Source: Spirulina major PCC 6313 (GTDB lineage Bacteria > Cyanobacteriota > Cyanobacteriia > Cyanobacteriales > Spirulinaceae). Taken from it: a DNA stretch of 64,000 nt. Location: assembly GCF_001890765.1 (NCBI RefSeq), contig NZ_KV878783.1:2942771-3006770 (forward strand), read 5' to 3'. Every line of letters starts with the position of its first letter. Positions within the stretch are counted from its first letter, which is position 1. Positions 1 through 64,000 of the stretch are shown piece after piece. The notes below the pieces were generated by a model, which had not been told where the DNA came from, searched no databases, and worked only from the letters and a program-made list of their open reading frames with translations. The translations under genes were made by a program, and so were the position numbers.

Positions 1-567
1 GCAGTCTCCCAAAAACAGGACAGCCACTATACGATCAATACGGTCAGTTTAGGGGCGCAACTCTCCCGCCATAATCTCGGCATTTGGCAACAGGGGCCCA
101 ACACGGAAACAATGCTCAATGGTCTCGCCTTGGTGGATCATACCCAGGTTGCCGATACCCACAGCTTGATTGCCCTCAACCATCCCCATGGCGTGACGGA
201 TCAACTCCATAAATGTATTGTGGATGCGAAGGGCCAAGGGGTGTTTAGCGGTAAGGTATTAGTCCCCCAAAATGCGCAGCAAACCCAAGCCGCTCAGTTA
301 AACCGTAACTTGCTACTGTCGCCCCAAGCGCGGGTGAATACGCAGCCGCAATTACAGATCACGGCGGATAATGTCAAATGCACCCACGGGGCGACGGTGA
401 GCCAAATCGATGCGGATGAATTGTTTTATCTGCAAAGTCGAGGGATTAGCCAAGATCAGTCGCGGTATTTGCTCCTTGATGCCTTTGCGGCGGAAGTGTT
501 GGAGCGAATTCCGGTGCCGTCGTTGCGCCATCGCCTTAGTCAATGTGTGGCTTGCCGCACGGAATGA
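1..567 (+). CDS. sufD: SufD, Fe-S cluster assembly scaffold subunit (3' part)
   Basis: The reading frame is open from base 1, so the gene begins left of the window; about 188 C-terminal residues are visible. SufD is a subunit of the cytosolic SufBCD complex that builds iron-sulfur clusters. The visible part has the family's repetitive beta-helix style and the C-terminal signature: a CTHGATV segment, then DELFYLQSRGIS, then a helical tail ending in a short Cys-containing stretch. SufD keeps the His of that C-T-H-G motif. It is followed after about 40 bases by sufS on the same strand, which matches the usual cyanobacterial sufBCDS order, so upstream sufB and sufC are expected outside the window. 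An ATG at 112 is internal and is not the start. Confidence 0.95.
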   Translation, partial: AVSQKQDSHYTINTVSLGAQLSRHNLGIWQQGPNTETMLNGLALVDHTQVADTHSLIALNHPHGVTDQLHKCIVDAKGQGVFSGKVLVPQNAQQTQAAQLNRNLLLSPQARVNTQPQLQITADNVKCTHGATVSQIDADELFYLQSRGISQDQSRYLLLDAFAAEVLERIPVPSLRHRLSQCVACRTE

Positions 568-608
568 AGGTGTCTCGTTAATTAATCTTTTGAAATTCTG
601 CGATCGCT

Positions 609-1871
609 ATGGTGTTCCTCGATAATTCGACCCTTGCCCGTGAAGTCCGTGGGGATTTTCCCATTTTGGATCAACAGGTGCATGATAAGCCGCTGATCTA
701 TTTTGACAGCGCGGCCACGTCCCAAAAACCGCAGGCGGTGATTGATGCCCTCGATCATTACTACGCCTTGGATAATTCCAATGTCCATCGTGGGGCCCAT
801 AGCCTCAGTGCGCGGGCGACGACGGCCTACGAGGCGGCACGGGATAAGGTGGCGGCGTTTATCAAGGCGCGATCGCGTAATGAGATTGTCTTCACCCGCA
901 ACGCCAGCGAAGCGATTAACCTCGTGGCCTACAGTTGGGGAGCGCAGACGCTCCAAGCCGGAGATGAGATCATTCTCTCGGTGATGGAACACCACAGCAA
1001 TCTTGTGCCCTGGCAGATGTTGGCCCAACGGACGGGGGCAGTGCTGAAACATGTGCCCCTGACGGCCACAGAAGAATTTGATCTTGAGGCGTTTGATGCC
1101 CTCTTGAGCGATCGCACCAAACTCGTTGCCGTCGTCCATGTATCCAATACCCTCGGCTGCGTCAATCCCGTCGCGGAAATCATCGCCCGTAGCCATCGCG
1201 TTGGGGCGCGAGTCTTACTTGACACCTGCCAAAGTGTGCCCCACATGCCCATGGATGTGCAGGCCCTCGATTGTGATTGGCTCGTGGCATCGGGTCATAA
1301 AATGTGCGGCCCCACGGGGATCGGCTTCCTCTACGGTAAATTAGACCTCCTCGAAGCAATGCCGCCCTTTTTGGGCGGGGGCGAAATGATTGAAACGGTG
1401 TTTTTGGATCATTCCACCTATGCGGGGTTGCCCCATAAGTTTGAAGCGGGAACGCCTGCGATTGGAGAAGCGATCGCCCTCGGAGCCGCCGTCGATTATC
1501 TCAGCGGGATCGGCATGGAGCGCATTCACGCCTACGAGCAAGACTTGTCCAATTATCTCTACAGCCAATTGAGCGCGATCGAGGGTTTGCGCATCTACGG
1601 GCCGAACCCGAATCGCAGCGATCGCGCCGCCCTCGCGGCCTTTAACGTCAAAGGATTCAACGCCAGCGACCTCGCCACCTTACTCGATCACGAAGGGGTT
1701 GCAATTCGTGTCGGTCACCACTGCACCCAACCCCTCCACCGCCTCCTCGGCATCACGGGCAGTGCCCGCGCCAGTCTCTACTTCTACAACACCCACGCCG
1801 AAGTTGATCAGTTCATCGCTGCCCTGCAAGAAACCCTGGTCTTCTTTCGCAGCATGAACGCGATGGATTGA
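609..1871 (+). CDS. sufS: SufS cysteine desulfurase
   Basis: Pyridoxal-phosphate enzyme that takes sulfur from cysteine, releasing alanine, and hands it as a persulfide to the SUF scaffold. It has 420 residues, the usual size of group II desulfurases. The PLP lysine is Lys231 in [16 protein letters not shown], the His pair EHHSN binds cofactor, and the persulfide-forming cysteine is Cys372 in [11 protein letters not shown], the group II context. It starts at ATG 609, 41 bases after the sufD stop, and is presumably cotranscribed with it. There is no sufE or sufU in the window; the sulfur acceptor must be encoded elsewhere. The usual Ser/Ala before GHHC is Val here, a minor variation. Confidence 0.96.
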
Positions 1872-1901
1872 TGCCAGCGTTTCCCTTGTTGTCCTGAACC
1901 C

Positions 1902-1940
1902 ATTCCCCAAGCTGATGCAGCGAGGGGAATTGTTTTCTAC
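1902..1940 (+). terminator. possible terminator of the suf operon
   Basis: A 7-bp inverted repeat (ATTCCCC at 1902-1908 with GGGGAAT at 1924-1930) is followed by a short T-rich stretch, 30 bases after the sufS stop. The loop is long and the T tract is weak, so this is only a plausible terminator. Confidence 0.35.
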
Positions 1941-2063
1941 GGTTGACGATTTGACTAACATAGTGCTGCAATAAATGGGGCATTTTGTTAACCTTTTTCA
2001 CAAAAATGCTAGGATTGCAACGTTCAACGTCCAACTCTCTCACTCTCAAGATTATCTAAACTC

Positions 2064-3173
2064 ATGGTGAAAATTGCTGTTTTAAGGCTTACGAGTGCTT
2101 TGGGGTTATCCATGGTGATGATGACCGCCGGACTCTCCGCACAGGCGAACGGGGTTGTCGCCCCCTACAAAATTAGCCAAGCGACCGCTGCAAATACGCA
2201 ACTGCGAGATCTGCTTCGTCAAGGACGAGAATTGTCCGACGCGGGGGACTATGCCGCTGCGATCGCCATCTACGAGCAAGCCGCCCGCCTCGACCAAGGC
2301 AACGCCCGCATCTATTCCGGGATTGGCTACCTGCAAGCCAGTGAAGGCAACTACGCCGATGCGATCGCCGCCTACCAAACCGCCATCCGCCTCGACGGCA
2401 ACAACCCCAGTTTTTACTACGGTCTCGGCTACAGCCAAGCCAAAGCCGGTCAATACCGTGCCGCCGCTGCATCTTACCAACGCGCGATCGCCCTCGACTC
2501 CGACGACACCCTCAGCTACCAAGGCCTCGCCGCCGTGCAACTTCGCCTGGGGGACTACGATGCCGCCATGGCCACCTATAACCAAGTTTTAGCCAACAAT
2601 CCCGGCGATCGCGCCCGCATCTACGGCATGATTGGCGCACTCCTCCTCGAACAAAACGAACCCGCCAAAGCGGCTGAAATTCTCACCACCGCCGCCCGTG
2701 AATTTCCCAGCGAAGTCACGATTCATCTCCCCCTCGCCGTCGCCCAACTCCAACAGGGCAACTACGACGCAGGGATCAAAACCCTGCAAACTGTCAACCG
2801 CCTCGATCCCAACAATCCCGAAGTTCACCTCCAACTGGGCAAAATCTATCAGTTTCAACAGCGCTGGGATGATGCCGAAGCAGCTTTCCAACGGGCTGCG
2901 TCCCTCAATCCGGCACAGGGTGAAGTGCGCCTTGCCCTCGCGGAACTGAGTATGCGCCAAGAGCGATATTTAGAAGCCACCGCCACCTATCGCCTCGCCA
3001 CAGAACTCGACCCCCAAAATCCCGCCGCCTTCCTAGGACTAGGCCAAGCTCTCCTGGCCCGCAACCGCGAGCAGGACGCTAAAACCGCCCTGGAAATGGC
3101 GAAAAGACTCTACACCGCCCAAGGGAATACGGCAGGAATTGCGCAGGTTAACGCGATTCTCGACGATCTGTAG
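2064..3173 (+). CDS. secreted or periplasmic TPR-repeat protein
   Basis: This 369-residue protein has an N-terminal signal peptide (residues 1-29, hydrophobic core LTSALGLSMVMMTAGLSA, then QANG). It is followed by about eight tetratricopeptide repeats covering roughly residues 45-355. The repeats show the canonical spacing, for instance G-Y-A-I-Y-A-L near 60-90 and repeated N-P-x-Y/F-x-x-L-G turns. TPR arrays form a superhelix that binds partner proteins; no catalytic domain is present. The ATG at 2064 is preceded by a clear gap from sufS of about 190 bases containing AT-rich promoter-like sequence. Its partner and role cannot be read from context. It is probably envelope-located and conserved in cyanobacteria. 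Confidence 0.85.
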   Translation: MVKIAVLRLTSALGLSMVMMTAGLSAQANGVVAPYKISQATAANTQLRDLLRQGRELSDAGDYAAAIAIYEQAARLDQGNARIYSGIGYLQASEGNYADAIAAYQTAIRLDGNNPSFYYGLGYSQAKAGQYRAAAASYQRAIALDSDDTLSYQGLAAVQLRLGDYDAAMATYNQVLANNPGDRARIYGMIGALLLEQNEPAKAAEILTTAAREFPSEVTIHLPLAVAQLQQGNYDAGIKTLQTVNRLDPNNPEVHLQLGKIYQFQQRWDDAEAAFQRAASLNPAQGEVRLALAELSMRQERYLEATATYRLATELDPQNPAAFLGLGQALLARNREQDAKTALEMAKRLYTAQGNTAGIAQVNAILDDL

Positions 3174-3250
3174 GCCATTGCTGCCAAAACACGCTGAGCG
3201 ATCGCTCGCCTGTTGCTAGGCAAGGAACTGATCCCAAAGATAAAATCATT

Positions 3251-3380
3251 CAGGCAAGGGGCTTTATGAACGTTAAAAATTTAATCCCGTAATTGTGTAG
3301 GGTGGGCACTGCCCACCACAAGCCAGCTTTGGAAATCACGTCTTACCGGATTATTTTCTTAAGCTCCATTAAGCCCCTTG
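3251..3380. repeat. split palindromic repeat with a nested GGTGGGCA repeat
   Basis: Half-site CAGGCAAGGGGCTT (3251-3264) is matched by its inverse AAGCCCCTTG (3371-3380) about 100 bases away. In the other copies in this window (8017-8036, 37652-37671) the two halves touch. Between the halves lies a second palindrome, GGTGGGCACTGCCCACC (3301-3317). No gene is seen in 3174-3435. Confidence 0.6.
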
Positions 3381-3435
3381 CTCTGTAACCTGCGTGAATG
3401 GCTCTCAAGCCCGCTTGTCTAGTGACTGGCTCCGA

Positions 3436-4209
3436 TCATGCCTCTGCTGCTACAAGGGTAGGCGAGGCCTTTGTGTTGAAAAAATGTTGATAGTCGGGGG
3501 TGAGGCTGTCCCAATCGGCATCACTGAGGGGGATGAGGGGTAAGGCTTGCTGAAATTGGGTTTGGGCGGCGGTGTGGAGAGCCGCGATCGCCTCCTCCAC
3601 CGTTACCCCTAGGGCAGGCGGTTGAATCCAGTCCCCAAACACCTGATGAAACAGCCCCGGATCAGGGTCAAGGCGGATCGACCCCTGCTGAAGAATGGTT
3701 TGGCCATGGCGGAGTTGCGCACTACCGATCAGCTTGTAGCCTGTGGGTGTGACCAGATCCGCAGCGGTGGCGGTGCTGAAACAACTGGGGTGATGAATGT
3801 AGCCCCGTTGCGCGTCGCCAAAATCTAACCTAACGCCCAACCGTTGCCACCCCACCCGCAAAAACTCACAGAGTTGCGTGTAAATCTGTCGCCGTTTCCC
3901 CTGTAGCCCCTTCACAATCAGGCTGTAGCAGAGGTCGCCCTGATGGAGCACCGCCCGGCCGCCGGTAGGACGACGCACAAGATCCACCGCTGCCCCGCGC
4001 CAGGTGAGCGATCGCCACGCATCGGGCCAGGTGTGTTGATGGTAGCCCAGGGAAATCGCCACGGGTTGCCAGCGGTAGAAACGCAGCAGGGGGGACGGGA
4101 AATGCGATCGCTCCACCGCCCGCACCAAGCCATAGTCCAACGCCATTTGGGACGCGCCCGCCGTTGCCCACACCGGCACGGTGCGCCCCATCATTGGCTG
4201 CTGATTCAC
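3436..4209 (-). CDS. LipM/LplA-like lipoate or octanoate protein transferase
   Basis: A 257-residue member of the biotin/lipoate ligase fold family. The signature RRPTGGRAVLHQGDLCYS lies at residues 79-96, a Cys in HHPSCF at residue 143, and the lysine motif GYKLIGSAQLRHG with Lys159. The Cys plus Lys pattern is that of LipM-type octanoyltransferases, which move octanoate from acyl carrier protein onto lipoyl domains through a thioester. LplA ligases, which use free lipoate and ATP, share the fold, so the exact reaction is not settled. It starts three bases after the stop of the YbjN-like gene, so the two are very probably cotranscribed. A separate LipB (43989-44660) and LipA (28635-29543) are also in the window. 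Confidence 0.75.
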   Translation of the reverse strand: MNQQPMMGRTVPVWATAGASQMALDYGLVRAVERSHFPSPLLRFYRWQPVAISLGYHQHTWPDAWRSLTWRGAAVDLVRRPTGGRAVLHQGDLCYSLIVKGLQGKRRQIYTQLCEFLRVGWQRLGVRLDFGDAQRGYIHHPSCFSTATAADLVTPTGYKLIGSAQLRHGQTILQQGSIRLDPDPGLFHQVFGDWIQPPALGVTVEEAIAALHTAAQTQFQQALPLIPLSDADWDSLTPDYQHFFNTKASPTLVAAEA

Positions 4210-4212
4210 AAC

Positions 4213-4671
4213 CTATTGACCGTATTCCGCCTGGAGCAGTTCGTCATTGTCATCGGCGATCGTCGCCACCAACGTAATCGCCCGTGACACTTCCTCCGCT
4301 GACAAATCCACCACTGCCCGCTGGGACAACACCACCACCTGATCGTTACAAATCCCGAAACAGGTTTCAAAGGTTTCGGCCCAGTTCATTGCCATCAACT
4401 TTTTCATCAAAGCCAATTCGTCCTTGGCCGGTAGCTTGAGCACGGGCGACCATACCGTTAACAGATCATCCGTCTTGTCTCCGGTGAGTTGGACAAACAC
4501 CTCAACACTGCCATATTGAAATTTCCACAGCGTCCCGTTATCGCTATGGTTCACCATCGCGCTATTATTCTGCTCCAGACTGGAAATCACCGTTTCGATC
4601 ATGTCGTGAAGGTTGGTGGCTTCGTCCTGATCGCTGACATCGGTGGCTGCGAAGGTTTCTACATTTTCCAT
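4213..4671 (-). CDS. YbjN-domain protein
   Basis: A 152-residue acidic protein with the YbjN fold: an alpha/beta layout with W-x-F-x-x-G-S-V-E-V-F-V near the middle, then a segment of the type DLLTVWSPVLKLPAKDE and a helix ending LMAMNWAETFETCFGI. YbjN proteins are small, probably chaperone- or regulator-like, with no known enzyme activity. The start is placed at ATG 4671 because a GAGGAG ribosome site lies about 11 bases upstream; a longer in-frame ATG at 4707 is possible. It sits between ridA-like and the LipM/LplA-like gene on the minus strand with short gaps. Confidence 0.7.
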   Translation of the reverse strand: MENVETFAATDVSDQDEATNLHDMIETVISSLEQNNSAMVNHSDNGTLWKFQYGSVEVFVQLTGDKTDDLLTVWSPVLKLPAKDELALMKKLMAMNWAETFETCFGICNDQVVVLSQRAVVDLSAEEVSRAITLVATIADDNDELLQAEYGQ

Positions 4672-4720
4672 TATCAAACCATCTCCTCGGTGCAATGCAG
4701 TATGCATTCTCTAGCCTAGC

Positions 4721-5122
4721 CTATGGTTTCGCTGTCTCCCCACAGTAGACAATTAAATCAATTTCCACATTGCCATGGCCTGCAAGTCCGACAACACCCA
4801 CCGTTGTCCGGCAGGGCAGTTGACCTTCCTTAAAGTAGGAGGCATACACTTGATTGACGGTGTCAAAATCCCGCAAATCGGTAATGAAGACCCGCGCCAT
4901 GACGGCTTGATCTAAACTGGCTCCGGCTTGATCGAGGACAATAATCAGGTTATCCATGACGCGCCGCACCTGGTCACCAATGGGGCCGAGTTCCATCGCG
5001 CCGCTTTCGGGGTCTTCGGAGAGTTGGCCAGTGACAAAAAGAAAGTCCCCAGCCCGGATGGCATGGGGGAAGGGGCCAAAGAGGGGGAGGCGGCCATCGG
5101 GGATCACAATACGCTCAAACAT
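4721..5122 (-). CDS. RidA/YjgF/UK114 family protein
   Basis: A 133-residue protein of the RidA family, which deaminates reactive enamine/imine intermediates made by PLP enzymes such as threonine dehydratase. Typical features are present: AGDFLFVTGQLSEDPESG in the N-terminal half, Q-x-x-x-V-M-D-N-L helix, and the C-terminal signature PCRTTVGVVGLAGHGNVEID, whose Arg corresponds to the family's active-site Arg. The start is placed at ATG 5122 (MFERIVIPDG), which aligns with family length; the frame stays open up to 5215. Proteins of this family are 120-135 residues. The gene heads a probable three-gene minus-strand operon with the YbjN-like and LipM/LplA-like genes. Confidence 0.88.
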   Translation of the reverse strand: MFERIVIPDGRLPLFGPFPHAIRAGDFLFVTGQLSEDPESGAMELGPIGDQVRRVMDNLIIVLDQAGASLDQAVMARVFITDLRDFDTVNQVYASYFKEGQLPCRTTVGVVGLAGHGNVEIDLIVYCGETAKP

Positions 5123-5486
5123 AGATATTTCGTGCAATGGTTTAACTTCACAGCCTAAAGGGATGGGGATAGAAACACAAGGGACGCGGGACGCAAAGCT
5201 ACTTCCGGCATTCACTCCCTCGGATCAATGCTCATGGTTTCTTAACACGGCAGCGACCCGATCCGCGTGGGGTGGGGTGCGATCGCATCTCGCCTGAGCA
5301 TGGGCCGACGATCGCAACCAGGGGCGATCGCCTCTCCTCCCTTCCCCCAACTCCTCTGGAGCCAAAATCCCCCATCAACCCAGATTGTTCGGATCGAGGT
5401 ACGGTTACCTCTATCGCCAGAAAGAAGTCGATCCGGGGCAAAGTCGCTAGGATGAGAAAAATTAACGAACGGTTCTGGAGCCATCT

Positions 5487-5984
5487 ATGTCTGAAGCGAA
5501 TTTTTCCCAAGACACCCAACCTATGGAATCTTCTGCATCTGATGTTAGTCCTGAGACCAAGGCTCTCGTTGAAGACAAGATGCCGCAAGAGTCCGACGAA
5601 ATTAAGCATCACGTCATGGCGTTGATTGACGCTATCAAAAAGCAGGCCCAAACTCAGATCGAAGCGGCGGGGGATGTGACCCGTGATGTTTATGTGACAG
5701 CGATGCGCCAAGCCCAAGATACCCTCAAAAATACGGGCTTACTGCTCGACGACCAGCGAGAAAACCTGGATCACTCCATCGAGGGACTGGAAAATACAGC
5801 AGCGAAAAATTGGGAATTGCTGGTGAATGATATGCAGAAGTTCGGCGATCGCGTTGATCGAGCCGTGAATGCTGCCTGGCAAATCCTCACCGAACCGGAA
5901 GAACCCAAAGCCCCCTCAGAACCCACGACAGTCGAAATCACCGATGCGGAAAGCTCCGAAGAACAAGAAACCCCCGTTTCTTAG
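5487..5984 (+). CDS. conserved hypothetical helical acidic protein
   Basis: A 165-residue, strongly acidic protein. The N-terminal 35 residues and the C-terminal 30 (rich in E, P, S, T) look disordered. The middle, about residues 38-135, is predicted helical with amphipathic repeats, such as HHVMALIDAIKKQAQTQIEAAGD and WELLVNDMQKFGDRVDRAVNAAWQIL. No signal peptide, membrane span or catalytic motif is visible. It stands alone between divergent ridA-like and convergent nucleoside hydrolase genes and has its own strong terminator. The function is not recognised. Confidence 0.7.
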   Translation: MSEANFSQDTQPMESSASDVSPETKALVEDKMPQESDEIKHHVMALIDAIKKQAQTQIEAAGDVTRDVYVTAMRQAQDTLKNTGLLLDDQRENLDHSIEGLENTAAKNWELLVNDMQKFGDRVDRAVNAAWQILTEPEEPKAPSEPTTVEITDAESSEEQETPVS

Positions 5985-6016
5985 GTAGAATTAGCCCGCC
6001 TCTTGCCCAGCACCCC

Positions 6017-6050
6017 AAAACCGAACCTGTACGCGCCCAGGTTCGGTTTT
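6017..6050. terminator. strong hairpin terminator
   Basis: A perfect 13-bp stem (AAAACCGAACCTG, 6017-6029, with CAGGTTCGGTTTT, 6038-6050) with an 8-base loop and A/T flanks on both sides. It sits between the convergent genes 5487-5984 and 6100-7095 and can serve either strand. Confidence 0.85.
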
Positions 6051-6099
6051 GGCCCTGCGGGTTTTCAAGGATTGGCGTTGTTTGTGGTGTTCATGGGGC

Positions 6100-7095
6100 T
6101 TAATGGTTGACACGAGCGACTAAACTTTGCAGGTCTTGGATCAGGCAGGCCATGAAGTTTTCGGCATCAATATCAACCGCCACCCAAGCATTGAAACCGA
6201 GCTTGATACTGTGGCGATGATCAATCAGGGTTTGGCCGGTGGTAAATTTGCCTTGGGTTTCGACCATGACTTGAGCGCGGCGGAAGGTGAGTAGTTCAGG
6301 ATAGAACAGGTAAGCGATCGCCACGGCATCATGAACCAAAAAACCGCGCTGCCCCCGCGTTTCGCGATATTCCAAAGCTGTTTTTGTTAAAAACTGGGCG
6401 AGCATTGCCATGAACTGGCTGAGCTTGCTATCCGGTGCGGGGGAAATCACCTCTTGAATCATCTCTGGGGTGAAAACGAGGTTACGGGTCACATTGAGGG
6501 GCAAGATCACATGGTCATCGCGACTGATCAAGACCTGCCGGGCGGCCTTGGGGTTAAAGGCGATATTAAACTCCGCCATCGGGGTAATGTTGCCGGGGGT
6601 ATTGAATGCACCGCCCATGATCACGATTTCTTTGGCTTTTTTGAGGATGCCGGGGCATTGATTTTCCGCGATCGCTAAATTCGTCAAGGGGGCGATCGCC
6701 ACCACCGTCACTTCCCCCGGATAGCGGTTCAACAAGTCAATCAGCAACTTTTCCGACAGCGGCGCATCTGCAAACCGTCGCCGTCCGGGGGGCAACGTTT
6801 GGGAAAGATTTCCCATCCCGTCCGACCCATGAATGTGGCTTGCATCCGCCACCAACGGCTCCGGCAACTGCATCCCACGCCCCACCACAATATCGTCCAC
6901 ATCACTGAGGCGCAGCACCTGACAGGCCGAATTGAAGGTATTGCGGGCCTGCACATTCCCCGTCGCGGTGGTAATCGCCAACAGATTAACCATATTCTGC
7001 TTGAGAAAACTCAACAACCAGAGGATAGAAAAAATATCATCTCCACCGGGGTCAGTATCCAAAATTAATTTACGTGCCATGTCGCGGTCAGTCAT
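6100..7095 (-). CDS. inosine-uridine preferring nucleoside hydrolase family protein
   Basis: This enzyme family cleaves the N-glycosidic bond of nucleosides to give ribose and free base. The N-terminal calcium-binding motif DTDPGGDD is clear, a variant of the canonical DTDPGxDD. The later signature VTVVAIAPLTNLA, the AEFNIAFNPKAAR segment, and HDAVAIAYL, holding the His-Asp pair of the active site, are all present. The length, about 331 residues, is normal. The start is uncertain: ATG 7095 (MTDRDM) or ATG 7080 (MARKLIL) are both possible and GTG 7113 is in frame; none has a strong ribosome site. It is a single gene, convergent with 5487-5984, and probably acts in purine/pyrimidine salvage in the cytosol. 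Confidence 0.88.
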   Translation of the reverse strand: MTDRDMARKLILDTDPGGDDIFSILWLLSFLKQNMVNLLAITTATGNVQARNTFNSACQVLRLSDVDDIVVGRGMQLPEPLVADASHIHGSDGMGNLSQTLPPGRRRFADAPLSEKLLIDLLNRYPGEVTVVAIAPLTNLAIAENQCPGILKKAKEIVIMGGAFNTPGNITPMAEFNIAFNPKAARQVLISRDDHVILPLNVTRNLVFTPEMIQEVISPAPDSKLSQFMAMLAQFLTKTALEYRETRGQRGFLVHDAVAIAYLFYPELLTFRRAQVMVETQGKFTTGQTLIDHRHSIKLGFNAWVAVDIDAENFMACLIQDLQSLVARVNH

Positions 7096-7514
7096 AGGAC
7101 AAAAATCGAGCACCCTTGGAATGATCCCCTGATCTTAAAAGATTTCAGCGCCAACCATCCGATCAAATCCTCACACCCCGACCCTGGGGCTAGTTTTCTG
7201 TTCGCGCTGGTGTCAACACATCCGCGAGATTTTGCGATCGCTCCCCAAGGCATCGATCACCCCTGACCCCAGCAGAGCGCGATCGGCCACACCACAATGG
7301 AAGGAAGAAAATTGACCCATGCCAGAGCAGCATCCGGTGAGTCAATGGAGGAAATTCCACCATAGAGAGTGTTTCTTAAAAAATCCTAAAAAATTCATTT
7401 TTAGACGTGGCAACATTCTAATAAAAAGCTTAGAAAATAGAGATAAACATCCAAAGCACGTTAATTTTAAACACAGTGTTTTTTGCACAATCGAATCCAA
7501 AACTGGAGAAACCA

Positions 7515-7889
7515 ATGGCAACATTATTTGAGAAATTGGGTGGCGCAGATGCTGTTAATGCCGCCGTTGATAAGTTTTACGAGCGAGTCTTAAATGACGA
7601 TCGCGTCAAGCATTTTTTCGCAGATGTGGATATGAAAAAACAAAAAGGCCATCAAGCCGCCTTTTTGACCTATGCCTTTGGGGGTGCGCCTCAATATGAC
7701 GGTCGCACGATGCGGGCTGCCCATAAAAAACTGGTGGAAGAACAGGGTTTAAAAGGCGAACATTTTGATGCGATCGCTGAAGATCTCGTGTTGACTTTAC
7801 AGGAAATGGGAGTCGGCCAAGATCTGATTGATCAAGTCGTGGCCGTTGCCGGTGCGCCCCAACACCGTAGCGATGTGCTGAACGATTAA
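7515..7889 (+). CDS. glbN: group I truncated hemoglobin
   Basis: A 124-residue 2/2 globin. Features visible are the N-terminal TLFEKLGGADAVNAAVDKFYERVLND, the FF pair in VKHFFADVDM, the distal helix QAAFLTYAFGGAP, and the proximal His in the segment MRAAHKKLVEEQGL. Family members bind heme, oxygen and nitric oxide; in cyanobacteria they are linked to nitrogen oxide detoxification. The start is ATG 7515, with GGAG about eight bases upstream; an earlier in-frame start adds a non-globin stretch and is rejected. The upstream 200 bases are AT-rich and probably hold its promoter. A clear terminator follows. Confidence 0.92.
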   Translation: MATLFEKLGGADAVNAAVDKFYERVLNDDRVKHFFADVDMKKQKGHQAAFLTYAFGGAPQYDGRTMRAAHKKLVEEQGLKGEHFDAIAEDLVLTLQEMGVGQDLIDQVVAVAGAPQHRSDVLND

Positions 7890-7922
7890 GATGCGATCGC
7901 ACCATTGATCCTGAATATATTC

Positions 7923-7966
7923 AAAAAAAAGCTGAGTTTCTTTACCATTGAAACTCAGTTTTTTTT
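7923..7966 (+). terminator. terminator after glbN
   Basis: The stem CTGAGTTTC (7932-7940) pairs with GAAACTCAG (7950-7958), preceded by an A tract and followed by eight Ts. This is a classic intrinsic terminator 45 bases after the globin stop. Confidence 0.9.
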
Positions 7967-8012
7967 AAGGAATAAAATACCAAATCTATAGCAGTCCTTA
8001 ATCAGATCAGGA

Positions 8013-8036
8013 CAGGCAAGGGGCTAAAGCCCCTTG
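8013..8036. repeat. dispersed palindrome CAAGGGGCT..AGCCCCTTG
   Basis: A perfect 9-bp inverted repeat with a 2-base centre (8017-8036), preceded by CAGG. The same sequence occurs at 37648-37671, a variant at 29592-29617, and a split copy at 3251-3380. It lies downstream of both glbN and the flotillin gene. Confidence 0.75.
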
Positions 8037-8088
8037 TTTCTCAAAGCTAAAGGTTTCAAACTCAAATAGGATTGTGATCGCTTGAACA

Positions 8089-9981
8089 TTATGAGGTTTG
8101 ATCGAGCGCATTCGGGGGAACAATCGTAGGCTGTTCGGGGTTGTCCAGATTGCTACGCTCCGGAGGCGTAGAATCCGTTGCCTCCTGAGCCAACAACGTT
8201 TTAACCGTCTGCACCAACGTGGTTAACTTCCCTTCATCCAGCAGCGAATTAATCAACGCCAAACCACTCGTAGACAGCATCAATTTATTCACCTCATTGA
8301 TCGACCCCGTCCCGGCTTCTCCATTCCCCCCCATGCCCGGAAATGCATAGATTTGGGGATTACCGAGGACACCGGGCTGCGGGGCGAGAGCTTTCGCCAG
8401 TTCGGGCAGTTGGTCGGCGATCAGGGGGAAGAGGGTTTCAATCAGGGTGGCGGTACGGTTGGCATTGCTCAGGGCGTTTTCCGCTTCGATTAAGGCCCGT
8501 TTCCCTTGGGCATCGGCCAATTCTTTGAAGCGGTTGGCTTCGGCGAGGGTGCGGATTGATTCGGCTTCGAGTTCGGCGGCTTGGCGGGCGATTTCCGCTT
8601 GGCGACGGCGACGGAACACGTCGATTTCCACCACGTTTTGATCAGCAATTTGTTTTTCTTGGGCGGATTGTTCAGCTTGAATAATCGACAGACGGCGCGA
8701 TCGCTCCGCTTCTTCGACGGCTTGGGCGGTGGTGACGGCGGCGAATGCCGTGGCTTTTTCTGCTTCGGTGGCGAGCCGTTCCCGCTCTTTATTAATCACC
8801 GCAATCATCGATTCCTGTTGGGCGATCTTCGACTCTTGATCCGCTTCGGCGACTTCAATTTGGGCCCGGAGTCGGGAGGATTCCACGGACTGATCTTGAG
8901 CGATTTTGTTGCGTTGAATTTTGGCGGCTTCTTGGTCTTGGGCTTCTTGGATTTCGCGAGCTTTTTGAGCTTTGAGGGCTTCGATTTCTTGGTTTTGGGT
9001 GAGGCGGAGGGCTTCGATTTCCTTGGCTTGGTTGAGTTTGGCGGCTTCCCCTTCTTGGGCGATCGCCAGCGATCGCTTCTGGGCCGTTAATTCCTGTTCT
9101 TCAATCGTGACCTGCGTGGTCAGTTCTACCTCGCGTTTTTGCTGGATTGAACGCTGGATCGTTTCCGTCCGTAGCCTCACCCCTTGGGCATCGAAGAAAT
9201 TATTTTCGTCGTAGGTGTCATTCTCTTCAATTTCAGAGATGGCAATGTTATTCAGCGTTAACCCCACCTTGCGCAAATCCTGCTGAATCAGGTTTAACAC
9301 TTCATCGGCGAACCCCAATTTATCCGAGTCAATTTCTGCTAAACTCTTGCGTTTTGCAGCGGCTCGAATCGCATCATCGGCGCGTTTTTCCAGGGCATCC
9401 TTAATATCAACTTCGGAAATTTTCCCCTGTTTTGAAAGTCTCGCTGCTGAGGTGCTCACATCTAATTCCACCGCATTAATGCAGACATAAAACGTGACCC
9501 GCATATTAGCCCGCAAATAGTCCTGCGTCCGCACCGCTAAGGGGCCCGTCCGTTCGACATCAATGGAAATCTCCCGCAGGGGGACGCGGGTTAATTCATG
9601 AAACCCCGGCAGAACAATGCAGCCCCCATTTAAAATCACACTTTTTTTCTTAGTAAACAGTCCCCCGGTACGCACAAAGGCTTCGTTATTGGGGGTGATG
9701 ACATAAAATAGTTTGTAGGCCCATAATGCCGCGAGCAAAAAGAGAATAATACTCACTAACCCTGCCACCCCAATTAAGAGTGTTCCCCCCATATTCATGA
9801 GGGTTTCGGTGACGGGGGTGGAAGGGGAAGCCTGGGCGAGAATGATGGGTTGGGTTTCGGTGGTGGTTTGGCGGGGAAGGTGGGGCGATCGCGCTGTTAA
9901 TGACGGTTCAACCTCTGTCGTCATGCTTTCTAGCTCCGCCAACGGGGGCAGGGTTTGTAAAAAGTGAAACCAGAATTTCAT
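8089..9981 (-). CDS. flotillin-like SPFH/band 7 protein
   Basis: A 630-residue membrane-associated scaffold protein. The first 55 residues are low in structure. One transmembrane span (about residues 63-92) is followed by the SPFH/PHB domain (about 93-280, with the typical LNGGCIVLPGFHELTRVPL segment). Then comes a long Glu/Ala-rich coiled coil (about 280-500) and a C-terminal flotillin-type tail. Flotillins organise ordered membrane microdomains. The gene follows the NfeD/YqiJ-like gene with a gap of only six bases, the classic YqiJ-YqiK pairing, so the two proteins very likely act together in the membrane. Length is within the YqiK/FloT range, with an extended Thr/Pro/Ser N-terminus. Confidence 0.9.
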   Translation of the reverse strand: MKFWFHFLQTLPPLAELESMTTEVEPSLTARSPHLPRQTTTETQPIILAQASPSTPVTETLMNMGGTLLIGVAGLVSIILFLLAALWAYKLFYVITPNNEAFVRTGGLFTKKKSVILNGGCIVLPGFHELTRVPLREISIDVERTGPLAVRTQDYLRANMRVTFYVCINAVELDVSTSAARLSKQGKISEVDIKDALEKRADDAIRAAAKRKSLAEIDSDKLGFADEVLNLIQQDLRKVGLTLNNIAISEIEENDTYDENNFFDAQGVRLRTETIQRSIQQKREVELTTQVTIEEQELTAQKRSLAIAQEGEAAKLNQAKEIEALRLTQNQEIEALKAQKAREIQEAQDQEAAKIQRNKIAQDQSVESSRLRAQIEVAEADQESKIAQQESMIAVINKERERLATEAEKATAFAAVTTAQAVEEAERSRRLSIIQAEQSAQEKQIADQNVVEIDVFRRRRQAEIARQAAELEAESIRTLAEANRFKELADAQGKRALIEAENALSNANRTATLIETLFPLIADQLPELAKALAPQPGVLGNPQIYAFPGMGGNGEAGTGSINEVNKLMLSTSGLALINSLLDEGKLTTLVQTVKTLLAQEATDSTPPERSNLDNPEQPTIVPPNALDQTS

Positions 9982-9987
9982 CAGGTC

Positions 9988-10710
9988 TTAGCTCCGAGTG
10001 TCTTGGATAGGATTACTTTGGCTCAACCAGCGGTCAGCGTCATTGCTGTCTTGGGCGATCGCAATGTAGCCATGTTGACCTTGTTCAATGATCAGCACGG
10101 TTTGACCATGGTGCGGGGTGACGGTGGCCCAATGGGGTAGGGCCGCGCTGACGGTGACGAGGTTGTGATCGGCATCAGTGACATCCACCTGGCCCACTTT
10201 GCCCTCGGTGAGTTTGGGGAGTCTGGCACTGGTGACGATACCTTCGCAGCCAATGAGGCGATCGCTACTGGCATCTTGGCCAAAGGGGGCAAGGAGTTGA
10301 GCGATCGGCCGTGAAATGACGCTACCGAGATACAACGCTGCGATCAACGATCCCCCAAAGACCACACCGCCCCAGCCGAGGGCCCGGCTTGGCATCACGC
10401 CCAACCCCAACCCCAGCAACACATTAGCCACCCATCCCAACAGTCCCCAGAGGCTTAAATCCGTGGCCAGCAGCAAAATTAAAGGCGTGCGGCCAATGCC
10501 TAACCAAGCCAGGAGCGGAATAAACCCCGTGGCATTGTCTACCGCATCGGTATCGAGATTGAGCCAATCATCACGACTAAAATCGAGGTCATCATCGCCC
10601 CCGCCTGCCGCCATGACAAAAATGAAGAGCACAAGGCCCAAACCAAGCAGAATCCAATAGGGGAGGTTTGCCAAACTATAAAGCATCGGGTGGTGTGCGC
10701 TACTTTCCAT
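9988..10710 (-). CDS. NfeD/YqiJ-like membrane protein, flotillin partner
   Basis: A 240-residue protein with three to four membrane spans. These are near residues 15-35 (YWILLGLGLVLFIFVMAAG), 62-105, and 112-132 (GGVVFGGSLIAALYLGSV). A soluble C-terminal OB-like domain (about 150-225) contains GCEGIVTSARLPKL and LIIEQGQHGYIAI. YqiJ-type proteins pair with flotillins (YqiK) and are thought to organise microdomains. The pair here is upstream and almost overlapping with the flotillin gene. An acidic loop GGGDDDLDFSRDDW follows the first span. There is no serine-protease domain, so this is the short NfeD type. Confidence 0.82.
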   Translation of the reverse strand: MESSAHHPMLYSLANLPYWILLGLGLVLFIFVMAAGGGDDDLDFSRDDWLNLDTDAVDNATGFIPLLAWLGIGRTPLILLLATDLSLWGLLGWVANVLLGLGLGVMPSRALGWGGVVFGGSLIAALYLGSVISRPIAQLLAPFGQDASSDRLIGCEGIVTSARLPKLTEGKVGQVDVTDADHNLVTVSAALPHWATVTPHHGQTVLIIEQGQHGYIAIAQDSNDADRWLSQSNPIQDTRS

Positions 10711-10816
10711 AGCTTAAACAGCAGTGTTTTGAATCCCAAGGAATCCCTACGATTTTTAATATTTAGCGGGGATGGTCGGGAGAGTATGACACCGCTAAAA
10801 TCAGGCTGGGTGATGG

Positions 10817-10942
10817 TGTGTTACGCTTCGCTAACAGCGCCCTACGGCCATTACACAGCTAAAAAAATGATTGATCGTAAGGTGGGTTAGGCGGGTTAAA
10901 CTTTCGCTATCACTACAATCTAGCAATCCGCCGTAACCCACT
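10817..10942. repeat. intergenic inverted repeats (GTGTGTTA / GTGGGTTA types)
   Basis: The 250 bases between the NfeD-like and HpsJ-like genes hold no gene. They contain GTGGGTTAGGCGG (10882-10894), nearly inverse to CCGCCGTAACCCAC (10928-10941), with one unpaired base, and a TGTGTTACGC...TTACACA pair at about 10818-10857. These look like dispersed repeat elements able to fold as hairpins. Confidence 0.55.
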
Positions 10943-10962
10943 AATCAAGGTGTGTTATGCCA

Positions 10963-11742
10963 CTAGGAACGCGATCGCGCCCAGCCGGTTAATTTCCAGA
11001 TCAACGCCAGCAACACACTAGCAATTAACGCCCCCAGATTCCACTTCACCCCATTTTTCAGCAGGGCGAGGCGGCGTTGTCGGAGGGTGGCTTTGCCTTG
11101 GGATTCGGCGGCGGCGGCCATTTGGGCGACGGATTCCCGGAGTTGCGTTTTCAGCGGGTCGATCTGTTCAGGGTCTTCGATGGTGATGCTGCGGCCTTGG
11201 CTGTCCAGTTGTTGAATCACTTGGGCCATGGCTTCGGGGGTGTTGGCGTTGTCGATCGCGGCTTGAATTTGGGTAATTTCTGTGGCTTGTTGGTCAAGCC
11301 GGGTTTGAATGTCGGCGGTGGTTTGGCGATCGAGGCGTGCCGTATTGAGCAAGCCCAGGGGAATCATTAAAAAGAGCAGAAGGCCAGCCACCAAGCTGAA
11401 CCAAGACAAACTGGTTAAACAGAAGGGTTCCCAGCGCGATCGCGCCCGTTTCCCGCCCCAAAACACCAACACCGCCCCCACCAAACCAATGGGGACAACG
11501 CGCTCAACAACCCCCCCCAAGGCCTGCAACTCCCAGGTGGGGTTTAACAGTTGCGGGGGGATGAGCAAATCTACGGCTGTGATCAGAGTAAACAAAAGTA
11601 AGCCATAGCCAATGCAGTGGGCCAGGGCCAGGGAGGGTAATTGACTGCGGGAAAATTCCCAGAGTTCATTCACCCGTGGATCGGAGGGAGTGACCGAGGA
11701 TTGCTCAGCCGGGATGGGGTCAGGGTCAGGGAGAGCAGACAT
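10963..11742 (-). CDS. HpsJ-like protein of the cyanoexosortase A cluster
   Basis: A 259-residue membrane protein. It has a cytoplasmic N-terminus of about 35 residues, transmembrane spans near 40-62, 75-97, 105-130 and 232-252, and a long soluble or coiled-coil segment (about 135-225) rich in Q and A with TRLDQQATEITQIQAAID. This arrangement is that of HpsJ-like proteins, named after a hormogonium polysaccharide gene and often encoded beside cyanoexosortase A. It ends the minus-strand cluster PEP-CTERM gene, exosortase, associated protein, HpsJ, about 57 bases after the preceding gene. It is probably an accessory factor in exopolysaccharide or protein export at the inner membrane; no enzyme motif is visible. 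Confidence 0.72.
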   Translation of the reverse strand: MSALPDPDPIPAEQSSVTPSDPRVNELWEFSRSQLPSLALAHCIGYGLLLFTLITAVDLLIPPQLLNPTWELQALGGVVERVVPIGLVGAVLVFWGGKRARSRWEPFCLTSLSWFSLVAGLLLFLMIPLGLLNTARLDRQTTADIQTRLDQQATEITQIQAAIDNANTPEAMAQVIQQLDSQGRSITIEDPEQIDPLKTQLRESVAQMAAAAESQGKATLRQRRLALLKNGVKWNLGALIASVLLALIWKLTGWARSRS

Positions 11743-11799
11743 AGAAAATCATCAAAAGAGTGGACATCATCATACAGGTCGAGCGGTGGCAAGCCTGAG

Positions 11800-12474
11800 T
11801 TAGAGGGGTGGAAAGGTTTGGCTCCAGTGCGATCGCCATTCGGGCCAAACTGACTCTAAAATTGCATAGGCATCGTCCGGTGAACGCCCCTCTAGGGGGA
11901 GCCGTAACGTTGTCCACAAACAACGATAATCCCGGAGGGGACTCTGTCCCATCATCCACTTCCACAGGTGCGACAAGCGCCAATCAATCACATCGGCCCC
12001 CCGTGCCAGTTGAGGGTAGAGAATGACACTATGACCACGGGGACGTACACAGGCGTGTAGTTCGACGTGATCTTGGCGCGTGACGACCCCGTAAAATCCC
12101 TGCTGATCCGTTTTGTGAATCTGAATATTGATCAGGGTCGGGCTATACATCCGAAAATAGGTTTCATTGACAAAGGGATGGGTGACATAGGCGACGGTGG
12201 CTTCTAGGGTGCGATCGCCCTGTTGATAGCGGTATTGGTATGCGTCTGGGGCAAGGCTCGGATCAAGGGTGCTGGGGTCGTAGGGTTCGGCGGTGACGAG
12301 TTGCCAACGCGAGAGTGTCACGGCATCGGGATAGTCAAGGCCGGCTTGGGTGGTGAGGCGAGGCGGCGGCGGGAACAACAGCGATCGCACCACCACAGCC
12401 CCCACGCCCAGCGTCAACAGTCCTAACAGCCCGATTCGCAGCCCTGACCCCAGGAATTTCGGCGCGTTCGTCAT
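11800..12474 (-). CDS. cyanoexosortase A system-associated protein
   Basis: About 224 residues: one N-terminal membrane anchor (ILE/LEU-rich GLRIGLLGLLTLGVGAVVVRSLLF) and a periplasmic domain with the EpsI-like layout W-x-L-V-x-A-E-P, Y-R-Y, and a Cys-containing segment ELHACVRPRG. Proteins of this type are encoded next to exosortases and assist processing or export of their substrates. The start is ATG 12474, which overlaps the exosortase stop by four bases (ATGA), showing translational coupling; an upstream in-frame ATG at 12546 lies inside the exosortase gene and is rejected. It is specific to this exosortase cluster, and its biochemical role is not known. Confidence 0.8.
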   Translation of the reverse strand: MTNAPKFLGSGLRIGLLGLLTLGVGAVVVRSLLFPPPPRLTTQAGLDYPDAVTLSRWQLVTAEPYDPSTLDPSLAPDAYQYRYQQGDRTLEATVAYVTHPFVNETYFRMYSPTLINIQIHKTDQQGFYGVVTRQDHVELHACVRPRGHSVILYPQLARGADVIDWRLSHLWKWMMGQSPLRDYRCLWTTLRLPLEGRSPDDAYAILESVWPEWRSHWSQTFPPL

Positions 12475-13319
12475 CCCACCCGCTCCGGCGGCGGCGGTAA
12501 GCGATCGTGATCCAACATCAGGGCATAACTCCCCCCCAGCAAGCACACGGCCATGAGGGCAAACAGCAATGACCCCTCGCCGGTATGCCAGTAGTCAAAG
12601 GCCCCGCGATTGCTCGGCCCGGTCAGCATGGCTAAAATTGCCACTCGAATTCCGTTGGTGATGAATGCGATCGCCACGGCTAGCAAGGGCGTTAAAACCT
12701 GGAACCAACGCCGATAGAGCGGAAACATCAACAAACACAACACCGACAAGCTCAACAGGTAAAAAATAACATCCAGCCCAGAGCAGCCCATATTCACATC
12801 CACCCGTCCCGACGCGGATGTGATGTACGTCCCCAACCGCTGCACCTCAAACCCGGAATACCACAGGAGAAACGTACTAAACTTCGCGGTAATCGGTGAA
12901 AAATCCACCATCGGCGTTAAGACTACCTTGGGCACACCCAGGCAAAACAGCACCGTTAACTCGCGCCAATAACACCACAGCTTGCCCGCCCCCGACGTTA
13001 AGCAAAGCCACCCCAACGCCATCCCAAAGGGATACACCCCCAAAAAATTGGAAGTGGGCAGAGCCAAACTCCTAATCAGCATCGGGAGCAGAATGATCAG
13101 ACCCACGAGGCTAGACACCATCCCAGAATTCAGGGGCAAGGCTTGACGCTGTTGCCAAAGGCGCGAACCCACCGCAAACCAGACGATCGCACTCACGGCT
13201 AGAAAATTAATATTGCCCGTGCGCCAGGTCAACGTGAGATGAATGGCAATTAAGCCAAAGGCGATCGCACTGAGGAGCCATCGAATCACATAATCCCAAT
13301 GTTGCCCAACGTTAACCAT
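12471..13319 (-). CDS. crtA: cyanoexosortase A
   Basis: A 282-residue multi-spanning membrane cysteine protease/transpeptidase that recognises C-terminal PEP-CTERM tails on exported proteins. About eight hydrophobic spans are visible. The catalytic triad of the exosortase family is intact: Cys179 in MGCSGLDVIFYL, Arg225 in NGIRVAIL and His245 in WHTGEGSL. The name crtA is the family's own and is not the carotenoid gene. A candidate substrate with a PEP-CTERM tail is encoded immediately upstream at 13566-14396. The downstream associated-protein gene overlaps its stop codon. The full set of this small island suggests a dedicated sorting unit. Confidence 0.92.
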   Translation of the reverse strand: MVNVGQHWDYVIRWLLSAIAFGLIAIHLTLTWRTGNINFLAVSAIVWFAVGSRLWQQRQALPLNSGMVSSLVGLIILLPMLIRSLALPTSNFLGVYPFGMALGWLCLTSGAGKLWCYWRELTVLFCLGVPKVVLTPMVDFSPITAKFSTFLLWYSGFEVQRLGTYITSASGRVDVNMGCSGLDVIFYLLSLSVLCLLMFPLYRRWFQVLTPLLAVAIAFITNGIRVAILAMLTGPSNRGAFDYWHTGEGSLLFALMAVCLLGGSYALMLDHDRLPPPPERVG

Positions 13320-13443
13320 ACGCCTTACTCGATCTTGATCAAAACTGTCAATTTGCGCCTATCTTAGCAACTTCTACCCCTCTGCTTCTGCTCCTAAAAC
13401 CCTAGGCAAAACGGCTGGGCAGAGCATGGGTCGCTCACAAAAG

Positions 13444-13480
13444 GATCGCCCCTTCATCTTGGGGTAAATGAGGGGCGATC
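13444..13480. repeat. hairpin GATCGCCCCTTCAT / ATGAGGGGCGATC
   Basis: A 13-base stem between the exosortase and PEP-CTERM genes, containing half HIP1 sites. It could stabilise or terminate mRNA of the PEP-CTERM gene, or be a dispersed repeat. Confidence 0.55.
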
Positions 13481-13512
13481 GTGGCGTAGTTCTAGCACAT
13501 TGTCATTATCTA

Positions 13513-13552
13513 GCCCGACTTAACGATTGCTTCAATGCTGTTTAAGTTGGGC
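13513..13552 (-). terminator. hairpin after the PEP-CTERM gene
   Basis: GCCCGACTTAA (13513-13523) pairs with TTAAGTTGGGC (13542-13552) with one G-T wobble, 14 bases past the stop of the minus-strand PEP-CTERM gene. There is no strong T tract, so it may only reduce read-through into the exosortase gene. Confidence 0.6.
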
Positions 13553-13565
13553 GATACCAAAACAA

Positions 13566-14396
13566 CTAAACAGCAGTTCGTTGTTGATGTTTCCGCTTGA
13601 GCAATGTACCGAAGCCTACCGCTGCCGCTGTGCCTAGGATCGTCAGCGGTTCAGGTGCAGCCTGCCCTGTTCCGGTGCCACTCCCACCGTTGATGCCATA
13701 GTAAGCACTGTCAATACTTTGGTAGCGAACCCCAAAATTAGACATGTTGAACGAGGTGATTTCTTGGTTAAAGTCTAAGGTGATTTGGAAGGTTTCCATC
13801 GTGCCATTCCAGATGCCGCCGCCGCCACCACCATTACAGTTTTTGGTGGAGCCGCCATCATTGAAACAGACATCAATATCTACTCCACCATTGGCTTTAA
13901 TATCTTTACCGATGACTGTGGTATCGAATGCCCCGGAAACATCAATGTCCGAAAAATCAGGATCAATTTGAAATCCAAAGACACTGACGCGATAACTTTC
14001 AAACAAATTAGAATCCGGCTCAGGAATATTAAAGGGGGAATAAGCTTTCAAGCCCACATAGCCTTCCACATCAAGGATGACCTGGCTTGTTCCGTTGCCA
14101 CTGATGAATGACGAAACATGCATGCGGAAGGTTGAAGCGAGTCCTGAGAGGTCTTGCCCTTCGACATTGCCGCCGACATTGATATCAAGCCAGCGCCCCA
14201 CATCCCCAAACCCTTCGGCATCTAATGGGTCATTGGCGTTTTTGAAAATGCTGATCGAACCATCTGGACTAACGGTGAAGGCTTCAGCGGTGGGAGCCGT
14301 GAGGCTAGCGATCGCACCACCGAGGATGCAGGCTGAACCCATTAGCGAGAAAGCCCGGTGACGATTGGGAAGTAGGCTTAAAAGGTGATTAATCAT
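13566..14396 (-). CDS. PEP-CTERM sorting-domain exported protein
   Basis: A 276-residue secreted protein and the likely substrate of the adjacent cyanoexosortase A. A signal peptide (residues 1-40, hydrophobic GSACILGGAIASLTAP) is followed by a Gly/Ser/Asp-rich beta-type body and a low-complexity GGGGGG. The C-terminal sorting signal starts PEPLTILGTAAAVGFG and ends with a basic tail KRKHQQR, the cyanobacterial PEPxTILG variant. The start is ATG 14396; a TTG at 14456 is in frame but unlikely. Two cysteines, in VCFND and NCNGG, are predicted periplasmic. The body domain is not recognised. It is convergent with nothing and leads the minus-strand exosortase cluster. Confidence 0.88.
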   Translation of the reverse strand: MINHLLSLLPNRHRAFSLMGSACILGGAIASLTAPTAEAFTVSPDGSISIFKNANDPLDAEGFGDVGRWLDINVGGNVEGQDLSGLASTFRMHVSSFISGNGTSQVILDVEGYVGLKAYSPFNIPEPDSNLFESYRVSVFGFQIDPDFSDIDVSGAFDTTVIGKDIKANGGVDIDVCFNDGGSTKNCNGGGGGGIWNGTMETFQITLDFNQEITSFNMSNFGVRYQSIDSAYYGINGGSGTGTGQAAPEPLTILGTAAAVGFGTLLKRKHQQRTAV

Positions 14397-14776
14397 AGTG
14401 GCTGCTGCACTCAACAAAGAAGATAAAAGCGATTCACAACGACAGACACCATTCAAGATATCGGTTGTGAGGATGTTGGAAAGCAGAAATTAAGTCTTTA
14501 AAGAGTTAAAGCTAGATACTGCTTCAAACGGGGAATTGAGCGCTTGAAGCCTTGTCCTACACCCATCCAGAAACTTTCCACCCTTAATCTAGTTAAAGAT
14601 ACTGATATTGACAATAGTCTTCTGGTGTCTTTACCGTATCTTTACAGAATACCGAGGTCAACTATCTTTTTGTGAACCTCGCAAATATACGGAGGTGCGA
14701 TCGCAGTGAACCGATGATGCAGCTTGATGCTGGAGGATTGACAGAGACGACCCCAGGGACGGCGATCGCGCCGAGG
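14397..14776. other. AT-rich intergenic region upstream of the PEP-CTERM gene
   Basis: No gene is seen in about 380 bases. The part next to the PEP-CTERM gene is AT-rich with TTAAAGAGTTAAAGC-like direct repetition near 14490-14510 and probably holds the promoter. The part next to 14777 is the 3' region of the SLH protein gene and contains a HIP1 site. Confidence 0.5.
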
Positions 14777-15502
14777 CTAAAAGGGTAAATTTTGCAAGGG
14801 AGGACGATTGAAGGAATTGGGCGGCCGAGCGGCGGGATTTCCCACCACATAGTTCAAGGGCACTAGGCCAAGACTGCCTTGGGCCTGACAGAGAGAGGCC
14901 GCAATCTCACCCCGACTCGCCACCTGTTGGGGCTGAAATTGACGCACAGACGGGAAGGAAACGACCAGATTATCCTCAATGGCAGCCGCCACCATCTCAC
15001 GGGCATAGGGGGGGATTTGGTCGGCATCGTTCAAGGCACGCCCCAGAATGGTTTCAGGTCTTTGGGAGGGAAAATAGGCATTGAGGCCAGAGGCGATCGC
15101 TAACACCAGATGGAGGCGGATCACATTCTCTTGGGGGGAAAATGTCCCCACGGGAAACCCAGAGAGAAAATTTGTTTCGTAGGTGTAGCGGATTGGCATG
15201 ATCGCCCAGTTGGTATCGGTGACATCGGCGTAGGTGTTGTCCTGATAGGTGCGGATGAACGGGGATGCTGGAAAGGCACGGGCGAGGATCGTGGCAAATT
15301 CGCTGCGGGTCATGGGCAGACTGGGGCGAAAACTACCGTCGGGGAAGGTGGGCATAATCCCTTGCCGAGAGAGATATTCAATACATTGGCGGGCCCAATG
15401 GCCGTTAGTATCCGTGGGCATGGATTGGGCAAGGCTTGGCGCAGCCAGGAGGGTGCTTGTAATCAGTGCGATGAATCCCGTAAGTTTTGACCCGATGTTC
15501 AT
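14777..15502 (-). CDS. S-layer homology (SLH) domain protein
   Basis: A 241-residue secreted protein: signal peptide (residues 1-25, ending APSLAQ) followed by three SLH modules spanning about residues 30-210. The modules carry the hallmark HWARQCIEYLSRQGIM, FPDGSFRPSLPMTRSEFA, and a third ending ASRGEIAASL. SLH modules attach proteins to cell-wall-linked polymers. The C-terminal 25 residues are Pro/Asn-rich. No other domain is present, so the protein may itself be a wall linker. It is on the same strand as the flanking genes but separated from the oxidoreductase by about 140 bases. Confidence 0.86.
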   Translation of the reverse strand: MNIGSKLTGFIALITSTLLAAPSLAQSMPTDTNGHWARQCIEYLSRQGIMPTFPDGSFRPSLPMTRSEFATILARAFPASPFIRTYQDNTYADVTDTNWAIMPIRYTYETNFLSGFPVGTFSPQENVIRLHLVLAIASGLNAYFPSQRPETILGRALNDADQIPPYAREMVAAAIEDNLVVSFPSVRQFQPQQVASRGEIAASLCQAQGSLGLVPLNYVVGNPAARPPNSFNRPPLQNLPF

Positions 15503-15639
15503 ATCCGCGTGGCAATCAATGGTGTGAAGGAGAAGGCTCCCGCTTCAGAATAACTGAAGAATTCCGGAATCTTCGACTTGCGATCGCGAATTTTTGACCA
15601 TCCCGGCAAAATTCCCGCCCCTACCCCTCATTCTGGAGC

Positions 15640-16821
15640 TCAATGAAAACCCAGCTGGGGAATCACCTCATCCTCGCCTGTGAGGGCCCAGGTGGCAAAG
15701 TGGCGGGCAAGGGAGGGGGTTACAACGAGGGTATTACTAAATCCAGAAAAAAGGCTGAGATTGCCATGATCCCGGAGATGACCGACCTGGGGCAGGGGGT
15801 TGCCGCTGAAGGCCACAAGGCAGTGAAACCATTGGGCGGCGCGGGGGGCGAGGGTGGGGAAGAGTGGGGCGAGGGCTTGGCGGAGTTGGGTTTCGCTTTG
15901 GACTGGATCGAGGGGGGCATCCAGGCTGGTGAGGGTGTGGCTGGCTTGGCCAAAGAGGATGCGGCCATCTTGGAATTGCACGGCACCGGGGTCAAGGATG
16001 GCGGCGGCGGGTTCATGGCCGGGTTCGCGCCATTGAGGGCGGACGGCGGGGGCACTGGCGGCGGCTTCGAGGTGAAAGCGTTGAACTAGGGCGGGCATGA
16101 TGATGTGGTGGAGGTGCAGGCTAGGGTCAGGGGCAAATTCGAGGCCCGCTGCATGGGTGAAATACAGGGGCGGGTCGATGCCGAGGGGTTTGAGGAGGGG
16201 GCGGCTCCAGGCTCCGGCGCAGAGGGTGATTTGGGGGGCGTGGTAGGTGACGGGGCTGGTGGCGGCGTGGGTGGTCACGCCGATGATGCGATCGCCGTTT
16301 CGATTCCACTCTAAAACCGATTCATTGCGGATGCTGCCCCCCAAACGGACAAAGGCGGCCCGATAGGCGGCGGTGGTGCGGATCGGGTTGATCTGAGCAT
16401 GGGGGATGCGGAGGGCGGCGGCGATCGCTGCCGGGTTCAGTAACGGCTCTAATTCCCCGGCTTCGGCGGGAGTGAGACGGGTAAAGGGATGATCAAAGGT
16501 GGCTTGGTGGGCGGCGATCGCGTCGGGGTCTTGATCGGAGGTAATGAGCGCCAGGAGGGGGCGATCGCAAAATTCCGTCTCGCTCCCCAGTTCCGCCGTC
16601 AATTGCCGATGGATAGCCAGGCCCTCCTGTGCCAATTGACGCACCAGGGGCGTTGTCCCCAGCCAATAGCCCAGCCCACCATAACTGTAGCGGCTCGCCT
16701 GTTGGGGTTCCGGGATGCGATCCAACAGCAGCGTTTTCACCCCCTGTTTCGCCAATTCATAGGCGAGGGCCGCCCCGGTAATTCCACCACCAATCACAAT
16801 CCAGTCGTAATGCTTGCTCAT
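15640..16821 (-). CDS. FAD-dependent oxidoreductase, DAO/ThiO-like
   Basis: A 393-residue flavoenzyme of the D-amino-acid oxidase/glycine oxidase fold. The N-terminal dinucleotide motif GGGITGAALAYELAKQG binds FAD, followed by an acidic residue (LLDR). The second FAD-contact segment CAGAWSRPLL lies mid-protein, and the C-terminal third ends with GFSNTLVVTPSLARHFATWAL, where the family's GHGxxGxxxxP motif is modified. Substrates in this family include glycine, sarcosine and other amines; nothing here narrows the choice. No signal peptide is visible. The next gene upstream is an AtzE-type amidase about 155 bases away; a metabolic link is possible but not shown. Confidence 0.82.
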   Translation of the reverse strand: MSKHYDWIVIGGGITGAALAYELAKQGVKTLLLDRIPEPQQASRYSYGGLGYWLGTTPLVRQLAQEGLAIHRQLTAELGSETEFCDRPLLALITSDQDPDAIAAHQATFDHPFTRLTPAEAGELEPLLNPAAIAAALRIPHAQINPIRTTAAYRAAFVRLGGSIRNESVLEWNRNGDRIIGVTTHAATSPVTYHAPQITLCAGAWSRPLLKPLGIDPPLYFTHAAGLEFAPDPSLHLHHIIMPALVQRFHLEAAASAPAVRPQWREPGHEPAAAILDPGAVQFQDGRILFGQASHTLTSLDAPLDPVQSETQLRQALAPLFPTLAPRAAQWFHCLVAFSGNPLPQVGHLRDHGNLSLFSGFSNTLVVTPSLARHFATWALTGEDEVIPQLGFH

Positions 16822-16975
16822 CGCCGATCTTAAACGTCGTTACCCTTTGGCCGTCACAGCTTGTTCACCCATGACCCTCACCCCAAACTCCTCTCCCACG
16901 GGGCAATGGGCTTCTAATCTCTACGGGATGATGTCTGAACCCGCTGTATTGCCGCATTCTGTTAAGAACTCCTTG

Positions 16976-18370
16976 TTAGGTCGCGACAGGAGCCGCGATC
17001 ACCCCTTGGCGCTCTAGACTCGCCGCCACCCGTAAGAGATAGGCTTCATTATAGGGAGCCGCTATCAACTGTACCCCAATGGGTAAGCCCTGATCTCGCA
17101 CCACCGGCACGGTCAACACCGGCAACCCAATGAAGGACAGCGGTTGGGTGAAGCGACCGAGATAGGGGCGCACATCCACCGTCTGCCCGCCAATCACGGC
17201 CTCTAATTGGCCAAGGCGAGGGGCAACACAGGGGGTCGTGGGGGCTACGATCACATCCACATCTCGGAAGATGCGGCGGACTTGATTGCGATACCAGCGG
17301 CGAAAGCGTTGGGATTGGATGTACCAAGCGGCGGGGAGAATCGTGCCAGTGAGGAAGCGATCGCGCGTTGCCGGGTCAAAATCATGGGCCCGCGATCGCA
17401 GGTTTGCCAGATGATGGGTTGCCCCTTCGGCGGCGGTAATCAACATTGCCGCCGCCCGGGCCCGTTCCGTTTCCGGCAAAGTCACCACAGCATCAGCATC
17501 AAGGGCCGCCGCCACTTGTGCCACCGCCGCAAAGATTTCCGGGTCGGCCCCCGTTTGAAAATAATCCCCCGCCTGGGCGATGCGAATTCCCGGAAGCCCT
17601 AAGTTCAATTGCGGCAACACCGGATCAGGCGGATGGCGGCTGCACACCGGATCAAAAACATCATCCCCCTGGAGAAAATCAAACACCGTCGCCACATCCC
17701 GCACCGATCGCGCCATCACCCCAATATGATCCAAACTACTCGAAAACAACACCGTGCCCGCCCGCGACAGGCGGCCAAAGGTCGGTTTCAAGCCATAGAC
17801 CCCACAGAGAGCCGCCGGCACGCGCACGGAGCCATTGGTATCCGACCCCAAACTAATCGGCACCAACCCCGCCGCCACCGCCGCCGCCGATCCCCCCGAC
17901 GATCCCCCCGCCACCCGCTCCGGATCATGGGGATTATGGGTCGAACCGTAGTGGGTGTTTTCCGTCACGAAACCGTAGGCGTATTCATCCATATTCAACG
18001 CGCCGAGGAGGATACCCCCCGCATGTTTAAGGCGGGTGATCACGGTGGCATCTTGGCCAGCGGGTTCATCTTCAGCGTTGATTTTCGCGCCGGCCAGGGT
18101 GGTGACCCCGGCAATATCAAACAGGTTTTTCACCGCAAAGGGCACACCACTGAGGGCACTCCAGCGATGGCGGGGGTGGGGGCTGTGGTCGAGTTGGCGG
18201 GAGGCGAGGAGAGCCTGATCCGCGAGGACGGCGGTGAAGCAGTTCAGGCCCGGATCGCGCTGGTGAATCTGGGCCAAGTGATGCTTAACCACAGCTTCGA
18301 CTGTGGTTTGTTGGGTTTGGACGGCGCGGGCAATGGCCACTGCATCGGCAGTGGCGAGATCGAGGGTCAT
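16976..18370 (-). CDS. atzE: AtzE-like amidase (amidase-signature family)
   Basis: A 464-residue hydrolase with the amidase Ser-cisSer-Lys triad: Lys81 in AVKNLFDIAG, Ser157 in AGGSSGGSAA and nucleophile Ser181 in GSDTNGSVR. The C-terminus FIGLPVLTVPV with IGVQLIAAPYNE is typical of AtzE. AtzE hydrolyses 1-carboxybiuret in cyanuric acid breakdown; many bacteria keep AtzE homologues with related amide substrates. The gene starts four bases before the stop of the AtzG-like small gene, so the two are translationally coupled, exactly as in the AtzE-AtzG heterotetramer. No AtzD or AtzH is seen nearby, so the substrate is open. Confidence 0.82.
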   Translation of the reverse strand: MTLDLATADAVAIARAVQTQQTTVEAVVKHHLAQIHQRDPGLNCFTAVLADQALLASRQLDHSPHPRHRWSALSGVPFAVKNLFDIAGVTTLAGAKINAEDEPAGQDATVITRLKHAGGILLGALNMDEYAYGFVTENTHYGSTHNPHDPERVAGGSSGGSAAAVAAGLVPISLGSDTNGSVRVPAALCGVYGLKPTFGRLSRAGTVLFSSSLDHIGVMARSVRDVATVFDFLQGDDVFDPVCSRHPPDPVLPQLNLGLPGIRIAQAGDYFQTGADPEIFAAVAQVAAALDADAVVTLPETERARAAAMLITAAEGATHHLANLRSRAHDFDPATRDRFLTGTILPAAWYIQSQRFRRWYRNQVRRIFRDVDVIVAPTTPCVAPRLGQLEAVIGGQTVDVRPYLGRFTQPLSFIGLPVLTVPVVRDQGLPIGVQLIAAPYNEAYLLRVAASLERQGVIAAPVAT

Positions 18371-18555
18371 GGCTCAAAGGTCGAGACAACTTCGAGATCA
18401 TCGGGGAGGACAAACTCCATGACCTGGGGGGCGATCGCTGCCAACCGCTCCATCTGTTGGACGACACTGCGGCGATCGGCATCGGACACCGTCAGCCCCA
18501 TTAACTGCACAGTTTGTTCAACATAGAGGGTCCAGTCAATCTCGGCATTCAGCAT
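18367..18555 (-). CDS. atzG: AtzG-like DUF4089 small subunit
   Basis: A 62-residue helical protein matching AtzG/DUF4089. The layout YVEQTVQLMGLTVSDADRRSV followed by a second helix QQMERLAAIAPQVMEF is the typical two-helix pair resembling GatC, which clasps its amidase. Its stop overlaps the AtzE start by four bases (ATGA). AtzG stabilises AtzE. The pair being intact argues for a real, active amidase complex. Confidence 0.8.
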   Translation of the reverse strand: MLNAEIDWTLYVEQTVQLMGLTVSDADRRSVVQQMERLAAIAPQVMEFVLPDDLEVVSTFEP

Positions 18556-18609
18556 GGCTATCTTGATTCAAGGGGACAGGACAAGGGAAAACGGGTCGAA
18601 GCACAGCCA

Positions 18610-20379
18610 TTAGCCCGCACTGTTGAGATTCGCGATCACAGCTTGCAGATTACCAATGGCTTCTTGCTGATAGGCTCCTGTTTGTTGCGCTTGCTCAAGC
18701 AATACTTGGAGGTGTTGGCCATGACTGCGTAAGTCTTGCGTGGACTCGTTTAAGGGTTCGACCAACTCTTCGTAGAGGTTCACTCGTCCCCACAACAGGG
18801 TCACCGTGGCTCGATTTTCCTTGAGTTGTTCTTCGAGCGATCGCACCTGATTTTGGTGTTCATCATAGGCATTAATTTGGTCTTGCAAATGGGCTTCCGC
18901 TGCGGTGACCTGAGTCTGGATTGCTTCGATTTCGCCCTCAATCGTTTGGATTTCCTCCGCCAACTCCACCTGCTGCGCTTCCAATTGCGCCAAGACCGGC
19001 ATCAAATCCACCCCAGCCGCTTCATTGTCAGGGTCAGGAATGCCCTGGCGTTGGCGCAACGCCTTGAGATACTGCTTCAGGGTCGTTTGTTTTTCTGCCA
19101 GGGTGCGCCGCTGCCCCACCAGGGTTTCATCGAGCAATTTACGCTGTTCCTGCTCATCGGCCAGTTCTTCTTCGAGGGCCGAGCTATCGTAAACATTGGC
19201 CGCCTTGAGTTTTGCTTCGAGTTCCGTCACCGCCTCGCGCTGTAACTTCAGTTCTTCCTCTTGATCGGCGACAAATTGACCGAGGCGATCGTACTCCTTT
19301 TGCAGATCATCCACCCGCTGATTGAGATCCGCCAAGGACATCGTTTGTAACGCTTCCAGGTCAAGTCCGCCTTTATCCTCCCCATCACTGGGCACGACCC
19401 CCTGGGCAAGGTCGGCTAAGGCTTGATAGACTTCAGACTGTTGTCTTTGCTGGGCTTGGAGGGCTTCGAGGAGCGATGTTTTGAGGCTGAGTTGAGACTG
19501 ATGGTGGGTTAAATCCTGCTTGGCTTCGTCGAGGGACATCCGCAGGGCTTGGAGATGTTGATGCTGGGTTTCCCAATCATTCGCTTGCCGATCAATCTCT
19601 TGCTGCTGCTGTTGAGCATCGGCCCGCTGTTCATCCAGTTGCCGACTGTAGTAGTCACAATTGTCCTGTTGATTGCTCACCAGGTCGAGGGTGATGGTGA
19701 TTTGCTCGGCGAGGGATTCGAGGGGTAGGGGATGATCCGCGAGGTAATTCGCCAACTCCTGGAGTTGTTGGGACTGTTCCGGGTCAATGCCGACGGCTGC
19801 TACGGCGGTGCTTTGGCTGGATTCTTGTTGTTCGGCGAGGCGCTGTTGTTCGCCGCGCAGGTGGGCCCAGGCTTGTTCGAGTTCTTGGGTTTTGCGCTCA
19901 AATTCTTCGCGGATGCGATCGGCTTCGGCGCGGGCTTGTTCGAGTTCCTCGGAGCTTGCGCCTCCTCCCCCGCCGCCTTCTTCAAGGGCATTCTCAAGCT
20001 GTTCGAGTTCAGCCTCAAGCTCCATTTCTCGCTTATTGAGTTCTTGGGCTTGGAGCGTTAAGGACTGTTTCCAGCCTTCGATTTCTTCTTCTTGCTCTTT
20101 GAGTTTTTCTTGCAGGCGGGAGTAGCGTTGAAGATCCCGGATAATTTGAGGGGCTGCGGGTTCAGGGGGGCCTTGGGGTTGACGATTATTATTGAGGTTA
20201 ATCGCGATCAGAACGCCGGACTCAAAGGAATTGGCTTCTTCGCATTCAATCGCCTCATCACCGGGTACAGCAGTCCAGCTTTGGTCATTACGCTGGCAGG
20301 CCAAAAGTTTGATTTCCGTGGAGACTTTCGCCATGAAGCCGCCACTTTTTTGCTTTCTTACTTCTGCGAGATACAGCAC
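18610..20379 (-). CDS. hmpF: HmpF-like pilus motility/taxis coiled-coil protein
   Basis: A 589-residue protein with the HmpF N-terminus: MLYLAEVRKQ, then KLLACQRNDQSWTAVPG. This small globular head is followed by nearly 500 residues of coiled coil, rich in E, Q, L and A, with short breaks (poly-Gly at about 133-139). HmpF is needed for type IV pilus gliding and localises to junctions and poles in filamentous species. The start is GTG 20379, fixed by the conserved head. It is transcribed divergently from hmpABCD-like genes across a 340-base region, the typical Hmp-locus arrangement. Confidence 0.85.
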   Translation of the reverse strand: MLYLAEVRKQKSGGFMAKVSTEIKLLACQRNDQSWTAVPGDEAIECEEANSFESGVLIAINLNNNRQPQGPPEPAAPQIIRDLQRYSRLQEKLKEQEEEIEGWKQSLTLQAQELNKREMELEAELEQLENALEEGGGGGGASSEELEQARAEADRIREEFERKTQELEQAWAHLRGEQQRLAEQQESSQSTAVAAVGIDPEQSQQLQELANYLADHPLPLESLAEQITITLDLVSNQQDNCDYYSRQLDEQRADAQQQQQEIDRQANDWETQHQHLQALRMSLDEAKQDLTHHQSQLSLKTSLLEALQAQQRQQSEVYQALADLAQGVVPSDGEDKGGLDLEALQTMSLADLNQRVDDLQKEYDRLGQFVADQEEELKLQREAVTELEAKLKAANVYDSSALEEELADEQEQRKLLDETLVGQRRTLAEKQTTLKQYLKALRQRQGIPDPDNEAAGVDLMPVLAQLEAQQVELAEEIQTIEGEIEAIQTQVTAAEAHLQDQINAYDEHQNQVRSLEEQLKENRATVTLLWGRVNLYEELVEPLNESTQDLRSHGQHLQVLLEQAQQTGAYQQEAIGNLQAVIANLNSAG

Positions 20380-20741
20380 GCTGACCGTCCTCTCAATGTA
20401 TCGTTTGCTGGGTTCATGATCACTGTAGTACCTTTTCGGGTCGGCTTTTCCTGTCCGATGGTATCGGTACGGTTGTTTCAGCTTGGATTGGGTAATGAAA
20501 TTAAGCGTACCGCTACTTTCCCCATTTTAATCAGAGTCTCGACAATTGGAAGCATTCTGCTGGGGTGGACAAAATGGATGGTATCACCTTGGATGATGGC
20601 CCAGACTGTTCCTATGGTACTGAGCTTTTTCCATAATGAATGTTCACAGAGGATGAAAGAATGTTTTTGCTAAATGGGATGGTTAGATGAGAAGACTGAG
20701 GATGAGGGAGGCGAGGACTGTGGGTGGCGCGAAGGGTGATC
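20380..20741. promoter_or_regulatory. divergent promoter region between hmpF and hmpA
   Basis: About 340 bases without a supported gene. It probably holds promoters for both hmpF and hmpABCD. Several ORFs run through it in the plus direction, but they are shadows of hmpF's reverse strand. No clear sigma-70 boxes or palindromic operator could be fixed by eye. Confidence 0.45.
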
Positions 20742-21824
20742 ATGCTTGAGGGATGGCTGGCGGATTGGGATTTGGGGATGGTGCTGGGGATGTTGGCGCA
20801 GCGCCAATGGACGGGGACGGTGACGACGATCGCATGGGATCGCAGTACGGGGTCGCCTCTGCGGTTTTGGCTGACCCAAGGGCAGTTAACCTACGGCGCA
20901 CCGATCGATCCGGCCTTGGAGCACGATCGCACCTTGGACTATGGACTCGCCCCAGAAACTCACGCCGGTCTGCCGGGGGGCTATGGCGGCCTCTGGCGAG
21001 CGATGGATCAAGGGGCGATCGCCTTTGCGGATCTGCGTCCGCTTTGGCGCAGCATGATCCTGGAATTGCTGTTTGAAGGGTTCGGAATCCGATCGGGTCG
21101 GTTTGTGGCGGTTCCCGGTGCGCCCCTATCGCCCAACCTCGGCGGCTGGCCGATGGCCCCGCTGCGATCGCAGATTCGCCGTACCCGTCAAGCCTGGCAT
21201 CACCTCGCCCCCCTGATCACCTCCCTGGACCAATGCCCCCGCGTCACCGATATCGAGGCCGCCCATGCCGCCCTCACCCCCACTCCCTACGCGGCGATCG
21301 CTACCTGGGCCGATGGCCGCACCTCCCTGCGCCAACTCAGCCGCCGCCTTGGGGGCAATACCCCCGTCACCATCGGTCGCTGTCTCCACCAAGGCCATCA
21401 AGCCGGTTGGCTCCACCTGCCCCCCGCGCCAGAGCCTGGCCCCAGTGCCCCCCCCAGTATTCTCTACGTCGGCGATGACCCCGACCTCAGCCAACCCATC
21501 GCCCTCGACCTCCGCGCCCACGGCTACGACATTTGTGTCGAAGCCAACCCCTTCACCGCCCTGAACTATATTTGTGACACCCTGCCGGATCTGATCCTCT
21601 GCGATCGCCGCTTACCCAGTCTGCCCGGCTCCACCTTCGCCGCCCTCGTGCGCCAACTCCCCCAGGGCGATCGTATCCCCTTCATCCTCATCCAATCCCC
21701 CCAGACCGCCGCCGCCGAAATTCTGGACTCCAGCCTGATCACCTTGACCAAACCCTGCACAACCCGTATGCTTTTAACGCTAATCCCCCAGCACCTTCCC
21801 CCTAAAAAAAGGCTCAGGAAATGA
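20742..21824 (+). CDS. hmpA: PatA-like response regulator of the Hmp/PilG type
   Basis: About 360 residues. The N-terminal PATAN/DUF4388 region (LADWDLGMVLGMLAQRQWTG and LTQGQLTYG) is followed by a linker and a C-terminal receiver domain (about residues 245-355). The receiver has an acidic pair, GDDPD, a phosphoacceptor Asp in LILCDRRLP and LTKPC with the conserved Lys. The role is chemotaxis-like control of type IV pili. ATG 20742 has AAGGG five bases upstream; GTG 20724 is an alternative start six codons earlier. It is the first gene of hmpABCD. It is homologous in order to Synechocystis slr1041. Confidence 0.82.
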   Translation: MLEGWLADWDLGMVLGMLAQRQWTGTVTTIAWDRSTGSPLRFWLTQGQLTYGAPIDPALEHDRTLDYGLAPETHAGLPGGYGGLWRAMDQGAIAFADLRPLWRSMILELLFEGFGIRSGRFVAVPGAPLSPNLGGWPMAPLRSQIRRTRQAWHHLAPLITSLDQCPRVTDIEAAHAALTPTPYAAIATWADGRTSLRQLSRRLGGNTPVTIGRCLHQGHQAGWLHLPPAPEPGPSAPPSILYVGDDPDLSQPIALDLRAHGYDICVEANPFTALNYICDTLPDLILCDRRLPSLPGSTFAALVRQLPQGDRIPFILIQSPQTAAAEILDSSLITLTKPCTTRMLLTLIPQHLPPKKRLRK

Positions 21825-21984
21825 ACTGAACCGATTATGATTGGGAAAATCCCGGTTGAGGGACAACTCAGCAACAGAGTAGGCTAAAGATGGGCGATAC
21901 TTTATTAATGTATGAACCAGCATCAGTCCAGCGAACATTGATTCACAGGCTGCCACAGGTTTCATCAGGATTAGGTAGGGAGAT

Positions 21985-22353
21985 ATGAGTAGCAAAGTTT
22001 TGGTGGTCGAAGATAGTCTAGCCCAGCGACAAATGATTTCAGACCTCCTCAAAGGGAGTGGCTTAGACGTCGCCGTCGCGAGCAATGGCGCAGAAGCCTT
22101 AAAGCTTGTTAAAGCATACGATCCCGATATCGTGGTGCTGGACATTGTCATGCCGCAAATGAACGGCTATGAACTCTGCCGTCGGCTCAAAAGTGATCCC
22201 AAAACCCAAAATCTGCCCGTCGTCATGTGCTCCTCTAAAGGACAAGAATTCGATCGCTATTGGGGAATGCGTCAGGGTGCCGATGCCTATATTGCCAAGC
22301 CCTTCCAACCCGTAGAACTGATCGGAACCGTGAAGCAGTTACTCCGAGGCTAG
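21985..22353 (+). CDS. hmpB: single-domain CheY-like response regulator (HmpB/PilH)
   Basis: A 122-residue receiver domain with all functional residues: acidic cluster VVEDS, phosphoacceptor Asp in IVVLDIVMPQMNG, Ser/Thr switch in VVMCSSK and Lys in IAKPFQP. There is no output domain. It corresponds to the CheY-type protein of the pilus taxis system. It follows hmpA by 160 bases and precedes the CheW-like gene by 67 bases, on the same strand. It is presumably phosphorylated by a CheA encoded elsewhere, as none is present here. Confidence 0.88.
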   Translation: MSSKVLVVEDSLAQRQMISDLLKGSGLDVAVASNGAEALKLVKAYDPDIVVLDIVMPQMNGYELCRRLKSDPKTQNLPVVMCSSKGQEFDRYWGMRQGADAYIAKPFQPVELIGTVKQLLRG

Positions 22354-22420
22354 GCCACGCTGAATTCAAGCAGAGAAGCGGCTGAGATGATCCATCATAC
22401 AGATCAGGCAACAGAAGACT

Positions 22421-22954
22421 ATGGGATGGAATGACCCCGGACAACTCCGGAATAGCGAGGATCTTGCCTCTGATATTGAAAATATTGGCACTCCCGAAGG
22501 TGAACTTCACCTGCGTTTCTTCCTGCCTTCTAACATTGAACTCGCTCTGCCCGCCACCGGGATTCGTGAAGTGATGAATCAGTCTCCCGATCGCATCACT
22601 CCCATTCCCAACGCCTCCCCTCTGCTGCTCGGCACGATTAATATTCGGGGGCAGGTGATTTGGGTGGCAGATCTCGGTCAGTTCCTAGGAGATCCCGTCG
22701 CCCTGAGTACACAGCGGGCAGAGATTCCCATCATCGCTGTTGAAGACCAGGATATGATTTTAGGGTTGGCCATTAGTGATATCGGGGAAATGGCTTGGCT
22801 CGACAGTGAGCAACTCACCGCCACCAGCGGGATTCCCAGCAGTATGCTCACATTTATGGTGGGAGAATGGGTTCCGCCCTATCAACAACTCGAACAACCC
22901 CTGCGTTTACTCGATCCGGTGCGCATTTTGCGGTCGGCGCGGTGGGCTTCTTAG
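22421..22954 (+). CDS. hmpC: CheW-like adaptor (HmpC/PilI)
   Basis: A 177-residue CheW-domain protein linking MCP receptors to a CheA kinase. The characteristic beta-barrel segments are visible: LPATGIREVMNQ, ITPIPNASPLLLGTINIRGQVIWVADLG and IIAVEDQDMILGLAISDIGEM. The N-terminus of about 30 residues is an extra low-complexity stretch. It lies between hmpB and the MCP gene in one operon-like block, with 83 bases to the MCP start. Confidence 0.88.
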   Translation: MGWNDPGQLRNSEDLASDIENIGTPEGELHLRFFLPSNIELALPATGIREVMNQSPDRITPIPNASPLLLGTINIRGQVIWVADLGQFLGDPVALSTQRAEIPIIAVEDQDMILGLAISDIGEMAWLDSEQLTATSGIPSSMLTFMVGEWVPPYQQLEQPLRLLDPVRILRSARWAS

Positions 22955-23037
22955 GGGAAATCGAGTACAACAGAAGACAATGACGTTCAGGTACTATCCT
23001 ACGGGTAAGCAGTTAGCTGCAAAGGCGGGAGAACTTT

Positions 23038-25965
23038 ATGGCACAAGAGACGGACTACGCGCAAGAGTACGGGCAAGCAGAGCGTGCCTATGCCCTTGGT
23101 CAGTATGAAAAAGCCGCCTCCATCATCGATCGCCTCGTCATGGACTATGATGACGATCCTGCTGTGCAACTCTTGCGGGGTCATATCTACTGCTACGGTC
23201 TCCATGACTATGCCACCGCCCAAGAACAGTACGCACGGGTCAAAGAACTCACCGACGATCAAGACTTTATCAATTACGCCGAAACGGGGATCGAGGATGC
23301 GATCGCTGGCCTCAGTGATGACCCCGAAGACTATGGCGACACCAACGGCAACGGCAGTCTAAATAACTTCGACTCCTACGACAATACCAGCACCTTTGCC
23401 GACAATGCCTTTGATAGCGAAGCCTTTCAATCGGAATTTGCCGACGACAGCGCCTTTGCCGACCTCAGCGACTCCGGTCTAGATGACGACATCACCGACT
23501 TTGAATTTGACAACCAACTCCTCGAAAGCAATCCTCAGGCCACCGACAATTTCTTTGGCACCGATGCCGAGGATGACCCCTTTGGCATGGACGATGATTT
23601 AGATGCCACCCACTTCATGAATCCAGACGAGGATGACCCCTTCAGCATCCAAGACGATGCCGATTGGCAAACCGATCCCGACGCAGAAGCCACCCAGTTC
23701 ATCACGAACTCTCCCTTTGATGACATGCAAATGGAGGATTACCCCAACTTCGATCCAGGGGATTCTGACTCCACGTTCGTGATCCCGCCCTCTTCCACTC
23801 ATGGCGGGAGCAATGCCATGGACGAGGATCTCCTCTTCGATCAAGCCCTCGACCATGATTATGGCGAGGATGATTTTGCCATGGATGATTCGGCCTTTGC
23901 CACGACGGATCAGATGCTAGATGATGATTATCCTGAAACCCTGTTGATGGATTCGGGAGTTCCGGATGAAGACAGTGCCTTTGGTCTAGATGAGGAGTTC
24001 ATTGAAGCCAATGCCGGGATGCCCCTGGATGAAGCGGACTATGACCTTGAAGAGGATGGCATGAGTCCGGAACTGGAGGCGGATTTTGACGCGCCAGGGG
24101 ATGATAATTTTACCTTCGACGATTTCGATGATAATGCTTTCCAAGATGGGGGGTTTGATGACTTTGGGGATACCACCATTGGCCCTGATTCCTTTGCGGG
24201 CACAACGGGGGGAGACTTTGGCGAGGAAGACACCAGTGGTTTCTTAGATGAGTTTCCGGAAGTCTTCAACAATGAGCTTAACGACCTCGAAGACATTTCT
24301 GAATTTGATGTCGACGGGATCGGCGGGACGATATCGGATTCTGCCTTTGCTGAAGTGGGCTTTGATGAGGAGGTTGATCTGAGCGGGTTTGCATCACCTG
24401 GGGCGAAGCTGGGCCGGGTGGGGGCTGATCGAGACGGAACTGGATCGGGGGATGAAACGCCGACGAATTTTACCCAGACGAGCGATCGCTTCCTAGAACC
24501 CACCGTCGATGTGGACGCGGGACGCATGGCCTGGTTTGCCAACTTCCCCCTCGTCAAAAAGCAATGGGTTACCGCCGTCGCTGCTGGCGTGGCCTCTGCT
24601 CTGGCGGTCTCGTTGATCTCGTTTGTGAGTTTCAGTCGCACCCCCGAAGATCAGAAAAAGGTGATTATTCCCTACATGATCGGCTGGAATACCCTGATGA
24701 CCCTCGTGGCGGGGGGAAGCGCGGGCGGTGTTGTCTGGTTCCTGGGCCGCGAAACCCTCCAGCAAATTCATCGCTCCACCACCGATCTGCAATCTCAATT
24801 TGAAGCTGTTTCCCAAGGTGATTTCAACGCCAAAGCCACCATTTATTCTGAAGATGAATTTGGCCATCTTGCCGCTGGTTTTAACGAAATGGCGCGGGTC
24901 ATTCTCACCACCACCAGCGAAGCCCAACGGCGGGCCGAAGAAACCGAGCAGCAAAAAGAAGATCTCCAACGCCAGGTGATTCGCCTCCTAGACGACGTGG
25001 AAGGCGCGGCACGGGGAGACTTAACGGTGCGCGCAGAAGTGACCGCCGACGTGCTCGGTGCGGTGGCCGATGCCTTTAACTTGACGATTCAAAACCTGCG
25101 GGAGATTGTTCAACAGGTACGGGCAGCGGCGCGGCAGGTGAACAAGAGTTCCTCGGAAAATGAACAGTTTGCGCGGGGTCTCCAAAGTGATGCCTTGCGC
25201 CAAGCGGAAGAATTAGCCGTGACCCTAAACTCGGTGCAGATGATGACCGACTCGATTCGCCGGGTGGCCGAAAACGCCCGCGAAGCGGAAGAAGTGGCAC
25301 GGTCAGCCGCAGCGGTGGCCCTCAAGGGCGGCGATGCGGTAGAACACGCCGTGGTGGGGATCGTCCAGATTCGGGAAACGGTGGCGGAAACGACCCGGAA
25401 GGTGAAACGCCTCGCGGAATCGTCTCAGGAAATTTCGATGATTGTGGCGGCGATTTCCACGATCGCATCGCGCACCAACCTCCTCGCCCTTAACGCTTCG
25501 ATTGAGGCAGCGCGAGCCGGGGAAGCCGGACGTGGGTTTGCGATCGTGGCAGATGAAGTCCGTCAACTCGCCGATCGCTCCGCCAAAGCGTTGAAAGACA
25601 TTGAGCAGATCGTGTTACAGATTCAAAGTGAGACCAGCTTGGTGATGCAGGCCATGGAAGAAGGCACACAGCAGGTGATCGACGGAACGAAACGGGCCGA
25701 ACAGGCGAAACGATCTCTCGAAGATATCATCCAAGTGTCCAACCGGATTGACGCACTGGTGCGATCGATTACCGCCGACACCGTTGAACAAACCGAAAGC
25801 ACCTTAGCCGTGGCGCAGGTGATGCAGTCGGTGGAACTCACCGCCCAAGAAACCTCCCAAGAATCCCAAAAGGTGGCATCTTCTCTGCAAAACCTGGTGA
25901 GTATTGCCCGCGACTTGCTCACCTCTGTGGAACGATTCCGGATTGACGATACTGATACCAACTAG
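23038..25965 (+). CDS. hmpD: methyl-accepting chemotaxis receptor HmpD/PilJ with long acidic insert
   Basis: A 975-residue MCP. Residues 1-85 form a TPR-like segment ([15 protein letters not shown]). Residues about 100-470 are an unusual, extremely acidic Asp/Glu/Phe/Met low-complexity region with repeated FDD- and DEDDPF-type units. Two membrane spans follow (about 510-533 and 546-570), then two HAMP domains (about 570-625 and 648-690). The MCP signalling hairpin ends the protein, with tip [16 protein letters not shown] and [11 protein letters not shown]. It is the receptor of the pilus-taxis array. The following MlaE-type gene starts nine bases after the stop. Confidence 0.9.
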
Positions 25966-25973
25966 GAACGATT

Positions 25974-26768
25974 ATGGCGGATGGAGTCAAGAGGAAGTCA
26001 AGCTTGGGGCTGTGGAGCCAAAGGGTGTTAGCCGCCATTTTTCTCGCGGGTCAGGCCATTTTTCACCTGTTTAAAATCAAAATTAATCGCCGCAATACCC
26101 TAGAGCAATGTGTATCGGTGGGGCCAGGGTCGTTGGTGATCGCGCTGGTGACGGCGGCCTTTGTGGGGATGGTGTTTACGATCCAGGTGGCGCGGGAGTT
26201 TTTGTATTTTGGGGCGGGGAGTGCGGTAGGGGGCGTGTTAGCGATCGCCCTCACCCGTGAACTCGCCCCCGTCCTTACCGCCGTCGTGCTTGCCGGTCGC
26301 GTCGGTTCCGCCTTCGCCGCCGAAATTGGCACCATGCGCGTCACCGAGCAGATCGACGCTCTGCAAATGCTCAAAACCGACCCCATCGATTATCTTGTCA
26401 TTCCTCGCATCATCGCCTGTTCCTTAATGCTGCCGGTGCTCACTCTCCTATCGTTGCTGGTGGGCATTATCGGTGGCTTAGTTGTGTCCCATAACCTCTA
26501 CGGCATCAGTCAAACCGTCTTTTTAGACTCCGTGAAAAATTTTGTCTCTCTCTGGGATATTGTCAGCGCCATGCTGAAGGCGGCGGTGTTTGGGGCAATG
26601 GTGGCAGTGATTGGCTGTAGCTGGGGCTTAACCACCACGGGCGGCGCGAAAGGGGTCGGCGAATCCACCACCACCGCCGTAGTCACCTCGCTCCTCGCCA
26701 TTTTTATCGCTAACTTTTTCCTCTCCTGGGTGATGTTCCAAGGCACGGGGAATTCGATGACGGGTTAA
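25974..26768 (+). CDS. MlaE-type lipid ABC transporter permease
   Basis: A 264-residue inner-membrane permease with about five spans. The MlaE family core is clear: RNTLEQCVSVGPGSLVIALVTAAFVGMVFTIQ, RELAPVLTAVVLAGRVGSAFAAEIGTMRVTEQIDAL, IPRIIACSLMLPVLTLL. MlaE proteins move phospholipids between membranes with MlaF ATPase and MlaD-type proteins. It begins nine bases after the MCP stop, so it is probably in the same transcript. The same neighbourhood exists in Synechocystis (slr1044-slr1045). Its ATPase and substrate-binding partners are not in the window. Confidence 0.92.
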   Translation: MADGVKRKSSLGLWSQRVLAAIFLAGQAIFHLFKIKINRRNTLEQCVSVGPGSLVIALVTAAFVGMVFTIQVAREFLYFGAGSAVGGVLAIALTRELAPVLTAVVLAGRVGSAFAAEIGTMRVTEQIDALQMLKTDPIDYLVIPRIIACSLMLPVLTLLSLLVGIIGGLVVSHNLYGISQTVFLDSVKNFVSLWDIVSAMLKAAVFGAMVAVIGCSWGLTTTGGAKGVGESTTTAVVTSLLAIFIANFFLSWVMFQGTGNSMTG

Positions 26769-26790
26769 GCCCTCCCCACTGCCCAACGGA

Positions 26791-27033
26791 TTAGGGATTC
26801 GCTTGTGGGGGAAAAACCCCTAAACTGCGGCGGCGATCAATCCAAAGGCGGGCGCGGCGCACAGCTTCTTCGCGTGTCCAAGCTTTGGGGACGGCGATCG
26901 CATCCCCCCAGTCATAGGCCACCCACGCTGTATAGATCCTCACCCCCTGCCAGGTTCCCGGCGCGAGTTGGATCGTGTAGCCGCGATAGGGAAACGACAG
27001 GGTGATGTGGACGATATCAGGATCGGAGATCAT
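26791..27033 (-). CDS. small hypothetical protein
   Basis: An 80-residue protein with a beta-like N-terminus (IVHITLSFPYRGYTIQLAPG), then WVAYDWGDAIAVPKAWTREEAVRRARLWIDRR. The latter part resembles a short helix-based domain. No family was recognised. It lies 15 bases downstream of the DUF167 gene on the same strand, probably cotranscribed. The ATG at 27033 has no strong ribosome site. It is conserved-looking in composition but its role is unknown. Confidence 0.5.
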   Translation of the reverse strand: MISDPDIVHITLSFPYRGYTIQLAPGTWQGVRIYTAWVAYDWGDAIAVPKAWTREEAVRRARLWIDRRRSLGVFPPQANP

Positions 27034-27048
27034 GGTTGCAGGGTGGGG

Positions 27049-27270
27049 TTAATCGGGCCATTCTACTTGTTTAATCCGGGCGTGATGGCCACGGGTGATG
27101 GCGATCGCTGACTTGGGGACTCGGTAGGTTTTGGCCAAAAGTTGGATCAATTCCTGATTCGCTTTGCCATCCACCGGCGGCGAGGTCAAGTGGATCACTA
27201 AGCTGCCGTCGGCGGCTTCCGTGAGGCTTTGGCGTTTGGCATTGGGTTTCACGTTGATTAATTTTTTCAT
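27049..27270 (-). CDS. DUF167/YggU family protein
   Basis: A 73-residue protein with the DUF167 pattern: [11 protein letters not shown] in the first strand, [28 protein letters not shown] and [14 protein letters not shown]. It is short for the family but complete. Function is unknown in the family; the fold is a small alpha/beta unit. It is divergent from hypD with 99 bases between the start codons. Confidence 0.82.
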
Positions 27271-27369
27271 GGTTTTGGGGCAAAACTCAAAAACAAGTGG
27301 AAGATTCCCCGCGCTTCCCGTCGAATCTCGTTAGGATCAACGCGAGATCAAGCGTGGGATTACGGTTCA

Positions 27370-28479
27370 ATGAAATATGTACAGGAATATCGAGATGGAA
27401 CCCTAGCGCGGCAATATGGGGAGGCGATCGCCCACCTCACCACGCGCCCCTGGACGATCATGGAAATTTGCGGCGGCCAAACCCATTCGATCGTTAAATA
27501 CGGCATTGATACCATCCTACCGCCAGAGATTCGCCTCATCCATGGCCCCGGCTGCCCGGTGTGCGTCACGGATATGAGTATTATTGACCAAGCGATCGCC
27601 CTCGCTCAACAGCCCGACGTGATTTTTTGCTCCTTTGGGGATATGTTGCGCGTCCCTGGCACGGAGCATGATTTATTGAGTATCAAAGCCCAGGGCGGTG
27701 ATGTGCGAATGGTGTACTCGCCCCTCGATGCGGTGCGTTTGGCTCAGGAGAATTGCGATCGCCACGTTGTCTTCTTCGCCGTCGGCTTTGAAACCACCGC
27801 CCCCGCCACCGCCATGGCCGTCCACCAAGCCCACAGTCTAGGACTCAATAACTTTTCCCTTCTCGTCTCCCATGTCCTCGTCCCCCCTGCCATGGCCGCC
27901 ATCTTGGACGATCCCCACTGCCAAGTCCAAGGCTTCCTCGCAGCGGGCCATGTCTGCACCGTCATGGGCTATCAAGAATACGAACCGATCGCCAACCGCT
28001 ACCAGATCCCCATCGTCGTCACCGGTTTTGAACCCATCGACATCCTCCAAGGGCTTTATCTCTGCATTCAACAACTCGAAGCCGGTCAAGCCACCTGCGC
28101 AAACCAATACGCCCGCTCCGTCCAACCCCAAGGCAACCCCCACGCCCAAGCCCTGATCCAAAAAATCTTCGCGATCGTCTCCCAACGGTGGCGCGGCCTC
28201 GGCGCGATTCCCCACAGCGGCCTAGGATTAAAACCGGCCTACGCCGCCTTTGATGCCCAACTGCGTTTTGCGGATCTCCTCGCCACCCAAACCCCCGCCC
28301 CCATCCCCACCGAATGCATTAGCGGCGACATCATGCGCGGCGTGAAGAAACCCCACGAATGCCCCGCCTTTGGGCGAAACTGCACCCCAGAGCGGCCCCT
28401 CGGTGCGCCGATGGTGTCCTCGGAGGGAGCCTGCGCCGCCTATTACCGCTATCGCCAACCCGATGCGATCGCCTCTTAA
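27370..28479 (+). CDS. hypD: HypD, hydrogenase maturation Fe-(CN)2CO assembly protein
   Basis: A 369-residue Fe-S protein that, with HypC, builds the Fe(CN)2CO unit of [NiFe] hydrogenases. The conserved motifs are all present: CGGQTH near residue 35, GPGCPVCVT near 60, GFETTAP near 140, and a C-terminal cysteine-rich segment ([19 protein letters not shown], then NCTPERP and SEGACAAYY) holding the [4Fe-4S] ligands. No other hyp or hox/hup gene is in the window, so hypD is detached from the hydrogenase gene cluster here. It starts at ATG 27370; a short AT-rich leader separates it from the divergent DUF167 gene. Confidence 0.95.
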
Positions 28480-28634
28480 GCATGACGATGATCGAGGGCT
28501 TAGAAGCTCAGCACCTACAACGGCGATGTGTTGGGGTTGTGTCGGGATTTGGAGGTCAAATTCCGACGGTCTGGCCTGTGGCAATTTGGTAGGATAAACA
28601 GTACATCATCGTTAGTCAACAACAGGTAAAGCGC

Positions 28635-29543
28635 GTGGTAGTCAAGCCAGAATGGTTACGAGTTAAAGCACCGCAACGGGAACGGATCGGCAGTGTGACA
28701 GAGATTCTGCGCGATCTTGACCTCAATACGGTTTGTGAGGAAGCGTCCTGCCCGAATATTGGCGAATGTTTCCACGCTGGAACCGCCACCTTTTTAATCA
28801 TGGGCCCCGCCTGTACCCGTGCCTGCCCCTACTGCGATATTGATTTTGAGAAAAAGCCCCAAGCCCTCGATCCCACCGAACCGATTCGCTTAGGGGAAGC
28901 CGTCGGCCGACTCAAGCTCAATCATGTGGTGATCACCTCGGTAAACCGCGATGATCTACCCGATGGCGGCGCGTCCCAGTTTCAACGCTGCATTGCAGAG
29001 GTGCGCAAAATTTCGCCCCAGACGACGATTGAAGTGCTCATTCCCGATCTCTGTGGCAATTGGGACGCATTACAGGCCATCCTCGCGGCCGAGCCGGAAG
29101 TGTTGAACCACAATACGGAAACTATTCCCCGCCTCTATCGCCGCACTCGCCCCCAAGGGGACTATGGGCGATCGCTCGAACTCCTGCGCCGCACCCGTGA
29201 GCTTGCCCCCTGGACGTATACCAAGTCGGGGATCATGGTGGGGCTAGGGGAAACAGACGAGGAAGTCCGTGCCACAATGCGCGATCTGCGATCGGTGGAT
29301 TGCGATATTCTCACCATTGGTCAATACCTCCAACCCTCGCAAAAACATCTGGGGGTTGAAGAATTTATCACGCCAGCACAGTTTGACGCTTGGCGAGAGT
29401 ACGGGGAGGATCTGGGATTTTTACAGGTGGTGTCGTCGCCGTTGACCCGCAGTTCTTACCATGCGGAAGAGGTACGCCGCTTGATGCAGGAATACCCCCG
29501 CGCCAAAGGGGTGATGCGATCAGTGATGTCTACGGTGCAGTAG
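28635..29543 (+). CDS. lipA: LipA, lipoyl synthase
   Basis: A 302-residue radical-SAM enzyme inserting two sulfurs into protein-bound octanoyl groups to make lipoyl cofactors. The auxiliary cluster motif [13 protein letters not shown] and the radical-SAM motif [10 protein letters not shown] lie in the N-terminal third; the C-terminal [13 protein letters not shown] carries the conserved Ser. The start is GTG 28635, with AGGTAAAGC just upstream. It matches the length of the cyanobacterial LipA1/2 paralogues. It is 155 bases downstream of hypD and is followed by 90 bases containing a dispersed repeat. Confidence 0.96.
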
Positions 29544-29591
29544 TGGCAAAAATGCGGCGATTTTCGAGGATTAGCACGTCCTAAACCCAAG

Positions 29592-29617
29592 CAGGCAAGG
29601 GGACAAAGCCACCTTGC
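29592..29617. repeat. variant of the CAGGCAAGGGGCT palindrome
   Basis: CAGGCAAGGGGACAAAGCCACCTTGCC is a diverged copy of the palindrome found at 8017-8036 and 37652-37671. It lies between convergent lipA and cysK and may act as a two-way terminator. Confidence 0.5.
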
Positions 29618-29630
29618 CCGCAATTAATCG

Positions 29631-30599
29631 TTAATTCGCGCCCACGAGAGCGACTTCAGGGGTATCGAGGTCTTGAAACAGGGGCGTGCTGAGGTAACGC
29701 TCTCCAAAGCTCGGTTGAATCATAACGATCAGCTTGCCTTTGTTTTCCGGGCGTTTCCCGATCGCGATCGCAGCACAGAGCGCCGCCCCCGTCGAGATTC
29801 CGGAGAGAATCCCCTCTTCCCTTGCTAGTCGTCGGCCGTAAGCGATCGCCTGATCATCGCTCACCGTCACCACCTCATCAATCAGTTCTACCTTCAGCAC
29901 CTCCGGCACAAACCCCGCCCCAATCCCTTGGATTTTGTGGGGGCCAGGATTCCCACCTGAAAGGACCGGGCTGCCCGTGGGTTCGACAGCGATCGCCTTA
30001 AACTCAGGCTTGCGCTGCTTCATCACCTCCGCAACCCCCGTAATCGTTCCCCCCGTACCCACACCCGCAATCAAGAAATCAATCTGGCCCTCCGTATCCT
30101 GCCAAATCTCCTCCGCCGTCGTGCGCCGATGAATATCCGGATTCGCATCATTGCGGAACTGCTGCAACATATAAGCATTGGGTGTCGTTTCCATAATCTG
30201 CTGCGCCCGCCGAATACAGGCACTCATTCCCCCCGTGCCCGGCGTTAGCTCCAACGTTGCCCCATAGGCCCGCAACATCGCCCGACGCTCATTACTCATC
30301 GTTTCCGGCATCGTCAAAATCAACTGATACCCCTTCGCCGCCGCCGCCATCGCCAGCGCAATCCCAGTATTTCCCGACGTGGGTTCTACTAAAATCGTCT
30401 TGCCTGGTTCAATCTCCCCCGCCGCTTCCGCCGCATTGATCATATTGACCCCAATCCGATCCTTCACCGAGGCCGCCGGATTCATGCCTTCAAGCTTGAC
30501 CACAATATCCGCGACACAGCCTTCCGCCTGAGGAATACGGTTCAAACGCACGAGGGGTGTCCGCCCCACTAACTCAGTCATATTGTTTGCAATCTGCAT
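29631..30599 (-). CDS. cysK: CysK, cysteine synthase A (O-acetylserine sulfhydrylase)
   Basis: A 322-residue PLP enzyme making cysteine from O-acetylserine and sulfide. The PLP lysine lies in [11 protein letters not shown], the substrate loop is TSGNTGIAL and the phosphate-binding loop is [11 protein letters not shown]. The C-terminus has the family's [10 protein letters not shown]. The start is ATG 30599 (MQIANNM) with GGGAGG eight bases upstream; an earlier in-frame ATG at 30620 overlaps the Rrf2 stop and is less likely. It follows an Rrf2 regulator by about 20 bases, the CymR-like arrangement. Confidence 0.94.
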
Positions 30600-30619
30600 G
30601 ATTCCCTCCCATTGGGGCA

Positions 30620-31051
30620 TTAAATATAGTACATGATATTCATCTGTCGTCGCGAGTCACGTTTGTCTGATAAATCTTGTAATGTGTAGCGTTTCAACAC
30701 CTCACGCACACTCCCACAGACATCCTGCCAAATCTCCTCAACCACGGCACTTTCCACCGTCTCCACCAGCGGCTCTTTTTTCTGATGCTCGGTACCGTCC
30801 AGGCAATTCACCACATCAAATAGCGTGATTTTCCACGGCTCTTGAATCAATAAATAGCCACCCTTTGCCCCGCGCTGACTTTGAACAAACCCACCCCGCC
30901 GAAGAGTGGCTAATAATTGCTCAAGATAACGCTCTGGGATCTGTTGTTGAGCGGCAATTTGTTTGATTTGTAAGGGTTCTTGTTGTGGATAGTGACCCGC
31001 TAGTTCCAATAACGCGAGCAGAGCATATTCAGTGCGACAGGAAAGTTCCAC
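30620..31051 (-). CDS. Rrf2-family transcription regulator
   Basis: A 143-residue winged-helix regulator. The N-terminus [14 protein letters not shown], the recognition region [31 protein letters not shown] and an activation-domain helix are characteristic. The three clustered cysteines of IscR are missing (only one Cys, in VCGSV), so it should not carry an Fe-S cluster there. That suggests a CymR- or Slr0846-type regulator. Being directly upstream of cysK, it likely controls sulfur metabolism. The start ATG is at 31051. Confidence 0.86.
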
Positions 31052-31436
31052 GACAGTTTAAGGAGTTGGGGCGTTCTGTCCAGTATACCCCTATTCCCCA
31101 CTGGGGTTTGCAGGATTCACGGTACTTAGCAAATCTTGAATGTTATAGCAGTGATGTTGCTATTTAGGACATTTATAGCCGAGGGCTGAGCTTGTCGAAG
31201 CCCGCTTACCCTTCGACAAGCTCAGGGTGCGTTACTTGAACGTCCTAACCTAATCTCTCCTTGCTATATGGCCTTGTCTGTACAGCTTCAAGCCCGGTGA
31301 ATTGATGATGAGCAGGGGCTAACGCTTTCTTGTCTTGAGCTTGTGTTGTGTCTCGGTCAAGATAGCGAAAAAAAAGTGGACTGAGATAACTCAATCCACT
31401 TTTTTTCAATCAACTCATTCAATGAGGGTCAGAAAT
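31052..31436. other. intergenic region between the Rrf2 gene and porin, with inverted repeat and terminator
   Basis: No gene is seen. The part next to the Rrf2 gene, around 31052-31130, likely carries its promoter. CTGAGCTTGTCGAAG (31186-31200) is inversely repeated at 31211-31225, a dispersed repeat core known from many genomes. Confidence 0.55.
31368..31406 (-). terminator. terminator after the first porin gene
   Basis: AAAAAAAGTGGA pairs with TCCACTTTTTTT (31395-31406), with a short loop, directly downstream of the minus-strand porin stop. It is a clear intrinsic terminator. Confidence 0.85.
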
Positions 31437-33158
31437 TTAGAACGAGAACGTCGTCCGGAGCGTACCGATGACGGCATCGCTGCTGTCCCCTGCACCTTGG
31501 TTCGGATCGGTGAGCCAGATGACACCAGGGGTGATGCTGATGTTGTCGCTGAGTTGATACTTGTAGAAGGCCTCGATGTGCCAGGAGAAGTCCTTATCAA
31601 AGTCAGCGTTATTCACGTTGACACCTTCAATGCCCCGCAGAGTGGGTTGAGCACCCCCGAAGATACCGAGGACGCTGCCTTCTTTACCGAGGTCAGGGAA
31701 GGCAATCCCACCGCCGAAGGTCCAGATTTCGGCATCACCCCGGCTGATCAACCGCGCTTGGGTGAGGGTCGCAAAACCGCTAACGGAGATGCTGTCGCTC
31801 GGACGGAAGGCCATTTCAGCCCCGAAGGAGTTGCTGACGGTACCCCGGCTAGTTACCTCAGGACCAAGAGTGCCATTGAAGAGGCTAGAGGGGTTATTGG
31901 CTAGGCTTGTGCCCACAACGCCAGAGTTGGGAGACGCGCCTGCACCAAAGATGGAGTTGGTGCTATTTGTACCTTCGTTGGTGTGGTAAGCGTGAACGAA
32001 GGTGAGACCAAGGCCGAAGCGATCGCTCACGTTCGCGTTCAACTGACCGAGCATGGCGTAGTCGCTGTTGATTGCACCTTCAGAAGGATCAGAAGCATTC
32101 CCGGCGAAGTAACCCAAGGTCACGGTACTGGGGCCGAGGATGCTTTCGATGGGGGTGAAACCAAAGCTTAGGGCTGCACCTGTGCCGCCACCAATTCGGT
32201 AGATCGGGTTTTCAGAGGCGAAGGTAGACAGCGCACCATTGCCGCCGTCGTAGTCTTCAAAGTAGGGGTTGAGGGTGGGAGCAAAGTCACTCCAGATCCC
32301 GCCCGTGGCAGCAACGTAGGCTTGGGAGTTGCCGAAGGGGAAGTAATACGCCAACCAATCCACATTGACGCTGTTGCTGTTGGTGGAATCACCATTGAGG
32401 TTAAAGGTTTGGGTTCCTTCAAAGCCAGTGGTGGCACCAATCGTAGGCAGAATGGCGAGGTTACCGGTGGCGAGGCGGGTGACTAAGCGGTCTTCGCCGG
32501 TGAAGCTGGTGTTGAGTTCGAGGCGAACGCGATTACCAAACACCGCATCACTGAGGCTATTCGTCACGCCAGAAGCCGTGCCAGTGCCATCACTGAAGTC
32601 ACTGGTGGCGGCAAAGATCACTTCACCCGCTAATTTGGTGGTGGTGGAGAATTGGTGATCTTCGAGGAACGCCACACGACCTTCGAGGGCATCAACGCGG
32701 GTGCCGAGGGTAGCCAACTCAGCTTCAAATTCTTGGATGAGGCGTTGCAGGGCTTCTAGATCCGAACGGGTGACAAAATCAGCCGTCGAAGCGGCAATCA
32801 AACGCTCAATTTGTTGTAAACAGGCATTTAAACCCGCTGCAAATTCGTAACGGCTCAGGGCGCGACCACCACGATAGGTTCCGTTGGGATACCCTTTCAA
32901 GCAGTCGTAACGGCGCACAAGGTCATCTAAGGCTTGGTAGGCCCAGTCGTTAGGAGACACATCGGTAAATTGCGCCGCACCGGGTACACCTTGGCCCATA
33001 CTGCCGTTGGTGTCTTCCGTGCCGTATTGGTTGATCTGATCCAAGACTTCGTCGTTGGAAACCGTTTGAGCAACAGCACCGGTGGCTGTTGAGAGGGCGA
33101 TCGCTAAGCCCAAGAATGCCGGGCTGACGCGGTTCAATGTCCGAAAAAAGTTTGCCAT
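31437..33158 (-). CDS. SLH-domain iron-uptake-type porin (1)
   Basis: A 573-residue outer-membrane channel. It has a signal peptide (residues 1-30, PAFLGLAIALSTATGAVAQ), then one SLH module (about 60-115, FTDVSPNDWAYQALDDLVRRYDCLKGYPNGTYRG) anchoring it to the wall. A short coiled coil (about 130-165, with LEALQRLIQEFEAELATLGTRVDALEGRV) comes next, and a large OprB/SOMP-type beta barrel ends in a C-terminal Phe (TTFSF). The start is ATG 33158, with GAGGAC upstream. Related porins carry iron or small solutes. A second copy lies at 39304-40983. Confidence 0.9.
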   Translation of the reverse strand: MANFFRTLNRVSPAFLGLAIALSTATGAVAQTVSNDEVLDQINQYGTEDTNGSMGQGVPGAAQFTDVSPNDWAYQALDDLVRRYDCLKGYPNGTYRGGRALSRYEFAAGLNACLQQIERLIAASTADFVTRSDLEALQRLIQEFEAELATLGTRVDALEGRVAFLEDHQFSTTTKLAGEVIFAATSDFSDGTGTASGVTNSLSDAVFGNRVRLELNTSFTGEDRLVTRLATGNLAILPTIGATTGFEGTQTFNLNGDSTNSNSVNVDWLAYYFPFGNSQAYVAATGGIWSDFAPTLNPYFEDYDGGNGALSTFASENPIYRIGGGTGAALSFGFTPIESILGPSTVTLGYFAGNASDPSEGAINSDYAMLGQLNANVSDRFGLGLTFVHAYHTNEGTNSTNSIFGAGASPNSGVVGTSLANNPSSLFNGTLGPEVTSRGTVSNSFGAEMAFRPSDSISVSGFATLTQARLISRGDAEIWTFGGGIAFPDLGKEGSVLGIFGGAQPTLRGIEGVNVNNADFDKDFSWHIEAFYKYQLSDNISITPGVIWLTDPNQGAGDSSDAVIGTLRTTFSF

Positions 33159-33422
33159 GGTATTTTCTGTCCTCACACCTTCAGTCGAGCTACGCAGTAT
33201 GCAGATAGATTCACTACTGCGCTTTGTTAGACTACTACATCTTGCCCAACTGTCGGACAAGATTACGCCATTTATTGTAACTGGAATAGATCGGGTTTGC
33301 TACTGTTTCGCGGGATGCTGGGCAATTGCCGTCAATTGGCCGATGGGATTGCGATCAATGTGACAAACGGATCGAGTCGGCGCAACGCCTAGATCTCCCA
33401 TCACAATCTGGGTTGATTATAC
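33159..33422. promoter_or_regulatory. promoter region of the first porin
   Basis: 264 bases with no gene. On the minus strand a TACAAT-like -10 element lies about 33275-33280. The leader down to the ATG is about 110 bases. Confidence 0.3.
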
Positions 33423-33704
33423 CTAGACTAAGGATGCGATCGCCGCCGCCAGACTAAAGTCTTTTTCAGTCAACCCACCCGCATCATGGGTCGAGAGACT
33501 GACCGTCACTTTATTATAAGAAATACTGAGATCCGGGTGATGTCCCGCTGACTCCGCCGGTTCAACCAGACGATTGACAAAATCAATCGCAGTTACAAAG
33601 TCTTGAAACACAAACGTTCTTTGGATCGTATTTTCAACCTGTTGCCAATCGGGAAGCGTCTTCAGGTGCTCTGTGATTGCTGCACTATGTAATAACGATG
33701 CCAT
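33423..33704 (-). CDS. pterin-4a-carbinolamine dehydratase
   Basis: A 93-residue enzyme that dehydrates 4a-hydroxytetrahydropterin. The family motif PAESAGHHPDLSISYNKVTVSLSTHDAGGLT carries the catalytic His pair and the THDAGGLT signature. The start is set at ATG 33704 (MASLLHS), while TTG 33719 would add five residues. It is single and on the same strand as the porin. In cyanobacteria these small proteins recycle pterins, perhaps tied to cofactor or quinone pathways. Confidence 0.9.
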   Translation of the reverse strand: MASLLHSAAITEHLKTLPDWQQVENTIQRTFVFQDFVTAIDFVNRLVEPAESAGHHPDLSISYNKVTVSLSTHDAGGLTEKDFSLAAAIASLV

Positions 33705-33740
33705 AGGATATTTACTCAAAAACTACGCCAAATACTATCC

Positions 33741-33787
33741 GCTCCCACAGGGCGTATGCTTCCAGGAAACATATCAATTGTGGGAGC
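33741..33787. repeat. inverted repeat GCTCCCACA / TGTGGGAGC
   Basis: A 9-bp stem separated by 29 bases, upstream of the pterin dehydratase start. A second small hairpin, ATTGATAG / CTATCAAT, is at 33841-33862, just past the 23-residue ORF. Both could be RNA structures of the leader. Confidence 0.5.
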
Positions 33788-33864
33788 GGTCTAGAGGGTC
33801 TTCGTATGCTGTCATTCTGACTGCTGGAAGGAACTCTGGGATTGATAGACCGTGCTATCAATGA

Positions 33865-33936
33865 CTAGAGAACAGCCCCAGCGCACAGCCGATGATTTTC
33901 AGCGTGAAGACCCATGCATTTACTACTATCACTCAT
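33865..33936 (-). CDS. candidate 23-residue peptide gene
   Basis: An ORF starting MSDSSKCMG and ending LCAGAVL, 23 codons. It is preceded by the near-perfect ribosome site AAGGAGG (33945-33951), eight bases before ATG 33936 (an ATG two codons earlier is also possible). The stop is followed at once by a hairpin. It contains two Cys and two His, no membrane span and no signal peptide. It lies between psbD's terminator and the pterin dehydratase gene, on the same strand. It may be a small protein or a translated leader (attenuator-like) of the downstream gene. No homologue was recognised. The call rests on the ribosome site and the position. Confidence 0.45.
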   Translation of the reverse strand: MSDSSKCMGLHAENHRLCAGAVL

Positions 33937-34087
33937 GGGCATCACCTCCTTAAATCCTGTTAGGGTTAGTTTCAAAATGAACTTATGGATAAGGTAGCAC
34001 AAATTTTTAGTTTGGGAAGGGGGTCGTGCGATTAATCTCGTGATCTCTCCTTCTCTCAACCTATCTGTGCTTTCTATTGCCAAACAC

Positions 34088-34126
34088 GAGAAAGCGGATA
34101 GAGAATGACACTCTATCCGCTTTCAC
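34088..34126 (-). terminator. terminator of psbD
   Basis: GAAAGCGGATAGAG (34090-34103) and CTCTATCCGCTTTC (34111-34124) form a perfect 14-bp stem with a 7-base loop, 57 bases after the psbD stop. It separates psbD from any downstream gene. Confidence 0.8.
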
Positions 34127-34180
34127 TTATCTCAGGTTGGATGGGTTGAAAATTAATCTATTCCACAAGCCCAGGACACT

Positions 34181-35236
34181 CTAGAGAGCGTTACCGCGAG
34201 GCAGCACTTCTTCAGGGAAGATGAAGCGTTCGTGGGGTTGATCTTGCGGAGCCATCCAGGCCCGCATCCCTTCGTTGAGCAGAATGTTCTTGGTGTAGAA
34301 CGTCTCAAATTCAGGGTCTTCGGCGGCGCGGATTTCTTGGGAGACGAAATCATACGCCCGCAGGTTTAAGGCGAGGCCAACGATGCCAATGGAACTCATC
34401 CACAGGCCCGTGACGGGGACAAACAGCATGAAGAAGTGCAACCACCGTTTGTTAGAAAACGCAATTCCGAAGATTTGGCTCCAGAATCGGTTGGCGGTTA
34501 CCATGCTGTAGGTTTCTTCCGATTGGGTCGGGGTGAAGGCGCGGAAGGTGTTCGCTTGGTCGCTGTCTTCAAAGAGGGTGTTTTCTACCGTGGCTCCGTG
34601 GATGGCGCAGAGTAATGCACCCCCCAGAATCCCGGCAACTCCCATCATGTGGAAGGGGTTTAACGTCCAGTTGTGGAACCCTTGCAGGAACAGGATGAAC
34701 CGGAAAATCCCCGCAACCCCGAAACTGGGGGCGAAGAACCAACTGGATTGTCCTAAGGGGTACATCAAGAAGACGCTGACGAATACGGCGATCGGACCAC
34801 TGAAGGCGATCGCATTGTAGGGACGAATCCCCACGAGGCGTGCAATTTCAAACTGACGCAGCATGAAGCCGATCAGCCCAAATGCGCCGTGGAGCGCCAC
34901 GAAGGGCCACAGTCCGCCGATTTGGAACCAACGGGTGAGGCTCCACTGGGCTTCGGGTCCCCAGAGGAACAGCAGGGAGTGACCGAAGGCATCGGCGGGC
35001 GATGACACGGCGACGGTGATGAAGTTGCAGCCTTCGAGGTAGCTCGATGCCAGTCCGTGGGTGTACCAGGAGGTGACGAAGGTGGTGCCGGTCAGCCAGC
35101 CGCCCAGGGCCATGTAGGCGCAGGGGAACAGCAGCAAACCAGACCATCCGATGAAGACGAAGCGATCGCGTTTGAGCCAGTCATCGACTGAGTCAAACCA
35201 GCCTCGCTCTTGTGTTCTTCCAACAGCTATGGTCAT
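34181..35236 (-). CDS. psbD: photosystem II D2 protein, stand-alone copy
   Basis: A 351-residue thylakoid protein and one half of the PSII reaction centre core with D1. The sequence is essentially canonical: N-terminus [21 protein letters not shown], quinone and iron site regions, the segment [23 protein letters not shown] and C-terminus [15 protein letters not shown]. In most cyanobacteria the first psbD copy overlaps psbC. Here no psbC follows: the stop is succeeded by a terminator and a non-photosynthetic gene. This is therefore probably the monocistronic psbD2-type copy, often induced by high light. A -10 like TATACT lies at 35317-35322, about 80 bases upstream of the start. Confidence 0.97.
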
Positions 35237-35583
35237 TCGATTAAAATCTCCGAAAAGTAAACAGACAAGTTCCCCCTAGGGGAGAACGTTGAGAAAATGT
35301 AATAAGGGCAGCACAGAGTATATCTGCACCTAGAATCAAGAAAATTTACGTTTCTTCATTTAATTATAATAAATCATCCGTTTTTTGCACGGCTATTCTC
35401 AGAATTAAACAAAACCTTAAGATATTGGGGATCACATCGATCAGGTCGTGTTTGAGAATGGACGGTGTTGATCCTAAGGGGTGCAGAGGGTTCAGGGCAA
35501 GCTGGGAATCGACTCGTGGGAACCAAGATTCCCGCCATGTTCGATAATGGTTCTGGTAAGCCTGTAGTATCCCCATTTTTTTC
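35237..35583. promoter_or_regulatory. psbD promoter/leader and upstream of the UPF0367 gene
   Basis: 347 bases without a gene. On the minus strand a TATACT box (35317-35322) precedes a leader of about 70 bases. In it, a GTTC...GAAC near-palindrome (35269-35287) around CCCCTAGGGG could regulate psbD mRNA stability or translation. The rest is AT-rich. Confidence 0.45.
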
Positions 35584-35856
35584 ATGTTCAGCATTGACGT
35601 AATTTTGAAGTATTCGCCGATCCCTGTTGCCGTGCAACGCAAAGAAAAAGACGCAGCCCATGGGGTTTATCACCAGATTCGCGAAGCGATGCAAGCGAAC
35701 CCGCCCTATCCGATTGAATTGTCCTGTGAGAAGCAACCGGATAAGTTGGTGACGATTATGAGCGACCAAGTGAGTGCTGTGGTGGTGGCAGAAAAGACGG
35801 CCGGATCAACGGGTCGGGTGACGGGCTTTTTGGGCATTGGGAGTGAAGGCAGTTGA
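35584..35856 (+). CDS. UPF0367-type small conserved protein
   Basis: A 90-residue protein of the cyanobacterial UPF0367 pattern: IDVILKYSPIPVAVQRKEKDAA, then YPIELSCEKQPDKLVTI. It looks soluble, with no signal peptide or membrane span. The role is unknown in the family. Its stop codon overlaps the TTG start of the ATPase gene that follows (TTGA), so the two are probably translated together. Confidence 0.75.
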   Translation: MFSIDVILKYSPIPVAVQRKEKDAAHGVYHQIREAMQANPPYPIELSCEKQPDKLVTIMSDQVSAVVVAEKTAGSTGRVTGFLGIGSEGS

Positions 35857-36533
35857 GGGAGGTCACCTCAACGGGACAAGGGCCAGCGATCGCAGTTAAT
35901 CAGGTCAATTTTGGCTGGCGATCGCACCATCCCATCTTGCAGGATTGTTCCTTGAGCATTCCTCGCGGTGAATTTTGGATGTTATTGGGAACGAACGGCA
36001 GCGGTAAGTCTACGCTGCTGAAGCTCCTGGCTGGCCTTTTAACCCCCCAAATGGGAGCGATCGCCGTACAGCAGCCCGTGGGCTTTGTGTTTCAAAACCC
36101 CGATCATCAGTTGGTGATGCCGACGGTGGGGGCAGATGTAGCCTTTGGTTTGGTCAGTGAACGCCTGTCGGAGGCGGAGGTGGTGACGCGGGTGCGGGAG
36201 GCCTTGGCGGCGGTGAATTTATTAGAGTTTCAACGCCGTCCGATCTATGCCCTCAGTGGAGGGCAAAAGCAGCGGATTGCGATCGCGGGCGCGATCGCCC
36301 GCCATTGCGAAGTGCTAATTCTCGATGAACCCACCGCCCTCCTGGACCCCGATACGCAAATCGAATTGGTGCAGCAGGTGCGGCAACTGGTGAAAAATCG
36401 GGGCTTAACCGCCCTATGGGTTACCCATCGCCTCAATGAGTTGGACTATTGCGATGGGGCGGTGTTGCTGCAACAAGGGCGAATTGTGGATCAAGGCGAT
36501 CCCCAACGGCTCAAGCAGGCCCTGATGCATTAG
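35853..36533 (+). CDS. ECF/CbiO-type ABC transporter ATPase
   Basis: A 226-residue ATPase with Walker A GTNGSGKST, Q-loop VFQNPDHQ, signature LSGGQKQR and Walker B LILDEPTALLD followed by the H-switch WVTHR. The sequence resembles energy-coupling factor A/CbiO ATPases, which drive vitamin or metal uptake with T and S components not present here. The start is TTG 35853, overlapping the UPF0367 stop; no later ATG upstream of the Walker A motif fits. Substrate is unknown. Confidence 0.85.
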   Translation: MREVTSTGQGPAIAVNQVNFGWRSHHPILQDCSLSIPRGEFWMLLGTNGSGKSTLLKLLAGLLTPQMGAIAVQQPVGFVFQNPDHQLVMPTVGADVAFGLVSERLSEAEVVTRVREALAAVNLLEFQRRPIYALSGGQKQRIAIAGAIARHCEVLILDEPTALLDPDTQIELVQQVRQLVKNRGLTALWVTHRLNELDYCDGAVLLQQGRIVDQGDPQRLKQALMH

Positions 36534-36614
36534 GTGCGATCGCACCCCCGCCGTCTTCAAAATCCGTAACGTTTTAGAATAAAAAGACATGAAAACCCTG
36601 TCACTCGTGAAGCT

Positions 36615-37640
36615 ATGACTGCTGCTGTTGTCATCGACCATCTCAAAAAACGCTACGGCGACACCGAGGCGGTTAAAGATATCTCATTCACCGTCGAGCG
36701 GGGGGAAATTTTCGGACTCCTCGGCCCCAACGGTGCGGGCAAAACCACCACCATTCGCTGCCTCTGCACCCTAGCTAAACCCGACTCTGGACGGATTGAA
36801 GTGTGTGGGGTCTCCGCCATTGACCAACCCCGCCAAACCCGACGGCGCTTAGGCTATGTCGCCCAAGAAGTGGCCCTTGATAAAGTGCTCACCGGGCGCG
36901 AACTGCTCGAACTGCAAGCCGCCCTCTATCATCTTCCCAAGGCCACCGCCAAAGAGCGGATCAACCAACTGATCGAACTGCTTGATCTCAGCGCCTACGC
37001 CGATCAAAAAACGGGGACCTATTCTGGGGGGTTGCGCCGTCGCTTGGATTTAGCAGCAGGCTTACTCCATCGGCCTGAGTTGTTAGTCTTAGATGAGCCG
37101 ACGGTGGGCTTAGATATTGAAAGCCGCTTCATTGTGTGGGAGTTTTTGCGCCAACTACGAGATGCCGGGACAACGGTGCTGATGACGAGCCATTACCTCG
37201 AAGAAATTGATGCGTTGGCCGATCGGTTGGCGATCATTGACGGCGGGAAGGTGTTGGCGGAGGGGACGGCCTCGGCGTTAAAGGATCGCGTCGGGGGCGA
37301 TCGCGTCACCCTGCGGATTCGAGAATTTGCCACCGATGCCGAAGCCGCCCAAGCCCAAGCGACCTTGCAGGATTTACCCTTTGTGGAAAGCGTGATCATC
37401 AACACGGCCCAAGGCAATTCCCTTAATTTGGTCGTGCAACGCAACTGCAACCCCCTCACCCAAATTGAAAAAACCCTCAGCGAGATCGGCTTGCCCACCT
37501 TTAGCCTCGCCCAATCGCGCCCCAGTTTAGATGATGTTTATCTCGCGGCAACAGGTCGCACCCTGATGGATGCGGAATTGGCCGCCGCCAGTTCACGGGA
37601 TCTCAAGAAAGAGAAAAAACAGGCCATGAAAGCATCCTAA
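36615..37640 (+). CDS. ABC-2 type exporter ATPase (DrrA-like)
   Basis: A 341-residue ATPase. Walker A GPNGAGKTT, signature YSGGLRRRLDLAAGL and Walker B LLVLDEPTVGLD are present, with the C-terminal extension (about 240-330, containing VVQRNCNPLTQIE) typical of DrrA-type exporter ATPases. It is followed 85 bases later by the matching permease. Probable role: export of a lipid, polysaccharide intermediate or drug. Nothing shows the substrate. A dispersed repeat lies between the two genes (37648-37671). Confidence 0.88.
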   Translation: MTAAVVIDHLKKRYGDTEAVKDISFTVERGEIFGLLGPNGAGKTTTIRCLCTLAKPDSGRIEVCGVSAIDQPRQTRRRLGYVAQEVALDKVLTGRELLELQAALYHLPKATAKERINQLIELLDLSAYADQKTGTYSGGLRRRLDLAAGLLHRPELLVLDEPTVGLDIESRFIVWEFLRQLRDAGTTVLMTSHYLEEIDALADRLAIIDGGKVLAEGTASALKDRVGGDRVTLRIREFATDAEAAQAQATLQDLPFVESVIINTAQGNSLNLVVQRNCNPLTQIEKTLSEIGLPTFSLAQSRPSLDDVYLAATGRTLMDAELAAASSRDLKKEKKQAMKAS

Positions 37641-37647
37641 CCCTCCA

Positions 37648-37671
37648 CAGGCAAGGGGCTAAAGCCCCTTG
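37648..37671. repeat. dispersed palindrome CAAGGGGCT..AGCCCCTTG
   Basis: Identical core to the copy at 8017-8036 (37652-37671), located between the ATPase and permease genes of one operon. It could act as a weak terminator or attenuator that lowers permease expression. Confidence 0.7.
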
Positions 37672-37724
37672 TGATCTAGCATCAGACTCGCGATCAAGAC
37701 TTACACATTTTGGAGCAATTCACT

Positions 37725-38603
37725 ATGAGTCAATCCGTTTCACCCACCCCGTTTAACCTCGCACCCACTGCGGCAGACGCACCGGAACCGAGCGCGATCG
37801 CTGAATTCACCCAAGAAACCCTCGCCCTCACGAAACGTTTATTCATCCAACTTCAACGCCGCCCCTCCACGCTAATGGCGGGGGTGATTCAGCCGTTGAT
37901 GTGGTTGGTCTTATTCGGAGCCCTCTTTTACAATGCGCCCCAAAATCTCTTTGGTGAGGACGTGAATTATGGGCAGTTCCTCGCGCCGGGGGTGATCGTG
38001 TTTACGGCATTTTCCGGGGCGTTGAATGCCGGTCTGCCGGTGATGTTTGACCGCGAATTTGGCTTTTTAAATCGGTTGCTTGTTGCGCCCTTGTCTTCGC
38101 GTTACTCGATCGTGGCGGCCTCGACGATCTACATCATTAGCCTCGCGTTCTTGCAAACGGCAGTGATTGTGGTAGCCAGTGCGTTCCTCGGTGCGGGGAT
38201 GCCGAGCCTGTTCGGGTTGGGAGCGATCGCCCTGATCGTTTTCTTAATCGTTCTGGGGGTAACGGCACTCAGTTTAGGCCTCGCCTTTGCCCTGCCCGGT
38301 CACATCGAACTAATCGCTGTGATTTTCGTGACGAACTTGCCCCTACTCTTCGCCAGTACCGCCCTTGCCCCCCTATCATTCATGGCCCCCTGGCTCCAGT
38401 GGATCGCGGCACTGAATCCCCTCACCTACGCGATCGAGCCGATTCGGTATCTCTATTTCAATAGCGATTGGTCGTTGGGGAGTGGGGTGATGGCGGCTCC
38501 GTGGGGTGAGATGAATTTTGCGGTGATGGTGGCGGTGTTGCTTGGGTTTGATGCGATCGCACTCCTGCTGATTCAGCCCCTTCTCCGGCGACGTTTTGCC
38601 TAA
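37725..38603 (+). CDS. ABC-2 type transporter permease (DrrB-like)
   Basis: A 292-residue permease with six spans typical of ABC-2 exporters (first span near LMWLVLFGALFYNA, others near residues 115-140, 150-175, 180-205, 210-235 and 265-285). The start is ATG 37725, with TGGAG nine bases upstream; an earlier in-frame TTG was rejected. It partners the ATPase at 36615-37640. The N-terminal 25 residues are a cytoplasmic tail before the first amphipathic helix. A strong terminator follows. Confidence 0.88.
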   Translation: MSQSVSPTPFNLAPTAADAPEPSAIAEFTQETLALTKRLFIQLQRRPSTLMAGVIQPLMWLVLFGALFYNAPQNLFGEDVNYGQFLAPGVIVFTAFSGALNAGLPVMFDREFGFLNRLLVAPLSSRYSIVAASTIYIISLAFLQTAVIVVASAFLGAGMPSLFGLGAIALIVFLIVLGVTALSLGLAFALPGHIELIAVIFVTNLPLLFASTALAPLSFMAPWLQWIAALNPLTYAIEPIRYLYFNSDWSLGSGVMAAPWGEMNFAVMVAVLLGFDAIALLLIQPLLRRRFA

Positions 38604-38631
38604 CGCCTCGTCTTAAAGTCTTTACACTAGA

Positions 38632-38663
38632 CAGCAGCGATCCAGTGCGATCGCTGCTGTTTT
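38632..38663 (+). terminator. terminator after the ABC-2 permease
   Basis: CAGCAGCGATC (38632-38642) pairs with GATCGCTGCTG (38649-38659), followed by TTTT. It is an intrinsic terminator built around a HIP1-like centre. Confidence 0.85.
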
Positions 38664-38690
38664 CAATTCATCCTGTTTATTCCTGAATCA

Positions 38691-39197
38691 ATGATGTTTT
38701 CTCCTCGTCCCCAACGCATCGAACCCCAACCCGGCCAAGAATCAGTCTGGGACTATCCCCGCCCTGCGATCGCGCAACCCAGCACTAAACATATTCAAGT
38801 GGTCTGTAACGGTGTGGCGATCGCCGACAGCCGCAACACAATCCGCGTCTTAGAAACCAGTCATCCCCCGGTTTACTACATCCCCATCGCCGATGTGCAG
38901 ATGCAGTATCTCAGCCTGACAGATCGCCATTCGTTGTGTGAATGGAAAGGCGTGGCGAACTACTACACTATCACCGTCGGTGATACCGTCTTGCCCAATG
39001 TCGCTTGGCAATACCCCGAACCCACCGAAAGTTTTAACGCCATTCGGGATGCGATCGCTCTCTATCCCAGCCGGATGGAAGCCTGCTACGTCGATGGCGA
39101 AAAAGCCCAAGCCCAAGCCGGCGACTTCTACGGCGGCTGGATCACCTCTGATATCGTTGGCCCCTTCAAAGGCGGCAGCGGCACTTGGGGCTGGTAG
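38691..39197 (+). CDS. DUF427 domain protein
   Basis: A 168-residue protein of the DUF427 family, a compact beta-rich fold with the pattern ESVWDYPRP, ADSRNTIRVLETSHPPVYYIP, CEWKGVANYYTI and VAWQYPEP. The function is unknown. Start at ATG 38691 or 38694. It is followed by a terminator shared with the convergent porin. No neighbour gives a role. Confidence 0.82.
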   Translation: MMFSPRPQRIEPQPGQESVWDYPRPAIAQPSTKHIQVVCNGVAIADSRNTIRVLETSHPPVYYIPIADVQMQYLSLTDRHSLCEWKGVANYYTITVGDTVLPNVAWQYPEPTESFNAIRDAIALYPSRMEACYVDGEKAQAQAGDFYGGWITSDIVGPFKGGSGTWGW

Positions 39198-39225
39198 ACC
39201 AGAAGGCTCTAATTGTTGAGCATCA

Positions 39226-39256
39226 AAAAAGGGAACAGTTGAGACTGTTCCCTTTA
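39226..39256. terminator. two-way terminator between DUF427 and porin genes
   Basis: AAAGGGAACAGT and ACTGTTCCCTTT form a 12-bp stem with a TGAG loop and A/T flanks between the two convergent genes. Confidence 0.8.
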
Positions 39257-39303
39257 CATATTATTGATCCTTCAAAATCTTGCTGAGAGCGTCATACCTC
39301 AGT

Positions 39304-40983
39304 TTAGAAGCTGAAGATCGTCCGCAACACAGCGGCATACATCGTGTCGTTAACTTTACGACCTTCAGGGTTGAAGACAGCGTAGAACGCCGGAGCCAAC
39401 TGAATGTTGTCGGTCACATCGAAGCGATATTCAATATTCGCCATCAACGCGGAAGCATCGTCATCAGGGGTTGCACCTTGAACACGAGCAGCGGTGGGCA
39501 ATTGACCAAAGCCGAGGCGCAGCACGTCAGCTTCTTGGAAGAGGTCGGGGAAGGACACGTTGAACGCCCAGTTCCAGATATTTGCTGATTCACCTTTGTT
39601 CACCAAAGCGGTGAGGCCATCGGTAGCCAGTGCACTCACTTCAGCAAACGCTTCGGTGTAGCCAATCCAACCACTGACGTTGACGCTGTCGCTCACATCA
39701 TAAGAAGCGGAGAGATGGTAGTGGTTCGCTGAGGTTGCGAGTCCAAGACCGGTCGAATCCCGGAAGGGTTTTGCCGCTTTACTGGTTCCAGCACTACTCA
39801 ACCCGATGGTAGAGCTAATGTCTCCATTAGCATCCCGCGTATCACCGGGCGAAAAGGTGCGGGCATAACCCACAGCCAATTGCAACTTACCTAGGTCTGC
39901 GTTCAACTGAATCGGCAGGGCAATATTGCCGGCAAACAACCCGCGAGAGGCATCGTTTGCTTGGGAGCTGAAGAACCCTAAGTCAATGCCAAAGGTGTCA
40001 TTGATCATGTAGTTTGCCCCAACCCCAGCCGTTCCAGTCCCGTGGGTATCGTGGAAGGCAGTGTTGTAGGCATTGCCAAGGGGTACATCGTCGTAGGAGT
40101 AGGGAGCGGTGCTGCCCACATCTAACACATCATCAATCAAGGCACCTCGTGCAAACACGTGCAGCATGAGCTTATCGCTAGCAGGGAAGCGATACCACAC
40201 CTTGTCAACATTGACTTCGTTATTTTCACTGCCGTATATGTTCAGGTTCGCGTTGCTGGTGCCAAGGTTGCCCCCAGAGAAAGAACCATTAGCGGCATTG
40301 CTGGTATCCAGGCGAGTGCGTAAGCGGTCTTTCCCGGTGAAGCTGGTGTCGAAGGCTAACCGAGCGCGGTAGTTGAAGGTCAGTTCGTCGTTTACGGGTA
40401 AACCAGCGGTACCGCCCCAGGGTACACCAAGGGTCCAGACTACTTGACCGGCGAGTTTGGTGGTGGTGGAGAATTGGTTATCTTCGAGGAAGGCAACGCG
40501 GGATTCGAGGTTATCGACACGAGTACCGAGCATGGCGAGTTCAGCTTCAAACTCTTCCATGAGGCGGCTCATGGTTTCGAGGTCTTCTTTCGTGGCGAAA
40601 TCGGCGGTGGTTTCCGCGATGAGACGCTCGATTTGTTGAAGACAAGCATTTAAACCGGCGGCAAATTCGTAGCGGGAAAGAGCGCGGTTGCCTCGGTAGG
40701 TGCCGTTGGGATACCCCTTGAGACAGTCGTAGCGGCGCACAAGGTCATCGAGGGCTTGGAATGCCCAGTCACCGGGGGAAACATCGCTGAATTGAGATGC
40801 ACCGGTCAGGCCTTGGCCCATGGAACTGGTGCCTTCGGCGCTGTAGGCTTCAATTTGCTGCAACAGGTCGTTCGCAGAAGTTTCGCTGCTGAAGCTTTGA
40901 GCCAGAGCATCACCGGAAACTAACAGGGCTGCACTGAGCGCAGCCGGCGTAACGAATAAGGCTTTTTTCAAATTCTTGGACAT
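39304..40983 (-). CDS. SLH-domain iron-uptake-type porin (2)
   Basis: A 559-residue porin, paralogous to the one at 31437-33158. It has a signal peptide (ALFVTPAALSAALLVSGDALAQ), an SLH module (FSDVSPGDWAFQALDDLVRRYDCLKGYPNGTYRG), a short coiled coil with TRVDNLESRVAFLED, and a beta barrel ending in TIFSF. The two copies share the N-terminal third closely and diverge in the barrel, suggesting different pore specificity. It lies on the minus strand, convergent with DUF427. The 425-base upstream region must carry its promoter. Confidence 0.9.
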   Translation of the reverse strand: MSKNLKKALFVTPAALSAALLVSGDALAQSFSSETSANDLLQQIEAYSAEGTSSMGQGLTGASQFSDVSPGDWAFQALDDLVRRYDCLKGYPNGTYRGNRALSRYEFAAGLNACLQQIERLIAETTADFATKEDLETMSRLMEEFEAELAMLGTRVDNLESRVAFLEDNQFSTTTKLAGQVVWTLGVPWGGTAGLPVNDELTFNYRARLAFDTSFTGKDRLRTRLDTSNAANGSFSGGNLGTSNANLNIYGSENNEVNVDKVWYRFPASDKLMLHVFARGALIDDVLDVGSTAPYSYDDVPLGNAYNTAFHDTHGTGTAGVGANYMINDTFGIDLGFFSSQANDASRGLFAGNIALPIQLNADLGKLQLAVGYARTFSPGDTRDANGDISSTIGLSSAGTSKAAKPFRDSTGLGLATSANHYHLSASYDVSDSVNVSGWIGYTEAFAEVSALATDGLTALVNKGESANIWNWAFNVSFPDLFQEADVLRLGFGQLPTAARVQGATPDDDASALMANIEYRFDVTDNIQLAPAFYAVFNPEGRKVNDTMYAAVLRTIFSF

Positions 40984-41409
40984 TGACTTTCCTCACACTA
41001 TGGCCGTGGAATACACGATGGTTAACGTGTTTGAGAGCTTTAGTTATACCAACTAATCGTGACTTGCAACTTTACGACATTCCTAAAGATATGCAATTTA
41101 GCGATTAGGTCGATGGAACTTGAGCATGAGTAATGTGACTCATATGGGCTAGATGTTAATTATTATGTTGAAGTCTGTCAAGCTAAACGTAAGTTTTTCT
41201 TGACGTTCCTTGTATTGGTTGCTGGGTTTTGGTTGGGGGGAAGTGGTGGCGATCGCAGGCCTCGCCATGATTTTGCGAAGAGCACGGACGGCAGGGGAAC
41301 ACCCGGAAAGAATGTCTGATCAGTCTGATCAGTTTGAATCGGTCTGAATCAGTCTGAAGACCGTGATTTAAGATCTAGGGAGAGGGCTGGTGATTATCTC
41401 GCAGGTTAA
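40984..41409. other. intergenic region with short tandem repeat
   Basis: No gene. The left part is the promoter side of the porin. Around 41315-41362 lie five degenerate units of 9-10 bases (TCTGATCAG, TCTGATCAG, TTTGAATCGG, TCTGAATCAG, TCTGAAGACC), 50-95 bases upstream of the HetZ-related gene start. Confidence 0.55.
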
Positions 41410-42588
41410 ATGAGTATAAGTACTGATAATCTTGACATGACACAGGACACAGTGGCAACAGAGTGGGTTGAGGGCTTGGTGGATCATTGGCGATCGCATC
41501 TGGAGGCTGAACACCCGACACTGCGCCTGGCCAAACGTCAGAGTATTGTGCAGTGGCTGCTGGGTGATGATGTGGATCGCCTGTTAGAACTAGATGCCAC
41601 CTACCGACGGATTACGGCCCAATCGATGGAATACCGCTATCGGATTCTCTGTCAGCGATATTTAAACAAAAGTCCGGGAAAGGCGTATCAAAACCTGATT
41701 CAACGTTTGGGGTCATTGATGGTGGTGCGCAACAAAATCCGCACGTGGGTTGCCCTGAGTCGCGATCGCCATCGTGCTGTTGCGGATGTGTTGCAGGAGG
41801 TGATTCAGGAAATGCTCAACAGCGATCGCTACCTGCAAACCTCCATTGCGTTTATTGCCCAATGCACCCCGGAGCCAACGCTACGCAATGCCCTGCTGTT
41901 GGCCAGCATCGAAGAATATTGCATGCGCCCGATCCGCAACCAACCCTTGCTGGTGTATCGGTTTGTCAATTATCTACGGCGATCGCAACGGGGGGGCATG
42001 ACCCAAGTGCCCCAAGCCGAACGGATCAAAATGATTTCCGACGAAATCAGCCTCGATGAGGGGGAATCCTCCGTCAGCCTGTTTGATACAGAAGCGGTGA
42101 GCGATTACCAAGCGGCGCAGGAATGGGAAGAGCAGCAGGTGACGCGCCAGGCGGTGCAACAGGAATTTGAAGACTATTTGCGGGAGCATGTCGAACCCTT
42201 GGCGGTGGATTGGTTGCGGCTCTATTTACAGGGCAATTCCCAAGACGCGATCGCCCAAGACCTGCAACTTCCCGTTAAACAGATTTATCGACTCCGGGAA
42301 AAAGTCAGCTACCATGCCGTGAAAATTTTTGCCCTCAAAGGCCGTCCGGAATTAGTGGCCAATTGGCTGCAAGTGTCTATCCATGACCATAACCTCGGTT
42401 TAACGTCCTCTCAATGGCAACGGTTTTGGGACGAATTAACCCCACAACAGCAGCAACTAGTTGCCAAGCTCAAAATGTCCGAACCCATCGAAAAAATTGC
42501 CAACGATCTGAACCTCAAGAAATCTCAAGTCATGTCAGAGTGGGGCAAAGTTTACCAAAAGGCCCAGGAGCAACGCATCGCAGATTAG
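41410..42588 (+). CDS. HetZ-related regulator with sigma-like HTH
   Basis: A 392-residue protein with a helical, sigma-factor-like layout: an N-terminal domain with QSIVQWLLGDDVDRLLELD, a central block with EYRYRILCQRYL and LRNALLLASIEEYCMRPIRNQPLLVYRFVNYLRRSQRGGM, and C-terminal HTH-like helices (YLQGNSQDAIAQDLQLPVKQIYRLREKVSYHAVKIFALKG) resembling region 4. This resembles cyanobacterial HetZ-related proteins that regulate differentiation or cell-cycle genes. The start is ATG 41410 or the ATG at 41437. The 9-10 base repeats just upstream may be operator sites. It is single; no heterocyst genes are nearby. Confidence 0.65.
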   Translation: MSISTDNLDMTQDTVATEWVEGLVDHWRSHLEAEHPTLRLAKRQSIVQWLLGDDVDRLLELDATYRRITAQSMEYRYRILCQRYLNKSPGKAYQNLIQRLGSLMVVRNKIRTWVALSRDRHRAVADVLQEVIQEMLNSDRYLQTSIAFIAQCTPEPTLRNALLLASIEEYCMRPIRNQPLLVYRFVNYLRRSQRGGMTQVPQAERIKMISDEISLDEGESSVSLFDTEAVSDYQAAQEWEEQQVTRQAVQQEFEDYLREHVEPLAVDWLRLYLQGNSQDAIAQDLQLPVKQIYRLREKVSYHAVKIFALKGRPELVANWLQVSIHDHNLGLTSSQWQRFWDELTPQQQQLVAKLKMSEPIEKIANDLNLKKSQVMSEWGKVYQKAQEQRIAD

Positions 42589-42630
42589 TGTTAGGTCAGT
42601 TACCTCAGGGCGGGTATGGTGGTGAATGGT

Positions 42631-43827
42631 CTAGGCGGAGGTAAACCCCAGGGAAGGGTTGATCGGTTGTGTTGGTTTGAGGGGGGCGATCGCCATCGGC
42701 TTGGCCAGCAGATATTTTTGGGTGAGGGTCTGTACACCTTCCGTCTTGAGGGGTTTTAAAAGTAGTTCATTGGCCCCCACCATTTTCGCCCGCACGTAGT
42801 CCACAATGCTTTTGCTCCCTGTCATCAACACCACGGGCACGTTTTGCAGGGAAGGAACCCGCCGCAAGTGGGAACAGAGTTCGTATCCGTTCATCACCGG
42901 CATCACGAGGTCAATCAGGAGTAGATCCGGTTGATGTTGCATGAGGCTGGGCAGAGCTTGCACCGGGTCGGAAATGCAGAGGCTCCGAAACCCTAATTTC
43001 GTCAAAATTTGTTCGAGTTGATAGCACGTTTGGGGGCTGTCATCAATGCAGACGATGAGGGGACGATGGGAAATAGCGCGTTGGGTGGCGATCGCGGTTT
43101 GAGCGACGGGGGTTTTACAGTCGTTGAGGGCATGAAATTTCATCAGCCCTTGCTTGAGGTAATAGTCTAACAAGCGGGTCACCGCTGCAAAAGACTGCTT
43201 GAGGACGACCATTAAATCCCAGATTGTGCGCTGACCGTTGAAGATCGACTGGAGTTTGAGCACCGTTTCGCCAGGGGAGACCTCTCGCTCCGGTTCGATC
43301 AGCAAGGATGGCGCACTGTAGAGATCTAGGGGGGTCAAGCCAATGCTGCGCCATTGCGCTTGGGCATCACGAACCTCATTGAAAATGGGTTTGAGGGCTG
43401 CGATCGGTAGCGTCACATCTGCACGGGCAATGCTCTCCATTTCCCATCCCCCTTTCCATTGACAATTCACCTCGGATTCAAGGGTCATCGCCACCAGAAT
43501 TTCAGAGAATATCGACTCAATGATCCGCTGTGCTTTAGTAATACTGAAGGTCTGTTCCGTGACCCCTTGGAGGAGGTAGTAGTATTCCCAGGGTTCTTTG
43601 GGTGTGACGGGGATGTTGGGCATCGTACAGTGATGCTTTTTGATCGCCCGTTGCCAGCGTCGCACCCGATGCTGAGGATGGATGGCGTAGGCGATCGCCC
43701 CTTGATAGATATAGACACAGCATCGCTGCTGGCGAGTTGTCAGGACAAGTTGACCCGTGACCGCTTTTTGCTGAAGCGTAGTGAGAATTTGGTAAACCTT
43801 GATCAGGGCAGTGTGATCAACCGTCAT
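42631..43827 (-). CDS. PatA-like response regulator (1)
   Basis: A 398-residue protein: a PATAN/DUF4388-like N-terminal part (about residues 1-235) and a C-terminal receiver domain (about 255-385). The receiver has IVCIDDSPQT as its acidic start, phosphoacceptor Asp in LLLIDLVMPVMNGYE, switch Thr in VLMTGSK and the Lys in LLKPLK. PatA-like proteins act with CheY-type relays in pattern formation and phototaxis. It is a paralogue of 50428-51735. It is convergent with the HetZ-related gene. The kinase is not in the window. Confidence 0.82.
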   Translation of the reverse strand: MTVDHTALIKVYQILTTLQQKAVTGQLVLTTRQQRCCVYIYQGAIAYAIHPQHRVRRWQRAIKKHHCTMPNIPVTPKEPWEYYYLLQGVTEQTFSITKAQRIIESIFSEILVAMTLESEVNCQWKGGWEMESIARADVTLPIAALKPIFNEVRDAQAQWRSIGLTPLDLYSAPSLLIEPEREVSPGETVLKLQSIFNGQRTIWDLMVVLKQSFAAVTRLLDYYLKQGLMKFHALNDCKTPVAQTAIATQRAISHRPLIVCIDDSPQTCYQLEQILTKLGFRSLCISDPVQALPSLMQHQPDLLLIDLVMPVMNGYELCSHLRRVPSLQNVPVVLMTGSKSIVDYVRAKMVGANELLLKPLKTEGVQTLTQKYLLAKPMAIAPLKPTQPINPSLGFTSA

Positions 43828-43988
43828 AGTGACAACTCACCGTTTATTGAACAAAAACGAAGTTGGCTTAAGTTTAGATACGAGTTGTGAAAATGTTGTG
43901 AAAGTATGGCCCCGCGATCGCCATCCAGCCGGATCGCGATCGATCTAGATGAATCGATAGTCACTCCCCCGATCGCTCCCCAAGGGCT

Positions 43989-44660
43989 TCAGACTACCGG
44001 TAAACCCACCTGGGGCAGAAGGCGACAGTGAAAAATCTGCTCAAAGGCGAGGATCACCTGGGCCCGTACCTGCGCCATGGTTACCTCCGGCACAAACTGC
44101 ACCAATGATCCCACGGCGCGATCGCGAATCCCACAGGGCACAATCTGCTCAAACCCCGCTAAATCCGGGCAGACATTGAGGGCAAACCCATGCATCGTGA
44201 TCCACCGCTTCACCTTGATGCCGATTGCTGCCACCTTCACCCCCTCCACCCAAACCCCCGTTAACCCCGGAACCCGCTCCCCCTGTACCCCAAAAGCGGC
44301 CAAGGTTTGAATGATCACCGCTTCCAATTGGCGCAAATACCAATGGAGATCCGGCTGATGGCGACAGAGATTCACAATGGGATAGCCCACCAACTGCCCC
44401 GGACAATGGTAGGTCACTTCGCCGCCGCGTTCGGTGCGATGCAAAGCAGCAGGGCTTTGGGCTGGGTCAAACTTGAGATGGTCTAAGGTGCTGCCGGTTC
44501 CGAGGGTATAGACCGGCGGATGTTCGACTAAGAGGAGTACATCGGCAAGGGCAGGATTATCTAAGCGGGCTTTGAGGAGCGCTCGCTGCCACTGCCAAAC
44601 CGTCGGATACTCCCAACAATCCAGTAGGTAGAGGTAACAACCGGGTAACGAGTCCGTCAT
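43989..44660 (-). CDS. lipB: LipB octanoyltransferase
   Basis: A 223-residue enzyme that moves octanoyl from ACP to lipoyl domains. The first signature [18 protein letters not shown] and the later [18 protein letters not shown] carry the family residues; catalytic Cys in IVPCGI follows. A complete gene on the minus strand. A second, LipM-like transferase exists at 3436-4209. Confidence 0.93.
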
Positions 44661-45083
44661 AAGCGTGAAGATGGAAGCGGCATCTTGTCAAGGACTATCA
44701 CAGGATGCAAAGGATGGTAAAGAGAAGTCAAGAGGTTACGTTCTCCAGAATACAAAGTGCTAGGGTAAAAGTATAGAGATCAATCATTAAGGAGTAAGCC
44801 AGAGTCACCCTTAAGGATATTGAATCATGGTTGCAAAGTTGAGTTCAATCGTGATGATGAGGTTAGCCTCTCATGAGCATCGTTCCACTCATTCATCCTT
44901 AAACGTTGGCACAGTAGCAGCAAAAGAGGTCAAAACATCACAACCCCTCGGATGATCCTGTTACTTCACGACTGTTGATCGGAACGCCTGTATAAGTTTT
45001 TACTGTCGTCCACCTAGTCCATATTTAAATTTAATTTACTAGACTGGTTCGACTTCCATCCTACACAATGGAGTAGTTCAAAT
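44661..45083 (+). promoter_or_regulatory. long leader region of lrtA
   Basis: 423 bases without a supported gene between lipB and lrtA. In other cyanobacteria lrtA has a long 5' untranslated region that sets mRNA stability in the dark. The block is AT-moderate and contains a small ORF (44827-44955, 42 codons) behind an AAGGA-like site. A low-quality tRNA-like T-loop motif near 45045 was rejected. Confidence 0.5.
44827..44955 (+). CDS. candidate upstream small ORF in the lrtA leader
   Basis: A 42-codon ORF beginning MVAKLSSIVMMRLASHEH and ending SQPLG. ATG 44827 has AAGGA about nine bases upstream. It is basic and Ser/His-rich, without a membrane span or recognised motif. It could be translated as part of an lrtA control device, or it may be chance. 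There is no homology evidence. Confidence 0.22.
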   Translation: MVAKLSSIVMMRLASHEHRSTHSSLNVGTVAAKEVKTSQPLG

Positions 45084-45710
45084 ATGAAGCTTTTAATCCA
45101 GGGCAATAATATTACTGTTACGGATTCGATTCGTGATTATGTGCAACAAAAGCTGGAGAAAGCTGTCAAACATTTTCAAGGTATCACCACTACGATTGAT
45201 GTGCATCTTTCCGTAGCGCGTAATCCCCGCATTAGTAACAGTCACTCCGCAGAGGTGACGGTTCATGCCAATGGGACGGTGATCCGTGCGCAAGAAAATA
45301 GCGCCGATTTGTATGCCAGCATTGACCTTGTTGCAGATAAGATCACGCGGCAGCTTCGCAAGTATAAAGAGAAGCACCTGCATAAAACTCAATCCCAGCC
45401 GAAAACAGCAGTGCGCCTTGATGAGCAGGTTTTAACAGAAGACCTGATTGGCGATCGCGCTCCGGAACTGCCGGCAGAAGTGGTGCGGATGAAGTACTTT
45501 GCGATGCCGCCCATGTCCGTTGAAAATGCCCTGCATCAGCTTCAATTGGTGGATCACGACTTCTATGTGTTTCTCAATGAAGAAAGCAATGAAATTAATG
45601 TGATCTACAGTCGGAACCATGGCGGTTTTGGGGTGATTTCTCCCCGCAATGGTAACCATGCCAACAATGGCAAAGCCCCCGCTGATTCTGCATCCCACAT
45701 CAACGCATAA
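45084..45710 (+). CDS. lrtA: LrtA, long-form ribosome hibernation factor
   Basis: A 208-residue protein. The N-terminal HPF/YfiA domain (about 1-105: [31 protein letters not shown], then the [16 protein letters not shown] strand) binds the ribosome A/P site. The C-terminal dimerisation domain (about 125-190: [36 protein letters not shown]) makes 100S dimers. Its mRNA in Synechococcus falls in light, hence the name. Two HIP1-type sites occur in the coding sequence. A perfect palindromic terminator follows. Confidence 0.95.
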
Positions 45711-45729
45711 CCCAGCGGCAGAGGCATCC

Positions 45730-45761
45730 AAAAAAAGGAGAGCGATCGCTCTCCTTTTTTT
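45730..45761 (+). terminator. palindromic terminator of lrtA
   Basis: A perfect 32-base palindrome with A7 at the left, T7 at the right and HIP1 (GCGATCGC) at its centre, 20 bases after the lrtA stop. It can terminate on both strands, also facing malQ. Confidence 0.9.
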
Positions 45762-45828
45762 GGGATTACATCCAGATTACCCCGCAATCCCATGATCTCA
45801 AAGTATTAGATCATAAGCATTCAGCACA

Positions 45829-47331
45829 TTAGGGCAGTCGAGCGTAGAGTTCCGTCATCCGTCGGAGGCGATCGCGCAACTCCGGCTTCAGCATCGACTC
45901 TTCATAACGCCAACCCCAATTGCCCTGGGCTGCACTGGGCATATTCATCCGCGACTCTGTGCCCAAGCCCAACACATCCTGCAACGGATAGATGGAAATC
46001 TGACCCACCGAACTCATCGCCATCCGAATCATCGCCCATTCGATCGGCTCCGGAGGTTCTCCACCGAGGTAATCATAAACCCGCTGCTTGGCTTCCTCGT
46101 CGCGGGCATTAAACCAGCCCACCGTCGTATCGTTATCGTGGGTTCCCGTATACACCACACAGTTTGAGCCATGGTTAAAGGTCAAAAAGGGATTACCGGG
46201 CCCCGAATCAAAGGCAAAATGCAGCACCTTCATCCCCGGAAACTCGAAGCGATCGCGCAGGGCTTCCACTTCGGGGGTAATCACCCCCAAATCTTCGGCG
46301 ACAATCGGCAACTCACCGAGATCCGCTTTGAGAATCTCGAAAAATTCCGCCCCAGGAGCTTCCACCCATTCCCCGTTCGTGGCTACCGTTTCGCCCCCGT
46401 CCACCGACCAAAAGGACTCAAAACCTCGGAAATGGTCAATCCGCATCAGGTCTACATAGTTCAGCATCCCTTCAATGCGATTCACCCACCATTTAAATTG
46501 CGTCTGTTGGAGGACTTCCCAGTTGTAGACCGGATTGCCCCAAAGCTGACCCGTCGCACTGAAGTAGTCCGGGGGAACACCAGCCATTTGCGAAGGTTCG
46601 CCCGTGTCGGGATCAAGACAAAAGATATCCGGGTTCGCCCACACATCAACGCTGTCATGGGCAACATAGATCGGAATATCTCCGAACATCTGCACTCCGT
46701 TGTCGTTGGCGTATTGCTTCAGGGTGGACCATTGTCGGAAAAATTCCGACTGCATATATTTATGGAAAAAGATTTCGTCGTGGAGTTGCTCTTTGGCGAG
46801 GCGGAGGGCTTGGGGATCGCGGTTTTTTAGGGGTTCGTCCCATTGATGCCAGCTTTTCCCGTTTTGGGCGGTACGAATGGCCATGAAGAGGGTGTAGTCA
46901 TCGAGCCAAGCGGCTTGGGCTTCGCAAAATTCGGTAAAGACTTTTTTCCGCTCTGGGGTTGCTTTGCTGAAGAAGGTATGGCTGGCTTTGCGCAGTAGGG
47001 GCAGTTTGATCTTGATGGCGGCTTCGTAGTCCACCTGGTAGGGGGTGAAGGTGGGCAGATGGGCGAAGTCTAGTTCACTGAGGAGGTTTTCGGCGACGAG
47101 CCATTCCAGGTTAATCAGCAGGGGGTTCCCGGCTAGGGCGGAATAGGACATGTAGGGAGAATTACCGAAGCCGGTGGGGCCGAGGGGTAAGACTTGCCAA
47201 ATTTGCTGCCCGCTGGCGGTGAGGAAGTCTACGAAACGATAGGCTTCCTGACCGAGGTCACCGATGCCGAAGCGACCAGGAAGGGAGGTGGGATGGAGGA
47301 GGATGCCGCTTGCTCGCCGCGAAAATGCCAT
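45829..47331 (-). CDS. malQ: MalQ 4-alpha-glucanotransferase
   Basis: A 500-residue glycoside hydrolase family 77 enzyme that transfers maltosyl chains during starch/glycogen metabolism. Conserved segments are LHPTSLPGRFGIGDLG, VLPLGPTGFGNSPYMSYSALAGNPLL, the acid regions MRIDHFRGF and VAEDLGVITPEV, and VYTGTHDNDTTVGWF. The start is set at ATG 47331 because the extra 24 residues of the longer frame from 47403 look non-conserved. It is downstream of ndhE by 140 bases on the same strand, but probably a separate unit. Confidence 0.93.
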   Translation of the reverse strand: MAFSRRASGILLHPTSLPGRFGIGDLGQEAYRFVDFLTASGQQIWQVLPLGPTGFGNSPYMSYSALAGNPLLINLEWLVAENLLSELDFAHLPTFTPYQVDYEAAIKIKLPLLRKASHTFFSKATPERKKVFTEFCEAQAAWLDDYTLFMAIRTAQNGKSWHQWDEPLKNRDPQALRLAKEQLHDEIFFHKYMQSEFFRQWSTLKQYANDNGVQMFGDIPIYVAHDSVDVWANPDIFCLDPDTGEPSQMAGVPPDYFSATGQLWGNPVYNWEVLQQTQFKWWVNRIEGMLNYVDLMRIDHFRGFESFWSVDGGETVATNGEWVEAPGAEFFEILKADLGELPIVAEDLGVITPEVEALRDRFEFPGMKVLHFAFDSGPGNPFLTFNHGSNCVVYTGTHDNDTTVGWFNARDEEAKQRVYDYLGGEPPEPIEWAMIRMAMSSVGQISIYPLQDVLGLGTESRMNMPSAAQGNWGWRYEESMLKPELRDRLRRMTELYARLP

Positions 47332-47472
47332 AGCGTTTCTAATGATGTGTCGATAGTAGCGCGATTCTTTTGCACTGTACGGCCTGATCCGTTGAGAAAT
47401 CAAGGATCAGGCCGGAATTGGGGGGATATGGGAGGGGTGGGGGTGCGATCGCCCTGCACGGAGTTCACCGAT

Positions 47473-47784
47473 TTACCATTTGAGCAGGTTAAATTGCTCC
47501 ATGTCCACGGTGTCACGATTGCGATAGATGGCCAAAATGATCGCCAGGCCCACAGCCGCTTCAGCAGCAGCCACGGTGATCACAAAGATCGAGAACACTT
47601 GCCCCTTAATCCCCTCTGGATCGAGAAAGTTAGAAAAGCTCATCAAGTTTAAGTTGACCGCATTGAGCAAAAGCTCCACAGACATCAAGACGCGCACCAC
47701 GTTCCGGCTGGTGACGAGACCATAAATTCCGATGCAGAACAGAGCCGCTGCTAACAAAAGGAAAAATTCAAGTTGAAGTTGCAT
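47473..47784 (-). CDS. ndhE: NdhE, NDH-1 subunit 4L
   Basis: A 103-residue membrane subunit of photosynthetic NDH-1 (NuoK homologue), with three spans. Typical are [14 protein letters not shown] (with the conserved Glu) and [19 protein letters not shown] (second Glu). Both acidic residues are on proton paths. It ends the ndhA-I-G-E run with gaps of 26, 86 and 48 bases. Confidence 0.96.
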
Positions 47785-47832
47785 AAATCCAAAAAAGAAG
47801 TCGAGGGTGTATGAAGCGGGAAGGGGTCGGGG

Positions 47833-48429
47833 TTAGCGATCGCTAGCCGTACCCGTTAGCTCCCGTGGCCGTTCCGGCAAGGTGAGCGCATCTTGGGTAT
47901 CCGTCGCCATCTTCTCAGGAATAAAATCACGACGTGCCAGGATAATCGCCCCCACCATCGCCATCAGCAACAGCACAGAGGCCAATTCAAAGGGCAGTAG
48001 GTAATCACTAAAGAAATGCTTGCCGATTTGCACCACAGTGCTAGTCAGCACCACAGTGGTATCCACCACCCACGGTGTTGCCAACACCATCGTACTCAGG
48101 AGCGCAAACAGCCCCACGCAGACCAACGCCGTTGCCCCCTGTCGCAGCCATCGATTCCCCACGGGTTTGAAGGCTTCCTGCTTATTCACCAACATGATGG
48201 CAAACAGAATCAGCACATTCACCGCGCCCACATAGACCAGAATCTGCGCAGCCGCCACGAAGTCAGCATTGAGCAACACGTAAAGGCCTGAAATACAGAG
48301 AAAAACACCACCCAGCAAGAAGGCGGAGTAGACAATTTGGTCAAGGAGGACAACACCCAAGGCGGCAGCAATCATCAAAATGCCTAAGAGGGCAAAGGAA
48401 ATCAGTTGAACATCTTCTGCTAAATTCAC
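47833..48429 (-). CDS. ndhG: NdhG, NDH-1 subunit 6
   Basis: A 198-residue five-span membrane subunit (NuoJ homologue) of NDH-1. Conserved are YSAFLLGGVFLCISGLYVLLNADFVAAAQILVYVGAVNVLILFAIMLVN. The C-terminal about 30 residues are a soluble tail. It is in the ndhAIGE operon on the minus strand. Confidence 0.95.
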   Translation of the reverse strand: MNLAEDVQLISFALLGILMIAAALGVVLLDQIVYSAFLLGGVFLCISGLYVLLNADFVAAAQILVYVGAVNVLILFAIMLVNKQEAFKPVGNRWLRQGATALVCVGLFALLSTMVLATPWVVDTTVVLTSTVVQIGKHFFSDYLLPFELASVLLLMAMVGAIILARRDFIPEKMATDTQDALTLPERPRELTGTASDR

Positions 48430-48515
48430 GCGAAATTATCTCCTAGAGGGGGTCGATGGGGGTGGGGGCATCGCAGACGACACCGCCCACAGAGACGGGA
48501 TATCGAGGGCAGGGC

Positions 48516-49121
48516 TTAATCGCTTTTGTCCGTGTCATCAGGGCTAGGCTGGGCAGCGATCGCTTCAGGCCGTTGACCCGCTCGCTGCGCACCAGCCGGC
48601 AAATCATGGCCATCCACCACGCCCTTCGGCAGATAGGCAAACTCTCGAATCGGGGTCACCATCGGATCTTGCGTCACCTTGTAGGGCAAGCGTCCGAGGG
48701 CGACGCTGTCGTAGTTGAGTTCGTGGCGATCGTAAGTTGCCAACTCATACTCCTCCGTCATCGAGAGGCAATTCGTCGGACAGTATTCCACACAGTTCCC
48801 GCAGAAGATACAGACCCCAAAATCAATACTGTAGTGATTGAGCTTTTTCTTCTTCGTTTCTTTATCAAATTCCCAATCCACGATCGGTAAATTAATCGGG
48901 CAAACCCGCACACAGACTTCGCAGGAAATGCACTTATCAAACTCATAGTGAATCCGACCCCGATACCGTTCGGAGGGGATGAGTTTTTCGTAGGGATATT
49001 GCACCGTAACCGGTCGCCGCTGCATATGGTCAAAGGTAACGGAAAGACCCTGACCAATGAACTTTGCAGCTTGAACCGTCTCTTTGGCGTAGTCCCCGAC
49101 TTGTTTGAGAAAGTTAAACAT
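48516..49121 (-). CDS. ndhI: NdhI, NDH-1 ferredoxin-type iron-sulfur subunit
   Basis: A 201-residue peripheral arm subunit carrying two [4Fe-4S] clusters: [16 protein letters not shown] and [16 protein letters not shown]. It takes electrons from ferredoxin in the cyanobacterial complex. It lies 26 bases after ndhA on the minus strand. C-terminal tail [11 protein letters not shown] is polar. Confidence 0.97.
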
Positions 49122-49147
49122 GAGGTTTCAGGGTAGGTAAACGAACA

Positions 49148-50266
49148 TTAGCCACCAAAGGCCACCGGAAACACCAGCTTGAGACCAGCGGTGAGCAAAA
49201 GATTAACCAACGCAACCGGGAGTAAGAACTTCCAGCCAAGGTTTAACAGTTGGTCAATGCGCACACGGGGGAGCGTCCAGCGTAACAGGACCGCCAGGAA
49301 GACCAACACGTAGGCTTTGAGGATGGTCATGATGATCCCCAAGGATGCCGTCAGCATTTGTAACCAGGGGGTGGTTTCGCTGACTCCGAGCCAACCGGCG
49401 AGTTGATCGAGGGGAACGGGAAATTCCCAGCCGCCGAGGTAGAGGATGGCGACGATTAGAGCAGACAACACGAGGTTAATGTAAGACCCCACATAGAAGA
49501 GCGCAAATCGCATCCCAGAGTATTCGGTTTGATACCCAGCGACGAGTTCTTCTTCGGCTTCGGGAAGGTCAAAGGGAAGCCGTTCGCATTCGGCTAAGGC
49601 TGCAATCCAGAAAATCAGGAATCCCACCGGTTGCCGCCAGATATTCCAGCCCAAGATGCCGTAGCCGGATTGCTGTTCGACGATGTCGATGGTGCTGAGG
49701 CTGTTGGACATCATGACGACCGCTAACACCGCCAAGGCCAGGGGAATTTCGTAGCTGATCGACTGGGCAGCGGCGCGGAGTCCACCGAGGAGTGAGTATT
49801 TATTGTTGGAGGAGTACCCGGACATCAGCAGGCCGATGGGGGCAATGCTAGAGAGGGCGATCCACAGGAAGATCCCGACATTGAGGTCGGTGATCAAGAG
49901 GTTTTGTCCGAAAGGGACGATGAGATAGGAGAGGATGACGGGAATCACCACCAAGATGGGACCGAGGGTAAAGAGCCACGGGTCGGACTTGTTGGGGGTG
50001 ACATCTTCTTTGAAGACGAGTTTAAGGCCATCCGCAACGGGTTGTAGGACACCGAGGGGGCCGGCAAATTCGGGGCCAATCCGTTGTTGTGCCGCTGCTG
50101 AGACTTTGCGCTCTAGCCAAACGGTGACAAGGACTCCGACGACGGCTCCGATGACCACGAGCACCATTGGAAGGGGTATCCAAAGGGCACGGGCGACATC
50201 CTGAGGGAGTCCGAATTCGGTCAGAGTCTGGATAAAGCTTCCTTGCAGATCGATTCCTGAATTCAT
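49148..50266 (-). CDS. ndhA: NdhA, NDH-1 subunit 1
   Basis: A 372-residue, eight-span membrane subunit (NuoH homologue) at the quinone site. Conserved are [37 protein letters not shown] and [24 protein letters not shown]. It heads ndhAIGE; the 160 bases upstream hold the likely promoter. Confidence 0.97.
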
Positions 50267-50427
50267 GGATTTCAGCCGTTAACAGCGTTAGACGCAGGGA
50301 TAATTCCTGCCGTGATTACTGATTATTCAGTATATCGTGGGACGTTGCCTGGTCTGACGTGAAGTGAGGGCGATCGCAAATATCAACCATGAGTTTGGCT
50401 AATCGATCCCAGTTGTTCGGCAACCGG

Positions 50428-51735
50428 TTAACCAAGACCATGTTTCGTTAAAATCCCCAAGACCTTCGGGCCATTAATCGGCTTACTCAAAAAGTCCGTC
50501 GCCCCCACCACCTTGGCCCGCACCCGATCCACTAAACCATCATTGCTGGTCAAAATCACCACCGGCAAGTCTTTAAACTGACCCACCCGGCGAATTTGGC
50601 TACAAATTTCATAACCGTTGGCAATGGGCATCATGAGATCGAGTAACACAAAATCCGGCTTCTTCTGCAACAGCGTCGGCAGGGCCTGCACCGCTTCTTG
50701 AATCCAGATCACCTCATAGCCTGCATTTTGGAGTAAGTCTTGGAGAGCATGACCGATTTGGGGGCTGTCATCAATGCAGATTACCCGGCCTTTGGAGGGG
50801 ACAGATGCTTTGTCGGGCCGGGTCTCGGTGCGGGGTGGGAGGGCGGGATCGGGTGCGGCCTGGGGGGCGGGTCCAGGGATGTCGTTAACTTCGACGAGAC
50901 CGATGTAGTGTTTCCGAATGTAGGGCAGGAGGGATTTTGTGATGCTAACTACATCACGTTTGAGCAAGATGGCAATATCCCGTAGGGTGCGCTTGCCGTT
51001 GACCAGTTCTGCCAGTTGTTGGTAGACCTTGGGGGGGGTGGAGCTTTGGAGGTGACCGTGTTGTTTGATGACGGGGGCAAGGTTGGGCGAACAGAGGGCG
51101 AGGCCGGCTTGGGCCCATTGCTCCCAATCAGCTTGGGCAATATCGAGGGCGGCGTCAATTTCCACAGTCCAAGAGCGCGGCAAAATGGCGGTGTCAGCCG
51201 TTGAGGGACGCACACCGAGGCGGGGTGTGATGCTTAAGGGTTCGGTGGGGTTGCTGGGGTGGGCGGGAGATTGTTCGACGGCATCCCCCAGGAGCGCGAG
51301 TTGGAAGGCTTGGGAAATTTCAAAGAGCACCTCTGTGACGATACCGTGAATAATTTGCATGACGGTGTCGGTGTTGGCGAGTTGGCGGGTGGCCAGCAGG
51401 GTGAGAATTTGGTAGTCCCAGCATTCAAATTGGTCGTTTTGGCGGACTTTGATTTGTTGGGCGGTTTGGGTGAGTTGGTGGCTGAGGAGTTGTCGCCGCC
51501 AACGTCGCATGCTGTGGGGGCCCCCGGATGCCCAAGCGAGACGACCCAGGGCTAGGTAGAGACTCCAGGTTTGGTTGGGGGCAATGGTCAGATCAATGCG
51601 TCCAGTGAATTGATGACTCTGGAAACAGGCAAGTTGCGATCGCAATTGACCAGTACCACCCCTGGACGAATTCTCCATAACCTGTGCTACTTCGGATGGA
51701 TGAGATAACGAGCCAGAACCTCGCTGCTGTGTCAT
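50428..51735 (-). CDS. PatA-like response regulator (2)
   Basis: About 435 residues: PATAN/DUF4388 N-terminal part, a Pro-rich linker (about 300-325) and a C-terminal receiver domain. The receiver has VICIDDSPQI, LLDLMMPIANGYE with the phosphoacceptor Asp, VILTSND and LSKPINGPK. It is a paralogue of 42631-43827. The start is uncertain: GTG 51783, ATG 51735 and ATG 51678 are all in frame without a good ribosome site. A separate Hmp-type member lies at 20742-21824, making three PatA-like genes in this window. It is upstream of the IS element. Confidence 0.8.
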   Translation of the reverse strand: MTQQRGSGSLSHPSEVAQVMENSSRGGTGQLRSQLACFQSHQFTGRIDLTIAPNQTWSLYLALGRLAWASGGPHSMRRWRRQLLSHQLTQTAQQIKVRQNDQFECWDYQILTLLATRQLANTDTVMQIIHGIVTEVLFEISQAFQLALLGDAVEQSPAHPSNPTEPLSITPRLGVRPSTADTAILPRSWTVEIDAALDIAQADWEQWAQAGLALCSPNLAPVIKQHGHLQSSTPPKVYQQLAELVNGKRTLRDIAILLKRDVVSITKSLLPYIRKHYIGLVEVNDIPGPAPQAAPDPALPPRTETRPDKASVPSKGRVICIDDSPQIGHALQDLLQNAGYEVIWIQEAVQALPTLLQKKPDFVLLDLMMPIANGYEICSQIRRVGQFKDLPVVILTSNDGLVDRVRAKVVGATDFLSKPINGPKVLGILTKHGLG

Positions 51736-52091
51736 AACAGGTACAGGGGAAAGAGAGCAAGTTGAGGACGCAGGGCTAGTCACAGGACAACAAGATTTGA
51801 GGCTGACGTTTAAGCTGAAGAATTAAGTAGTTTTAATTCCTTTCGTTACTAATTTTAACGCTAAAATTCATCAACCTGTCAAAAAGAAAGTAACGATATG
51901 TAAACATATCGTAATATTCATATCTCTTAATGTTTTCGCTTTATTCGTTCGACCGCGTGATCTATCAACAACACTATTTCTGTGAGGATTTCAAAGCCAA
52001 GGATGAACAGGTATCTAAGCTTAAAATGAGGTCACATTGAAACGGGATTTTTGCGGTCTCAGCGAACACCTTTTTCCCTGGGTTGATAGAT
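51736..52091. other. AT-rich intergenic region left of the IS element
   Basis: No gene. The part next to 51735 includes the regulator's promoter; much of the rest is AT-rich with a run of ATATCGTAATAT-like bases near 51893-51920. The left target-site duplication GATTAGAC ends at 52099. Confidence 0.5.
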
Positions 52092-52099
52092 GATTAGAC
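52092..52099. repeat. target-site duplication, left copy
   Basis: GATTAGAC directly before the IS left end; the identical 8 bases follow its right end at 53002-53009. Confidence 0.9.
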
Positions 52100-52108
52100 G
52101 GTAGTGCA

Positions 52109-52937
52109 TTAGATTATTGTGGGGAAGGAGAGGATATCCTGCCAACTCCAGCGATGGTCAGTCAATCCTGCTCGTTGTGCCGCCGTGCTCTTGTAGCGAC
52201 TGTGCTGCCAGATCCAGTTGAAATAACTCACCACTAAACGCACCGTCACCTTTGTCTGCTGCCACAGTTTGCCAAACTTGTTCTGTCGTCGATGCCACCT
52301 ACCCGTCTGCTGCCTGATAATTCCATTGGTACGCTCCAACCGTTGCGTTTGGTCTTTGCCAATGTAGTGCTCAATTTCCAGCGGCAGTACCCGCTCATAT
52401 CCTCCCCAGTTGTCACTATTCCATTGCTGGCAATGGGTCTTTCCCTCCGTGCTCACCACCAGTTCTTCAATCAGTTCATCGGTGTGTTTCCCCACTCGTG
52501 CTGTCAAGATTAACCCGCTCGAATCTGCCAAACTCATCGCAATCCAGCAATCGCCTACTTCAACTTCTTCGGGCAAGCATTGTTTGTTTTTTTTTCACGA
52601 ATGACCACATCTCATCAGCACTCACGTCCTCCGTTTCCACGCCCTGCACTTGGTCGTTATGAACCAGCAAAGCTTTAGCACTGGCGGCACGAATAATACT
52701 GACCACGGTGTTATAGGCTAATCCGCTGATGCGGCTGACTCCTCGCAAGCTAGTGCCTTCACTGTGGGCTTGAAGTACTTGCTCAATCTGCTCCGGAGTA
52801 ACATGGCGATAGTAGTAGAGGGTGTCAAAACTCTCGGCAAAGGTTTGCTGGCAGTGAGGGCAGAAGTAGCGTTGATGACCATTGGGCATTTTGCCGTGTT
52901 TGTGGGTTTTGGGATGACCGCAGAGCCGACATTCCAT
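52109..52937 (-). CDS. IS1-type transposase made by -1 frameshifting
   Basis: Two overlapping frames. The first, from ATG 52937, is InsA-like: a zinc-ribbon CRLCGHPKTHK...CPHCQQTF, an HTH and the segment DEMWSFVKKK with the first catalytic Asp. It reaches a run of nine A followed by C (52587-52595 on the plus strand as T9) where a -1 slip leads into the second frame. That frame carries DNWGGY (second Asp) and ERTNGIIR (Glu) to a stop at 52109. The fused product is the active transposase of IS1. Both frames are otherwise intact, so the element is likely functional. Confidence 0.9.
52582..52596 (-). promoter_or_regulatory. programmed -1 frameshift site
   Basis: A9 followed by C on the minus strand, the A AAA AAC-type slippery motif of IS1 elements. 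Frame A ends only about 10 codons later, and frame B is open across the site. Confidence 0.85.
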
Positions 52938-53001
52938 AGTTTTAGTGCAGTGGTAACGATTCCTCTACTTTACCAAACCCACATCATTTTGACGCACTAC
53001 C

Positions 53002-53009
53002 GATTAGAC
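53002..53009. repeat. target-site duplication, right copy
   Basis: GATTAGAC directly after the IS right end, identical to 52092-52099. Confidence 0.9.
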
Positions 53010-53663
53010 CAATGTCCAAATCAGGTGTAACCCTTCTATCAGCTAATCGCCATTTAAATTTCCAGGGCGATCCACTTACAGCAAGGGCTTCAGGCTCATT
53101 GACATGCAGTTTAGATACTGATTAGCTTCACCCTTCTATAGCAAAACTTTGGCAATGTTATAGGTCAATTTACTGTGATCCTCGTTTTTTGAGCCGTTTA
53201 TTTGCTCAGATCAGGCCACAGGACTCAGGCTGTTTCTGGGCAAGATATCTGCGATCGCAAGATTGTATTGAAAAGAGAAGAGTACCCCGTAGTAAAGAGA
53301 ATGGGATGGGGCATAAACCCAATTGAGCAATAGGGCAGGTTCTCCACCCAAAGTGTTTTTTTTAAAGAACACAAGATGGGGTTATCGCTGTGAAATTCCT
53401 ATGAAGTTATGGCGGGGTTTTACAGGGATAAATTGTAATTTTCATCAAATCTTTACAGTGATCTGGACAATGTTATGAGTTTTTGGGAGAGGGGCTGGGG
53501 CTGGTTGACTGACAAAGTTAGCCAGATCCCGGAAAGCTCTCACCCTAGGGGAGAGGGAACTGGAAAAATGGATCGGCTCCCCTCGCCCTCTGGGAGGTTG
53601 GGGGTGAGGGCTATCAAGTCAGTCAACCAGGGGGCTGGGGTTGTGATCGGGGGGCGATCGCCC
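53010..53663. other. 650-base gene-free region with a large folded repeat
   Basis: No supportable gene. The first half is AT-rich with two CCCTTCTAT-like pieces. The second half holds the inverted repeat at 53501-53630. It ends at the stop of the RcaC-like gene, which reads toward it, so the structure could be its 3' region. Confidence 0.5.
53501..53630. repeat. 130-bp palindromic element
   Basis: Outer stems CTGGTTGACTGAC (53501-53513) and GTCAGTCAACCAG (53618-53630) are a perfect 13-bp inverted repeat. Inside, a CTCACCCTAGGGGAGAGG block pairs with CCTCTGGGAGG...GGGTGAG. It has no ORF. It is MITE-like or an RNA fold. Confidence 0.6.
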
Positions 53664-56084
53664 TCATGCTTCAGCGGTGATCTGCTGGTCAAGGGTGGCT
53701 TGATAGAGTTGGGCTAAGGTAGTGCCGTCGTCGGGATAGAGAGATAACCCTGCGGCCACGCTGACGGGAAGAGCGAGTTGCCCTTCGAGGAGAAAGACTT
53801 CATGGGAAAAGAGGTGCATCAAATCTTGAGCGGCTTGGATGCCGGTGGGGCGGGTGATGCCGTAGAGGCCAATGATAAATTCGCCGCCGCTCCACCGGGC
53901 GACGATGTCTTCGGGGGAACAGGTGTGTTTGAGGAGTTGACCGAAGCGTTGGAGGATGCGATCGCCCACATCATGGCCATAATCGCAGTTGATCTGCTGG
54001 AGGTCTTGGATAGTGAGGGTGATAAAGCCAATGGTCTGATGTTCTTGGGTGGCACAGTGGAAAAACCGCTGAAAATCCTGCTCCGAGCGATAGCGGTTCG
54101 CCACGCCGGTGAGGGGGTCTTTTTCGGTGAGGTCGCGGAGCAGGCGACTGCGTTCGAGGCGGTTAAAAATGCGGGTGACGAGTTCCGGCTCGGTGACGGG
54201 TTTGCAAATGTAGTCATCTGCACCAAATTGATACATTTGCTGGAGGGTGGTGCGATCGCGGCTCGCCGACAAAAAGACAATGGGCAACTGTGACCATTGG
54301 GGATCATTACGCACCACTTGGCAGAGTTCCAAGCCATTGATATAGGGCATATCCACATCCAATATCAGCAGGTCGGGCGACACCTGCTGGAGGGTTTCCC
54401 AAAAGTTGCGCGGGTCGTTGAGGGTCTGGACCTCAATCCGCCATGGGGTAAGCATCGTGGTCAGGCTGTCCAGCAAAATCTCATCATCATCGACGGCTAA
54501 AATGGTCGCTTCGCAGGCCGTTTGCTGCTGGAGGTGCTGGGTAATGATGCCCATCAGTTGCACCGGTGCAATGGGTTTGACCACAAAGCCCGTCACCCCC
54601 AGACGCGCCACGGAAACACGGTTATGAAAGGTGTTTTGAGTGGTTAACACCAGGGTGATCGGCGGTCGTTCTAGGGCGCGGAGATGTTCTAGGATGACCA
54701 GTCCGGCGGTTTTGGTCCTAGGAAACGTGAGTTCTAGTACCACGAGGTCGGGAATATGGCCGGTGAATTGGGGGTTTTGCCATTGTGTGATGGTGGCGAT
54801 CGCTGCCTCGCAGGTCGCCACATAGTCTAGATCGAACGGCCATTGCTGGGCTTCCGTTTGCACAGCCTCGATGTAGGGGGTGTCGGGGTCGATGATTAAA
54901 ACATGGGGCGATCGCTCCGTCGGAATCGCCCGTGGGGTGACGGGGAGGATCGGGGCAGGTTCCGCCACGACTGGATCGGAGGGGAGTAGCTCAGCCAGGG
55001 CGGTGAAACTAGCGCGGAGGGATGGGGCTGGGGGGGCGATCGGTTCCTTGAATGCCTGTTCTAACTGTCGGGCGAGGTCTGACCCGGCGGGTAAACCAAA
55101 CATCCCCAACGACCCGACTAATTTATGGGCTTGGCGTTCTGCATTGAGGCGGAGGTTTTCGTCTAACTTGCCCGCTTCAAGGGCAGCGATCGCCGCCTCT
55201 AGCACCGCCATCCGGGCCAAAATCGGCTCCCGAAACTGCATCCATAGCTTTGTGATCGCCCCTTGCAATGCCGCCGCCTTTGCTGGATCAGAGGGGGGTG
55301 CAGGCGCGATCGGTGGCGCAGGCGCGATCGGTGGTGCAGGCGCGATCGGTGGCGCAGGCGCGATCGGTGTGGCCACTGGACTCGACCCCAACGACTCAGC
55401 CTGCACCATGTCCGGCAACGCCTTCAAACAATAGCCCACCCCATACACCGTCTCAATTGCACCATCCGCCCCCACCGCCTTCAACTTGCGCCGCAACCCC
55501 TTAATATGGGCCCGCACCGTCTCCTCCCCCGGCGGATCATCAAACGACCACAAATGCTCCAGAATCGCCCCCTTCGTAAACACCTGCTTTGGGTGGCGCA
55601 AAAACAACTCCAGCAAGTTATATTCCTTCGGCGACAGCGTCAACAACTGCTCATCCCACTTCACCTCACAAGCACTGGGGTCAAGCTGCAACGGCCCCCA
55701 GGTCAAAATCGGCGCACTTGAATCACTCTGCCGCCGCAACAAGGCCCGAATCCGCGCCAACAATTCAGGAATCGTGCAGGGCTTCACCACATAGTCATCC
55801 GCCCCCGCATCCAATCCCACCACCTTCGACTCACTACAATCATTCGCCGTCAACAACAAAATCGGACTATTAATCTGCTCATTGCGCAGCCGCCGACACA
55901 AATTAATCCCATCCAGTTTCGGCAAGCTGACATCCAACAACATCAGGTCGTAGGTAAAACTTTGGGCATAGTCCCAGCCTTCTTCACCGTCGTAGGCCGT
56001 ATTCACAACATAACCCTGCTGACTCAGCATGGTGCTAAGGGTTTCTGCCAAAACGTGATCATCTTCAACCAGTAATAAGCGCAT
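53664..56084 (-). CDS. RcaC-like multidomain response regulator with GGDEF
   Basis: An 806-residue regulator: receiver (1-115, intact Asp in LMLLDVSLP), OmpR-type winged helix (about 125-225, ETVRAHIKGLRRKLKA), Pro-rich linker with four PIAPAP-type repeats (about 240-265), HPt domain (about 268-370, phosphorelay His in AHKLVGSLGMFG), second receiver (about 395-510, Asp replaced by Glu in VVLELTFP), third receiver (about 525-640, intact LLILDVDMP) and a GGDEF domain (about 645-800). In the GGDEF the signature reads RWSGGEF, so it is degenerate and probably inactive or regulatory. RcaC in chromatic acclimation has REC-HTH-HPt-REC; this adds a receiver and GGDEF. It is single; no cognate kinase is in view. 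Confidence 0.88.
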   Translation of the reverse strand: MRLLLVEDDHVLAETLSTMLSQQGYVVNTAYDGEEGWDYAQSFTYDLMLLDVSLPKLDGINLCRRLRNEQINSPILLLTANDCSESKVVGLDAGADDYVVKPCTIPELLARIRALLRRQSDSSAPILTWGPLQLDPSACEVKWDEQLLTLSPKEYNLLELFLRHPKQVFTKGAILEHLWSFDDPPGEETVRAHIKGLRRKLKAVGADGAIETVYGVGYCLKALPDMVQAESLGSSPVATPIAPAPPIAPAPPIAPAPPIAPAPPSDPAKAAALQGAITKLWMQFREPILARMAVLEAAIAALEAGKLDENLRLNAERQAHKLVGSLGMFGLPAGSDLARQLEQAFKEPIAPPAPSLRASFTALAELLPSDPVVAEPAPILPVTPRAIPTERSPHVLIIDPDTPYIEAVQTEAQQWPFDLDYVATCEAAIATITQWQNPQFTGHIPDLVVLELTFPRTKTAGLVILEHLRALERPPITLVLTTQNTFHNRVSVARLGVTGFVVKPIAPVQLMGIITQHLQQQTACEATILAVDDDEILLDSLTTMLTPWRIEVQTLNDPRNFWETLQQVSPDLLILDVDMPYINGLELCQVVRNDPQWSQLPIVFLSASRDRTTLQQMYQFGADDYICKPVTEPELVTRIFNRLERSRLLRDLTEKDPLTGVANRYRSEQDFQRFFHCATQEHQTIGFITLTIQDLQQINCDYGHDVGDRILQRFGQLLKHTCSPEDIVARWSGGEFIIGLYGITRPTGIQAAQDLMHLFSHEVFLLEGQLALPVSVAAGLSLYPDDGTTLAQLYQATLDQQITAEA
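55304..55377. repeat. 18-bp tandem repeat inside the RcaC-like gene
   Basis: Four near-identical units of GCAGGCGCGATCGGTGGC type, reading as Pro-Ile-Ala-Pro-Ala-Pro on the coding strand. Each unit contains a GCGATCGG half-HIP1 site. Copy number may vary between strains. Confidence 0.85.
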
Positions 56085-56351
56085 GACATATGAATGAAAT
56101 CAGCGTGTTGATCATCGGTGCGCAATCCCCTCGGCTCCTGCCCCATTATCGCAAGATTCTGGAGTCTCACGATCCCGACTTCTGGACGGTATTGCTTCTT
56201 ACCCTTCAGACGGTGGGACGACAGGACAGCATGACCCATGATGACGATTTTGGCCTAGCTTCATCCGGTTATCTAACGCCAGGCAGAGGATCAACGGGAT
56301 AATGTGGATCATCACCCATGGGGTCTAGAGTGACAGGAAGGAGGGCAACAC

Positions 56352-56912
56352 ATGAACAAATCATTACAGGTAGGACTGGGGTTAACGATAAGTTCCGTGC
56401 CAGCACTGTTGGTGGGGGTGGGAGTGACGCTCATGGGCGCGACGCTGCTGGTTGGGACTGTTCAGGATGCTTTAACGTTGATTGGCCTGTCCATTGTCTG
56501 CACGTTTGGGGTCAGTCTGGTGGTGTGGTTGCCGCTCTGTTGGTTGGTGGGTCTGGTGGTGATTTGGGGGCTGATTTTGGCATATTGGCTGATCCATCGC
56601 CTCTGGGGGATCACAATCCCCTGGTTGGAGCGTCGTTTTCCGGAGGATTCACGACTCCGATCGCCCTTGAGACTCGGAGCCGCGATCGCATCTTCCCCCA
56701 GCGATGAGGCCGAGAATCCCCATGACTCCAAGCCAACAACGCCCACCCTCACCCATGGCCAACAAGCTTTAAGCCTCTACATTCGCCAGGCCTTGGCTAA
56801 AGGGTACAGCTTAGATAAAATTCATCATCGGTTACAGCACGAGGGATGGACACCGAGGGATGTGGAGGCGGCTGAAGCGTCGATTCCGGAGTTGACCGCC
56901 GAACGAGGATAA
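56352..56912 (+). CDS. hypothetical small membrane protein
   Basis: A 186-residue protein with three or so hydrophobic spans in the first 90 residues (VGLGLTISSVPALLVGVGVTLMGATLLVG, TLIGLSIVCTFGVSLVVWLPLCWLVGLVVIW) and a soluble C-terminal helix region with LYIRQALAKGYSLDKIHHRLQHEGWTP, a common two-helix motif seen in many membrane proteins of unknown role. A strong AGGAGG ribosome site is ten bases upstream of ATG 56352. It precedes the UbiA gene by 49 bases on the same strand, so it may be part of that operon. Function not recognised. Confidence 0.65.
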   Translation: MNKSLQVGLGLTISSVPALLVGVGVTLMGATLLVGTVQDALTLIGLSIVCTFGVSLVVWLPLCWLVGLVVIWGLILAYWLIHRLWGITIPWLERRFPEDSRLRSPLRLGAAIASSPSDEAENPHDSKPTTPTLTHGQQALSLYIRQALAKGYSLDKIHHRLQHEGWTPRDVEAAEASIPELTAERG

Positions 56913-56961
56913 ACCGCAGGATGGAGCAAGGTAACGCAGCAGGGTCGAGTCACGGGATCAA

Positions 56962-57891
56962 ATGGCAAAACAACAAATGGTAGAAAATTTGGGATGGCAA
57001 CGGTGGTGGATTTACCAGCAGGAGCGGTTTCCGGTTGTGAGTAACGGCATTCTGATTGTGATGTTTAGTAGTGCGATGGTGAGTTATGGGGCGGTGGTGC
57101 AGGGGGCAGTGCCGACGGTGCGATCGCAACTGGTGGCCTTCATTATTTTCTTTCTGGCGTTTCTCCAATTGCGAATTGCCGATGAATTTAAAGATTACGA
57201 GGACGATTGCCGTCATCGCCCCGAACGGCCCGTCCCCCGTGGTTTGATTCACCTCACAGAATTGCAATATCTCGACTGGGCGACGCGCTTAATTCAGGTG
57301 ATTTTTTCGGTGAATTTAGATCCCAAACTCGTGGTCTTGTTGGCCTTGATCTGGGGCTATCAGTTCCTGATGCAGCGGGAATTTTTCCGGCGCGATTGGC
57401 TCAAGCAACACCCGGCGCTCTATCTCCTCAGCCATAATGTGATCCTGCCGATCTTGGGTCTTTATGGCATTGCCTGCGGTGGGTGTTCGGGGGCGGGGGC
57501 GTTTCCCTGGGCGGCGTTGTGGTTGTTGCCGGTGAGCAGTTGCCATGGGGTGGTGATTGAGGTGGGGCGCAAGGTGCGATCGCCCCGCGAAGAACGGCCC
57601 GGCGTGGAAACCTATACGGCCCTTTGGGGGCGAGAAAATGCGCTGCTGGTGTGGTTAATCGCCGTTGGGGGCGGCGGTCTCACAACCTTGCTCGCGGCGT
57701 GGCAACTGCCCACGGCCCAAGGCACGGCCAGTTTGTTATTAATCGCGGGCGGGGTGATCTGTTGGTTGGCCTATTTGTTTTTAAACGCTCCGTCCCCCCG
57801 CAGTGCAAAATTAATCTATCTCGCCTCGGCCCTGTGGGTGCTGGTGAGCTATAGCTGTTTGGGATGGATGCCCTTGGTGGCGGCGTTATGA
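56962..57891 (+). CDS. UbiA-superfamily prenyltransferase
   Basis: A 309-residue integral membrane protein with about nine spans. The first aspartate-rich motif, DEFKDYEDDCRHRPERPVPRG (about residues 74-94), is clear. The second, normally DxxxD, is here in IEVGRKVRSPREE with Glu replacing the first Asp, a variant seen in one UbiA subfamily. UbiA enzymes attach prenyl chains to aromatic or other acceptors in the membrane. The stop overlaps the start of the dikinase-like gene by four bases (ATGA), so the two are translationally coupled. No quinone pathway gene is adjacent. Product unknown. Confidence 0.82.
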   Translation: MAKQQMVENLGWQRWWIYQQERFPVVSNGILIVMFSSAMVSYGAVVQGAVPTVRSQLVAFIIFFLAFLQLRIADEFKDYEDDCRHRPERPVPRGLIHLTELQYLDWATRLIQVIFSVNLDPKLVVLLALIWGYQFLMQREFFRRDWLKQHPALYLLSHNVILPILGLYGIACGGCSGAGAFPWAALWLLPVSSCHGVVIEVGRKVRSPREERPGVETYTALWGRENALLVWLIAVGGGGLTTLLAAWQLPTAQGTASLLLIAGGVICWLAYLFLNAPSPRSAKLIYLASALWVLVSYSCLGWMPLVAAL

Positions 57892-60593
57892 AATATATTG
57901 TCCAACTCACAGAACGGCCTGTGATTGCTTTGATGGGGCGCAAGGCCAGTGCGATCGCCCGTCTCGCCCAACAGGGGTTTCGCGTCCCACCGGGTTTTGT
58001 GGTCACACCTGCCGCCTTTTGGGATAGCCTCACCCGTGATCAAGAAGACCAACTGCGATCGCTCTTCCCCCAGTCCCCCCACACCGCCACCACGCTGCAA
58101 ACCCTCTTGGCCGATGTCCTCCCCAGTGAGGTGGTGCAGTATGAATTACTCCAGGCGATGGCGGCGGTGTTTCCCTATGGGGGACAGTTTGCGGTGCGAT
58201 CGTCGGCGTTGGATGAAGATGGTGTGGAGCGATCGCTGGCCGGTCAATTGCACACCTCCTTAAGCGTGGCGGCGGCGGATCTTCAGCCCCAAATCGCGGC
58301 GGTATGGCGGTCGGCCTATCAAAACAACGTGCTCCTCTACCGTCATCGCCAAGGCCAAACCGATCTCCCCCAACCCCCGGCGGTTTTGGTGCAGCAGATG
58401 TTAAACCCGGTGGCGGCTGGGGTGGCCTTCGGGGCTGATCCGGTGACGGGGCGGCGTAATTTGGTGATTATCAATGCGGTCTATGGGCTGGGGTCGCTGT
58501 TGGTATCCGGGGAAGAAGATGCGGACACCTTTTATCTCAATCGCCAAGGGGATATTTTGCAGCGGCAAATTGCCCGCAAACCCCAAGCCCATTACCCCAA
58601 TCCCACGGGCAAATCGGGGGTGTTTGCCCAGGCGATCGCTCCCGATCAGGTGACAGAACCGGCCATTAGCGATCGCCAAGCCCAAGCGATCGCCGCCCTC
58701 GTCCAACGCACCGGTCAAGAATTCGGCCTACCCCAAGATATTGAATGGGCGATCACCGACAACGGTCAACTGTACCTCCTCCAAGCCCGCCCGATCACCG
58801 CCCTGCCCACTCCCCAAGCCCCTAGCGGCAGCTATCGCCTTTGGGACAACAGCAACATTGCCGAGAGCTACAGCGGTGTCACCACTCCGTTAACCTTTTC
58901 CTTTGCGCGGCGGGCCTATGAGGAGGTGTATCGTCAATTTTGCCGCTTGATGGGGGTGAGTCAGAGCCGGATCATCGCGAGCGATCGCACCTTCACGACG
59001 ATGATCGGCCTGATGCAGGGGCGGATCTACTACAACCTGCTCAGTTGGTATCGGGTGCTGATCTTGCTGCCGGGGTTTCGCCTCAATCGGCGGTTTATGG
59101 AGCAAATGATGGGGGTGAAAGAATCCCTCCCGGAGGAGATTATCACCCAAATGGCCGGGAAACCCTGGTGGCAAGATGGGATTGAATTGGTGCGCACCCT
59201 CTTCGGTTTGGGCTGGAATGCAATCCTCTTACCCTGGACAAAATACCGCTTCTATCGCCGCCTCGATCGCGCCCTTGGCCCCCCGCAAACCAGTTTGTAC
59301 CAACGACTATTACGCCAAACACCCCCACCGCCGCCCCGCCTCGACCAACTGGCCGCCGATGAATTAGTCGCCCATTATCAAGACCTAACCCGCCAACTTC
59401 TGCCCCGCTGGGATGCGCCGATTGTCAATGATTTTTTGGCGATGATTTGCTATGGTGTGCTCTGTCGGTTAACCCAAACTTGGGGCGGCGATCGTGACGG
59501 GATCTTACCGAATCTGCTCCTAGTCGAACAGGGGGCGATGATCAGCACGGAACCGGCACGACAATTGCGGGAAATGGCCCGCCGGGTGGCCCGCGATCCT
59601 GACCTGATCACCACGCTGCAACGGGACACGCCGACGGCGATCGCCACCGCATTAACCAAACATCCAGAATTAGCCGCCGCCTATCACCAGTATCTCGACC
59701 AATTTAGCGATCGCTGCCTTGATGAATTAAAACTCGAAAGCCCCACCCTGGCGGAAAATCCCCTGCCCCTGTTGCGATCGTTGGGTGCGATCGCCTCCCA
59801 AATGCACACCGCTCCCACCCCTGAAGCCACCACGTCCCTGCCCCCGCCGGAACTTCTTCACCTGCGCCGCCTCCTCCGCCGCAGCCCGTTAAAACGCTTG
59901 ATTTTTGCTGGGGTCTTGCACCAAACCCGCGCCCGGCTGCGCGATCGCGAAAATCTCCGGTTTGAGCGCACCCGTGTCTTTGGTCGCGCCCGCCAAATTT
60001 TCCTCGAATTGGGTAAACGCTTTTTCGTGTTGGATCTGCTCCATCGACCCGACGATATTTTTTATCTCAACGTTGAAGAAATTATCGGCATCTTAGCGGG
60101 AACGAGCACCTGTAATCGGATCAAAGGTCTTGTGGCCCTGCGTCGTAGCGAATTTGAGCACTACCGGGAAACCCCGCCGCCGCCCGATCGCTTCGCCACC
60201 TACGGCATCCCCCACGGTGGCATCAATACCACCAACACGGCCCGCCCCCCCTCCGGTTCCGTCCAACAGGGCCTCGGCTGTTCACCGGGAATTGTGCGCG
60301 GCGTGGTGCGAGTGGTGCGCGATCCCCATAGTCTTTTGACCCAAGAGCAGCCTTTAGCACCGGGGACGGTGTTGGTGGCAGAACGCACCGATCCCGGTTG
60401 GATTTTGTTGTTTCCGGCGGCGGCGGGGCTATTGGTGGAGCGGGGGAGTTTGCTGTCCCATGCGGCGATCGTGTCGCGGGAGTTGGGGATTCCGGCGATT
60501 GTGTCGATTCCGGGAGTGACGCGCTGGCTCAAGGATGGCGATCGCGTCGAATTCAACGGCAGCACCGGACGAATCGAACGCCTGCGGGATTAG
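57888..60593 (+). CDS. PEP synthase/rifampin phosphotransferase-like dikinase
   Basis: A 901-residue enzyme: an N-terminal PPDK ATP-binding domain (about 1-305: GRKASAIARLAQQGFRVPPGFVV, AVRSSALDEDG, VLVQQMLNPVAAGVAFGADPVTG, LLQARPIT), a long helical middle region (about 320-790) and a C-terminal swivelling His domain (about 800-901). The phosphohistidine is His858 in GSLLSHAAIVSRELGIPAIV. Unlike PEP synthase, the PEP-binding TIM barrel is missing at the C-terminus; this is the architecture of rifampin phosphotransferase, which phosphorylates a hydroxyl acceptor. Middle domain substrate unknown. The start ATG 57888 overlaps the UbiA stop. Confidence 0.85.
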   Translation: MKYIVQLTERPVIALMGRKASAIARLAQQGFRVPPGFVVTPAAFWDSLTRDQEDQLRSLFPQSPHTATTLQTLLADVLPSEVVQYELLQAMAAVFPYGGQFAVRSSALDEDGVERSLAGQLHTSLSVAAADLQPQIAAVWRSAYQNNVLLYRHRQGQTDLPQPPAVLVQQMLNPVAAGVAFGADPVTGRRNLVIINAVYGLGSLLVSGEEDADTFYLNRQGDILQRQIARKPQAHYPNPTGKSGVFAQAIAPDQVTEPAISDRQAQAIAALVQRTGQEFGLPQDIEWAITDNGQLYLLQARPITALPTPQAPSGSYRLWDNSNIAESYSGVTTPLTFSFARRAYEEVYRQFCRLMGVSQSRIIASDRTFTTMIGLMQGRIYYNLLSWYRVLILLPGFRLNRRFMEQMMGVKESLPEEIITQMAGKPWWQDGIELVRTLFGLGWNAILLPWTKYRFYRRLDRALGPPQTSLYQRLLRQTPPPPPRLDQLAADELVAHYQDLTRQLLPRWDAPIVNDFLAMICYGVLCRLTQTWGGDRDGILPNLLLVEQGAMISTEPARQLREMARRVARDPDLITTLQRDTPTAIATALTKHPELAAAYHQYLDQFSDRCLDELKLESPTLAENPLPLLRSLGAIASQMHTAPTPEATTSLPPPELLHLRRLLRRSPLKRLIFAGVLHQTRARLRDRENLRFERTRVFGRARQIFLELGKRFFVLDLLHRPDDIFYLNVEEIIGILAGTSTCNRIKGLVALRRSEFEHYRETPPPPDRFATYGIPHGGINTTNTARPPSGSVQQGLGCSPGIVRGVVRVVRDPHSLLTQEQPLAPGTVLVAERTDPGWILLFPAAAGLLVERGSLLSHAAIVSRELGIPAIVSIPGVTRWLKDGDRVEFNGSTGRIERLRD

Positions 60594-60876
60594 GCGATCG
60601 CCCTATCCCAACTCCGATACGCCCCAAAAGAGCTAGATAAAGATAGTGATCTAGAAGCTCACCCTACAGAGGGTCAAGACAACAACGCTAGGGAGTGTGA
60701 GCCTCTGGCTCACTCATTCACAATCTAACCTCATTGGTGATCTGACCTCAGTGGTCCGCTGTGGGTTCATTGAACCAAATCTGGTCTTAAAACAATGCCA
60801 GCGTTTTTGGGTTGGAATCTCAAGGGGGGATACCCTATACTGAGCGGTTTGTAATCAATGATGAAAGGGGGTTATT
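60594..60876. other. intergenic region upstream of panC/cmk
   Basis: No gene. Contains a short hairpin GTGAGCC/GGCTCAC near 60697-60713 and a pair of similar ACCTCA-TGG-TC stretches. The GTG start of panC lies at 60877. Confidence 0.4.
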
Positions 60877-62424
60877 GTGCGCTTGCTTCAAACGATCGCG
60901 GGTCTACGGGCTTATCTGGAACAGCAGCAACCGGGGCAATCCGTGGGGCTGGTTCCCACGATGGGCGCTCTCCATGCGGGACATCAATCCCTGATCGCAG
61001 CAGCGCGGGCGGAAAATGATCTCGTGGTGGTGAGCATTTTTGTCAATCCGCTTCAATTTGGCCCCCAGGAAGATCTCACCCACTATCCCCGCACCCTAGA
61101 CACCGATTGTGAGCAGTGCGATCGCCTCAAGGTCGATGCCGTCTTTGCCCCCAGCGCCGCAGAAATGGGCATCGATGCCCACCAGAGCGAACCCACCACC
61201 GTCCAGCCCCCCACCGCCATAATTACCGGCCTTTGTGGTGCGCAACGCCCTGGCCATTTCCAAGGGGTGGCGACGATTGTGGTGCAGTTATTCAACCTTG
61301 TCCAACCCACCCGCGCCTACTTTGGCCAAAAAGATGCCCAACAATTGGCGATGATCCGCCGCATTGTCCACGATCTCAAACTGCCCGTGGAGATTCGCCC
61401 CGGTGCCATCGTCCGGGAACCGTCGGGTCTCGCCTACAGTTCCCGTAATCAATACCTGAGCGCAGGCGATCGCGCCCAGGCCGCCACCCTGTGGCGCAGT
61501 CTCCACAATGCCCAAACCGCCTTTCAAGCGGGGCAACGTGGGGCCCAGCGGTTAATCGCCCAGGTTCGGTGTGAATTAGCGACGATTCCCAATAGTACGG
61601 TGGACTATGTGGAACTGGTCGATCCTGAAACCCTTGCACCGTTGGAGCGGGTGGAAGCGGCGGGATTGTTAGCGATCGCCGTTCGTCTCGGCTCCACTCG
61701 TCTGATTGATAACATCGTGCTGCGACAACGGCGGCCGATTATTGCCATTGATGGCCCGGCGGGGGTGGGTAAATCCACCGTGGCCCGCCAATTGGCGCAG
61801 AATCTCAACCTGCTCTATCTCGACACCGGGGCAATGTATCGGGCGATTACCTGGCAGGTGTTAGCCGCAGGGATTGACGTGACCGATGCCGTGGCGATCG
61901 CTGAACTCGCCAGCCATGCCCAGATCCGATTCCAGGCCGATCCTGAAGGGGGACAACGGGTTTTCATTCATAACCAAGACGTGACCCAGGCGATTCGTTC
62001 CCCCGATGTAACCTCCCGCGTGTCTGCGGTGGCCAGCCATCGCGCCGTGCGTCAACAACTCGTTCACCAACAACAGCAATGGGGTCTACAGGGGGGGATC
62101 GTGGCCGAAGGGCGCGATATTGGCACGGCGGTGTTTCCCGATGCGGAGGTGAAAATTTTCCTCACGGCCTCGGTGGCAGAACGAGCGCGACGACGGTGGG
62201 TAGACCTCCAACAGCAGGGCTACGAACAGGATGTAGAAACCGTTGAACAACAGCTTCAAGAGCGCGATCACATCGATAGCACCCGCGAAACTGCCCCCCT
62301 CCGCCAAGCCGAAGATGCGATCGCCCTCTGTACCGACGGGTTAACAATCCCTGACGTAATTACACGGATTACTCAGCATTACGAACAAATTTGTAAACCT
62401 TCCCCAACATTCCAAATGATTTAG
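60877..62424 (+). CDS. panC/cmk: bifunctional pantoate-beta-alanine ligase / cytidylate kinase
   Basis: A 515-residue fusion. The PanC half (about residues 1-275, PTMGALHAGH with the HIGH-type motif, FGQKDAQQLAMIRRIVHDL) condenses pantoate and beta-alanine for coenzyme A. The Cmk half (about 283-505, P-loop GPAGVGKSTVARQLA, LDTGAMYRAIT, EGRDIGTAVFP) phosphorylates CMP. The fusion is typical of cyanobacteria and its two activities are independent. The start is GTG 60877, with a GGGGG ribosome site; ATG codons upstream are out of frame. Confidence 0.96.
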   Translation: MRLLQTIAGLRAYLEQQQPGQSVGLVPTMGALHAGHQSLIAAARAENDLVVVSIFVNPLQFGPQEDLTHYPRTLDTDCEQCDRLKVDAVFAPSAAEMGIDAHQSEPTTVQPPTAIITGLCGAQRPGHFQGVATIVVQLFNLVQPTRAYFGQKDAQQLAMIRRIVHDLKLPVEIRPGAIVREPSGLAYSSRNQYLSAGDRAQAATLWRSLHNAQTAFQAGQRGAQRLIAQVRCELATIPNSTVDYVELVDPETLAPLERVEAAGLLAIAVRLGSTRLIDNIVLRQRRPIIAIDGPAGVGKSTVARQLAQNLNLLYLDTGAMYRAITWQVLAAGIDVTDAVAIAELASHAQIRFQADPEGGQRVFIHNQDVTQAIRSPDVTSRVSAVASHRAVRQQLVHQQQQWGLQGGIVAEGRDIGTAVFPDAEVKIFLTASVAERARRRWVDLQQQGYEQDVETVEQQLQERDHIDSTRETAPLRQAEDAIALCTDGLTIPDVITRITQHYEQICKPSPTFQMI

Positions 62425-62589
62425 GGCAAAATAATAAACTTTCCGGATATGATCGGGGGCAGAATGGGCATTAAGACAAGTAGCGTGACTAATCATTCAC
62501 CACGTTATTTCCTCAATTGCCTAAACGATTGCTACGTTTGATCTTCTCCATAATTAACCACTTTATACTCCGTTTACCCCGATCTTAGT

Positions 62590-63594
62590 GTGAGTAGCTC
62601 AAAGTCATCCCCATCCCTATGGCAGCGGTTGAGTCCATCAAGAACACGCCGTGTTCTTAGTATTACTTTGGCCGCATCTAGCATCAGTCTTTGTGCAGGG
62701 CTGAGTATCCCTGCGGGACGTGCCGCTCAAACCTTCGTGCGTGGTTCTACGGACTATAGCGGTTTGACGAGTACCTTCACGGAATTACCCACCTTAGCCA
62801 CTCAAGCCTGGAATCAAAAGTTACTGACGGTAGCCCAGGCAGAGCAGGCGAAAGATTTTGCGGTTCCGGCTCAATTCCAAGGCAAAACGATTCGCTCTGT
62901 GCCCTTACCCAGTGGCAAGAAAGTGATCGCGTTAACCTTTGATGATGGCCCGTCTGAGAAGTACACCAACGATATTCTGTATATTCTGGAACAGCACGGG
63001 GTGAAGGCGACATTTTTCCTGTTGGGTCGTAATGTGCAGAATTTTCCGGCGCGAGCGAAACAGGTTCACCTCAAAGGTCATGCGGTGGCTAATCACAGTT
63101 GGAGCCATCCCTACGCGAAACAGTCTCCGGCCAGTTCCGCGTCTCAAATTGACAATACGGATGTGTGGATTGAACGGGCAACGGGGGTCAAGCCCAAGTT
63201 TTTCCGGCCACCGGGAGGATATTTGCATACAGGTTTGGCCCAATATGCGGCCCAAAAAGGGCAAGTGGTGGCAATGTGGTCGGCGGATTCCAAGGATTAC
63301 TATGCGTCGGCTCCGAGTATGGTGCAGCGGATTCTCAAGGAGGCGACACCGGGGGGAATTGTCTTACTCCACGACGGCGGCGGCGATCGCACCCAAACCG
63401 TGATCGCTCTTCCCACGATTATCAAGAACCTCCAACAACAGGGCTATGCGTTTGTGACTCTGCCGGAATTGTTGACGATGCAGGATGAGGAAATGAAGGC
63501 GATCGCCGCTCAAAAAGCTGCCGAAGCTCAAAAAGCCGCCGAAGCCCAGCAAGCACCCCCACCACCGGCTCCCCAGGCTGCTCCTGCACCCTAA
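62590..63594 (+). CDS. polysaccharide deacetylase (NodB family), secreted
   Basis: A 334-residue exported enzyme: signal peptide (residues 17-45, SITLAASSISLCAGLSIPAGRAAQ), a linker, and a NodB domain (about 105-295). The metal-binding motif TFDDGPSEKYTNDIL is at about 115, H-x3-H in NHSWSHP at about 165-172, and FFRPPGG at about 205. It probably removes acetyl groups from peptidoglycan or exopolysaccharide. The C-terminus is an Ala/Lys/Pro-rich tail with repeated KAAEAQ units. The start is GTG 62590. Confidence 0.88.
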   Translation: MSSSKSSPSLWQRLSPSRTRRVLSITLAASSISLCAGLSIPAGRAAQTFVRGSTDYSGLTSTFTELPTLATQAWNQKLLTVAQAEQAKDFAVPAQFQGKTIRSVPLPSGKKVIALTFDDGPSEKYTNDILYILEQHGVKATFFLLGRNVQNFPARAKQVHLKGHAVANHSWSHPYAKQSPASSASQIDNTDVWIERATGVKPKFFRPPGGYLHTGLAQYAAQKGQVVAMWSADSKDYYASAPSMVQRILKEATPGGIVLLHDGGGDRTQTVIALPTIIKNLQQQGYAFVTLPELLTMQDEEMKAIAAQKAAEAQKAAEAQQAPPPPAPQAAPAP

Positions 63595-63616
63595 CAACCT
63601 TCAATAACCCCACTAT

Positions 63617-63645
63617 CAGGAGCGATCGCACTGCGATCGCTCCTG
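63617..63645. terminator. two-way hairpin with HIP1 stems
   Basis: CAGGAGCGATCGCA (63617-63630) pairs with TGCGATCGCTCCTG (63632-63645), a perfect 14-bp stem with one loop base, between convergent genes. Confidence 0.8.
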
Positions 63646-63667
63646 TTCTGCGACAAGATGAGCCGCG

Positions 63668-64000
63668 TTATTCCTCGCCCGCGTCGGTTTCGGCAAAGTC
63701 GGCGGGATCGTACCAGGTGGCAATAGGGCGGAGTTCTGGAGGGATGATGGTGTCGTAGGGAAATTGGAGATTGGTTTCCGAGAGGCCAAGATAACCGGCG
63801 GTGGTGAAGCTAGTCAGCAGGCGTTCCAGGGCGACCCAGACGATCGCATCATATTCCCATTTCCCGGCGCGGGGGGCGTAGCAACTAATCGAGCGCAACG
63901 CCCAGAAATAGGTATTACGCACCACTGACCCCTGTTTTTGGTATCGGGGCAGGTCGGCGGCATGAATGAAGAGAATATTATCAGCGATCGCAGCTCGCAT
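63668..64000 (-). CDS. hypothetical protein, 5' part beyond the window
   Basis: At least 110 C-terminal residues on the minus strand, running into the right edge; the ATG at 64000 may be internal. Sequence motifs: ILFIHAADLPRYQKQGSV, YFWALRSISCYAPRAGKWEYDAIVWVALERLL, then an acidic tail ending TDAGEE. No domain recognised. Confidence 0.5.
   Translation of the reverse strand: MRAAIADNILFIHAADLPRYQKQGSVVRNTYFWALRSISCYAPRAGKWEYDAIVWVALERLLTSFTTAGYLGLSETNLQFPYDTIIPPELRPIATWYDPADFAETDAGEE

Follow-up and report, generated by a model that had tools for sequence, protein, structure and literature searches.

A 23-codon open reading frame (ORF) lying between psbD and a pterin dehydratase gene in Spirulina major appears to be part of a translated, structured RNA of about 255 nt, whose fold would be opened by the ribosome and whose peptide may be mostly a by-product. 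We give this reading a probability of about 0.5. Since the ORF lies inside a folded RNA gene with start and end signals of its own, the act of translation probably matters more than the peptide. To judge from its recurrence in relatives, the reading frame is real and very old, and the RNA is putatively transcribed and translated in Spirulina major. The first-pass annotation had proposed a small gene with possibly important Cys and His codons, or a translated leader of the dehydratase gene; the small gene was supported, the leader and the Cys/His role were not, and the annotation missed that the ORF forms one arm of a covarying RNA.

The reading frame and its probable transcription unit

The window is the whole 64,000-nt stretch of DNA that was analysed. 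On its minus strand AAGGAGG (33951-33945) is followed, after 8 bases, by ATG (33936-33934) and 23 codons that include two Cys and two His, exactly as first described, and the hairpin said to follow the stop directly is present as TTGATAG...CTATCAA (33861-33842). The placement of the ORF between the psbD terminator and the dehydratase gene was borne out by Pfam and by a terminator-like stem: the upstream neighbour is psbD (34181-35236; PF00124, E 1.4e-71) and the downstream neighbour is pterin-4a-carbinolamine dehydratase (PF01329, E 6.4e-32). The features are as follows, where A1 is an alignment of 65 diverse cyanobacterial loci from 69 chosen references (L004, L011, L113 and L116 were omitted, mostly for odd length).

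34124-34090: terminator-like stem of psbD
33990-34001, minus: extended -10 promoter-like element TGTGCTACCTTA, recognised by motif
33956-33965, minus: 5' box CCCTAACAGG (CCGNYYAGG in the family consensus), shared by many of the cyanobacterial sequences in A1
33941-33951, minus: ribosome site AAGGAGGTGAT, 11 bases, from sequence
33910-33940, minus: possible start-codon hairpin H1, GCCCA (33940-33936) with UGGGU (33914-33910), loop GAUAGUAGUAAA
33865-33936, minus: 23-codon ORF for the peptide MSDSSKCMGLHAENHRLCAGAVL, stop TAG at 33867-33865, by direct reading
33868-33906, minus: codons 11-23, 5' arm of the long hairpin (helices 2-4 of A1)
33842-33861, minus: variable apical hairpin just after the stop, with no sequence conservation in A1
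33796-33836, minus: 3' arm GAGTTCCTTCCAGCAGTC...GAAGACCC, a conserved block of the 3' untranslated region (3'UTR), from covariation with the ORF
33730-33794, minus: terminator stem-loop CTAGACCGCTCCCACA...TGTGGGAGCGGATAG followed by TATTT, from sequence

The ribosome site extends beyond the AAGGAGG noted earlier to the 11-base AAGGAGGTGAT, all of which is presumably complementary to the 3' end of the 16S rRNA. It has a single exact match in the window; if one mismatch is allowed there are four, where 1.14 would be expected and 3 of 100 shuffled sequences give four or more. The earlier claim that so strong a site would be rare by chance is upheld because the site recurs in relatives, where the segment with the Shine-Dalgarno (SD) site and the ORF is matched in 55 of 59 genomes. 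GGAGGTGATGC is invariant across the 65 rows of A1, an invariance partly built in, as the rows were chosen partly by the ribosome-site motif. Among the loci found with the RNA model, variants are GGGAGG in L219 and L220 and GGAGGTGGTG in L216; in L219 and L220 the spacing is longer and the remaining RNA highly conserved.

In 63 of 173 loci a motif resembling TGTGCTATCTTA, with no more than 2 mismatches, stands between 20 and 110 nt ahead of the SD, where mononucleotide shuffles predict 1.25 such loci, with the limit that the motif was picked after inspection of a few of the same loci and that the 173 loci are related. The transcript would start at about 33983 and end at about 33727, which gives the RNA of about 255 nt. 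The 3' half of the terminator, GCGGAT[AG]G[CT], is present in 145 of 158 loci; the other 13 include Pseudanabaena-like loci with a different end hairpin and one locus cut by a contig end. Overall, the element has the look of an RNA unit with transcription and termination of its own, the promoter and terminator that mark a coding sRNA being present here as sequence motifs. The terminator stem CTAGACCGC...GCGGATAG with its T run (window 33735-33794) is constant across very distant cyanobacteria, which is unusual for an intrinsic terminator.

Distribution in cyanobacteria and probable identity with ncl0160

With the whole intergenic region as query, and E values up to 1 admitted, 58 of 59 relatives gave a match. 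The segment with the SD and the ORF (query about 225-310) reached E 5.6e-7 or better in the 55 genomes mentioned, covering only its first 40 or so bases in G018 and G025, and was absent in G010, G027, G035 and G054; a second block further downstream was also matched in many of the 59. With the core alone and an E limit of 0.01, blastn matched 120 of the 386 genomes from the phylum, and a covariance model (R1) found 138 of 386 at E up to 1. Strong R1 matches (E 1.6e-13 or better) were obtained in 119 genomes, of which 98 belong to the 105 listed for the same family and order and 21 lie elsewhere in the class; among the matches listed, no genome has a second strong one. The 19 weaker matches (E 6.5e-4 to 0.8) were excluded from the counts; one of them, in G276, is by eye an ordinary gene start. 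R1 gave no match in 7 of the 105 listed genomes of the order, and no strong match either in family f41 (genomes of 1.6-3.0 Mb, which we guess to be picocyanobacteria) or in the genomes related at the level of the phylum only, which we guess to be non-photosynthetic. If the RNA was secondarily lost in f41, the loss would inform on its function.

A pattern scan of named-species genomes gave at least 117 stretches; among the 80 matches listed, 73 are from cyanobacteria, 6 from Chloroflexota and 1 from Phycisphaerales. The last (L058; 7 codons, MRQSSLR) was judged a chance match. Nostoc, Scytonema, Pseudanabaena, Leptolyngbya and Thermosynechococcus are among the matches listed, and the RNA spans heterocystous and non-heterocystous cyanobacteria, as expected of the sRNA ncl0160. 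A loose pattern gave 41 matches in viral contigs, none resembling the element by ORF and sequence. Rfam release 15 gave no match at gathering score in the window and none in 33700-34080 at E up to 10; scans at gathering threshold returned only seven tRNAs from 10 related loci and nothing from 14 further loci. Since the RNA is found in nearly all sampled genomes of the order and many of the class, and has relatives in Chloroflexota, it must be very old.

The ncl0160 sRNA of cyanobacteria is reportedly due to Mitschke in 2011. The cyanobacterial family described here is very probably ncl0160, matched by description (ORF length, ribosome site and stops) to the portions consulted of Brenes-Alvarez 2016 (PMC4734099), where 83 homologues have a predicted peptide of 23-25 aa and always a ribosome site, and where the RNA is judged likely translated and widely conserved in cyanobacteria. 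The stops are 47 TAA, 34 TAG and 2 TGA there and 104, 69 and 2 here, where 170 of 175 cores have 23-24 codons; a few GTG starts are reported there, whereas our search required ATG (PMC4734099). In those portions the account gives a predicted secondary structure, without covariation between coding sequence and 3'UTR or relatives outside cyanobacteria (PMC4734099), and in the open-access literature searched we found neither that covariation nor Chloroflexota relatives whose frame can pair with the ribosome site. No other paper naming ncl0160, and no function for this RNA, was found in that literature, and the RNA matched no Rfam family. The part consulted of a Synechocystis table of proteins of up to 50 aa (PMC5126843) has no entry below 26 aa, and the sections consulted of PMC3610870, PMC5386190 and PMC5521070 contain nothing on the element.

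Tests for selection on the reading frame and on the peptide

The 175 distinct cores were selected for SD, ATG, TGGG and the 3' block, and ORF length and frame were left free; loci without an exact SD, ATG or TGGG (e.g. L213, L214, L216, L219, L220, L076) stand outside this set. The ORF has 23 codons in 154 cores, 24 in 16 and 17 in 5, and ends in TAA (104), TAG (69) or TGA (2). The distance from ATG to TGGG is 22, 25 or 31 (160, 8 and 7 cores) and always in frame. The constancy of the ATG is circular because the search required it, while the frame test is fair for the pattern-scan loci because their spacing from ATG to AGTAGT was free from 6 to 12. The idea of an unannotated small gene gains from this, as frame, start, ribosome site and stop recur; the first-pass annotation held that indels other than multiples of three would speak against the gene, and none was found, all 15 length variants before codon 9 being in frame.

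Comparisons between neighbours among 130 distinct 23-codon ORFs gave 140 synonymous changes in this frame against 104 expected, and 101 against 113 and 78 against 102 in the other two frames. Only the paired half carries the excess (111 against 75), which may come partly from wobble pairing; codons 2-8, with 29 synonymous changes where 29.0 are expected, show no amino-acid constraint. No nonsense change was seen, against only 2.0 expected. In relatives, frame and ribosome site recur and synonymous changes exceed expectation, as the annotation had looked for, and the Cys/His set is not conserved. Cys7 occurs in 28 of the 130 ORFs, His at codon 11 in 4, and His at codon 15 is not among the eight commonest residues there; Cys18 alone is common, in 94 of 130, with Arg, Trp or Ser in its place elsewhere and a stop in some lineages. 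A metal site is therefore unlikely, and a Cys/His metal peptide was set aside on residue conservation in the 130 ORFs.

Leu17 is present in all 130 ORFs. Ser4 and Ser5 are AGT AGT as nucleotides in 128 and 129 of them, counts that are partly circular because some loci were picked for AGTAGT, just as Gly9 was required by the search; L215 and L231 have AGC AGT. In Thermosynechococcus and relatives (L063, L136, L217, L218, L221) a stop at codon 18 leaves a 17-codon ORF, as in one further genome (L216). In L015, L080 and L154 Gly20 has become Glu and the pairing partner has changed as well; in L096 and L146 Glu stands without a matching partner change. Taken together, the evidence from frame, synonymous changes and truncation suggests that translation is probably selected and the amino-acid sequence only weakly so. 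By eye, the complementary stretches persist in the five 17-codon loci.

Covariation between the coding sequence and the 3'UTR

In the consensus of A1, codons 11-23 pair with the conserved 3'UTR block. The consensus has 31 pairs, and the 17 with compensatory double changes all fall in the three coding/3'UTR helices (helices 2-4, 26 pairs, 17 changed on both sides). There are 138 double-change cells against 40.6 +/- 6.9 in shuffles (0 of 500) and 5-21 in slid controls. A duplex test on the 150 distinct loci with anchor, out of 175, found coding/3'UTR complementarity at no more than 3 of 60 shuffles in 143, including the window locus (L032; 1 of 60); no signal came from the Thermosynechococcus-like L217, for which 43 of 60 shuffles did as well. 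As copies of the window locus, L002 was dropped and L032 was dropped in some counts. The predicted fold of the whole RNA has -82.3 kcal/mol (z -2.25), a value matched by 5 of 200 shuffles.

Complementarity between the ribosome site and the ORF was above chance in none of the 150 cyanobacterial loci. Support for the candidate start hairpin H1 is weak; it is paired in 99.7% of the cells of A1, has zero double changes and did not pass that complementarity test. An alternative helix, P1 (GGGUC/GACCC), competes with the start hairpin GCCCA/UGGGU. In the 78 distinct loci that remained of the 175 (16 were without anchor and 5 without CCC), the mean P1 stem is 5.69 against 5.40 in partner shuffles, with 7 of 2000 as good. 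The signal is weaker in the six loci with a changed GGGUC (116 of 2000 shuffles as good; L215 and L011, which were misanchored, scored only 3 by eye). Matched changes GGGUU/AACCC occur in L106, L004 and L005, and in L154, which has GGGUU, a stem of ten pairs is preserved. The statistical support for P1 as a whole is modest.

Relatives in Chloroflexota

The exact SD-ATG-AGTAGT arrangement is present in 6 of 251 Chloroflexota genomes (reversed control 0); if 2 mismatches are tolerated, it is present in 15 of 151 (control 2). AAGGAGGTGATGCNNATG was located 40 times, in 39 of 251 genomes (control 0). Of these occurrences 30 were retrieved. An ORF of 13-21 codons is present in 26, L276 is related to L240 but has lost the stop, and L271, L272 and L275 are other genes or doubtful. 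Peptides such as MGSSKRMGVTAGEAR share SSKRMG with the cyanobacterial ones, and the loci share the upstream box CCGNYYAGG(C), which in the closest relatives reads GCCGNYCAGGC. The C-termini differ, and the layout of the ORF is kept with other sequences. On the upstream box, the ribosome site, SSKRMG and the layout, these loci appear to be recognisable relatives of the cyanobacterial RNA.

Pairing was studied in 34 distinct Chloroflexota loci with an exact SD and 12-24 codons (L151 and L162 were assigned by similarity). The coding region is complementary to the ribosome site, at no more than 10 of 200 mononucleotide shuffles, in all 34 and, at the same level, to the 3'UTR in 23. Therefore, the middle of the coding region (e.g. 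GGGCAUCACC) can pair with the ribosome site or, in most loci, with the 3' arm, and the ribosome site may stay hidden before the 3' arm is synthesised. At least 5 predicted pairs enclose the stop in 34 of 34 loci, modestly above the 28.3 in shuffles, and at least 10 do so in 32 of 34 against 21.3. In L240 and L241 the stop codon sits at a hairpin apex, within a GUAA tetraloop in the first and within CUAA in the second; in L256 and L276 the stop is lost and the ORF extended.

Proposed mechanism and related systems

The favoured scheme can be potentially described as follows. Ribosomes would load on the free SD site of the 23-codon ORF, translate into the hairpin, unfold it and finish at its apex, the stop codon being positioned at the start of the apical loop. 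Their passage would expose the 3' arm (UUCCUUCC/UUCCUCCC...GGCAGUC), and the RNA would have a closed, untranslated and an open, translated state, one of them the useful output, most plausibly regulation in trans by the freed 3' arm. As ribosomes would open the hairpin while reading, translation would thus set the fold of an independent RNA. If it does, the RNA would be a simple sensor of ribosome activity in photosynthetic bacteria.

A wider proposal, possible and no firmer than that, is that Cyanobacteria and Chloroflexota share a single ancient family of ribosome-responsive RNA switches. The middle of the ORF (13-24 codons) would pair with its own ribosome site in the off state and with the 3' untranslated arm when the ribosome site is free; the stop would lie in the hairpin apex, and the exposed 3' arm would be the means by which ribosome traffic signals translational capacity. 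GCCCA/UGGGU and GGGUC/GACCC would be the cyanobacterial alternatives. Against the favoured scheme stands that in cyanobacteria the pairing of ribosome site and ORF is above chance in 0 of 150 loci, so translation is not obviously switched there.

Several known systems resemble parts of this RNA. SgrS and RNAIII are coding (dual-function) sRNAs, in which a short ORF likewise lies inside an independently transcribed, terminated and structured RNA, but here the coding sequence is itself an arm of the main conserved helix. In the type I toxin mRNAs hok and AapA1 metastable folds mask the ribosome site, and the Chloroflexota coding regions, which can pair with the ribosome site or (23 of 34) with the 3' part, likewise offer competing folds. 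However, the peptides here are short, polar by inspection and poorly conserved rather than hydrophobic toxins, and the ribosome-site pairing is not seen in cyanobacteria (0 of 150). Leader-peptide attenuators also combine a short ORF, competing hairpins and an intrinsic terminator, but no constant gene lies downstream here.

Alternative explanations and gene neighbourhood

The main rival, which we hold to be possible but doubtful, is that a conserved micropeptide, M-x-[D/E]-S-S-K-x-[M/L]-G-...-R-L-x-A-G-A-V-L, is the product and that the RNA fold tunes its expression or stability. The in-frame length variants, the synonymous excess specific to the frame, the strong ribosome site and the SSKRMG shared by the peptides of both phyla agree with it, and Leu17 (130 of 130), Ser4 (128) and Ser5 (129) also fit a peptide function and so speak against the peptide as a by-product. 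However, codons 2-8 are without amino-acid constraint and their AGT AGT is fixed as nucleotides (in part through the selection of loci), the last six residues are absent in Thermosynechococcus-like lineages, Chloroflexota lengths range over 13-21 with differing C-termini, and Gly20 changes to Glu together with its partner in three loci (though without it in two). A Pfam search with the 23-mer gave no match, which is weak evidence at this length. That the RNA is instead an untranslated structured sRNA, its ORF an accident of conserved sequence, would suit the strong covariation and the first listing of the family as an sRNA (ncl0160, in the portions consulted of PMC4734099). We consider it unlikely, as length varies in frame only with all three stop codons in use, the synonymous excess is confined to one frame, and Chloroflexota keep the same plan with other sequences.

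The translated leader or attenuator of the dehydratase gene suggested by the first-pass annotation is the least probable reading, a very improbable one largely refuted by gene order. A same-strand dehydratase lies within 1500 nt downstream in 85 of the 140 loci long enough to tell, and the terminator sits between ORF and dehydratase, both as a leader would have it. Yet 55 loci lack the gene there, and 15 of these have an antiparallel first ORF (at least 75 aa; first ORFs were called mechanically and some antiparallel ones may be spurious). When the next ORFs were clustered, 84 of 163 loci had the dehydratase and 30 a porin-like gene (the name given by eye), and among the six confirmed Chloroflexota loci the stretches that were read enter different genes, as judged by eye. 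The RNA is probably not a dehydratase leader because it has a promoter motif and terminator of its own and an inconstant downstream gene. Upstream, clustering gives psbD in 47 of 114 loci, and a psbD homology search finds the end of that gene within 1000 nt in 43 of 96. At the psbD of the window the order is small RNA and then dehydratase, psbC not being next, and in many relatives a contig starts or stops within this copy of psbD, as would fit a duplicated gene.
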